Of a DNA stretch of 33,840 nt, positions 1-33,840 are shown piece by piece. Where the stretch lies: contig JACRPZ010000021.1 in NCBI GenBank assembly GCA_016222905.1, forward strand, positions 1 through 33,840, read 5' to 3'. Every line of letters begins with the position of its first letter. The first letter of the stretch is position 1. The notes below the pieces were generated by a model. The model had not been told where the DNA came from and ran no database searches. It saw only the letters and a list, made by a program, of their open reading frames with translations. The position numbers were made by a program, and so were the translations under genes. Source of the stretch: Nitrospirota bacterium. GTDB taxonomy: Bacteria > Nitrospirota > Thermodesulfovibrionia > UBA6902.

Positions 1-19
1 CAATTCCGATATACTTCAT
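1..19 (-). CDS. 5' end of an unseen gene (first 6 codons only)
   Basis: An ATG on the minus strand at 17-19 is followed by codons for MKYIGI, then the window ends. A strong Shine-Dalgarno, AAGAGGAGGTG on the minus strand (24-34), sits at normal spacing, so this is very likely a real start. The product cannot be identified. The ATPase gene at 239-973 lies upstream and would need an ABC-2 permease partner, which could be this gene, but nothing visible shows it. Confidence 0.55.
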
Positions 20-118
20 ATGTGCACCTCCTCTTAAATTTTAGGGGATATTAACACTATCACCCTGTTTTAAACATTAGGGGTTAGCTTTTTGCTATCG
101 CCCTCAGGAGGTGCACTC
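20..118 (-). promoter_or_regulatory. Structured leader that can sequester the Shine-Dalgarno (riboswitch-like)
   Basis: Read on the minus strand, GTGCACCTCCT (116-106) is a perfect 11-base complement of AGGAGGTGCAC (32-22), which contains the ribosome binding site of the gene starting at 19. Between these arms lie two similar hairpins, one starting AGGGCGATAG and one AGGGTGATAG, each closed by CCCCT. The second folds as AGGG-GATA against TATC-CCCT. The layout, an outer stem hiding the SD around two small hairpins, is that of a translational riboswitch or protein-binding leader. I recognise no known class: there is no GEMM, mini-ykkC, THF or SAM-III core. Confidence 0.5.
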
Positions 119-127
119 TTTTTCATG

Positions 128-202
128 TTATCATTCCCGATGTAGTAATCGGGAATCCATTCTCTTTAAAAACATGGATACCCGATTATGCGGGTATGAC
201 AA
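128..202. repeat. Dispersed paired-hairpin repeat, copy 1
   Basis: Two hairpins stand back to back: ATTCCCGAT/ATCGGGAAT at 133-156 and ATACCCG/CGGGTAT at 178-197, bounded by TATCATTCCCG and CGGGTATGACA. This matches, in opposite orientation, the element at 8154-8224. Such paired GGGAAT/GGGTAT hairpins are widespread non-coding repeats in environmental bacterial genomes. This copy lies in the gap after the ABC ATPase gene. Confidence 0.75.
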
Positions 203-238
203 TTTTATTTATAGTTTCAGCAAATTTCTAAAGGGACA

Positions 239-973
239 TTATTCCGCAAGTCTCCTTCCGGTCAGCTTCAGGTAAACATCTTCAAGATTTTTAGCGCCAT
301 GCGTATCCATCAGATTTGACGGCGTGTCAATAGTGATTATCCTGCCTGAATTCATTATAGCAACCCTGTCACATAGCTTTTCAGCCTCTTCCATATAATG
401 AGTTGTCAGTATGAGCGTGGTATTATTTGATTTTTGATGATTGAGCTTGTCCCAAACCGAATGCCTGCTGTGCGGGTCAAGCCCGGTAGTAGGTTCATCA
501 AGTATCAACAAGCCAGGTTTGTTTATCAGAGCCCTTGCCAATATAAGCTTCCGTTTCATACCGCCTGAAAGATTTCGTATATTTACATCTGCCTTATCTC
601 TCAGTTCAACAAAGTCGAGAAGCTCCAGTGCAAGGCGTGAGGAATCTTTCTTGAGAATATTAAAATATCTTGCATATACAATCAGGTTCTCAAATACTGA
701 AAGTTCCACGTCAAGGTTATCGTCTTGAGGCATTACGCCTATTCTCGATTTTATCAGCCCGGGATTTTCGGTCACATCTATGCCGAATACCTGCACCTTT
801 CCTGATGTCGGAGGCATAAAGCAGTAGATTATGCTCATTACAGTAGTTTTTCCTGCGCCGTTCGGCCCGAGAAAACCAAAACACTCGCCCTCCAATATAT
901 GAAAATCAATATTATCAACCGCCCTTAGAGAGCCGTAATCTTTTGTCAGTCCTTTTGCATTAACGATATTCAT
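239..973 (-). CDS. ABC transporter ATP-binding protein (ABC-2 / NodI-DrrA type)
   Basis: A 244-residue cytoplasmic ATPase subunit that would power an ABC-2 export permease. Visible motifs are Walker A GPNGAGKT (36-43), Q-loop in VMPQDDNLD (80-88), signature LSGGM (135-139), Walker B LLILDE followed by PTTGLDP (155-167) and the H-loop histidine at about 192 in LTTHYMEEAE. The NLDVELSVFENLIVYARYF-like stretch after the Q-loop and the single compact domain resemble NodI/DrrA exporters rather than importers. It starts four bases after the stop of the phosphatase gene, so the two are probably co-transcribed. No permease is adjacent within the window; the next gene downstream begins at base 19 behind its own leader. 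Substrate is unknown. Confidence 0.88.
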   Translation of the reverse strand: MNIVNAKGLTKDYGSLRAVDNIDFHILEGECFGFLGPNGAGKTTVMSIIYCFMPPTSGKVQVFGIDVTENPGLIKSRIGVMPQDDNLDVELSVFENLIVYARYFNILKKDSSRLALELLDFVELRDKADVNIRNLSGGMKRKLILARALINKPGLLILDEPTTGLDPHSRHSVWDKLNHQKSNNTTLILTTHYMEEAEKLCDRVAIMNSGRIITIDTPSNLMDTHGAKNLEDVYLKLTGRRLAE

Positions 974-977
974 GTAA

Positions 978-1793
978 TTATTTATCTATTATTCCAGCGA
1001 AGACCTTTTTAACCTCTTTCAGCATTTCCTCATGAAGGGCAGGGGGGCCTGTAACTACATTCCCTGTTGTGACAAAATCGTCTCCTCCTCCAAAGTCCGT
1101 TATGACTCCGCCAGCCTCTTTTATGATGATACTTCCGGCAGCTATATCCCATGGGCCCAGTCCAAGCTCGAAGAAGCCATCGCACCTTCCTGATGCAACA
1201 TAGGCAAGGTCTATTGCCGCAGAGCCTGCTCTTCTGATATCGCTAACTTTATAGAAGAAGTTTTTGAAGAGCATAAGGTAGCGGTCAATAATATCTTTCT
1301 GACGGAAGGGGAAGCCGGTTGAAATGAGGCTATCTTTCAATGTGCCGACTTCAGAGATTCTGATAGGATTATTATTCATAAAAGCGCCTTTCCCTTTTTC
1401 AGCCGTGAAGAGTTCATTTCGCAGCGGATCAAGTATAACGCCTGCTATTACATCCCCTTTAAATGCAAGTGCGATTGATACGGAAAAGACAGGATAACCG
1501 TGAATATAATTGGTTGTTCCGTCAAGAGGGTCAATAATCCATTGAAACCCGTCTCTTTCTTTATTATCTTTTGAGGATTCCTCAGCAAGGATTGAATGAT
1601 GCGGAAAAGATTCCCTGATACTCCTTATGATTACATTCTCGGACTCGATATCAACCTTTGTTACAAAGTCCGAAGCCTTTTTTTGATTTATATCATCCTT
1701 TGTCAGGCCGCCGATATTTGCGAGAATTACCTCTCCGGCAAGTCTCGCGGCCTTTATCGCAACATTCAGCAGATCATTAGAATGTCCGTCCAT
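978..1793 (-). CDS. suhB: Inositol-1-monophosphatase family protein
   Basis: A Mg-dependent sugar/inositol phosphate phosphatase of the IMPase superfamily. Metal-site motifs are visible in order: EESS (Glu of motif 1), WIIDPLDGTTNYIHG (the DPxDGTxN core) and GPWDIAAGSIIIKEAGG (WDxAAG). The family range is about 250-275 residues, which suits the ATG at 1793 (271 aa). The frame stays open to a TTG at 1820, but that would overlap the methyltransferase gene by 23 bases and adds nothing conserved. The gene follows the methyltransferase at 1798 and precedes the ABC ATPase by four bases, so all three probably form one transcript. Family members act on inositol phosphate, fructose-1,6-bisphosphate or histidinol phosphate; the substrate here cannot be decided. 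Confidence 0.85.
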   Translation of the reverse strand: MDGHSNDLLNVAIKAARLAGEVILANIGGLTKDDINQKKASDFVTKVDIESENVIIRSIRESFPHHSILAEESSKDNKERDGFQWIIDPLDGTTNYIHGYPVFSVSIALAFKGDVIAGVILDPLRNELFTAEKGKGAFMNNNPIRISEVGTLKDSLISTGFPFRQKDIIDRYLMLFKNFFYKVSDIRRAGSAAIDLAYVASGRCDGFFELGLGPWDIAAGSIIIKEAGGVITDFGGGDDFVTTGNVVTGPPALHEEMLKEVKKVFAGIIDK

Positions 1794-1797
1794 TATG

Positions 1798-2460
1798 TTA
1801 AGGAATGACCCCCCAGACAATAATGTGACGGTCGCTTACGGTCTCGATCTTAAGGTAGTCAAGCTCGGTCGCTTTTAACTGCTCCTGTATCTCTTCTTTT
1901 GTATAAGAGGAAAGCAGAGAGTTGTAGAAATCTCTCTGGAGTATCTGAGGCTCGTTTCCGACATAGCGGCGCACCAGCGCCTCAGCCTCTTCAATGCTCT
2001 CCGGACGAAAGAGATCCATCATAAAGAGGGGCGCGCCTGCCTTTGCGCAGAGCCACATGGTCTGCCACATTACCGGCGGATAGGAGAGGTGATGAAGAAG
2101 GCTGTTTGATACTACTGCGTCAAACCGCTTTTTAAGAAGTTCAGCGTCAGGGAGAAAACTTTTTTGCAAAATGATACGCTTTGAAAGTCCGTGTTGCTGC
2201 ACCGCGTGTCTGGCTGTTACAAGCATAGATTCAGAGCCGTCCACGCCTGTAATGTGCGTCTGAGGCAGCGCATTTGCAAAACGAATTGTTACATCAGCGC
2301 CTCCGCATCCAAGGTCAAGAACCTCTCCCTTAGAAAACCATGGGAAGCTCAATCTGAAATGCTCAACATAGGCATTATGAGGCTCTGAAAAGTCAGCCTT
2401 CGCATAAGCCTCAGCCTGCTCCATGTCATCCATTAATTCTTTTTCAGGAACGCGTTCCAT
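1798..2460 (-). CDS. Class I SAM-dependent methyltransferase
   Basis: A 220-residue Rossmann-fold methyltransferase. Motif I is VLDLGCGGAD (about 47-56), followed by ITGVDGSESML (motif II, acidic residue binding the SAM ribose) and FDAVVSNSLLHHL (motif IV region), the pattern of the Methyltransf_25/11 group that modifies small molecules or lipids. Its start lies 18 bases after the DUF362 gene ends, and its stop lies four bases before the likely phosphatase start, consistent with an operon. The substrate cannot be inferred; there is no extra domain. Confidence 0.82.
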   Translation of the reverse strand: MERVPEKELMDDMEQAEAYAKADFSEPHNAYVEHFRLSFPWFSKGEVLDLGCGGADVTIRFANALPQTHITGVDGSESMLVTARHAVQQHGLSKRIILQKSFLPDAELLKKRFDAVVSNSLLHHLSYPPVMWQTMWLCAKAGAPLFMMDLFRPESIEEAEALVRRYVGNEPQILQRDFYNSLLSSYTKEEIQEQLKATELDYLKIETVSDRHIIVWGVIP

Positions 2461-2478
2461 ATTTATCTGCGGCTAAAT

Positions 2479-3510
2479 TTACCGCCATTGGCTCTGAATA
2501 TCATATGTTCCATGGCGTCTAAACTTTCTTTTTATCTTGTTTATATCATCTCCAAGAAGATTCTCAAGCGAATACTCGCCCATCTTTTCTTCATTCTGCA
2601 GATAGTAAAGATAACCTATCTCTTCAGGCTCAAAACCTATTAATCTTGCGCCTATCCCGTCAGCCTTCACAGGGTCCGTTGATGCTATTGCGGTCTTCAT
2701 TTCAACAGCAGTGCCGTCCACAGGCCCGTCGCCTTCCATGCAGACGTAACCGTCAAGCACAACCAGATCAGGCCATGTCCTCTTTGCAATCTCTACAATA
2801 TTATGATGTATCATCTTTACACTCTTGCGGTAAGTGGGATACCGCCTGAAGAGAAAATTGATCAGGCTGTTGGGAAGAATCCTCCTTGCCTTTGATACAG
2901 TTCCGGGCGGCAGCCTGTCGAGAAATGTTTTAGGCGCATCCACTTCAATGCCGCCCTTCATTCCATGGATCATTGCCATATCCTGCCTGAGTACAAGCCC
3001 TGCCATATTTTTTATCCCGAATGTCGCAACAGCAAAATTATGGGTTTTAGGGATTGCGAGAGAAATTTTGTAGTCAAATTCTTCAACACGCTTTGTAATC
3101 CTCAAGTGTGTATCACCGACAACAGAATGAATCGGGCTCTCTATAACATCTTTATCGCTGTCAAAATCAGTAAGAAAAATATTATCGTATTTTCCTGCAA
3201 GCCTGTAGTAATCGAAATCCTTAAATACGCTTGATGTTGGAAGTCCGTTATAAAAAGCTGAAGCAGACGCTTCGCCGACAGTTATAGGAGTATCCGGGGC
3301 AATATCTCTTATGAATTCAATGACCCCTTCTATTGTCTCAACATGTGTATTGGCAAAATAAGGTTTGAGGGCTACCAGATTCGGTTTGATGAGGATATTC
3401 TTCGCTTCTTTTATCGGCTCCATATCCAAGCGTATTAAAGTGAGACATTTTTTGATATTCTCCTTGCGGTCTTCTCCTCTTACAACAGCCGCCTTCTTTT
3501 TCTCATTCAT
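2479..3510 (-). CDS. DUF362 domain-containing protein
   Basis: Recognised as DUF362 from the ordered segments ILIKPNLV (near the N-terminus), VGEASAS, KISLAIPKTHNFAVATFGIKN (shown here only by its ends KISLAIPKTH and FGIKN), and VLDGYVCMEGDGP with DPVKADGIG near the C-terminus. I chose ATG at 3510 (343 aa) because GGAG lies six bases upstream; the frame could also open at a GTG at 3522. Unlike many DUF362 proteins it carries no ferredoxin-type CxxCxxC cluster domain. The biochemical function of the family is not well established, and neighbours (a methyltransferase, and a kinase/nucleotidylyltransferase fusion upstream) do not resolve it. Confidence 0.8.
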   Translation of the reverse strand: MNEKKKAAVVRGEDRKENIKKCLTLIRLDMEPIKEAKNILIKPNLVALKPYFANTHVETIEGVIEFIRDIAPDTPITVGEASASAFYNGLPTSSVFKDFDYYRLAGKYDNIFLTDFDSDKDVIESPIHSVVGDTHLRITKRVEEFDYKISLAIPKTHNFAVATFGIKNMAGLVLRQDMAMIHGMKGGIEVDAPKTFLDRLPPGTVSKARRILPNSLINFLFRRYPTYRKSVKMIHHNIVEIAKRTWPDLVVLDGYVCMEGDGPVDGTAVEMKTAIASTDPVKADGIGARLIGFEPEEIGYLYYLQNEEKMGEYSLENLLGDDINKIKRKFRRHGTYDIQSQWR

Positions 3511-3552
3511 AAAAAGCTCCACACTTTGAAATTTTCAATGATGAGCGGATCA

Positions 3553-6500
3553 TCAGAAACTTGTTATCTTCTTTAAATAATCAAATGACCCATCCATCAT
3601 CCATATGTTCAGCCTGGAGGGCTCCTTCAACTGCTGGCCTCTGTATCGTGAAACCGATGCGTAGGCAATCTTTAAGTCTTCAAGCCCTGTCATGTCTCCC
3701 CACAATTTTTCAAATTGCGCAACAGGATAAACGTCCTCCTGTCCGCTTCCCCATATATATTTTACATTTTTAATTGTAACGTATGCAGGCATTCTCTTTT
3801 CAACCTTGCGTATCGCCTCTATTATTTCAGACTTGCATTCATGCCTCACTTCGGAGGCCATAAGAATTTCCCTGTCAATCTTGAAAAATTTCAGCAGGGC
3901 GTCAATGGTTATCCAGTTAGTGAGAGTATTGTAGTAACTTAACTTATATTCATCCTCTTCTTTCGGCAATGCCAATCCTTCTATCAAACGTATTCGGCCG
4001 TTTACCTTTGCCAGCCCGCCTCCCTGATCCTCGATCCTTCTCGGCGTCACCTCGAATGTCATGCATGAGCCGCTTAATATATGAGCGCCAAAAAGAGCGG
4101 GGTCAATATTCGTGCCCATAGTATCAATGTTATGGCAGAGGAGATATTTCAGTTCAGGGTTATCCTTCAGCAACCTTGCCAGAGTCCCGTTCTTTATGAG
4201 GTTGGGGACTTCATACCAGTGACCCGGCGGATTGAATCTGAGTATATGCCTGTTCTCAGAATAATCTTCTCCCTCGCCTCTCTTCTTCGTCCACTCTATC
4301 AATGCCCTACGAATATCATCCTGAACCTTCTGGATATTTTCACTCTGTCTTTGCTGAAGTTCCTCCTCCATATAAAACTTGAGGTCTCTCCCCATAGGAT
4401 AAACTCTGTGCCCGATGCTCTTACCAGGAGAGATGTAAATTTTACCATTATAATTAAAGTGGCCCGACCTCGCCAGATAATTCGAAATAGCTTCGTGTGT
4501 CAAATAACTCGTGGTAAAGACATGCTGGATATTATGGCCTGATAGTTCCCCTGTTTTTCTGCTCTTGGCAAGATGTATATCAATAAATGTCCTGAATCTG
4601 CCGTTCATATTTAGAAAGGGATTTATAGGCTTCACAACCGCGGCGCCGTCTGTCCACCTGCTGCCGAGCCCCCCCGCAAAAGTAACAACCACAACTTCGT
4701 TTTTCTTTATGGATTCGATACCTCTCTCATAATATTCATAAGGCGCTTTCTCATTCTCAAAGTGAAACATATCGTCTTCTCTTGCATCATCAATTTTGGT
4801 TGAAAGGGGGAGACGGTTTTTTGCAAGACTTATTTCTCCTTTCCTCAGCATGGACTTCAAATGTTCATGTGATTTGGAGTCAAATCCGTACATCTCTTTT
4901 ATCTTATTTTTTTCCATTTCACCATGCTGATTAATATGTTCATCACTGGTGAGGGAAATGATCTTTGGAATTACCGCATCTTTCCCTTGCAGCAGCCGGG
5001 CTGTGATGCCGTAGTGGTTAAATTCAAAATCATACACAACAGGGTCAATAATAAATGGTAAAGATGATTTATACTTCTCTTTTAGTTCATTCATGATGGC
5101 CGCGATTCTCTCTTTAAATTTATCTCTTATACCGGGGTTTACTATAAATGCCATGCCTCCACCGGACATGCCCCCGAGCATCAGAAAACCCCAGTAGTCC
5201 TCCATAAACTCATCTTTGACATTGCTTATCAGATCAGTGGTGAAGGAGTTATTTACGAGCGGAATTATGTGCTGTATTGAACCTTCCCAGTCATTTGTTG
5301 TCAGCCTGCCTAACTTTTTCATGTCTCCGGCCTTCAGAGCCGCGACAATATCATCAAAAAGATGAATGCCTCTCAAGCGCGCCTTCCATTCATTTTCATA
5401 CTTTAAGAGATACTTCTCTGTTACCATCTCGAGTATTGGACCAACATTCTGAGATATTCCGCCGTGAACCAAAACCATTGAGTTAATTATCCGCTCTTCA
5501 ACATCTCTTGATATATCATTTCTGGAAAACAATTCATACTCAGGGAGCAGACAGCCCCTGCTTATGCCAAATTCAGCATCTAAGGATTGAGAGAGCCTTC
5601 CTGTGATTACTTTTATCCCTGGCCATAGGCCGCCTGAGTCCTGCCATCCTCCTCCTGAACCTCCGAGCCACTCTCCAAGAATAGCCCTTGAAGCAACTAT
5701 TCTCCTCTCCTCTTCTGTAAGGGAGCCCTGTTGATTTTTTATCTGGCCGCTGAACCTCATCAAGCGCGTAATTATCGCTGCAAGAAGTGTTGTGCTGACC
5801 GCTAACCGTGAGCCTTTGGGTATGCCGTTGACCCTTGTGACAACCTCTATCCCGCCTGGCTTATTCAGAAGTTTCATAATAATATCTTTCAACTTTAAAC
5901 CGCTATTCTCAAAGCATGGAGGGATAATACCAGATGCAACAACCCCTGCTTTCAGTAATGAGAGATAATCATTTCCAAAATTGAATAATTCGTCCAATGT
6001 GGTTATGTCTTTCGAGTCTCTGAGGTCAACCGAGGTTAAGCGAAGAACAGGCTCTTCAATATACCGGCAGTAGCATTCACACGGAGGAAGAATAGCTCCC
6101 TCAGAGCCGTGAACCCTTAAATTGACCGATATATTGACAACCCTTGCGCCTTCAGGAAAATCCATGCCAAGAAAAAAAATGTCAGACCATCCGCTGTGTG
6201 AGGGGTCAAGACGCACAGGCGAGGCATCCATTCCAATAGGATAGAGGCCTGTAGCATTGTCAGGGGTTGTCAATTTAGCCGGAACAGAATAGGGGTAGGA
6301 GCTTAAGTCGTTAATGTTGAAGAGATGAAAGTTCTCTTTGCAATGACTGATGGATTGCTTCACCTGATCAAGCAGACACTTAAATGATAACTGATAATAG
6401 GAGTCCGCTATCGCGCTGCAAAGCGCCGCGTTAATACCCTTCTCCCTTATCTCTCTTAAGTATATCTCCACCGCCTCTTCAAACTTTCTGTTAAAAGCCG

Positions 6501-6759
6501 CTCTGATGCCTTCAATTGGGATTAAGCCGGTCTGCGTCACATTCTCATCCGACTGAAGAAAGAACCTGTAGATGACAAAGAGGAATAAAGATGCGCGTAC
6601 CTTGTGGTAAAGATTCCCTGATGATGCGCGGAATGCTTCAAGCTCTTCTGCGATCTTTAGGATGTCGCCGATTTTCTTATTCTTAAGGAGGCTGTTAACA
6701 GAACGGTTGCGGAGTGCGGCATCTGCGCTGACAATGGTTTCAATAAGTTGATTGGTCAT
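3553..6759 (-). CDS. Fusion: fucokinase-like GHMP kinase half + UDPGP-family nucleotidylyltransferase half
   Basis: Residue numbers count from a possible GTG at 6786; ATG at 6759 is the tenth codon, and neither start has a clear SD. Residues 1-170 are a helical region I do not recognise. Residues about 190-550 resemble fucokinase/GHMP kinases: GWSD (199-202) with RVVNISVNL, a GHMP motif-2 equivalent IPKGSRLAVSTTLLAA (322-337), GGWQDSGGLWPGIKV (379-393) and a C-terminal LGGMSGGGMAF (537-547). Residues about 690-1060 are UDPGP family: FAGGLGSR (703-710) with KP (719-720), NPPGHWYEVP, HNIDTMGTNIDP (885-896) and an E-rich GGGLAKVNGR (922-931). The predicted role is phosphorylation of a free sugar followed by nucleotidyl transfer to give an NDP-sugar, as FKP does for fucose. 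Here the kinase is N-terminal, the reverse of FKP, and the P-loop glycines appear replaced by Arg and Ala, so kinase activity is doubtful. Confidence 0.72.
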   Translation of the reverse strand: MTNQLIETIVSADAALRNRSVNSLLKNKKIGDILKIAEELEAFRASSGNLYHKVRASLFLFVIYRFFLQSDENVTQTGLIPIEGIRAAFNRKFEEAVEIYLREIREKGINAALCSAIADSYYQLSFKCLLDQVKQSISHCKENFHLFNINDLSSYPYSVPAKLTTPDNATGLYPIGMDASPVRLDPSHSGWSDIFFLGMDFPEGARVVNISVNLRVHGSEGAILPPCECYCRYIEEPVLRLTSVDLRDSKDITTLDELFNFGNDYLSLLKAGVVASGIIPPCFENSGLKLKDIIMKLLNKPGGIEVVTRVNGIPKGSRLAVSTTLLAAIITRLMRFSGQIKNQQGSLTEEERRIVASRAILGEWLGGSGGGWQDSGGLWPGIKVITGRLSQSLDAEFGISRGCLLPEYELFSRNDISRDVEERIINSMVLVHGGISQNVGPILEMVTEKYLLKYENEWKARLRGIHLFDDIVAALKAGDMKKLGRLTTNDWEGSIQHIIPLVNNSFTTDLISNVKDEFMEDYWGFLMLGGMSGGGMAFIVNPGIRDKFKERIAAIMNELKEKYKSSLPFIIDPVVYDFEFNHYGITARLLQGKDAVIPKIISLTSDEHINQHGEMEKNKIKEMYGFDSKSHEHLKSMLRKGEISLAKNRLPLSTKIDDAREDDMFHFENEKAPYEYYERGIESIKKNEVVVVTFAGGLGSRWTDGAAVVKPINPFLNMNGRFRTFIDIHLAKSRKTGELSGHNIQHVFTTSYLTHEAISNYLARSGHFNYNGKIYISPGKSIGHRVYPMGRDLKFYMEEELQQRQSENIQKVQDDIRRALIEWTKKRGEGEDYSENRHILRFNPPGHWYEVPNLIKNGTLARLLKDNPELKYLLCHNIDTMGTNIDPALFGAHILSGSCMTFEVTPRRIEDQGGGLAKVNGRIRLIEGLALPKEEDEYKLSYYNTLTNWITIDALLKFFKIDREILMASEVRHECKSEIIEAIRKVEKRMPAYVTIKNVKYIWGSGQEDVYPVAQFEKLWGDMTGLEDLKIAYASVSRYRGQQLKEPSRLNIWMMDGSFDYLKKITSF

Positions 6760-6864
6760 ATTGATTAGACTGGATAATCTTAACACAAAACCAGCGGATC
6801 TTTGCAGAGAGTTCCCACGCTTTGATATACTGATAATCGTAAATGATATATCTAATCTGATGAT

Positions 6865-6870
6865 TATAAT
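6865..6870 (+). promoter_or_regulatory. Possible -10 element for the RlmB-like gene
   Basis: A perfect TATAAT lies 22 bases before the TTG start at 6892, in an AT-rich divergent gap between two oppositely oriented genes. No convincing -35 is seen 16-19 bases upstream, so this is only a suggestion. Confidence 0.35.
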
Positions 6871-6891
6871 GCTTTCTCATAAGGAGACTAT

Positions 6892-7626
6892 TTGGCAAAA
6901 AACACGATGTACCTGTACGGGAAGAATTCTGTTCTTGAGCGTTTGAAGGCAAACCCGAAGAGCGTAAGGCAGATAATGCTTCAGGATAATTTTAATGCGC
7001 CTCATATAACAGATATTATCAAGTCTAAAGGCTTACCGGTTAAGTATGTTACAGAGAAGGAATTGACAAGGATCAAAAATGCCGACCGTCTTCAGGGCAT
7101 AGTTGCTGTAGTTGAAAGGTTTCAGTACAAACCATTTGATGAGTTATTAACCCCGGAGGTTAAAAGCCTTTCACTTATCTTTCTCGATAATATAAATGAT
7201 CCTCACAATCTCGGTTCAATTATACGCATTGCCGCCTGTTTCGGCGGTTTTTCCATAGTAATACCCGAACACAGCTCTTGCGAGATTAATGAAACGGTGC
7301 TTCATGTTGCATCAGGCGGTGAAAATTTTATTCCCATATCAAAGGTCACAAACCTCTCAACTGCCTTAAGACAGGCAAAGGAGTCAGGCTACTGGGCAGT
7401 GGGCGCTGTTGTCGAGGGCGGAGAGGATATAAACAAGACTTCCCTGCCTTTTCCATTATGTCTGGTGCTCGGTTCAGAAGGGAAGGGTATACGCTACGGC
7501 ATCGAGAAGCATCTTGATCTTAAAGTCACACTTCCGATGAAGGGGGCGAAAATCTCTTTTAATGTTGCGATGTCCTGCGCGATATTTGCCCATGAAATCA
7601 CCAGACAGAAGCCGGCAACAAAATAA
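6892..7626 (+). CDS. rlmB: SpoU/TrmH-family RNA 2'-O-methyltransferase (RlmB-like, 23S rRNA)
   Basis: A 244-residue SPOUT methyltransferase expected to 2'-O-methylate a guanosine in 23S rRNA. Residues 8-80 form the substrate-binding N-terminal domain (YGKNSVLERL through RLQGIVAVVERF). SPOUT motif 1 is NINDPHNLGSIIR (100-112), motif 2 VLGSEGKGI (192-200) and motif 3 LPMKGAKISFNVAMSCAI (214-231), forming the trefoil knot SAM site. The start is a TTG: AAGGAG at 6881-6886 sits five bases before it, whereas the first ATG (6907) would be 20 bases from the SD. The gene is divergent from the kinase fusion gene. Confidence 0.87.
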   Translation: MAKNTMYLYGKNSVLERLKANPKSVRQIMLQDNFNAPHITDIIKSKGLPVKYVTEKELTRIKNADRLQGIVAVVERFQYKPFDELLTPEVKSLSLIFLDNINDPHNLGSIIRIAACFGGFSIVIPEHSSCEINETVLHVASGGENFIPISKVTNLSTALRQAKESGYWAVGAVVEGGEDINKTSLPFPLCLVLGSEGKGIRYGIEKHLDLKVTLPMKGAKISFNVAMSCAIFAHEITRQKPATK

Positions 7627-7632
7627 ACCTGT

Positions 7633-7638
7633 TATAAT
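7633..7638 (+). promoter_or_regulatory. Possible -10 element upstream of the Host_attach gene
   Basis: TATAAT just after the stop of the RlmB-like gene and 65 bases before the ATG at 7704. There is no clear -35. It is consistent with a separate transcript for the next gene. Confidence 0.3.
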
Positions 7639-7703
7639 ATTAGCAAGCGCATTAGTTAATAACTATGTAACAGCAAATTATTAATACCAGTAGGAGGTGT
7701 GTT

Positions 7704-8141
7704 ATGGACGAGATTATAGTGGTAGCTGATCTGGGACATTTTAAAGTTTATGGAATATCAAGAAATCCTCTTGAAAGCACGAGGATAGAGCTGTTGAAAA
7801 GCTATGATGCTGTTGCAGCGCATGGAAAATTTGGGGATAAAATGAGTGATGCTGCCGGCAGGTTCGGAGCTAACGGAGGTAAAAATGGCATGAAGGGCTA
7901 TGGTGAGCCTCACAGCATTGAAGAGGAAAATAAACGGAGACTGATAAAACAGATAGCTGAAAATATCGGTGGGATAATCAAAGAAGGGAAATTTAAAAAA
8001 TGGCATCTGGCCGCATCCGGAAACATAAATAACCAGATTATAGGGAATCTTGATCCAGCGATAAAATCCGGCCTGGACAAGAACGTCCTGTCCGACCTGA
8101 CCAAAGTTCATAAAGCAGATCTTTTGGGTTATTTTGAATGA
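7704..8141 (+). CDS. Host_attach-family (eRF1-like fold) protein
   Basis: A 145-residue protein that opens with IIVVADLGHFKVYGI, has a polar middle (FGANGGKNGMKGYGEPHSIEEENKRRLIKQIAENI) given here only for its character, and ends with KKWHLAASGNIN and LSDLTKVHKADLLGYF. This matches the Host_attach family, annotated as protein required for attachment to host cells: an N-terminal VVAD strand, a central E-rich helix, and a C-terminal DLTxxxxxDLxxYF. The family name reflects an early mutant; its fold is related to eRF1-type RNA-binding domains and its role is uncertain. AGGAGGT (7692-7698) is a strong SD for the ATG. A stand-alone gene; the dispersed repeat follows 13 bases after its stop. Confidence 0.65.
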   Translation: MDEIIVVADLGHFKVYGISRNPLESTRIELLKSYDAVAAHGKFGDKMSDAAGRFGANGGKNGMKGYGEPHSIEEENKRRLIKQIAENIGGIIKEGKFKKWHLAASGNINNQIIGNLDPAIKSGLDKNVLSDLTKVHKADLLGYFE

Positions 8142-8153
8142 AAAAGCCTGTTT

Positions 8154-8224
8154 TGTCATACCCGCGAAAGCGGGTATCCAGAAACTTGTCAAAAAACTGG
8201 ATTCCCGTTTCCACGGGAATGACA
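8154..8224. repeat. Dispersed paired-hairpin repeat, copy 2
   Basis: TGTCATACCCGCGAAAGCGG opens the element, and GGATTCCCG with CACGGGAATGACA closes it. The first hairpin is ACCCGC-GAAA-GCGGGT and the second ATTCCCGT/ACGGGAAT. It has the same architecture as the copy at 128-202. Translated on the minus strand it gives the well-known spurious peptide ending WIPAFAGMT. It could act as a bidirectional attenuator or mRNA-stabilising hairpin between the Host_attach and cytochrome genes. Confidence 0.8.
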
Positions 8225-8284
8225 GCAAAATATTTTTTCAGCAGCCTGCTAAATAAGCAAGAATATATTTAGGAAAAGGTCATA

Positions 8285-8530
8285 ATGAAAAAGGGCATAA
8301 TATTTGTCATATTCATCCTTGCAGTTCTTGGCATTCTCTTTCTTATCTCCGGTAAAAGGTTTTCAAGGATACCGGATAATGCAGATCATAGATCAATTAC
8401 CTCACCGGAAGACTGTATGAAATGCCACGGCACCGATGCTGAGCATTATGTAAAAAGTTCACACCCGCCAAAATTTGAGTGCTTTAAATGTCATAAGCCT
8501 GAGAAGAAGCGTCAGCAATCCAATCGGTAA
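8285..8530 (+). CDS. Small membrane-anchored dihaem c-type cytochrome
   Basis: An 81-residue protein. Residues 4-22 are hydrophobic (IIFVIFILAVLGILFLIS), an uncleaved N-terminal anchor or signal peptide, which places the rest outside the cytoplasmic membrane. Two haem c attachment motifs follow, CMKCH (44-48) and CFKCH (66-70). H54 and H60 lie between them and could serve as distal ligands. The tail is very basic (KPEKKRQQSNR). AGGAAAAGG lies just upstream of the ATG. It looks like a stand-alone electron-transfer module related to the small domains of multihaem cytochromes. The stop is six bases before miaB, so the two may share a transcript, an odd pairing. Confidence 0.75.
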   Translation: MKKGIIFVIFILAVLGILFLISGKRFSRIPDNADHRSITSPEDCMKCHGTDAEHYVKSSHPPKFECFKCHKPEKKRQQSNR

Positions 8531-8536
8531 ATCGTT

Positions 8537-9844
8537 ATGAAATTCTTTATTAAAACAATGGGATGCCAGATGAATGTCCATGATTCTGAGAAGATCGCGG
8601 GGATATTTTCAGAGTCCGGATATGATCAGTCTGAAGAGAGTAAAAAGGCAGATGTGATTGTTCTTAACACATGCAGTATCAGGCAGAAGGCTGAGCAAAA
8701 ATTCTACAGCGAGCTTGGAAGGCTGAAAGAGGCCAAAAAACATAATCCAGACTTAAAAATAGCGGTTGCCGGATGCATTGCGCAGCAGGAAGGCAGCAAG
8801 TTATTCAAAAAGTTCCCATATGTTGATTTTATATTTGGTCCTGACAATATTGATAACCTGCAAAAATGGATAACTAACAACCCGGAAACAGGAAAGAGGA
8901 CAGAAGCATTAAAGGCAAATCCCAGCTACCACACAAAAGAACTCCCTATAAAGAGGGAAGGGCGGGTGAAAACATGGGTCTCAATAATGTACGGCTGTGA
9001 CAATTTCTGCGCCTATTGCGTGGTGCCCTTTACGCGCGGGAGGGAGAGGAGCAGGCCAAAAAGGGATATTCAGAAAGAGGTTGAGAGACTTGCCAGCGAA
9101 GGGTTTAAAGAAGTTACTCTGCTTGGACAAAATGTCAACTCTTATGGAAAAGGGCTTAACGAGAAGACAGACTTCCCCGATCTTCTTAGTCTGGTACATG
9201 GGATTGAAGGCGTAGAAAGAATTAGGTTTGTCACATCTCATCCTAAAGACCTTTCTGAAGGTCTGATAACAGCTATTCAAAAATTACCAAAGGTTTGTGA
9301 GCATATTCATCTGCCGTTGCAGTCAGGCTCTGACAAGGTATTGACGATGATGAACAGGCGGTATATCTATGAGGAATATAAAGAGAAGATTGATAAACTC
9401 AGAGAGGGTTTGCCGGGCATCGCCATAACTACCGATATAATAACAGGTTTTCCAGGCGAGTCTGATGATGACTTTCAGTGCACTATGGATGCTCTCTCAG
9501 ATATCGAATTTGACGGCATATTTGCCTTTAAATATTCGAAAAGACCTAATACCATGGCTCTCAGCCTTCCGGGACATATAGATGAAGAGATAAAGTCAGA
9601 GAGGCTCAGCAGAGTTTCAAACCTTCAGGAGGCGATCACTTACAAAAAGAATAAAGCTGTTGAAGGCGAAATACATGAGGTATTAATTGAAAGTGTAAGC
9701 GAGACTGACAGCGATAAGCTGACAGGGCGTACGAGGGGTAATAAGGTCGTAAATTTTTACGGAGATGAAAGAGATATTGGAAGACTTATTAAAGTAAAGA
9801 TTCTTGAGGCGAAGCGGCATTCGCTTTACGGGGAAAGAGTTTAA
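8537..9844 (+). CDS. miaB: tRNA-2-methylthio-N6-dimethylallyladenosine synthase
   Basis: A radical SAM methylthiotransferase that adds a methylthio group to C2 of i6A37 in tRNAs reading UNN codons. At 435 residues it is full length. The N-terminal UPF0004 domain holds the auxiliary cluster cysteines C10, C46 and C80 (MGCQMN, NTCSIR, AGCIAQ). The radical SAM cluster is CDNFCAYC (154-161) followed by VVPFTRGRERSR. A C-terminal TRAM domain covers roughly the last 65 residues (VEGEIHEVLIE to the end). The i6A-specific clade is supported by TMGCQMNVHDSE and CAYCVVPFTRGRE. It is distinguished from the mtaB paralogue 17 bases downstream. Confidence 0.93.
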   Translation: MKFFIKTMGCQMNVHDSEKIAGIFSESGYDQSEESKKADVIVLNTCSIRQKAEQKFYSELGRLKEAKKHNPDLKIAVAGCIAQQEGSKLFKKFPYVDFIFGPDNIDNLQKWITNNPETGKRTEALKANPSYHTKELPIKREGRVKTWVSIMYGCDNFCAYCVVPFTRGRERSRPKRDIQKEVERLASEGFKEVTLLGQNVNSYGKGLNEKTDFPDLLSLVHGIEGVERIRFVTSHPKDLSEGLITAIQKLPKVCEHIHLPLQSGSDKVLTMMNRRYIYEEYKEKIDKLREGLPGIAITTDIITGFPGESDDDFQCTMDALSDIEFDGIFAFKYSKRPNTMALSLPGHIDEEIKSERLSRVSNLQEAITYKKNKAVEGEIHEVLIESVSETDSDKLTGRTRGNKVVNFYGDERDIGRLIKVKILEAKRHSLYGERV

Positions 9845-9861
9845 ATATACATACAAGAATT

Positions 9862-11154
9862 ATGAAGATATCTATAGTTACATTAGGATGCAAAGTAAAT
9901 CAGTCGGAAAGCGCATCAATTGAGGGAGGATTAAGAGAAGGCGGGCATGAAATTGTCGGTGTTTCCGAAACTCCGGATGTAACCATAATAAACACCTGCA
10001 CTGTTACAGCCAAAAGTGATTACCAGTCAAGGCAGGAGATACGAAGGGCGGTTAAGTCCGGGGCTCGTGTTATTGCCACCGGTTGTTACGCTCAATTAAG
10101 ACCAGATGAACTGAGCGCTATAAAAGGGCTGGATTTGATTGTGGGGAATTCAGGCAAAACAAAGATGCTTGAATATCTGAAGAGATTGCCGGAAAGCACC
10201 GATGAAACCGAAAGAGATGTAGAATTGCCAGAATATCCTCTGACATCACAGCCATATTTCTCTGCCCGTACACGGGCTTTCCTGAAGATACAGGATGGAT
10301 GCAATCTTTCATGCACTTATTGCGCAGTTCCTTTTGCGAGAGGCAGAAGCCGCAGCCTTAAGTCAGAATATATATTTAATGCAGTTGAAAGCTTAGCTTC
10401 AGACGGTTACAAAGAGATTGTCTTAACGGGAATTCATATAGGCTCTTACGGCCTTGAACTCAGGCCAAAATCTACACTCTTTGAAATTGTTAATAAGATT
10501 GTTAATGTATACCCTCAAATACGTTTCAGGTTAAGCTCTATAGAGCCGCAGGAATTTGATTTCAGATTTTTAGATATAATAAAAAAGAATCGTTTATGCC
10601 CGCATCTGCATATTCCTCTTCAAAGCGGATCGGACGTCGTACTTCAAAAGATGAAAAGGGGTTATAATATCTCATTTTTCAGAAGCCTGATTGAAAAAAT
10701 TCTATCAGAATGCCCGGATGTTTCTATTGGTACAGATCTGATTATCGGTTTTCCAGGAGAAACAGAAGATGATTTTAACGAGACAATAAGATTTATTGAA
10801 GAAATTTCGCTGAGTTATATGCATGTTTTTCCATATTCAAAAAGGCCTAATACCTTGGCAAAGTCTTTTTGTGGACATTTAAGCACTGAAATGAAGAAAA
10901 TAAGGGTAACCAAGGCGTTAGAGATTGCCAAGAGCAAGAAAAATACCTATATTTTAAAGCAGTTAAATAAGAAACTGGATGTAATAGTTGAGAAGAAAGC
11001 TATAACAGATGGATACTATAGAGCTATTTCTGATAATTATCTTAGGACGTTAGTAGAGGCAAGGGACCTGCGTTCCGGCCAAAGATTGTATGTTCAGGGC
11101 ATCGCTTTAAGAAATCAAGAGCTTATTTGTAAACCTTTTCACAAAAGCCTTTAG
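9862..11154 (+). CDS. mtaB: tRNA (t6A37-C2)-methylthiotransferase
   Basis: A 430-residue radical SAM methylthiotransferase acting on threonylcarbamoyl-A37 of tRNAs reading ANN codons. Auxiliary cluster cysteines are C10 (TLGCKVNQSES), C46 (NTCTVT) and C75 (ATGCYAQ). The radical SAM triad is CNLSCTYC (147-154) followed by AVPFARGRSRS. LGCKVNQ, and CTYCAVPFARGRSRS in place of the MiaB-type sequence, mark the MtaB clade. The C-terminal TRAM-like region is more degenerate than in the upstream MiaB. Starting 17 bases after miaB, it puts the two A37 methylthiolation enzymes in one transcript. Confidence 0.9.
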   Translation: MKISIVTLGCKVNQSESASIEGGLREGGHEIVGVSETPDVTIINTCTVTAKSDYQSRQEIRRAVKSGARVIATGCYAQLRPDELSAIKGLDLIVGNSGKTKMLEYLKRLPESTDETERDVELPEYPLTSQPYFSARTRAFLKIQDGCNLSCTYCAVPFARGRSRSLKSEYIFNAVESLASDGYKEIVLTGIHIGSYGLELRPKSTLFEIVNKIVNVYPQIRFRLSSIEPQEFDFRFLDIIKKNRLCPHLHIPLQSGSDVVLQKMKRGYNISFFRSLIEKILSECPDVSIGTDLIIGFPGETEDDFNETIRFIEEISLSYMHVFPYSKRPNTLAKSFCGHLSTEMKKIRVTKALEIAKSKKNTYILKQLNKKLDVIVEKKAITDGYYRAISDNYLRTLVEARDLRSGQRLYVQGIALRNQELICKPFHKSL

Positions 11155-11312
11155 ACCACATAACCTCTTGTATTTTAATTGTTTTATCCCTGCCTAAAAA
11201 TTATGCAATCCTTGAGAATCCAATAGAACAAGCCGTTCAGAAGGGGTGATAGACAATATTAGTAACACCTTCTCAACAGTTGATTGATTGAAGCAATGTC
11301 CGATAAGATATA

Positions 11313-12521
11313 TTATGTAAAATTAGATATTATCCATCTTCTTGCTTCGGCCTTTGTTTTGAGCCTCTTCAGGAATCTCTGCTCCTGAAGTAAGTCCAAT
11401 ATTTTTCCTATAATAACGCCCTGACTTGCTTTGAGTATGGCCTGTATCTCATTGCCTGATAAAAGTATATTCTTACTGATTCTGATGAAATCGTCCGCCC
11501 TCTTTAGGAACCGGCTGCTGCCGCTCATTTTTATAACAGAAAGCAGTAAAGCGGTTTCTATGACATTCTGATTCGCCGCCTTGAATACTTTATACAATCT
11601 TTTATCCGTACTCCTATCCCTTAATAGCTTTAATGCCTTGTGAATATCTGTAACTCCTTTTTTGATGGCTCTGCTTGGACTGATTGACTTAAACGTGCTT
11701 TCCTCGCTTTCTTCTTCTGTAATCAATATAGCGAGTTTTATGAGCCCGTCCCTGGTTAATCCTTGTCCGACTTTCTCTTTAAGAAGGCGATGTATGCTCT
11801 TTTTATCAATTTTATTAATAAAAATACGATATTTTGTCATCAGCTTAAGATTTTCTCTGAGCCTTCTCCTGTCTGTTATAATTATCTTTTCTAACACAAT
11901 GTTATCATATGCGTCTTTAAGCTGTTTATCAGCATACTTATGATTTAAAATCCTGAATAATTCCTCAGTTATCCTCTCAGAAGCAACTTTTGATAAGCCA
12001 TCGGCGTACTGCCTTAAATACTTTGTTGTATCTTTCTCAATAATAAACCCTTTTTCTGAAGCAATTCTGTAGGCCCTGAGGATCCTCAGAGGGTCATCGG
12101 CTAAATTTGATGGTAAAATAGCCTTGATAATCTTATTTTTTAGGCTCTCCCTGCCTCCGAATGGATCTATAATTCCTCTTTCCGGCGACCAGGCCATTGC
12201 ATTAATTGTAAAATCACGCTGAGTAAGATTTTCTTCGATTGGGCATTGAAGCGGTGTAAAATCAATGAACTCTCCATTTTTTAAGGCTATACGACAGGTT
12301 TGATTCTTCTTAAGGATGATAAATGTTCCTTTAAATCTTTTTGCTGCTCTTCTTGCGGTCCCCTCAAAATCCTTCTCAATAACAAAATCTTTATCTTTAG
12401 AAGTATGTCTAAGTAAAAGATCGCGCAAATATCCGCCGACAAGGTATACTTTTTTCTTCGTATTGGAAAAGACCCATTTGTTTATCGGGTCAGAGAGGAT
12501 TCTTCTGGAAAGGCTGTCCAT
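11313..12521 (-). CDS. cca: CCA-adding enzyme / poly(A) polymerase family nucleotidyltransferase
   Basis: A 402-residue class II tRNA nucleotidyltransferase superfamily member. The catalytic head has VYLVGGYLRDLLL (about 25-37) and DKDFVIE with the paired acidic residues (43-49). The neck has TQRDFTINAMAW and GREDPFGG-like IIDPFGGRESL, then ADDPLRILRAYRIA, the nucleotide-recognition helix. No HD-domain signature is obvious in the C-terminal half, which is lysine- and serine-rich. GGAG sits five bases before the ATG. The gene starts 37 bases after pheT ends and is probably the last gene of the translation operon. Whether it adds CCA, only A, or poly(A) cannot be told by eye; the tRNA in this window already encodes its CCA. 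Confidence 0.82.
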   Translation of the reverse strand: MDSLSRRILSDPINKWVFSNTKKKVYLVGGYLRDLLLRHTSKDKDFVIEKDFEGTARRAAKRFKGTFIILKKNQTCRIALKNGEFIDFTPLQCPIEENLTQRDFTINAMAWSPERGIIDPFGGRESLKNKIIKAILPSNLADDPLRILRAYRIASEKGFIIEKDTTKYLRQYADGLSKVASERITEELFRILNHKYADKQLKDAYDNIVLEKIIITDRRRLRENLKLMTKYRIFINKIDKKSIHRLLKEKVGQGLTRDGLIKLAILITEEESEESTFKSISPSRAIKKGVTDIHKALKLLRDRSTDKRLYKVFKAANQNVIETALLLSVIKMSGSSRFLKRADDFIRISKNILLSGNEIQAILKASQGVIIGKILDLLQEQRFLKRLKTKAEARRWIISNFT

Positions 12522-12558
12522 ATTTTCTCCAGATAAAAAAGTGTTCTCAGGAATAGCT

Positions 12559-14613
12559 TCAGCTTCTCAATTCAGCATTTATTGATCTTTCAAGCTCTCT
12601 GAGTATGTCTGAGTGTAAAGCGTCAACTTCGTTGTCAGTAAGTGTTCTGTCGGATGCCCTGTAGCGTATTGAGAAAGCGAGACTCTTTTTCTCAGGAGGA
12701 ACAGGTTTCCCTGTGTAGATATCAAAGAGGCTGACAGATTCTATGATATTTGAATCTATGCAAGCGATTATCTCTTTTGCCTTGGCCACTGTCACATCCT
12801 TTGAAACAATTACAGCTAAATCCCTCTCAACATAAGGATACTTTGGCAGGGGCGTAAATTTTATCCCGGCTGGCATTGCTGAAAGCAGTCTCTTTAGATC
12901 ATATATCTCAAAAAGACTGATATCGCCTGTCAGGTCAAGTTTTTCCGCAACTCCGGGATGCAGGGAGCCTATTGAACCAATCACTTCTCCGTCAATCTTT
13001 ATTGAGGATGATTTGCCGGGATGCAGATAGGGCTCGCAGCAAGATCTGTCAGGCTCAAAAGAGTAACTTTCAGTCTTAAGTTCATTAAAGAGATTTTCCA
13101 TTACTCCCTTTAGGTCAAAAAAACCCTCATGCTTTTTCTGCCAGAGAGCGTCAGACATGTCCTTGCAGTAGACAGCCGCCATCTGAAGAACTTCATCCGG
13201 GGGTCTTTCTCCTGAAGCAAAAAAGACTCTGGATATTTCAAAGAGACTTAACGCCCTCTCCCCCCGGCTCATATTCAGAGAAACATTATCCAGCAATGAA
13301 GGCACAAGGCTCGTCCTGAGAGCGGCATCTTCTTTTCTTAACGGATTCTTTATATAGACAGGCTTTCTCCTCTTGTCATCAACGGAAATGTTCAAATTAT
13401 CAAGAGCAGAAGGATTCAGAAAGCTGATATTGATGACTTCTGTATAACCGGACTTGACCATAAAGTCCTTTATATTATTTATAACCCCGCGCTTCGTGCT
13501 GTCCGGCATTGTTTGCATTTTCATGACAGGCAATGTCGAGGGGATTTTATCGTAGCTGTAAAGTCTGGCTATCTCCTCAATTATGTCAACTTCTCTCTGA
13601 ATGTCCGGTCTGAAACCTGGAGGCGTAACAAGAAGGCCCTTGTCTTCGCTCTTGCATTGAAAACCAAGGTTGTCAAGAAACATCAACGCAGATGTTTTGT
13701 CAATATGAACACCAAGCAGGGAATTTATCCTGTCATGCCTGACGAAAATTTCTTGAGGCGCATAAGGCTTAGGATAATTGTCGCTTATTTTTGTAAGAGT
13801 TCCACCAGCGATATCGGCAATCATTTGGGCTGCCATATCAAGTGCATCTGTCAGACCGTTTACATCCGCACCCCTCTCAAATCTGTACGATGACTCTGTG
13901 GCAAGGCCCAGCCTCTTCGCGCTTCTTCTGATTGAATCAGGCTTGAAATAGGCGCTCTCAAGCAGTATATTTACAGTTGACGAAGTAACCTCTGAATTCA
14001 ATCCACCCATAATGCCAGCTATGGCAACAGGTTTTTCAGCATCCCATATCATGAGCGTATCATTATTTAAAACTCTTCTTTCTTCATCCAGCGTCTGAAA
14101 TTCTTTCACAACACCGGCGCGTTTGACAGCTATCTTCTTCCCAGCAAGCCTGTCAAGGTCAAACGCATGCAGCGGATGTCCCATCTCAAGAAGCACATAA
14201 TTGGTTATATCAACGATATGTAACGAGCTTCGGAAACCATGCGCCTCAAGACGTTTTACAATCCATTCAGGAGACGGGCCCGGCTTTACATTGCAGATTA
14301 TTCTTGATGCGTATCTTGCGCAGAGTTCTTGGTCCTCTATTGATATTTCGGGGCCCTCGCCCTCTTCCCTTCTTATTGATATAGGAACTTTCTTAAGCGG
14401 GATTTCTAAATTTGCCGATATTTCACGGGCTACACCTCTGATGCTGAGACAGTCGGGCCTGTTTGGCGTTACCGCGACTTCGAGTATTGTATCATCCCCA
14501 ATCTCTTCAGCCCCTTCAACCTCCAGTCCAGCCATTGTAAGGAGATGCGATAACTCTTTTGCAGAGAGCGAAAAATCAACATACTCCTTCAGCCATTTAA
14601 TCGAAGCCTTCAT
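12559..14613 (-). CDS. pheT: Phenylalanyl-tRNA synthetase beta subunit lacking the N-terminal OB-fold
   Basis: The beta chain of the (alpha-beta)2 PheRS, which carries editing and tRNA-binding domains. At 684 residues it is about 100 shorter than typical bacterial PheT. The gap is precise: MAGLEVEGAEEIG (27-39) runs straight into DDTILEVAVTPNRPDC, whereas usual PheT has an EMAP/Trbp111-like OB-fold between these segments. The B3/B4 editing region (GHPLHAFDLDRL), B5 (about 290-360), the catalytic-like core (IKNPLRKEDAALRTSLVPSL) and the C-terminal FDX-ACB anticodon-binding domain (KYPYVERDLAVIV to the end) are present. It follows pheS after 110 bases that contain an inverted repeat. Confidence 0.93.
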   Translation of the reverse strand: MKASIKWLKEYVDFSLSAKELSHLLTMAGLEVEGAEEIGDDTILEVAVTPNRPDCLSIRGVAREISANLEIPLKKVPISIRREEGEGPEISIEDQELCARYASRIICNVKPGPSPEWIVKRLEAHGFRSSLHIVDITNYVLLEMGHPLHAFDLDRLAGKKIAVKRAGVVKEFQTLDEERRVLNNDTLMIWDAEKPVAIAGIMGGLNSEVTSSTVNILLESAYFKPDSIRRSAKRLGLATESSYRFERGADVNGLTDALDMAAQMIADIAGGTLTKISDNYPKPYAPQEIFVRHDRINSLLGVHIDKTSALMFLDNLGFQCKSEDKGLLVTPPGFRPDIQREVDIIEEIARLYSYDKIPSTLPVMKMQTMPDSTKRGVINNIKDFMVKSGYTEVINISFLNPSALDNLNISVDDKRRKPVYIKNPLRKEDAALRTSLVPSLLDNVSLNMSRGERALSLFEISRVFFASGERPPDEVLQMAAVYCKDMSDALWQKKHEGFFDLKGVMENLFNELKTESYSFEPDRSCCEPYLHPGKSSSIKIDGEVIGSIGSLHPGVAEKLDLTGDISLFEIYDLKRLLSAMPAGIKFTPLPKYPYVERDLAVIVSKDVTVAKAKEIIACIDSNIIESVSLFDIYTGKPVPPEKKSLAFSIRYRASDRTLTDNEVDALHSDILRELERSINAELRS

Positions 14614-14638
14614 TTTAATCTCACCATATCTTATCTGC

Positions 14639-14706
14639 AGATTTCACAGATTTACACCTCGCAAGATTTTATTTTTTTAAAAAACTCTGCGTTATCTGTG
14701 CAATCT
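14639..14706. repeat. Inverted repeat between pheS and pheT
   Basis: AGATTTCACAGAT (14639-14651) and ATCTGTGCAATCT (14694-14706) form an imperfect inverted pair enclosing an A/T-rich loop with runs of T and A. The ATCTGTG-AATCT word resembles dispersed intergenic repeats of environmental genomes. It may form a large hairpin between the two co-transcribed subunit genes; a function is not evident. Confidence 0.45.
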
Positions 14707-14723
14707 ATTTCTTATGATTCATA

Positions 14724-15740
14724 TCAGAATTGTTCAAGAAATCTCTTGTCATTCTCAAGAAAGAGTCTTATATCATTAATGCCGTATTTGAGCATGGTGA
14801 TCCTCTCAATCCCGAGACCGAATGCAAATCCTGTGTAACGGTCAGGATCGTATCCAGCCAGTTCAAAGACACGCGGGTTTATCATGCCGGCTCCGAGTAT
14901 CTCAACCCATCCGGTGTTTTTGCATACATTGCATCCTGAGCCTTTACATATGACACATGATATATCTACCTCAGCGCTCGGTTCAGTGAAAGGGAAGAAG
15001 CTCGGCCTGAAACGTATGGATGTCATGGGGCCGAAAACATTATGAAGAAAGACCTCCAGCACGCCTTTCAGATCGCTCATTGATATATGATCATCAACCA
15101 TGAAGCCTTCTAATTGCTGGAACATGGGGATATGGCTAACATCCGCATCGCATCTGTACACCTTGCCAGGCGCGACAACCCTTAAAGGCGGGGTATACTT
15201 CTCCATGACATGAATCTGCACCGGGGATGTGTGGGTTCTCAATACAAGATCATCGTTAATGTAAAACGTATCCTGCATATCCCTTGCCGGATGGTCTTTA
15301 GGCATATTAAGCGCTTCAAAGTTATAATAGTCAGACTCAATCTCAGCGCCCTCTTCTACCTGAAAGCCTAATGAAGTAAAAATATCTATGATCTCATTCA
15401 GAACTTTTGTGGTCGGATGAAGATGGCCGATTGGAACATAAGAGCCGGGGATTGTAACATCAATACTCTGAGTCTGAAGAACTCTCTCCATCTCAGAGGA
15501 TTTATATTGAGACTCTTCGGTCTTGAGCAACGCCTCAATATGATTCTTTATTTCATTAAGGATGCGGCCGTATTCGGGTCTTTCTTCTTGAGGAATGGAT
15601 TTGAGGGATTTGATCTTTTCGGTGAATACCCCCTTTTTTCCCAGATATTTGACTTTAAGGTGCTGAATAGCCTGAAGGCTGCCGGCTTTTTTTACCTCAT
15701 CTTCAGCATGATTTTTTATGGAGTAAAGTTCCCTTGTCAT
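14724..15740 (-). CDS. pheS: Phenylalanyl-tRNA synthetase alpha subunit
   Basis: The catalytic subunit, a class II aaRS, 338 residues and full length. The N-terminal coiled coil covers about 1-85. The core contains [26 protein letters not shown], motif 2 with [19 protein letters not shown], and a motif 3-like [15 protein letters not shown] near the end. Four cysteines form a zinc-knuckle-like insert ([12 protein letters not shown]) before [11 protein letters not shown], as in many bacterial PheS. Its ATG overlaps the rplT stop (ATGA at 15737-15740), so translation is probably coupled to L20. Confidence 0.95.
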
Positions 15741-16090
15741 CCACCTTTTTTAACCGTTTCAAGAAGGTCGGAAAAGGACTTTGGATCATTGTAAGCCATA
15801 TCCGCAAGAGTCTTCCTGTTTAATTCTATGTTTGAATGTTTGAGCTTGTTCATGAACTGGCTGTATGACATGCCCAGCGCCCTGACAGCTGCATTTATTC
15901 TTGCTATCCAGAGAGCTCTGAACTCACGCTTTTTTGTTCTTCTGTCCCTGTACGCATTCAGCAGCGCCCTGTCAACCGCCTGTGTTGCAATCCTGTAAAG
16001 ACGGCTTCTGGCTCCATAATAGCCCTTTGCCAGCTTGAGAATCTTTTTCCTTCTCCTTCTTGTCTTAAAACCACCTTTTGCTCTCGGCAT
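15737..16090 (-). CDS. rplT: 50S ribosomal protein L20
   Basis: A 117-residue L20. The basic N-terminal extension ([20 protein letters not shown]) and [13 protein letters not shown], followed by [20 protein letters not shown], are diagnostic. It binds 23S rRNA early in 50S assembly, and in many bacteria represses its own operon. AGGAGGAG (16098-16105, minus strand) is a strong SD. Usually it follows rpmI directly, but here a 2.7-kb gene and a terminator separate them, and a promoter-like -10 lies in its own leader. Confidence 0.96.
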
Positions 16091-16129
16091 CTATCTTCTC
16101 CTCCTGTTTTATATACGTTTGAGACATTC

Positions 16130-16135
16130 ATTATA
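16130..16135 (-). promoter_or_regulatory. Probable -10 of a separate rplT-pheST promoter
   Basis: On the minus strand a perfect TATAAT lies about 40 bases upstream of the rplT ATG, with an A/T-rich stretch before it and a weak -35 (TTCCAA) at 17-base spacing. The terminator at 16199-16229 would cut off read-through from the inserted gene, so a local promoter is needed. Confidence 0.5.
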
Positions 16136-16198
16136 CAGTAAATAATAATTTTTTGGAATAGCCCACACAGCAACCATTTGAAAGGTCGTGAAAGAAAA

Positions 16199-16229
16199 TT
16201 AAGGGGGCGAAACACGTCCGCCCCCTTAA
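16199..16229 (-). terminator. Rho-independent terminator after the inserted repeat-protein gene
   Basis: An 11-base perfect stem, TTAAGGGGGCG (16199-16209) and CGCCCCCTTAA (16219-16229), with a 9-base loop. On the minus strand it is followed by ATTTTCTTTC. It lies 11 bases beyond the TGA that ends the frame-restored inserted gene. Confidence 0.75.
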
Positions 16230-16239
16230 GCTTACTGAA

Positions 16240-16386
16240 TCAATTTACAATAAAGTTCTGGTTGGTAGTATCTGAATTATTCATGATCACAGTGACAGGT
16301 GTAAAGGAATATCCTGTCTTTGTCGGCGTCAGGGTATACGTGCCGTTACCGAGACCAGCGATTGTATATGTACCGCTTGTAGTAGC
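16240..16386 (-). pseudogene. Out-of-frame C-terminal remnant of the repeat protein
   Basis: Read in a frame shifted from the main gene, this stretch encodes 48 residues beginning ATTSGTYTIAGLGNGTY and ending TTNQNFIVN, then TGA. It is clearly the end of a fourth carboxypeptidase-regulatory-like module: the second module has the matching SNGTYTF, GTYTLTPTKT and TTNQNFIV. Compared with that module, 22 bases are missing just before it, which is the cause of the frame shift. Confidence 0.7.
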
Positions 16387-19007
16387 AGACCGCCTCCGCT
16401 TAAGGTCATTGTAACACCTGAAAGATTCGCACCGCCGGAGGTTGTCACTTTGCCGGATAAAGAGTAGCTCTGGAAGTTAACGCCTGTAACGTTTGCGCCT
16501 GATACGGTCACAGACTGACTGGCCGGCGTAAAGACATATCCGCTTTTGGCAGGTGTCACAGTGTAGCTGCCCGGAGGCACATCGGTTATCGTGTAAGCCC
16601 CTGTGGTGGCAGCCGTAGTCGCCGTCTTTTTGGTGGTTCCGATAGTTATCGCAACGCTAACAGCGGAAATACCTGTGCCGCTTCCAGTCGTTACAAACCC
16701 GCTGATGGAATAAGTGGTTACAATAAAGTTCTGGTTGGTAGTTTTGGTCGGCGTCAGGGTATACGTGCCGGGACAAAGGCCGGTAAATGTATATGTTCCG
16801 TTTGAAGCGGTCGTCACCGTCTTGTTTGCCGTCAGCCCGCCTCCGCTTAAGGTCATCGTAACACCTGAGAGGTTCGCCCCTCCCGAGGTCTTTACTACGC
16901 CTGAAATTGAGTAGGAGTAGCCGATAAAATCGCCCAGGATAATTTCTGTCGGCGGGGGGTATATCTGTATTGATACGTCCGGCAAGGGTCGGCTTGCCGG
17001 TGAAAAGCAATATCCCGCTTTGGTCGGCCTTACCATGCCGCTGGTTGGAGGCGCAGTGTTTGTAAATGTGTACTTACCGGTTGCGTCCGTCGTTGCTATC
17101 TGGCTTTTTGGTATTGGGCTACCGCTAAGAGTGCCGCTAAAAAGCATGCTCACAGCCGAAAGTCCGGTATTGCTCGCTGTCTTGACATATCCTGTTATTG
17201 TGTATACTTGGGTAAAGTTAGCTGTCACGCTCTTTGCGGCGCTCATCGTCACCGTACAAGGCCCAGTACCAGTGCATGCTCCAGACCACCCTGTAAATAT
17301 CGAGCCGGTTGTGGCCGACGCCGTCAAAGTCACGCTCGTCCCGCTGCCGTACGACGCAGTGCCGGTGTTTCCTGCCCAGGAAATTGTCCCTGTATTGGCC
17401 GTAACAGTCCCGATGCCTGTGCCGGATTTGTTGATCGTTAGAGTGTAGACTGGTGTTGTCAAGATATCACCGCCATGTGCCATCATTATCCCTGTGCTGC
17501 CCGCAGTAGATGCTTCGCCTGTTGCGGTATTGATTATATAAAGTAATGATGTGCCAGATTGATCAGAAGCATAAAGAGTGTCACTGGAGTCAAACATAAT
17601 ACCCATGATAACATCGAATGCTCCGGTTATATCTGTTACATAGGTTCCTGCTCCTGTGGCAAGGTCTATCGTGTACAGGGCGTTATAACTTGTATCTGAA
17701 ATACCAACTGCCCATAATGTTCCATTAGAATCAAATGCAAAATCCATTACCCCTTCAAAATTGAGAGCGCCTACAAGCGTAGGTGCCCCCGTTGCCGTAT
17801 TAATAGTATAAAGATAATTATCAGTTCCATAGGTCTCAGGCCCGCCAAAACTCCCTCCATAAAGGGTCCCGTCCGGGGCAAATTCAAGAGACGTCATAAA
17901 TCCAACACCCAGCGGCCCGCCGACAGTAGTCACAGCGCCTGTCGCAAGGTCAAAGTAACCCAAATATGAATTGGAGCCATCGGACCTGACGTTTGTTGTT
18001 GTATAAAGTGTTCCGTCTGGACTGAAAGCAGTCGCAAAGGTATCTGATATCCCTGTAGGCCCTATTACCGTGCCAACTCCGGATCCGGAGTCAATTGTTA
18101 TGAGTGACGTCCCATCATTTCCAGTAGCATAGATAGTTTCAGCATTGGCTGTTGGCGTAACATCGGAAATATCACCACCATGTGACATCATTATCCCCGT
18201 GTCTCCAACAGTAGTTGCTGCACCTGTTGAGATATCGATTCTATAAAGTAATGATGGGGAGCCGTGATCAGATGCGTATAGAGTGCCACTGGAGTCAAAC
18301 ATGATACCCATAACAGTGAATGCTCCGGTTATATCTCTTACATAGGTTCCTGCTCCTGTGGTAAGATTTATTGTATACAGGGCACTATCACTGGTATCTG
18401 AAATACCAACTGCCCATAGCGTTCCACCTGAATCAAATGCAAAATCCATTACCCCTTCAAAATTGAGAGCGCCTACAAGTGTAGGTGTTCCCGTTGCGGT
18501 ATCAATAGTATAAAGATTATTATCAGTTCCATAAGTCTCAGGCCCGCCAAAACTTCCTCCATAAAGGGTCCCGTCCGGGGCAAATTCAAGAGACGTCATA
18601 TATCCAACACCCAGCGGCCCGCCGACAGTAGTCACAGCGCCTGTTGCAAGATCAAAGTAACCCAAATATGAATTGGAGCCATCGGACCTGACGTTTGTTG
18701 CTGTATAAAGTGTTCCGTTCGGACTGAAAGCAGTAGCAAAGGTCTCTACTGTTCCGGTAGACCCTATCACGGTTGCAACTCCGGAACCTGAGTCAATTGT
18801 TATAAGTGATGTACCATCATTTCCAGTAGCATAGATAGTTTCAGCCCATGCCGGCAAAGCCGCAAACAAAAAGACGGCAGACGCAAGGATGAACAGTGTC
18901 AAGGTTCGAGTTCCAAGTTGCAAGTCTGAAAAAACAGTCTCAAGTTTTAAGTTTTCAGTGACAGACAACTGCGACAACCGCCTCAAAAATCCATCAATTC
19001 TTTTCAT
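16329..19007 (-). CDS. Secreted beta-propeller / InlB-like / CarboxypepD-regulatory repeat protein inserted in the ribosomal operon
   Basis: An exported protein of 892 residues. ATG at 19007 is chosen because AAGGGG sits at good spacing; the frame is open to 19139 but that part is leader. Residues about 37-55 are a hydrophobic signal segment ending ALPAWA, after a long 36-residue n-region. Residues about 56-523 are two near-identical 234-residue halves (each starting AETIYATGNDGTSLITIDSG) of propeller-like repeats such as LYTIDTATG. Then comes a divergent InlB-type repeat (WAGNTGTASYGSGTSVTL, FTGWSGACTG, VTANFTQ) with one cysteine pair, then CarboxypepD/CnaB-like modules (YTITGYVKT, YSISGVVKT, YSISGFVTT, SLSGKVTT). 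The last module breaks into the wrong frame and ends early with LVSVTARIP. It is likely a surface or extracellular structural/binding protein; the ligand is unknown. Confidence 0.7.
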   Translation of the reverse strand: MKRIDGFLRRLSQLSVTENLKLETVFSDLQLGTRTLTLFILASAVFLFAALPAWAETIYATGNDGTSLITIDSGSGVATVIGSTGTVETFATAFSPNGTLYTATNVRSDGSNSYLGYFDLATGAVTTVGGPLGVGYMTSLEFAPDGTLYGGSFGGPETYGTDNNLYTIDTATGTPTLVGALNFEGVMDFAFDSGGTLWAVGISDTSDSALYTINLTTGAGTYVRDITGAFTVMGIMFDSSGTLYASDHGSPSLLYRIDISTGAATTVGDTGIMMSHGGDISDVTPTANAETIYATGNDGTSLITIDSGSGVGTVIGPTGISDTFATAFSPDGTLYTTTNVRSDGSNSYLGYFDLATGAVTTVGGPLGVGFMTSLEFAPDGTLYGGSFGGPETYGTDNYLYTINTATGAPTLVGALNFEGVMDFAFDSNGTLWAVGISDTSYNALYTIDLATGAGTYVTDITGAFDVIMGIMFDSSDTLYASDQSGTSLLYIINTATGEASTAGSTGIMMAHGGDILTTPVYTLTINKSGTGIGTVTANTGTISWAGNTGTASYGSGTSVTLTASATTGSIFTGWSGACTGTGPCTVTMSAAKSVTANFTQVYTITGYVKTASNTGLSAVSMLFSGTLSGSPIPKSQIATTDATGKYTFTNTAPPTSGMVRPTKAGYCFSPASRPLPDVSIQIYPPPTEIILGDFIGYSYSISGVVKTSGGANLSGVTMTLSGGGLTANKTVTTASNGTYTFTGLCPGTYTLTPTKTTNQNFIVTTYSISGFVTTGSGTGISAVSVAITIGTTKKTATTAATTGAYTITDVPPGSYTVTPAKSGYVFTPASQSVTVSGANVTGVNFQSYSLSGKVTTSGGANLSGVTMTLSGGGLLLQAVHIQSLVSVTARIP
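17442..18845 (-). repeat. 702-bp tandem duplication inside the propeller gene
   Basis: Two copies, about 17442-18143 and 18144-18845, are offset by exactly 702 bases (234 codons). Identical landmarks are CATAGATAGTTTCAGC at 18128 and 18830, and AATTCAAGAGACGTCATA at 17881 and 18583. Long blocks are base-for-base identical with scattered substitutions, so the duplication is recent or homogenised. Confidence 0.85.
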
Positions 19008-19029
19008 CTCAATCCCCTTATAATAAAAT

Positions 19030-19063
19030 AAGGGCGTCTCCTGATTTGTCAGAAGACGCCCTT
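19030..19063 (-). terminator. Strong hairpin before the inserted gene (terminator-like)
   Basis: AAGGGCGTCT (19030-19039) pairs perfectly with AGACGCCCTT (19054-19063), extended by an inner CTGA/TCAG after one mismatch. On the minus strand it is followed by ATTTTATTAT and then the SD of the inserted gene. It lies about 140 bases after the rpmI stop. It can work as a terminator for thrS-infC-rpmI or as an attenuator in the leader of the inserted gene. Confidence 0.55.
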
Positions 19064-19201
19064 TGGTTGTTAGAAAATTAGCGAATAACTTTCGAGCCAA
19101 TTTGTTCTCTTCGGTTTTTTGTCTGATCTTCACCAGCAATCACCAACGCGCCGTAATGCAGTCAGATAAAATTTTTATTAAAATGAATCCTTCGACCCTA
19201 C

Positions 19202-19396
19202 TCAGTACGGCAGCATTTTTCTAACGCTGTCGAGATTTGCCTTTTCAACCAGGGCGCCTCTTCTGAGATTCTTAATCTTCTTGGCGTTCTTGCAGGTAAG
19301 GAGATGACTCCTGTATGCCTTGCTTCTCTTTATCTTTCCTGTTCCGGTTTTTTTAAACCTCTTTGCTGCGCCTCTATGTGTCTTTATTTTAGGCAT
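19202..19396 (-). CDS. rpmI: 50S ribosomal protein L35
   Basis: A 64-residue L35 with the typical [20 protein letters not shown] start, [14 protein letters not shown] and a lysine/arginine-rich body ending VRKMLPY. GGGAGG precedes the ATG by about nine bases. It lies 30 bases after infC, the standard order, but its usual downstream partner rplT is displaced by more than 3 kb. Confidence 0.95.
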
Positions 19397-19426
19397 TTAC
19401 ATCTTCCTCCCAAGAAATAGTATTGT

Positions 19427-19921
19427 TTATTTTGGTGCAAGCACCATCGTCATCCTGCGGCCTTCTATTTTAAATGTCTGCTCTATATTTGATATATTTG
19501 AAAACTCTTCGGTAATTCTGGTGAACAGATTTTTTGCATTAGCAGTATGAACAATCTCTCTGCCCCTGAAGAGCATGGTTACTTTTGCCTTATTGCCCTG
19601 CTCAAGAAACTTCTGTATGCTCTTCATTTTAAATTGCAGGTCATGTTCATTAATCTGCGGCCTTACCCTCACCTCTTTAAGAACGATCGTTTTCTGTTTT
19701 GTATGTTTCTTGCTCTGCTGGTAGCGGTACTTCCCGTAGTCCATTATTTTACATACCGGCGGGGTAGTATTTGGCGCTACTTCAACCAAATCAAGATCTT
19801 GCTCAGATGCCAACCGAATGGCATCTCTTGTGAGTAAAACGCCTAACTGCTCTCCATTGCTTCCTATTACGCTAACCTCTTTTGCCCTGATCCACCTGTT
19901 TATTTTCTGTTCGGTACTTAT
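19427..19921 (-). CDS. infC: Translation initiation factor IF-3 with an ATA start codon
   Basis: IF-3 binds the 30S subunit, keeps it free of 50S and rejects non-canonical start codons. The coding frame gives the full protein of 164 residues: ISTEQKINRWIRAKEV, then VIGSNGEQLGVLLTRDAIRL, LDLVEVAPNTTPPVCKIMDYGK (the end of the N-domain, here noted by DLVEVAP and PVCKIMDYGKY), and the C-domain KEVRVRPQINEHDLQFK to RRMTMVLAPK. Between the in-frame TAG that also ends thrS (19925-19927) and the conserved N-domain there is no ATG, GTG or TTG. The codon at a perfect six bases from GGAGG is ATA (19919-19921). Rare starts (AUU in E. coli) are known for infC and underlie its autoregulation. Confidence 0.92.
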   Translation of the reverse strand: MSTEQKINRWIRAKEVSVIGSNGEQLGVLLTRDAIRLASEQDLDLVEVAPNTTPPVCKIMDYGKYRYQQSKKHTKQKTIVLKEVRVRPQINEHDLQFKMKSIQKFLEQGNKAKVTMLFRGREIVHTANAKNLFTRITEEFSNISNIEQTFKIEGRRMTMVLAPK

Positions 19922-19924
19922 ATG

Positions 19925-21664
19925 CTACCTCCGTTCCTTATCCTCATCTTTGAGGAGTGTAATAAAGTTGTCCAAAGACATCTCTCCTAAAGTCTCTCCA
20001 TTGCGTTTTCTGATATTCACAGTAAAGTCCGATATTTCTTTTTCACCTATTATACACAGGTAAGGCGTTTTTAGCATAGCCGCCCTTCTTATCTTGTAGC
20101 CGATCTTTTCGTTATCAGTATCGATATCAGCTCTCAGCCCTTCCCTCAACAATGATTCAAAAACGTCCCTGCCGTATTTTACATGCTTTTCAGAAATTGT
20201 CAACACAGAGACCTGCGATGGAGAAAGCCACAAAGGAAACGCGCCGGCATAATGTTCAATAAGCACACCCATGAATCTTTCAAGAGATCCCATAAGAGCG
20301 CGGTGAATCATTATAGGTCTCCGGTCTTTGCTGTCAGCCCCCCTGTAATTTATATCAAGCCTTTCCGGAATGTTGAAATCAACCTGTATCGTACTGCACT
20401 GCCATGACCTGCCGAGAGAGTCTTTTACTTTAATATCAATCTTGGGCCCATAGAACACGCCCTCCCCAGGATCCACCTCATACTTGAGTCCCTTATTCCC
20501 AAGAGCAGTCTTTAATGCTATTGTAGACTTTTCCCAGGCTGCATCTGAACCGACATATTTTTCCGGTCTTGTAGAAAGGTATATATCGTAATCATCAAAT
20601 CCAAATGTCTTTAAGATGAAGATAGTAAAATCAAGCACTCTCCGAACTTCATCTTCTATCTGCTCCTCTGTGCAGAAAATATGCGCGTCATCCTGAGTAA
20701 ATCCTCTGACTCTTAAAAGGCCGTGGAGAACGCCTGAACGCTCGTATCTGTAAACTGTGCCGAGCTCGGCAAAGCGCAAAGGCAGATCTCTGTAACTCCT
20801 GAGACGGCTCTTGAATACGGATACGTGAAAAGGGCAATTCATCGGTTTAATCTCATACTCAATCTCATCAATCTGCATCGGTGAATACATATTCTCTTTG
20901 TAAAAATCGAGATGCCCTGTCTTTTTCCAAAGATCCAGTTTCGCCATGTGAGGCGTATAAAGTATCTGGTAATTTGTCTTGGAATGTTCATTCAGCCAGA
21001 AGTTCTCAATTATTCTTCTTATCGCAGCGCCGCGCGGATGCCACAAAACAAGTCCGGCTCCGATATCATCATTCATGCTGAAGAGGTCGAGCTCTTTTCC
21101 AATGCGGCGATGATCTCTCTTCTTGACCTCTTCAAGAAAATCAAGATGTTTCAGAAGCTCCTCTTTTGTGGAAAATGCAGTCCCGTAAATCCGTTGGAGC
21201 ATTTTATTCTTTTCATTGCCGCGCCAGTAAGCTCCGGCAACAGAGAGGAGTTTGAAGGCCTTTATGCTTTTAGTGTACTTCACATGCGGGCCCCTGCACA
21301 GATCCATAAAGCCGCCTTCCTCATAAAGTGTCACTGTTTCGTCAGGAAGATCATTTATGAGTTCAATCTTGTATGATTCTCCGAGTTCTTTGAAGAGTTT
21401 TAACGCATCTTCTCTTGGAACTTCTCTCCTTACAAATGGAGCGTTGGTTTTTATAATCTCCTTCATCTTCTTTTCGATTAGCGGCAGGTCTTCGTCTGTT
21501 AAGGTATGCCCGCAATCGAAATCATAATAAAAACCATCTGATATAGCAGGACCTATTGCGAGTTTTGTGTCAGGGAAGAGCTCTTTTACCGCGTGAGCCA
21601 TTAAGTGTGAAGCGCTGTGGCGGCATATTTCAAGAGCCTCTTTGTCGTTACTCTGAGTTTCTAT
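19925..21664 (-). CDS. thrS: Threonyl-tRNA synthetase without TGS domain; probable ATA start
   Basis: A class II aaRS with the N2 editing domain (RHSASHL with both histidines; DLCRGPH with the C-x3-H), catalytic core with zinc ligands (MNCPFH; GFTQDDAHIFC), and C-terminal anticodon domain. The first ATG (21601) lacks an SD and would cut off the conserved editing histidines. AAGGAGG (21674-21680) points to an in-frame ATA at 21664, giving 579 residues starting IETQSNDKEALEICRHSASH. No ATG, GTG or TTG occurs in frame between the upstream stop (21695-21697) and 21601. The usual 60-residue N-terminal TGS domain is absent; a tRNA gene occupies the place upstream. The stop TAG overlaps the SD region of infC, implying coupled translation. 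Confidence 0.9.
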   Translation of the reverse strand: METQSNDKEALEICRHSASHLMAHAVKELFPDTKLAIGPAISDGFYYDFDCGHTLTDEDLPLIEKKMKEIIKTNAPFVRREVPREDALKLFKELGESYKIELINDLPDETVTLYEEGGFMDLCRGPHVKYTKSIKAFKLLSVAGAYWRGNEKNKMLQRIYGTAFSTKEELLKHLDFLEEVKKRDHRRIGKELDLFSMNDDIGAGLVLWHPRGAAIRRIIENFWLNEHSKTNYQILYTPHMAKLDLWKKTGHLDFYKENMYSPMQIDEIEYEIKPMNCPFHVSVFKSRLRSYRDLPLRFAELGTVYRYERSGVLHGLLRVRGFTQDDAHIFCTEEQIEDEVRRVLDFTIFILKTFGFDDYDIYLSTRPEKYVGSDAAWEKSTIALKTALGNKGLKYEVDPGEGVFYGPKIDIKVKDSLGRSWQCSTIQVDFNIPERLDINYRGADSKDRRPIMIHRALMGSLERFMGVLIEHYAGAFPLWLSPSQVSVLTISEKHVKYGRDVFESLLREGLRADIDTDNEKIGYKIRRAAMLKTPYLCIIGEKEISDFTVNIRKRNGETLGEMSLDNFITLLKDEDKERR

Positions 21665-21749
21665 TGTTTGAAACCTCCTTGTAAAAATGCATGATTATGA
21701 TTTCGGATTTTAAAAATCTGTAACCCCCATTCTAAAATCTGCATTAAAA

Positions 21750-21824
21750 TGGTAGGCACGGGCGGTATCGAACCGCCGACCTCTTCCGTGTCAGGGAAGC
21801 GCTCTCCCCCTGAGCTACGCGCCT
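21750..21824 (-). tRNA. tRNA-Val (anticodon GAC)
   Basis: A 75-base cloverleaf on the minus strand. Acceptor AGGCGCG pairs with CGTGCCT (one G-T), D arm GCTC/GAGC, anticodon stem CTTCC/GGAAG with loop CTGACAC (anticodon GAC at 21790-21792), T arm GGCGG-TTCGATA-CCGCC, discriminator A and encoded CCA. It has the A-box-like TAGCTCAG and the GGTTCGA-type T loop. It lies 86 bases upstream of the proposed thrS start, so it may be processed from the thrS transcript. Confidence 0.95.
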
Positions 21825-21848
21825 TCTCAGTTGTTATTGGTATCGGAA

Positions 21849-21878
21849 ATAGTAATGAAAACCACACTTCTTTGTCAA
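21849..21878 (-). promoter_or_regulatory. Promoter of tRNA-Val (and probably the thrS operon)
   Basis: On the minus strand, a perfect -35 TTGACA (21873-21878), an 18-base spacer and -10 TACTAT (21849-21854). The predicted start is about 18 bases before the mature tRNA 5' end. No other good promoter is seen between here and thrS. Confidence 0.7.
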
Positions 21879-21947
21879 GAAATTGCATACTCTGTCACGC
21901 CAAAATCAGAATGTTAGAGAGTGTTATTGCCGTCTTGACGCTCATTT

Positions 21948-22865
21948 CTATATGAACGATTTTGAACAATTAGAGCATAATTCTATCTCGTTTTGTTTGC
22001 CGCACTTATGCAGACTTCTTATTCTTCTGTAGTCGTTATTTTTCCAAATAGACATGATAGAATTATTGCTAACCCCTATGCGTCCCAAGATTATCTGACC
22101 GTCATAATCAAGACAACATAATGAAACATCACCGTTAGCAAGCACAGTAAACGTCTGCCAAACACGCGAACATGGTTTTCTTATAGATGTCTTATCTGTC
22201 CCATATTTTTCAGTCCCCCAGTTGTGAACTTTTCCAAAACTAAATCCGTCCACTATTGATTCAAGCATCTGCATTGTTCTTGTCTTGTCTAATGTGCTGC
22301 AACAAGCAACATGGACTTTCGTCTTTTTCCCTAATGCGTTTCTAAGTTTCACCAAGCCCGCTATATTTTCCACAACCTCGTCAAATTTGAGCGGTCGTCG
22401 TATTTCTTCAAACTCTTCCTTTGAAGCTCCGTCAAAACTTATTTTTATTTCGTCCAATCCCGCTTCTAATATTCCTCTTGCCCGATCACCGGTAATTATT
22501 GATCCATTGGAGAATACTTTCACTTTTTCAATACCTTTTTCTTTGGAATAGGCCACAAAACGCTCAAGCCTCTTATCAAGAAATGGCTCGCCGAAATTGT
22601 GTAGATGAACTTCTTTACATCTATTTTCTGCGCATTCATCAATTATATTGAAAAACAATGATTCTTCCATGATCTTTGTGGGGCGTATCATTTTATGATG
22701 AGGGCAAATAGTGCATTGCGAATTACAGGCATTTGTAGTTTCAATTCTTACTGTCTTCGGAAAACTTTGGAGGCAAATATCGTATACAAATCCAATAATT
22801 CTACAGGTAATTGCAGACAGAATAGTTTTGTTCTGTTCTGTTCTGTTAATCATTATTTGCCCCAT
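21948..22865 (-). CDS. Radical SAM / SPASM domain protein
   Basis: A radical SAM enzyme with cluster motif CNSQCTIC after VRIETTNA, then HNFGEPFLDKRL (a GEP-type SAM-binding strand) and VFSNGSII, GLDEIKISFDGA. The C-terminal part is cysteine-rich (CSRVWQ, VSLCCLDYDGQ, CGKQNEIELCSNC), the SPASM auxiliary cluster domain. The start is uncertain: the frame opens at 22904, ATG at about 22863-22865 has GGGG ten bases upstream, and ATG at 22851-22853 has GGGG six bases upstream. Substrate unknown; SPASM proteins modify peptides, and related ones occur in glycan or antibiotic clusters. AT-rich, unlike the thrS operon beside it, and paired with a methyltransferase gene upstream, so possibly transferred. 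Confidence 0.8.
   Translation of the reverse strand: MGQIMINRTEQNKTILSAITCRIIGFVYDICLQSFPKTVRIETTNACNSQCTICPHHKMIRPTKIMEESLFFNIIDECAENRCKEVHLHNFGEPFLDKRLERFVAYSKEKGIEKVKVFSNGSIITGDRARGILEAGLDEIKISFDGASKEEFEEIRRPLKFDEVVENIAGLVKLRNALGKKTKVHVACCSTLDKTRTMQMLESIVDGFSFGKVHNWGTEKYGTDKTSIRKPCSRVWQTFTVLANGDVSLCCLDYDGQIILGRIGVSNNSIMSIWKNNDYRRIRSLHKCGKQNEIELCSNCSKSFI
22830..22847. repeat. Pentanucleotide tandem repeat at the 5' end of the radical SAM gene
   Basis: GTTCT repeated three times plus a partial unit on the plus strand, reading AACAG units on the minus strand, only a few bases after the last candidate ATG (22853). A gain or loss of one unit would shift the frame. The copy number is low. Confidence 0.6.
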
Positions 22866-22961
22866 GTTAATTTTACCCCTACATTCAACCTCGAAGTGCA
22901 ACAAAAGAAGAAGCGACTTCTATTGGAGTTTTAAACCCCAGACATTGTTTGAGGCGATTCG

Positions 22962-23825
22962 TTAGATGATGTTATTTTTTGTAGCGAAGCAGTACAATCT
23001 GCTATATTTTTTTCTTAATTCAAACTCCTGCTCTATATCGAAACCTCCATACATATTATATATTCTCCTGAACCCCCCATAATAAAGTGACTTTACAAGG
23101 GAATCAAAGCTAAGCCAAAATGATTTGGGATTAGATACTGCGGCCCACTCATTATCTGAACCATTTGCTTCTTTTGAATACTCATCATACCATCTGCCCT
23201 CGTAGGAAATATTATTATATTTTAGTTCAAGAAAATGAGATAAGTCGTTCTTAAATATGCAACTATCCAAATCCATATCCGATGGAGCTATATGAGTATC
23301 TAAAAATAAAATACTATCATCGTGCGTAATATCATCCAAAATGTCAATAAAACTCATTGGATTATCTAAGTGGTACAAAAGACCACAACAAAGTACAATA
23401 TCGAATACTCCATGCTCATTTTTGCTTAATTTTTTAACATCGGAGCAGATGAAATTCAGGTTACTCAAATCTGAATAATAATTCTTTAGCAAAACGCATT
23501 TTTCATAATTCAGAACACGACCTTCAACGCCAACCACATTTATGCCCTCACATGCCATCTCAAATGACAATCCTCCTTCCAAGCATCCTAAATCAATCAA
23601 TTTCAATCCAGATAATTCACCCTTTTTTAAAAAACGTAAAGTATTTTTTATAATTTGCATTCTGCGATCATTTCCAATTAACGGTACCGCATCTCCCATA
23701 GTGGAAATTGTCCGCGTTAGCGGTATATTATGAGATGTCCAGTTTTTCTTCTTAAATTCAGCCAATAGAAGCTCATTTGGGTTATCCCAAATCCCTAAAA
23801 CAATATCCTTCATTTTGTTGTCCAT
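22962..23825 (-). CDS. Class I SAM-dependent methyltransferase
   Basis: A 287-residue methyltransferase. Motif I is LIDLGCLEGGLSFEMA (76-91), then VVGVEGR (98-103) and the post-motif strands FDIVLCCGLLYHLDNP. The layout resembles methyltransferases of glycan and surface-polysaccharide loci (DUF1698/TylF-like style), with an aromatic C-terminal half (EGRWYDEY, SFWLSFDSL). GAGGAG precedes the ATG. Clearly AT-rich. The radical SAM gene follows after a 57-96 base gap, depending on its start. Substrate unknown. Confidence 0.75.
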   Translation of the reverse strand: MDNKMKDIVLGIWDNPNELLLAEFKKKNWTSHNIPLTRTISTMGDAVPLIGNDRRMQIIKNTLRFLKKGELSGLKLIDLGCLEGGLSFEMACEGINVVGVEGRVLNYEKCVLLKNYYSDLSNLNFICSDVKKLSKNEHGVFDIVLCCGLLYHLDNPMSFIDILDDITHDDSILFLDTHIAPSDMDLDSCIFKNDLSHFLELKYNNISYEGRWYDEYSKEANGSDNEWAAVSNPKSFWLSFDSLVKSLYYGGFRRIYNMYGGFDIEQEFELRKKYSRLYCFATKNNII

Positions 23826-23928
23826 ATTTCTCCTCTATCTAACCAGTTATTATCTAAACGGCTAAGTGAAAGTAGCATAAATTTAAATGTGTGGTCAATA
23901 AAAAAATGGCCGAGTTTTCAGCAGTCTG

Positions 23929-24249
23929 TCAGACCGAAAGGATATAAATCCCAATGCCAGTCAATGCCAATGCCGTAACTATTAAAACTCCCTCAAATAT
24001 TTTTTGCAGTGCTCTGGAATGCACATATTCTATCATGATCCCTAACAAGCCGTTGAAGCCGTGATAAATTGCGGAGAGAAGAAATATGAAGTTGAACGCT
24101 CTCCAGTAAGGTCCTGTCTGCGCCGGACCATTGTAATGCATTGTATAAAAATGGAGTGTTAACCCGGCAAGAAGAATTACCCCGGTGATCCTCAGAAAGA
24201 ACCATTCAAAAACCTCTTTTCTCAAAGTATGCCTCCCAGAATAGGCCAT
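23929..24249 (-). CDS. sdhD: Succinate dehydrogenase/fumarate reductase membrane anchor subunit D
   Basis: A 106-residue integral membrane protein with three hydrophobic segments (about 17-35, 47-70, 82-104). Histidines in ILLAGLTLHFYTMHY and AIYHGFNGLLGI are placed like the haem/quinone-side histidines of SdhC/SdhD anchors. It overlaps the preceding anchor gene by 28 bases, as is common for these pairs. Assignment rests on position in the operon, length and hydropathy more than on sequence. Confidence 0.8.
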   Translation of the reverse strand: MAYSGRHTLRKEVFEWFFLRITGVILLAGLTLHFYTMHYNGPAQTGPYWRAFNFIFLLSAIYHGFNGLLGIMIEYVHSRALQKIFEGVLIVTALALTGIGIYILSV

Positions 24250-24566
24250 GAGCCGATAAAGAAGATAATACCGCCTGTCAGCGCAGCGATAAAAAACAAT
24301 GTCTTCTGCATTCGCGTCGGGACCCCCATGTCAAGCAGTATAAGCCTGATACCATTGAAAGAGTGAGCTATAACTAAAAGCAGGAGCCCTGCCTCGCCGA
24401 ATTTAACAAAAGGATCATCAAGCAGCTTCCTTAGTAATTCAAATTTTACGGGATCTCTGAGGCTGCTGAGGTAGTAAAGGTGGAAAAAAATATATATGGT
24501 CAGGGCAACACCGCTGATCCTCTGTATCATCCAAGCAAATGATCCCGCCCGTAATCTGTAACGCAT
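24222..24566 (-). CDS. sdhC: Succinate dehydrogenase cytochrome b-type anchor subunit C
   Basis: A 114-residue, three-span membrane protein. RISGVALTIYIFFHLYYLSSL and LLVIAHSFNGIRLILLDMG contain the histidines expected to coordinate haem b, the second being the classic HxxNGIRHL-like segment in a degenerate form. ATG at 24566 overlaps the sdhB stop by one base (TGATG); the frame is also open from a GTG one codon earlier. With SdhD it anchors the catalytic dimer and passes electrons between the iron-sulfur subunit and quinone. Confidence 0.85.
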   Translation of the reverse strand: MRYRLRAGSFAWMIQRISGVALTIYIFFHLYYLSSLRDPVKFELLRKLLDDPFVKFGEAGLLLLVIAHSFNGIRLILLDMGVPTRMQKTLFFIAALTGGIIFFIGSWPILGGIL

Positions 24567-25279
24567 CACTTATTCCTCTTGAAGAAATTTTTAACGGCAA
24601 GGCGTTTCAGTTCTGTTATATGTCCAGTGATATCGATCTCTTTCGGACATGCCTCCACACAGTTATATATGGAATGGCAGCGCCATAGACCCTGCGCATG
24701 GATTATCCGTCCGAGACGCTCGTCAAAAGCCCTGTCGCGGGAGTCGAATATAAACCTGTAGGCCTTTAAGAGCGCTGCCGGACCAAGATATTCCTTATCC
24801 GACCAGTAGGTCGGACATGAGGATGTACATGAGCCGCACATTATGCATGTTATTGATTCAAGTATTTTCTGCTGTTCATCCTTGCTCTGCAGCCTCTCAC
24901 GTTCAGGAGGCGTCTCGGCATTGATCAGATAAGGCAATACCTCTTCGCTCTTCATGAAGAATTGCGTCATGTCAACAACCAAATCTTTAATGACCGGATA
25001 CGCGGCAAGCGGCTCGATCGTTATCCTTTCCGGCATATTTTTTATCAAGGTCTGGCACGCGAGTCCGTTCTTTCCGTTTATCTTCATTGCGCAGGAACCG
25101 CATATCCCATGAGCGCATGACCGCCGAAAGGTGAGCGTGCCGTCGGAATTATCTTTGATCTTAATCAGGCCATCTAAAAGCCTCTCCATAGGATCCATCT
25201 GAACGCTGAACTCCTGCCATTGAGGAGAGCTCTCTTCGGAGGGGTTAAATCGCTTAATCTTGAAATTGTAAGTCTTCAT
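24566..25279 (-). CDS. sdhB: Succinate dehydrogenase/fumarate reductase iron-sulfur subunit
   Basis: A 237-residue electron-transfer subunit with three clusters. The N-terminal [2Fe-2S] motif is CAHGICGSCAMKINGKNGLAC, noted here by CAHGICGSC and the later C. The [4Fe-4S] motif is CIMCGSCTSSCP and the [3Fe-4S] motif CHSIYNCVEACPKEID. It begins three bases after sdhA ends and overlaps sdhC, so sdhABCD is a tight operon in the order A-B-C-D rather than the C-D-A-B order of enteric bacteria. The direction (succinate oxidation or fumarate reduction) cannot be told from sequence. Confidence 0.94.
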   Translation of the reverse strand: MKTYNFKIKRFNPSEESSPQWQEFSVQMDPMERLLDGLIKIKDNSDGTLTFRRSCAHGICGSCAMKINGKNGLACQTLIKNMPERITIEPLAAYPVIKDLVVDMTQFFMKSEEVLPYLINAETPPERERLQSKDEQQKILESITCIMCGSCTSSCPTYWSDKEYLGPAALLKAYRFIFDSRDRAFDERLGRIIHAQGLWRCHSIYNCVEACPKEIDITGHITELKRLAVKNFFKRNK

Positions 25280-25282
25280 GCG

Positions 25283-27007
25283 TCAGTACTTCCTCTCCTC
25301 CGGCTGAAACTTTGTTATCTTCACAGGCTTGTGCTTAAATTCAACCACCCTCTCCTTCTTGAACGCAAATGTATGTTTGAGCCAATCAGCATCATCCCTT
25401 TGAGGAAAGTCATCTCTGAAATGCGCCCCCCTCGATTCTTCTCTCTGCAACGCTGAAGAAGCTATGACCTTTGACAGGTTGATCAGATGGCCAAATTCTA
25501 TGGCATCCAAAAGCTCCGTATTGAATATCTTACTCTTGTCTTTTAACGTGATATGTTCCGCCTTATCTTCTATGATGCTAATCTTAGAGACAAGTTCCTT
25601 AAGTCCTTGCTCGTTTCTAAAGACAGAGCATAAATCCATCATATCAGTTTGCAGTTCACTCCTTACATCGCCTATCCTTTGATCTCCTTTGCGCTTTATT
25701 GTTAAATCTATTAAAGACGCGGCGTTGTCAATCGCATCCCTATGAATATTTCCTCTCTCCGCATTCTTATTTTCGCCTGCCATAGCAATGCCTGCCCTTC
25801 TTCCAAAAACAACGGTATCCAGAAGCGAATTACAGCCGAGCCTGTTAGCACCATGCACAGAAACACAAGCACATTCACCGGCAGCATACAGTCCTTTTAT
25901 AACTCCGGCCTTCTCGTCATTCAATACTCTTCCGTCCGCATCAGTCGGGATCCCTCCCATTGCATAGTGAGCTGTCGGCAGGACAGGTATCGGCTTCTCA
26001 GACGGATCAATCCCCATATATATTTTGCAGAACGTGGTTATCTCCGGGAATCTCTCACTGAGTACCTGATTTGGTATGCGAGTCAGGTCAAGGTGAACAT
26101 AATCTTTCCCGTCGATCCCCCTTCCCTCTTTTATCTCGGTCATTATAGCCCTTGATGCCATATCCCTCGGCGCAAGGTCTTTTATTGCAGGGGCATATCT
26201 CTCCATGAACCGTTCGGACTGTACATTGATCAGAACCCCGCCCTCACCCCTTACGCCTTCGGTAATTAAGATGCCCAGCCCGTACAGCCCTGTTGGATGA
26301 AACTGGAAAAATTCCATGTCCTCAAGAGGCAACCCCGCATTAAAGAGAATGCTCAGGCAGTCGCCGGTGCTGGCAAAGGCATTAGACGTTGTCTTAAAAA
26401 CCTTTCCGTAGCCGCCCGAAGCAACGAGCGTGCTCTTTGCATTAAACACATGGATCTCTCCGTTCTCGATCTGAAGAGCTATGACGCCATGGCACTTGTT
26501 GTTTTCAATTACAATATCAAGGACATGAAATTCCGAGAAGAAATTTATCCCCAAAGGTTTGCACTGCTCATAAAGCGCGGAGAGCACTGCATGCCCTGTC
26601 CTGTCAGCAGAATAACATGCGCGCCTGACAGGCGCTTCACCAAAATTTCTAGTATGTCCCCCAAAACGTCTCTGGGCGATCTTTCCTTCTGTTGTCCGTG
26701 AGAACGGCACTCCGAGATGCTCAAGCTCGACAATTGTACGGATTGCGTCTTCGCACATTATCTCTATGGCATCCTGATCGCCAAGATAATCGCTGCCTTT
26801 CACTGTGTCGTAGAGGTGCCATTCGGGAGAGTCCGGCTCCTCATTGCCGAGAGCCGCGCCGATTCCTCCCTGAGCCGATGTTGAGTGAGACCTTGTCGGG
26901 AAGAGCTTGGTCAGCACAGCGACAGAGCCGTATTTTGCCGCTTCTATGGCTGCCCTTAAACCTGCAAGCCCTGAGCCGATAATCACAGTGTCGAACTGAT
27001 GTATCAT
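25283..27007 (-). CDS. sdhA: Succinate dehydrogenase/fumarate reductase flavoprotein subunit
   Basis: The FAD-containing catalytic subunit, about 574 residues. The FAD Rossmann motif is VIIGSGLAGLRAAIEA (about 10-25). HSTSAQGGIGAALG carries the histidine used for covalent FAD attachment. QFHPTGLYGLGILITEGVRGEG and PTAHYAMGGI are substrate-site segments, and GANRLGCNSLLD closes the FAD domain. The C-terminal helical domain ends with the usual basic KPVKITKFQPEERKY tail. ATG at 27007 follows a GTG one codon upstream. There is no SD, and a TATAAT lies seven bases before the ATG, so the message may be leaderless. Confidence 0.94.
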   Translation of the reverse strand: MIHQFDTVIIGSGLAGLRAAIEAAKYGSVAVLTKLFPTRSHSTSAQGGIGAALGNEEPDSPEWHLYDTVKGSDYLGDQDAIEIMCEDAIRTIVELEHLGVPFSRTTEGKIAQRRFGGHTRNFGEAPVRRACYSADRTGHAVLSALYEQCKPLGINFFSEFHVLDIVIENNKCHGVIALQIENGEIHVFNAKSTLVASGGYGKVFKTTSNAFASTGDCLSILFNAGLPLEDMEFFQFHPTGLYGLGILITEGVRGEGGVLINVQSERFMERYAPAIKDLAPRDMASRAIMTEIKEGRGIDGKDYVHLDLTRIPNQVLSERFPEITTFCKIYMGIDPSEKPIPVLPTAHYAMGGIPTDADGRVLNDEKAGVIKGLYAAGECACVSVHGANRLGCNSLLDTVVFGRRAGIAMAGENKNAERGNIHRDAIDNAASLIDLTIKRKGDQRIGDVRSELQTDMMDLCSVFRNEQGLKELVSKISIIEDKAEHITLKDKSKIFNTELLDAIEFGHLINLSKVIASSALQREESRGAHFRDDFPQRDDADWLKHTFAFKKERVVEFKHKPVKITKFQPEERKY

Positions 27008-27014
27008 CACAATA

Positions 27015-27043
27015 ATTATAAGTAAAACAAAAATATTAGTGAA
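27015..27043 (-). promoter_or_regulatory. Promoter of sdhABCD, seven bases from the start codon
   Basis: On the minus strand -35 TTCACT (27038-27043), 17-base spacer, and -10 TATAAT (27015-27020). Transcription would begin at or next to the A of the ATG. Confidence 0.45.
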
Positions 27044-27225
27044 TCCAAAAAATACATTAGAGAAATGCGGATGTTGTGAAAGCAGATAATTTTCGATACC
27101 TTAGTCTCAATATTAACCAACATAGGCAAGGGCTCTTTTATTCAAAGCCTTCTGTATATTATTTCAATAAATTCATCGAGTTAATTATCTGATTGAACAA
27201 TGTCTGCATTTTTTGATGAATAGCT

Positions 27226-27933
27226 CTACAGCCCAAGATATGCTTTTTTGACATCATTATTGGAGAGGAGATTCTGCGCGGTATCGGAAAGTACAATGGA
27301 GCCGTTCTCCATGACATAACCCCTGTCAGCGGCCTGAAGCGCAAGGTTTGCATTCTGCTCAACGAGAAAAATGGTTGTTTTATGCTCTGCGTTGATCTTC
27401 CTGATTATCTCAAATATCTGCTTGATGATCTTCGGTGCAAGACCGAGAGACGGTTCATCCAGCAAAAGCAATCGCGGCCTTGCCATAAGCGCCCTTGATA
27501 TGGCAAGCATCTGCTGCTCCCCTCCGCTCAATGTCCCTCCTGTTTGATGACGCCGGCTCGGCAGGATCGGGAAGAGCTCAAAGATATATTCCAGATCCTT
27601 TTTTATCCTGTCCGTGTCTCGTCGCAGGAACGCTCCCATATGGAGGTTCTCCATTACGGTAAGATGCGGAAAGATGCGTCGCCCCTCAGGCACCTGCGAT
27701 ATGCCGAGCGACACGATCTTATCAGGACTCATCTTATGAATGGGCTTGCCGAGAAATAGTATCTCTCCCGATTTTGGAGGGACAAGCCCGGAGATAGACA
27801 TCAGGGTTGTGGTCTTTCCCGCTCCGTTCGCGCCGATGAGGGTTATGATCTCTCCTTCTGAGATCTCCATATTAACGCCCCTGAGAGCCTGAATATTCCC
27901 GTAATAGGTTTTGACATCAGCAAGTTTAAGCAG
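27226..27933 (-). CDS. livF: Branched-chain amino acid ABC transporter ATP-binding protein LivF; probable CTG start
   Basis: One of two ATPases of the Liv/high-affinity branched-chain amino acid importer. Walker A GANGAGKTT, Q-loop SQVPEGRRIFPHLTVMENL, signature LSGGEQQ, Walker B LLLLDEPSLGLAP, H-loop in VEQNANLALQ. The coding pattern extends 21 residues upstream of the first ATG: LKLADVKTYYGNIQALRGVN is the normal LivF N-terminus, with the adenine-stacking tyrosine. The only sensible start there is CTG at 27931-27933, four bases after GGAGGAG. This gives 235 residues, the usual LivF length, and an 8-base overlap with livG. The gene ends the operon. Confidence 0.9.
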   Translation of the reverse strand: MLKLADVKTYYGNIQALRGVNMEISEGEIITLIGANGAGKTTTLMSISGLVPPKSGEILFLGKPIHKMSPDKIVSLGISQVPEGRRIFPHLTVMENLHMGAFLRRDTDRIKKDLEYIFELFPILPSRRHQTGGTLSGGEQQMLAISRALMARPRLLLLDEPSLGLAPKIIKQIFEIIRKINAEHKTTIFLVEQNANLALQAADRGYVMENGSIVLSDTAQNLLSNNDVKKAYLGL

Positions 27934-28714
27934 CGAACTCCTCCCCGAGATATGCCTTTATCACAACCGGATCATTCCTCACCTCATCCGGAGCGCCTTC
28001 AGCTATCTTCTTTCCATAGTCCATGACAACAATGCGGTCGGATATGCTCATCACAAGCTTCATATCATGTTCAATAAGAAGTATGGATATATTTTCCCTG
28101 TCGCATATCCCCCTTATAAGATCATCAAGCTCCCGAGTCTCCTGCGGGTTCATGCCGGCTGCAGGCTCATCAAGCATCAGGATAAACGGTTCTGTTGCAA
28201 GCGCGCGCGCTATCTCAAGGCGTCTCTGCGCACCGTAAGGAAGGTTTTTGGCAAACTCATTAACGTATTCAGAGAGCCCTATCTGCTCAAGGATTTCGCG
28301 GCTCTTCCTCACCACCTCTTTCTCCTCCTGAACAGTTGACCTTCCCCTGAAGATCGCGCCTATGATCCGTGAATGAGTGCGGCAGTGGCGTCCTATCATG
28401 ACATTCTCAAGCACCGTCATATTAGGGAAGAGGCGTATGTTCTGAAAAGTCCTTGCAATGCCTTTTTTTGTAATGATATTCGGCAATAATCCATTGATCC
28501 TTTCCATTCCTCCTCCGGCATTAGAGATGTATATATCTCCTCCTGACGGTTCATATATCCCTGTTATGCAGTTAAATAATGTTGTCTTGCCAGCGCCGTT
28601 CGGTCCGATGACCGCGAGCACCTCACCCTCTCTTATCTCCAGATCAAGAGAATCCAGCGCGCGGAGCCCGCCGAAATCCATGCTCAGTTTGCTCACCTTA
28701 AGAAGAGGGTTCAT
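27926..28714 (-). CDS. livG: Branched-chain amino acid ABC transporter ATP-binding protein LivG
   Basis: A 262-residue ATPase. Walker A GPNGAGKTTLFN (38-49), then the long LivG-type insertion up to GIARTFQNIRLFPNMTVLENVMIG. The signature is degenerate, LPYGAQRRLEIARAL, as normal for LivG. Walker B LMLDEPAAGMNPQET, and the H-loop is in LLIEHDMKLVMSI. The ATG overlaps the livM stop by four bases (ATGA at 28711-28714), so translation is coupled. Confidence 0.93.
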   Translation of the reverse strand: MNPLLKVSKLSMDFGGLRALDSLDLEIREGEVLAVIGPNGAGKTTLFNCITGIYEPSGGDIYISNAGGGMERINGLLPNIITKKGIARTFQNIRLFPNMTVLENVMIGRHCRTHSRIIGAIFRGRSTVQEEKEVVRKSREILEQIGLSEYVNEFAKNLPYGAQRRLEIARALATEPFILMLDEPAAGMNPQETRELDDLIRGICDRENISILLIEHDMKLVMSISDRIVVMDYGKKIAEGAPDEVRNDPVVIKAYLGEEFAA

Positions 28715-29940
28715 TTATCAATCCCCCTTCCCTCTTTTACATTCTCAAATCTGTATATGCGCCGTGTCATGCTTATCATACCCTGCGGCCTGAATACCAT
28801 CATGATTATCAGCACCGCCCCGAAAATCAGCATCCTGTATTCCGAGAAGACACGGAGATGCTCCGGCAGAAGTATAAGTATGAACGCGCCCGCGATAACG
28901 CCGGGTATAGAGCCCATGCCTCCGAGCACAACTATAGAGAGGATTATTGCCGACTCTATAAATGTAAAGCTTGCGGGATTGATAAATGTCGTCCTTGCCG
29001 CAAAGACAACACCCATCATACCTGCCCATGTCGCGCCCAATGCAAACGCGGATAATTTTGTCCTTGTCTTGTCTATTCCCATGGCCTGGCACGCGATCTC
29101 ATCTTCCCTTAAGGCTTCCCACGCCCTTCCTATCCTTGAGTTCTGAAGCCTACTGACAACAAAGACCGTAAAGAGCGCGAGCGCTATCATGAGAAAATAG
29201 ATATAGATAGTAGCTCCCTTCAGAGGAAACTGCATGCCGAAGAAGGAAGGCCTTGCAATATTTGCGATGCCGCTCGGGCCAAAGGAGAATTCATTCCAGT
29301 TCTCAAGGATGAGCCTGATTATCTCACCGAAACCGAGAGTAACAATAGCGAGATAATCGCCCCGCAGACGGAGTACCGGAAATCCGAGGAGTATGCCGAA
29401 GAGAGCGCCCAGCAAAGCACCGACGGGAAGGACTGTCCAGAAGCCGAGGCCGAAGTGATGATTGAGCAAGGCATAAGAGTAAGCACCGACTGCATAGAAG
29501 GCAACGTATCCGAGATCAAGCAGACCCGCAAGTCCCACAACTATATTAAGCCCCAGGCCGAGTACCGCGTACATTAGCGCGGTCGTCATGATGTTGACCT
29601 GATAAGAGGAGAATAAAAAAGGGAATGAGAGAGAAATGACCGTAAGCGCAGAGAGAGCGGGTTTATACAGGCGCGGCTCGTTCATGAACCTTTGGAGAAA
29701 CGGTGCTGTATCGCTTTCACATGCTCCCGCATCTTTAAAGCATCTCTCCTTTTTCTTAATAAGGTAATGCCAGAGAAGTGAGAGGAGAAAGCTTCCTGCA
29801 CCGACAAGGAACATATTATGCCATCTCCACTCAACCGCCTTCTCAACAGGGTTGATATGGATCACCATGATTGGGAATGTCAGGAACATGAACCAGATAG
29901 CGGTGAGAAGAGACTTCTTTATTTTAGAGAAATTTAACAT
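28711..29940 (-). CDS. livM: Branched-chain amino acid ABC transporter permease LivM
   Basis: A 409-residue permease with about ten hydrophobic spans. The first 100 residues (two spans and a charged loop) form an extension like that of enteric LivM. The core holds YAVLGLGLNIVVGLAGLLDLG, RGDYLAIVTLGFGEI and the cytoplasmic EAA-type loop GRAWEALREDEIACQAMGID, each diagnostic for LivM. The nearest SD-like sequence (GAGGGGA, minus strand) is about 13 bases before the ATG and lies inside the left inverted repeat of the adjacent DUF559 cassette, so insertion of the cassette may have changed how this gene is translated. Confidence 0.93.
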   Translation of the reverse strand: MLNFSKIKKSLLTAIWFMFLTFPIMVIHINPVEKAVEWRWHNMFLVGAGSFLLSLLWHYLIKKKERCFKDAGACESDTAPFLQRFMNEPRLYKPALSALTVISLSFPFLFSSYQVNIMTTALMYAVLGLGLNIVVGLAGLLDLGYVAFYAVGAYSYALLNHHFGLGFWTVLPVGALLGALFGILLGFPVLRLRGDYLAIVTLGFGEIIRLILENWNEFSFGPSGIANIARPSFFGMQFPLKGATIYIYFLMIALALFTVFVVSRLQNSRIGRAWEALREDEIACQAMGIDKTRTKLSAFALGATWAGMMGVVFAARTTFINPASFTFIESAIILSIVVLGGMGSIPGVIAGAFILILLPEHLRVFSEYRMLIFGAVLIIMMVFRPQGMISMTRRIYRFENVKEGRGIDK

Positions 29941-29948
29941 TCAATTTA

Positions 29949-30385
29949 TATTTCCCCTCTTTAGCAAAGAGGGGTCAGGGGAGATTTTGCAATCCTAAAT
30001 TCTCCATTATCTTTTGAATTAAGCCCTCCATATTTTTTAAAGCTTCCATGTCAGAAAATCTTAAAACCCGCAAACCCATACTTCTCAGGCAGTCGTCTCT
30101 CCGGATGTCCTTTGCTTTTCCATCATCTGTATAATGTTGTCCTCCGTCAAGTTCAATAACCAGACTAGCCTTCGGGCAATAGAAATCAACAATGAATTCT
30201 CCAATAGGTTTTTGTCTGTTAAATTGATAACCGTTCAACTGCTTTCTCCTTATCTTTAACCAGAGTAATTTTTCTGCATCGGTCATTTCCTTCCTAAGCC
30301 GTCTGGAAAATCCCTTCAGAGTCTTGTTGTAACCGAGCATGTTTTAAAAATCCCCCCTCGCCCCCCTTTGCAAAAGTGGGGAATA
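29949..30385. mobile_element. DUF559 gene bounded by ~40-bp inverted repeats, inserted between livH and livM
   Basis: The left repeat (29949-29988) and the reverse complement of the right one (30347-30385) align over almost all their length: TATT(T)CCCC-CTTT-GCAAAG-GGGG-GGGG-GATTTT, about 80% identical by eye. The left repeat contains a perfect 9-base hairpin, CCCCTCTTT/AAAGAGGGG. The repeats enclose only the DUF559 gene; its stop codon lies inside the left repeat and its SD inside the right one. No clear target-site duplication is seen. It could be a mobile cassette or a gene captured between two REP-like repeats. Confidence 0.55.
29975..30340 (-). CDS. DUF559 (Vsr-like PD-(D/E)XK) endonuclease-domain protein
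   Basis: A 121-residue protein of the DUF559 family, related to very-short-patch repair endonuclease. RRLRKEMTDAEKLLWLKIR (13-31) is the family's N-terminal helix. The nuclease core is GYQFNRQKPIGEFIVDFYC then LVIELDGGQHY (acidic residues at about 48, 52, 63 and 65), followed by RDDCLRSMGLRVLRF and a C-terminal helix. The core residues look intact, so activity on DNA is plausible. It has no partner methyltransferase nearby and no relation to the transporter genes around it, with which it shares strand and probably transcript. Confidence 0.85.
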   Translation of the reverse strand: MLGYNKTLKGFSRRLRKEMTDAEKLLWLKIRRKQLNGYQFNRQKPIGEFIVDFYCPKASLVIELDGGQHYTDDGKAKDIRRDDCLRSMGLRVLRFSDMEALKNMEGLIQKIMENLGLQNLP

Positions 30386-30402
30386 GGCCAACAGCAATAG
30401 CC

Positions 30403-31305
30403 TCAAACCTTATTCGCTTTTGACTTGCCGAGTAATCCTTCTGGCTTAAAGATCAGGATAAGCACAAGGAGCGCAAAGGCGAATACATCTTCATAATCGC
30501 TTGAGACGTATCCGGTTGCAAAGCTCTCTGTCCATCCAAGAATAAAACCGCCCAGCACCGCGCCCGGTATGCTCCCGATGCCTCCGAGCACCGCTGCTGT
30601 GAATGCCTTTATGCCCGCTATAAATCCGATAGAAAAATTAATCTGGCCTATATGGGACGCGATAAGTATCCCGCCAATGGCCGCAAGCGACGATCCGATA
30701 ATAAAGGTCATTGATATTATCCTGTTAACGTCAACACCTGAAAGAACGGCCATATCCCTGTCCTGCGCAGTCGCGCGCATCGCTATCCCGATCTTTGTGA
30801 ATTTGATAACAAGCGTCAGAATTATCATGACAACAGCCGTGGTCAATAAGATCATCAATTCCGTTGAACTGAAGATATGTTCATACTTCTTCATGAATTG
30901 AAATTCAGGTATCAGGTTCGGAAAGGGAAGGAAATCAGATGTCTGCGCAAGACGCACATAGTTCTGAAGAAAGATAGACATGCCTATGGCGCTTATAAGA
31001 GGAGAAAGCCGGGGCGCCTGACGAAGCGGTTTGTACGCTATCTTCTCGATGGTAAAACCATACGCGGATGAATATATGACAGCAACCAACGCCGCCAGAA
31101 TAAGTATAGCGATCTTGCTGAATCCGTAGATGGTGAGGACGCTTGCGATGATAAGCGCAGTGAACGCGCCGATCATGTATATCTCGCCATGGGCAAAATT
31201 TATTAGCCCGATAATGCCGTAGACCATGGTGTAGCCGAGAGCGATAAGCGCGTAAATACTTCCTCTCGTCAGCCCGCCAAGCAAAAGCCCGAAGAAATAC
31301 TCCAT
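30403..31305 (-). CDS. livH: Branched-chain amino acid ABC transporter permease LivH
   Basis: A 300-residue permease with about eight spans. GSIYALIALGYTMVYGIIGLINFAHGE near the N-terminus (here noted by IYALIALGYTMVYGI and NFAHGE), FQFMKKYEHIF, the cytoplasmic loop GIAMRATAQDRDMAVLSGVD and AAVLGGIGSIPGAVLGGF are LivH hallmarks. ATG at 31305 is preceded by AGAGG nine bases away; a GTG two codons earlier is possible. First gene of the transporter operon. The periplasmic binding protein (livJ/livK) that normally accompanies it is not in the window. Confidence 0.93.
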   Translation of the reverse strand: MEYFFGLLLGGLTRGSIYALIALGYTMVYGIIGLINFAHGEIYMIGAFTALIIASVLTIYGFSKIAILILAALVAVIYSSAYGFTIEKIAYKPLRQAPRLSPLISAIGMSIFLQNYVRLAQTSDFLPFPNLIPEFQFMKKYEHIFSSTELMILLTTAVVMIILTLVIKFTKIGIAMRATAQDRDMAVLSGVDVNRIISMTFIIGSSLAAIGGILIASHIGQINFSIGFIAGIKAFTAAVLGGIGSIPGAVLGGFILGWTESFATGYVSSDYEDVFAFALLVLILIFKPEGLLGKSKANKV

Positions 31306-31336
31306 AACCACATGCCTCTAAAAATTAATTTTCAGT

Positions 31337-31353
31337 ATTATATCACGATATAA
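31337..31353 (-). promoter_or_regulatory. liv operon -10 overlapped by a perfect 16-base palindrome
   Basis: On the minus strand TATAAT occupies 31337-31342, 32 bases before the livH ATG. TTATATCACGATATAA (31338-31353), two 7-base arms around a 2-base centre, overlaps it. No good -35 is seen. The arrangement suits a repressor operator. Confidence 0.45.
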
Positions 31354-31391
31354 ACGGGTAAGGCTGAAGTTTCGACGCTGGTATTTGGTTT

Positions 31392-31418
31392 ACCGTCTTT
31401 TTTTGGCTGGTGTATAAT
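31392..31418 (+). promoter_or_regulatory. Promoter-like motif upstream of the toxin-antitoxin pair
   Basis: CCGTC, seven Ts, GGCTGGTG and TATAAT (31413-31418), with TTTACC at 18-base spacing as a possible -35. It is nearly the same as the motif at 32333-32360 that precedes the Vsr-like gene. The start codon is 80 bases downstream. Confidence 0.5.
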
Positions 31419-31497
31419 GAGATATTAAAGGGACTGCTGTCGTAAATGTTATGCGCATCCGTACTTAATTGGAACATACATCAATATTGATGTTGAC

Positions 31498-31857
31498 ATG
31501 GATATGGATTTTACGGTAGAATTTTATGAGACGAGTATAGGAGTATCTCCCGTTCGTGATTTTCTGGACGAGTTGAAGGCCAGTGATCCTGACGATTTTG
31601 CATCGGTAGTCGCAGGTCTTGCAAAACTGCGAAACAGGCAGTATCACCGTGAACCCTTATGCAAGGCGCTTGGCGATGGACTCTTTGAACTGCGTCACGT
31701 GGGCAAGCTCAATACCCGCGTGCTCTGGTTTTTTGTAAAAAATTGCCGGATCATCGCTGTGCATGGCATCCGAAACAAAGGCCGGACTATTTCTGCACGA
31801 GACATTAAAACGGCAACAGACCGGATACTCGATTGGCGGAAAAGATTTGAACGATGA
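31498..31857 (+). CDS. Gp49/HigB-type toxin (RelE/ParE superfamily)
   Basis: A 119-residue protein of the phage-derived Gp49-like (DUF891) family: VEFYETSIGVSPVRDFLDEL at the start, then LRNRQYHREPLCKALGDGLFELR, VLWFFVKNCRIIAVHGIRNK and ARDIKTATDRILDWRKR. These match the RelE-like fold in order, with the conserved LFELR and the late basic helix. Family toxins are ribosome-dependent mRNA interferases. The start could be ATG 31498 or 31504; no clear SD. It overlaps the antitoxin gene by four bases. Toxin-first order is typical of higBA. Confidence 0.85.
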   Translation: MDMDFTVEFYETSIGVSPVRDFLDELKASDPDDFASVVAGLAKLRNRQYHREPLCKALGDGLFELRHVGKLNTRVLWFFVKNCRIIAVHGIRNKGRTISARDIKTATDRILDWRKRFER

Positions 31858-32216
31858 AAAAAACAAATTTTGACAGATACCTTGAAGATCAGATGAAGGA
31901 CCCGGAATTTACCGTCCGCTTTAAGCACGCAGGCGAGGCATGGGATGTTGCGCTGCAGATCGCGGCACTCCGTGAGCAGGCAGGGCTTTCACAGAAAGAC
32001 CTCGCAAAGATACTCAAGACCTCTCAACAGCAGGTCAGCCGGCTGGAGTCCCCAAACTACGAAGGACACTCCCTCAGCGCCCTGCGCCGTGTCGCCGAAG
32101 CCCTTCATGCCAAAGTCCGCGTCATATTCGAGCCGGAGAAAAAAAGGGCCGGGATGCGCGTAGCTGAATCTGGCGTAACATACTATCCTAAACGCTCCAA
32201 AGCCAAACAGACATAA
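31854..32216 (+). CDS. XRE-family antitoxin (HigA-like)
   Basis: A 120-residue DNA-binding antitoxin. Helix-turn-helix at about 38-75: ALREQAGLSQKDLAKILKTS then QQQVSRLES, followed by HSLSALRRVAEALHAKVRVIFEP. The N-terminal DRYLEDQMKDPEFTVRF is typical of antitoxins paired with Gp49 toxins. The lysine-rich tail (KRSKAKQT) is variable. It would neutralise the upstream toxin and repress the shared promoter, perhaps at the 31392-31418 motif. Confidence 0.87.
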   Translation: MKKTNFDRYLEDQMKDPEFTVRFKHAGEAWDVALQIAALREQAGLSQKDLAKILKTSQQQVSRLESPNYEGHSLSALRRVAEALHAKVRVIFEPEKKRAGMRVAESGVTYYPKRSKAKQT

Positions 32217-32332
32217 AGGCTGACTTCTATGAGCTGTCGTTCCCTTTATGCAGATTTTACGCATATAAATTGCCGAATTGTCCAACCTCTGAGCGGCCCG
32301 CATAATCATGCAGTTTAGCTATTACCACCCTT

Positions 32333-32360
32333 CCCGTCTTTTTTTTAGCCGGGGTATAAT
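32333..32360 (+). promoter_or_regulatory. Promoter-like motif upstream of the Vsr-like gene (second copy)
   Basis: CCGTC, eight Ts, AGCCGGGG and TATAAT (32355-32360), 14 bases before the ATG at 32375. It is close to the motif at 31392-31418. The rest of the 158-base gap after the antitoxin gene shows no gene or other structure I can support. Confidence 0.5.
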
Positions 32361-32374
32361 AGAATAAATCGTTA

Positions 32375-32671
32375 ATGGACAAACTGACGCAAGAACAAAG
32401 ACGCAAGAACATGCAAGCTGTGAAGAGTACTGGCTCTAAGATTGAGACGGCTCTGGCAAAAGCATTATTTGCTCGTGGACACAGATACAGGAAAAATGAC
32501 AAGACTGTTTTTGGTAAACCTGATCTGACTTTCAAAAAATATAAAATTGCGGTATTCGTTGATAGTGAGTTTTGGCACGGCAAGGATTGGGAGACACGAA
32601 AACACGAACACAAGAGCAATAAAGAATTCTGGTACAATAACATTAAGAGGAAAATGAGTATTCAGAAGTGA
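32375..32671 (+). CDS. Truncated very-short-patch-repair (Vsr) endonuclease
   Basis: 98 residues. TQEQRRKNMQAVKSTGSKIE (5-24), ALFARGHRYRKND, FGKPDLTF with the catalytic aspartate, IAVFVDSEFWHG and KEFWYNNIKRKM are clear Vsr signatures. Vsr nicks at T:G mismatches formed by deamination of 5-methylcytosine and normally accompanies a C5 methyltransferase. Full-length family members continue for about 30-40 residues (ERDKEVN...WxVLRFW), but here the frame ends at SIQK. The HNH gene starts 18 bases later, so the missing end has been deleted rather than frame-shifted. Likely inactive. Confidence 0.75.
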   Translation: MDKLTQEQRRKNMQAVKSTGSKIETALAKALFARGHRYRKNDKTVFGKPDLTFKKYKIAVFVDSEFWHGKDWETRKHEHKSNKEFWYNNIKRKMSIQK

Positions 32672-32689
32672 GCGGAACGAAAAATTAAT

Positions 32690-33454
32690 ATGCCGATCGA
32701 TAAATGGACGCGAGAGCAGACAATAGTCGTATTTAATCTTTATTGTAAAATTCCATTTAATAGAGTTAGTTCTACTCATCCTGATATAGTGCGCTTTGCA
32801 AAAATTATTGGAAGAAGTGCCAACTCAGTAAAAATGAAAATTGGCAACTTCGGAAGTTTTGATCCTGAATTAAAAAAGCGAGGAATTGTTGGGTTAGGAA
32901 ATACAAGCAAGTTGGATGAAGATATTTGGAATGAGTTCAATAAAAACTGGGAAAAACTTGCTTATGAAAGCGAACTGCTGATCGCTAAATTCAGTAATAA
33001 GACAATTGAAGAAACTACACATATTGAAGCAACCGAATTACCAAAAGGAAAAGAACGAGAAGCAATCATCAAAGCAAGAGTAAATCAATATTTTTTCAGA
33101 AGTTCCATTCTGTCATCATATAATCAAAAATGTTGCATCACGGGATTAAGTATTTCTGATCTTTTGGTAGCAAGTCATATTATTCCTTGGTCCAAAGATA
33201 AAATAAACAGATTAAACCCTCATAATGGTTTATGCTTAAGTTCAATTCACGATAAAGCATTTGATAGAGGATTTTTAACTGTAACGCCAGAATACAAAAT
33301 TAGATTATCAAAATACCTTGATGATTTCAAAAAAGATGATGCAGTAACAGATTTATTTTTTAAATACAATAATCAATCTATCATTTTACCTGATAAATTT
33401 TTACCATCAGAAGAATTCTTAGATTATCATTATAACGAAATCTTTATAAAATAA
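32690..33454 (+). CDS. HNH endonuclease (restriction-type)
   Basis: A 254-residue protein. The N-terminal domain (DKWTREQTIVVFNLYCKIPF, GRSANSVKMKIGNF) is the helical module common to restriction-associated HNH proteins. Residues about 146-200 are the HNH nuclease: KCCITGLSI, then SHIIPW (H163), NPHNGLCLSSIHDKAFDRG (N179, H187). With the Vsr fragment just before it, it looks like the restriction half of a type II system, but no methyltransferase is in the window. Markedly AT-rich, suggesting horizontal transfer. The next small gene begins one base after its stop. Confidence 0.82.
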   Translation: MPIDKWTREQTIVVFNLYCKIPFNRVSSTHPDIVRFAKIIGRSANSVKMKIGNFGSFDPELKKRGIVGLGNTSKLDEDIWNEFNKNWEKLAYESELLIAKFSNKTIEETTHIEATELPKGKEREAIIKARVNQYFFRSSILSSYNQKCCITGLSISDLLVASHIIPWSKDKINRLNPHNGLCLSSIHDKAFDRGFLTVTPEYKIRLSKYLDDFKKDDAVTDLFFKYNNQSIILPDKFLPSEEFLDYHYNEIFIK

Positions 33455-33455
33455 A

Positions 33456-33668
33456 ATGAACCGCGTTGAACAAATTGAAGCGAGTTATCTACGTTCAAAC
33501 AGAACAATAGAAACAATTTTATTAACTGACTTAAACGATGGTTCTCGACAAAGGATTGTTTATGTTTATAACTACGAAGGCTATCATTATAGGATTTTTG
33601 ATGACTTAATTGAACTCACAAAGTTTTTTAATAATAATGAATTTGAGACTCCTGAAAAAGTCATTTAG
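33456..33668 (+). CDS. Small protein of unknown function following the HNH nuclease
   Basis: 70 residues, predicted soluble, starting MNRVEQIEASYLRSNRT, with a central RQRIVYVYNYEGYHYRIFDD that looks like a short beta-rich segment, and an acidic end. It is not recognised. The ATG is one base after the HNH stop, and base composition is equally AT-rich, so the two were probably acquired and are translated together. Possible roles (accessory factor or inhibitor of the nuclease) are inference only. Confidence 0.55.
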   Translation: MNRVEQIEASYLRSNRTIETILLTDLNDGSRQRIVYVYNYEGYHYRIFDDLIELTKFFNNNEFETPEKVI

Positions 33669-33689
33669 AGATTTTCAGTTTTTCCATGC

Positions 33690-33705
33690 CGGATTTTTTT
33701 AAATC
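33690..33705 (+). terminator. Weak hairpin after the HNH cassette
   Basis: GGATTT and AAATCC around a four-T loop, 22-37 bases after the last stop. T-rich sequence follows at a distance. It is short, so termination is uncertain. The remaining bases to 33840 show no gene I can support. Confidence 0.3.
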
Positions 33706-33840
33706 CGTCTTCTGTTTTTATAAGTCTATCGTTATTTCCTGTTTTTACTTAAACTTTCTTGCCTTGTTACGATTTTTTGGAGTTCTTTCCGCCTATTTCT
33801 CTCATGTAACTGCCCATTCAGACGTTTCTCTGCCTCTCAG

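Follow-up and report, generated by a model that had tools for sequence, protein, structure and literature searches.

A DUF559 nuclease gene bracketed by inverted triplex-type repeats suggests a REPIN/RAYT-like partnership in many bacterial phyla

Introduction

Since 2000, catalogues of triplex-forming repeats have come to cover hundreds of bacterial genomes, and these repeats have been tied to genome instability; DUF559 is a very common protein family of unknown function. Among such repeats, the PIT/TM (BoxC) elements of E. coli follow the consensus CCCTCNCCCN3-6GGGNGAGGGN3GGGNGAGGG (TMECO), which forms a purine triplex in vitro as determined by CD and NMR; DMS footprints in vivo revealed no stable triplex at these elements (PMC4666352). 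E. coli K-12 carries 23 copies, including five inverted pairs that each consist of one type A and one type B element, TM loci are more rearranged between E. coli strains, and the PIT elements tested had neither promoter nor terminator activity (PMC4666352). The same survey, published in 2015, found no transposase or other mobility function near the repeats, and it names neither DUF559 nor YcjD nor any nuclease (PMC4666352).

The closest described partnership between short palindromic repeats and an enzyme is that of the REPINs and the RAYTs, the REP-associated tyrosine transposases (PMC3116915, PMC3733652). For REPs of the CGTC type, the transposase has been reported missing (PMC3733652).

NGO0050 (PDB 3hrl) is a solved DUF559 structure, deposited as a structural-genomics entry of unknown function. 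Vsr and VsrA belong to the same superfamily, and Caulobacter VsrA, which carries DUF559, triggers the SOS response in cells without the methyltransferase ScmA; its proposed role is that of a VSP (mismatch) repair enzyme, and no link to repeats was examined in that work (PMC12907096). Since VsrA is thereby linked to DNA damage signalling in one mutant background, DUF559 members can be active in vivo. In addition, an HMM comparison placed the E. coli DUF559 protein YcjD near Vsr (PMC1189080).

Results

A nuclease gene and two repeats form a compact cassette between livH and livM

The window, that is the whole stretch of 33,840 bases analysed here, contains a DUF559 gene between livH- and livM-like permease genes lying on the same strand (Table 1). 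The gene starts with ATG, comprises 366 bases including the stop codon, and encodes a protein matching PF04480 (DUF559) in a Pfam scan with an E-value of 2.7e-36. The repeats on its two sides share one layout, in which a pyrimidine arm (Y-arm), a loop, a purine arm (R-arm) and a spacer of 1-6 nt are followed by a G-rich third tract at the tail: repeat A reads CCCCTCTTT-AGC-AAAGAGGGG-TCA-GGGGAGATTT and repeat B reads CCCCACTTT-TGC-AAAGGGGGG-CGA-GGGGGGATTT. Stop codon and SD-like tract of the gene are supplied by the repeats, and unit and gene are tightly fused. No transposase is encoded in the cassette, the sole gene of which is the DUF559 gene.

Table 1. Coordinates of the cassette and its neighbours in the window
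Feature	Position	Strand	Remarks
DUF559 nuclease gene	29975..30340	-	121 aa; Pfam, homologue alignment, fold 3hrl and 3r3p
Repeat A	29954..29987	+	tail toward gene
Repeat A, Y-arm	29954-29962		
Repeat A, loop	29963-29965		
Repeat A, R-arm	29966-29974		
Repeat A, spacer	29975-29977		
Repeat A, third tract	29978-29987		
Repeat B	30348..30381	-	read from 30381 down; tail toward gene
Repeat B, Y-arm	30381-30373		
Repeat B, loop	30372-30370		
Repeat B, R-arm	30369-30361		
Repeat B, spacer	30360-30358		
Repeat B, third tract	30348..30357	-	G-rich, SD-like; ends 7 nt before ATG
Stop codon TGA of nuclease gene	29975..29977	-	spacer of repeat A
livM-like permease gene	28711..29940	-	downstream of nuclease gene
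livH-like permease gene	30403..31311	-	upstream of nuclease gene

Coordinates and sequence thus confirm the initial annotation of this locus, which had described a DUF559 gene between inverted repeats of ~40 bp that give it its stop codon and SD, and ORFs and Pfam agree with its account of a nuclease with inverted REP-like ends and no transposase. Its view of the ends as a REP-type repeat pair holds in so far as they are REP-like; they appear to be of the PIT/TM triplex type with a third strand, not plain hairpins, and the gene sits between tails, not within the head-to-head doublet that solo copies form (see below).

The core repeat pattern has exactly two matches in the window, where 0 are expected from 100 shuffles, and the hairpin part of the two repeats folds with z-scores of -3.6 and -2.2. 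The pair was missed by a general repeat finder at default settings because the copies are imperfect. A chance origin of the pairing was ruled out by the shuffles together with the controls described below.

DUF559 genes and inward-facing repeats recur together in many bacterial phyla

DUF559 genes were collected by protein similarity alone from 46 named genomes, from relatives and from plasmid records, further copies being taken from 23 of the 46 named genomes, and a repeat was sought within 150 bp of the domain in a test set of 126 distinct short DUF559 ORFs. Such a repeat was found for 106/126 ORFs, with repeats on both sides and tails inward for 52/126, as compared to 52/2101 control positions at the same loci (0/2101 on both sides) and 6/98 other ORFs (0/98 on both sides). 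A repeat-blind test, in which one flank was locally aligned with the reverse complement of the other, yielded a score of at least 32 at 36/69 DUF559 loci versus 4/2832 control positions.

The tails pointed toward the gene rather than away from it both upstream (71 versus 29) and downstream (76 versus 24), an orientation that argues for a gene placed between two units and not within a single one. This arrangement takes the form of one unit per side in the window, of two composite repeats in the relative G009, and of doublets on each side in S. meliloti.

Hosts include Nitrospirota-like relatives, Desulfobacca, Chloroflexota, Aminicenantes, Bacteroidota, Planctomycetota (Scalindua), Calditrichota, cyanobacteria and Alphaproteobacteria; the pairing of DUF559 and repeat therefore recurs in many bacterial phyla. 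The repeats end in mirrored G tracts with GATTT, GATGT, TGGGT, TGTGT, GTTA and others. The Alphaproteobacteria had raised the idea of CGTC REPs as the DUF559 partner, which was rejected since the flanks there are G-tract repeats and not CGTC.

On pSymB of S. meliloti Ak57 (L179, 1350-2090), a DUF559 gene lies between whole inverted doublets of ~130 bases on both sides, which presumably resemble rhizobial RIME1 elements. Double repeats of this type occur in many copies on rhizobial replicons, and a search of E. coli with the rhizobial repeat gave no match.

The third tract mirrors the purine arm

The third tract is a mirror image of the hairpin purine arm, in which G is answered by G and A by A or T. 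Across 139 distinct arm/tract pairs, this mirror register holds for 88% of A and 92% of G positions, compared to 63% and 81% (sd 2 and 1) after permuting the third tracts among arms; with one pair per distinct arm, the values are 88% and 95% versus 63% and 82%. A direct copy of the arm was rejected as an explanation of the third tract, the direct register fitting only 24% (A) and 62% (G). In an antiparallel purine-motif triplex, the base triples are G.G:C, A.A:T and T.A:T, and the mirror rule reads as the code of a fold-back purine (intrastrand) triplex.

In nine units (L217, L175, L215, L183, L151, L103, L074, L231 and L174), a hairpin takes the place of the spacer that otherwise joins arm and tract; the hairpin sequences are unrelated, and not even the two ends of a single cassette agree in them. 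The mirror relation is kept across these hairpins, as it should be if arm and tract come together in the folded structure.

Judged by their sequence, the repeats are the published PIT/TM (BoxC) intrastrand-triplex repeats, with which they share Y-arm, R-arm and second purine tract. The triplex of the window repeats is predicted from the sequence code, in vitro folding being known for TMECO (PMC4666352). As in PIT/TM elements, inverted pairs combine an A type with a B type; going beyond the E. coli consensus, many repeat types are found here, including those with hairpin spacers.

Repeat type and repeat dose follow the nuclease

The nearest inward repeat was sorted into eight types by its third tract and compared with a tree of 82 nuclease genes. 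Only 19 type changes are required on this tree, versus a mean of 55.5 for shuffled labels, with 0/200 shuffles as low. The GATGT-type is common to nucleases of Bacteroidota, Scalindua and Calditrichota, and the GATTT-type to those of the genome of the window, Desulfobacca, Dehalococcoidia and Aminicenantes. Nucleases at least 50% identical from different host groups share the type in 32% of pairs, compared to 6% of pairs for nucleases less than 40% identical from the same host group, near-copies contributing to these statistics, in which the contrast is host versus nuclease. In this contrast, repeat type tracks the nuclease rather than the host group.

Repeat numbers vary in the same sense. 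Repeats of the GGAGGGG..GGGGTGGGTT type number 11, 15, 9, 15, 1 and 43 in genomes with a cognate DUF559 gene (median 13, range 1-43), versus 0-4 elsewhere (p 1e-4), and the type of repeats A and B reaches a median of 36 across the five genomes that have a cognate nuclease, versus 5 elsewhere (p 0.006), all of these genome-wide counts including the flanking copies, two per DUF559 gene. Many genomes, for example G038 and G043, keep repeats without a full-length cognate nuclease. This was counted against the partnership proposed below; such persistence is what non-autonomous copies would show.

Solo repeats in the genome of the window form head-to-head doublets

The genome from which the window derives holds 36 exact copies of the repeat pattern and 41 similar places, and the reversed pattern has no copies there. 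Close pairs, found among 30 loci, are head-to-head with tails outward in 25/26 cases, making the head-to-head doublet the main form of solo copies, as in REPINs; a rare tail-to-tail pair lies at G000:C86:4961/4999. The four arm types AAAGAGGGG, AAAGGGGGG, AAAGGGGG and AAAGGGAGG go with the third tracts GGGGAGATTT, GGGGGGATTT, GGGGGATTT and GGAGGGATTT, in that order, with essentially no mixing. No Rfam family covers these repeats.

A second DUF559 gene of this genome (G000:C90:48010-48330) is flanked by a different repeat, CCCTCTCCC-TTGAG-GGGAGAGGG-TA-GGGAGAGGGTG, likewise inverted. A search for the unit elsewhere, as the initial annotation had proposed, recovered the repeats at ~40 other places of the genome and the exact repeat-DUF559-repeat unit only once. 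Repeats occurring everywhere without DUF559, which had been named there as speaking against a mobile unit, do exist in the literal sense; the association stands, and these copies have the appearance expected of non-autonomous ones.

A reverse-transcriptase gene of the same genome carries two in-frame composite repeat insertions that start with AAATCTCCCC and end with GGGGGGATTT; this ending speaks for the tails as the termini of the mobile unit. The ORF encodes 687 aa (L033:513-2576, G000:C53:7012-9075) and lies beside an apparent diversity-generating template. Its in-frame composite repeats read ISPNPSLPKRG... and SRGEYLEIPTLAKGGEGGFF, and in its homologues in G033 and G034 both of these spots are occupied by another repeat family (RHSRESGNPE...).

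Two further observations concern the window. A second REP-like family, TGTCATACCCGCGAAAGCGGGTATCCA / TGTCATTCCCGCG..CGGGAATCCA, occurs at 175-202 and 8153-8180 and also in the livH-livM spacer of the relative G019 (L122). The region 31498-33454, by livH, holds a Gp49-like (HigB/RelE type) gene paired with an HTH gene, as well as genes for an HNH endonuclease and for a true Vsr (PF03852, E 8e-32).

Site comparisons reveal presence/absence and replacement

The livH-livM spacer lacks the nuclease wherever it was readable in 12 relatives of the same family (LivH 83-90% identical; L128 cut short). These are empty sites of the kind sought in the initial annotation, in spacers too diverged to define a target or an exact border. 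In the relative G019, a bare palindrome, TATTCCCCTCTTTGCTAAAGAGGGGGAATA, lies just before the livM start, and its central 21 bases equal the hairpin of repeat A. It could be a target for insertion, what an insertion left behind, or a repeat of separate origin.

Upstream of livH in G009 (L245, G009:C56:206500-209200), another DUF559 gene lies between near-identical composite repeats in direct orientation, of three palindromes each, and its congener G024 has no DUF559 gene there, only a spacer of ~65 bases. No clean border with target duplication was found at livH-livM, for G009 versus G024, Shinella versus S. meliloti or S. meliloti versus S. medicae, at E. coli ypfG-tkt or in the reverse-transcriptase gene, and all these comparisons reveal presence/absence or replacement.

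At ypfG-tkt, E. coli strains are polymorphic for a TM-type unit, and the ycjD locus is found in 3362/5426 complete E. coli genomes. Some copies look settled, since ycjD in E. coli and a copy in Azospirillum stay put over strains or species. DUF559 genes are patchily distributed, with several copies per genome, and truncated or frameshifted DUF559 fragments are numerous (G037:C33, G004, G016, G041 and G013); these fragments suggest that gain and decay of DUF559 are frequent.

The protein is predicted to be a PD-(D/E)XK/EDxHD-type nuclease

The structure predicted for the window protein (pLDDT 89) has NGO0050 (3hrl) as its best fold match (fold E 8.5e-7, sequence E 7e-32). The catalytic domain of the homing endonuclease I-Bth0305I (3r3p) matches with a Foldseek probability of 1.00 and a sequence E-value of 9e-5, a match consistent with the homing-like movement considered in the initial annotation. 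Across 35 homologues, residues E23, D52, H69 and D78 do not vary, and they fit the EDxHD motif by their order; the DUF559 fold is thus predicted to be of the PD-(D/E)XK/EDxHD type.

Vsr (1vsr) is a weak fold match (E 0.13), the Vsr profile PF03852 does not match the protein in the Pfam scan, which returned only DUF559 and a sub-threshold MTES_1575, and comparing profiles with the Vsr gene that the window itself contains gave nothing. PADLOC reported no defence system and only weak partial matches to nuclease domains.

Discussion

Linkage, inward orientation of the tails, mirror code, agreement of repeat type with nuclease clade, dose, doublets and empty sites are best explained by a REPIN/RAYT-like partnership of DUF559 nucleases with REP-like triplex repeats of their own, a reading to which we assign a probability of roughly 0.6. 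That nuclease and repeat are genetic partners is in itself very likely, the nuclease probably acts on the folded repeat, and the chances that this action spreads the repeats appear to be even. According to the partnership reading, the second purine tract would turn back and join the hairpin as its third strand once the DNA strand is exposed during replication or repair, and the nuclease would recognise the repeat in this folded state and cleave or nick at or beside its tail. Repair of the break, or strand transfer, would then copy repeat doublets to new places, occasionally taking along a nuclease gene that lies between two doublets. Against this reading stand the in vivo footprints without a stable triplex (PMC4666352), the copies that look settled, such as ycjD, and the mismatch-repair role proposed for the Caulobacter DUF559 protein (PMC12907096). 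A more general proposal, which we advance tentatively and at slightly less than even odds, is that DUF559 proteins might be the dedicated mobilising enzymes of bacterial PIT/TM repeats, the ends of which would be recognised as fold-back triple helices, with ycjD and the BoxC/TMECO copies as the E. coli case.

A different history would be that of a free-standing homing endonuclease that cuts PIT/TM repeats, repair converting a bare site to repeat-gene-repeat, so that the gene would be the selfish unit and the repeats landing sites spread by other means. The nearest characterised fold, that of the EDxHD enzyme I-Bth0305I, is consistent with it, as are the patchy, multicopy distribution of DUF559 and the bare G019 hairpin at the livH-livM spot with its 21 bases in common with repeat A. 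However, insertion into the usual head-to-head doublet would point the tails away from the gene, which they face (71/29 and 76/24), and only rare tail-to-tail pairs such as the one on G000:C86 would fit; moreover, homing alone leaves the match of repeat type and nuclease clade unexplained. On the basis of tail orientation we favour the REPIN/RAYT-like partnership and consider homing into the repeat an unlikely, if live, rival.

We hold it to be quite improbable that the protein is instead a Vsr-like mismatch or structure nuclease that removes folded repeats where forks stall, is kept by repeat-carrying cells, and lies beside repeats because these serve in autoregulation or as transcription ends. 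The proposed VSP repair role of VsrA and its SOS phenotype without ScmA, the proximity of YcjD to Vsr by HMM comparison and the instability of TM loci in E. coli argue for such a role, which does not predict inverted cognate copies at about half of the genes or clade-specific repeat types crossing host phyla, and which is also at odds with the missing Vsr Pfam match and the weak fold match to 1vsr. Finally, the repeats could be MITE-like ends moved by an unlinked transposase and having terminator or SD activity, between which DUF559 was caught as cargo. They do provide a stop codon and an SD-like tract in the window, and the nuclease activity of DUF559 is itself inferred, but a single gene family would have to be caught repeatedly in many phyla (0/98 for other ORFs) with a matched repeat type, and the tested PIT elements had no promoter or terminator activity and no transposase nearby (PMC4666352). 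Family specificity refutes the simple form of this explanation, which we regard as very improbable overall.

Compared with REPIN-RAYT, the likeness lies in short palindromic repeats of many copies, solo copies that are inverted doublets, and a small enzyme gene, single-copy per type, that is flanked by cognate repeats of a type matched to its clade. Unlike in REPIN-RAYT, the enzyme is a PD-(D/E)XK/EDxHD-type nuclease by prediction and not a HUH Y1 transposase, and the repeat ends in a mirrored G-rich third tract and not in GTAG or CGTC. Since enzyme and tag differ, the system would be an analogue of REPIN-RAYT and not a member. With I-Bth0305I (PMC3943268), the DUF559 protein shares the predicted catalytic fold, the E, D, H and D residues and a patchy, selfish-looking distribution; it differs in being a stand-alone single domain without added DNA-binding modules, encoded outside any intron or intein and bracketed by repeats.

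Repeats and nuclease family have each been known singly, and on the literature searched, in which no other paper joins DUF559 and PIT/TM and outside of which subscription journals mostly lay, we rate their pairing and the structure of the ends as new in kind. A matched nuclease in the same genetic unit offers a concrete candidate for how triplex repeats spread; as the enzyme that these orphan repeats, widespread as they are, have been missing, DUF559 is a strong candidate. If this is true, it would constitute a second, unrelated solution to the REP-plus-enzyme partnership, assign a function to the DUF559 family, make DNA triple helices the recognised ends of a mobile element, and define a class of miniature mobile DNA, unrelated to RAYTs, in many phyla.

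The question is testable in E. coli K-12 through its DUF559 gene ycjD, which lies between sapF and fabI and has an exact match to the TMECO consensus 168 bases downstream. As a separate observation on this locus, the spacer downstream of ycjD contains a partial duplicate of the gene's 3' end along with degenerate copies of the repeat (L186:2290-3110, K-12).
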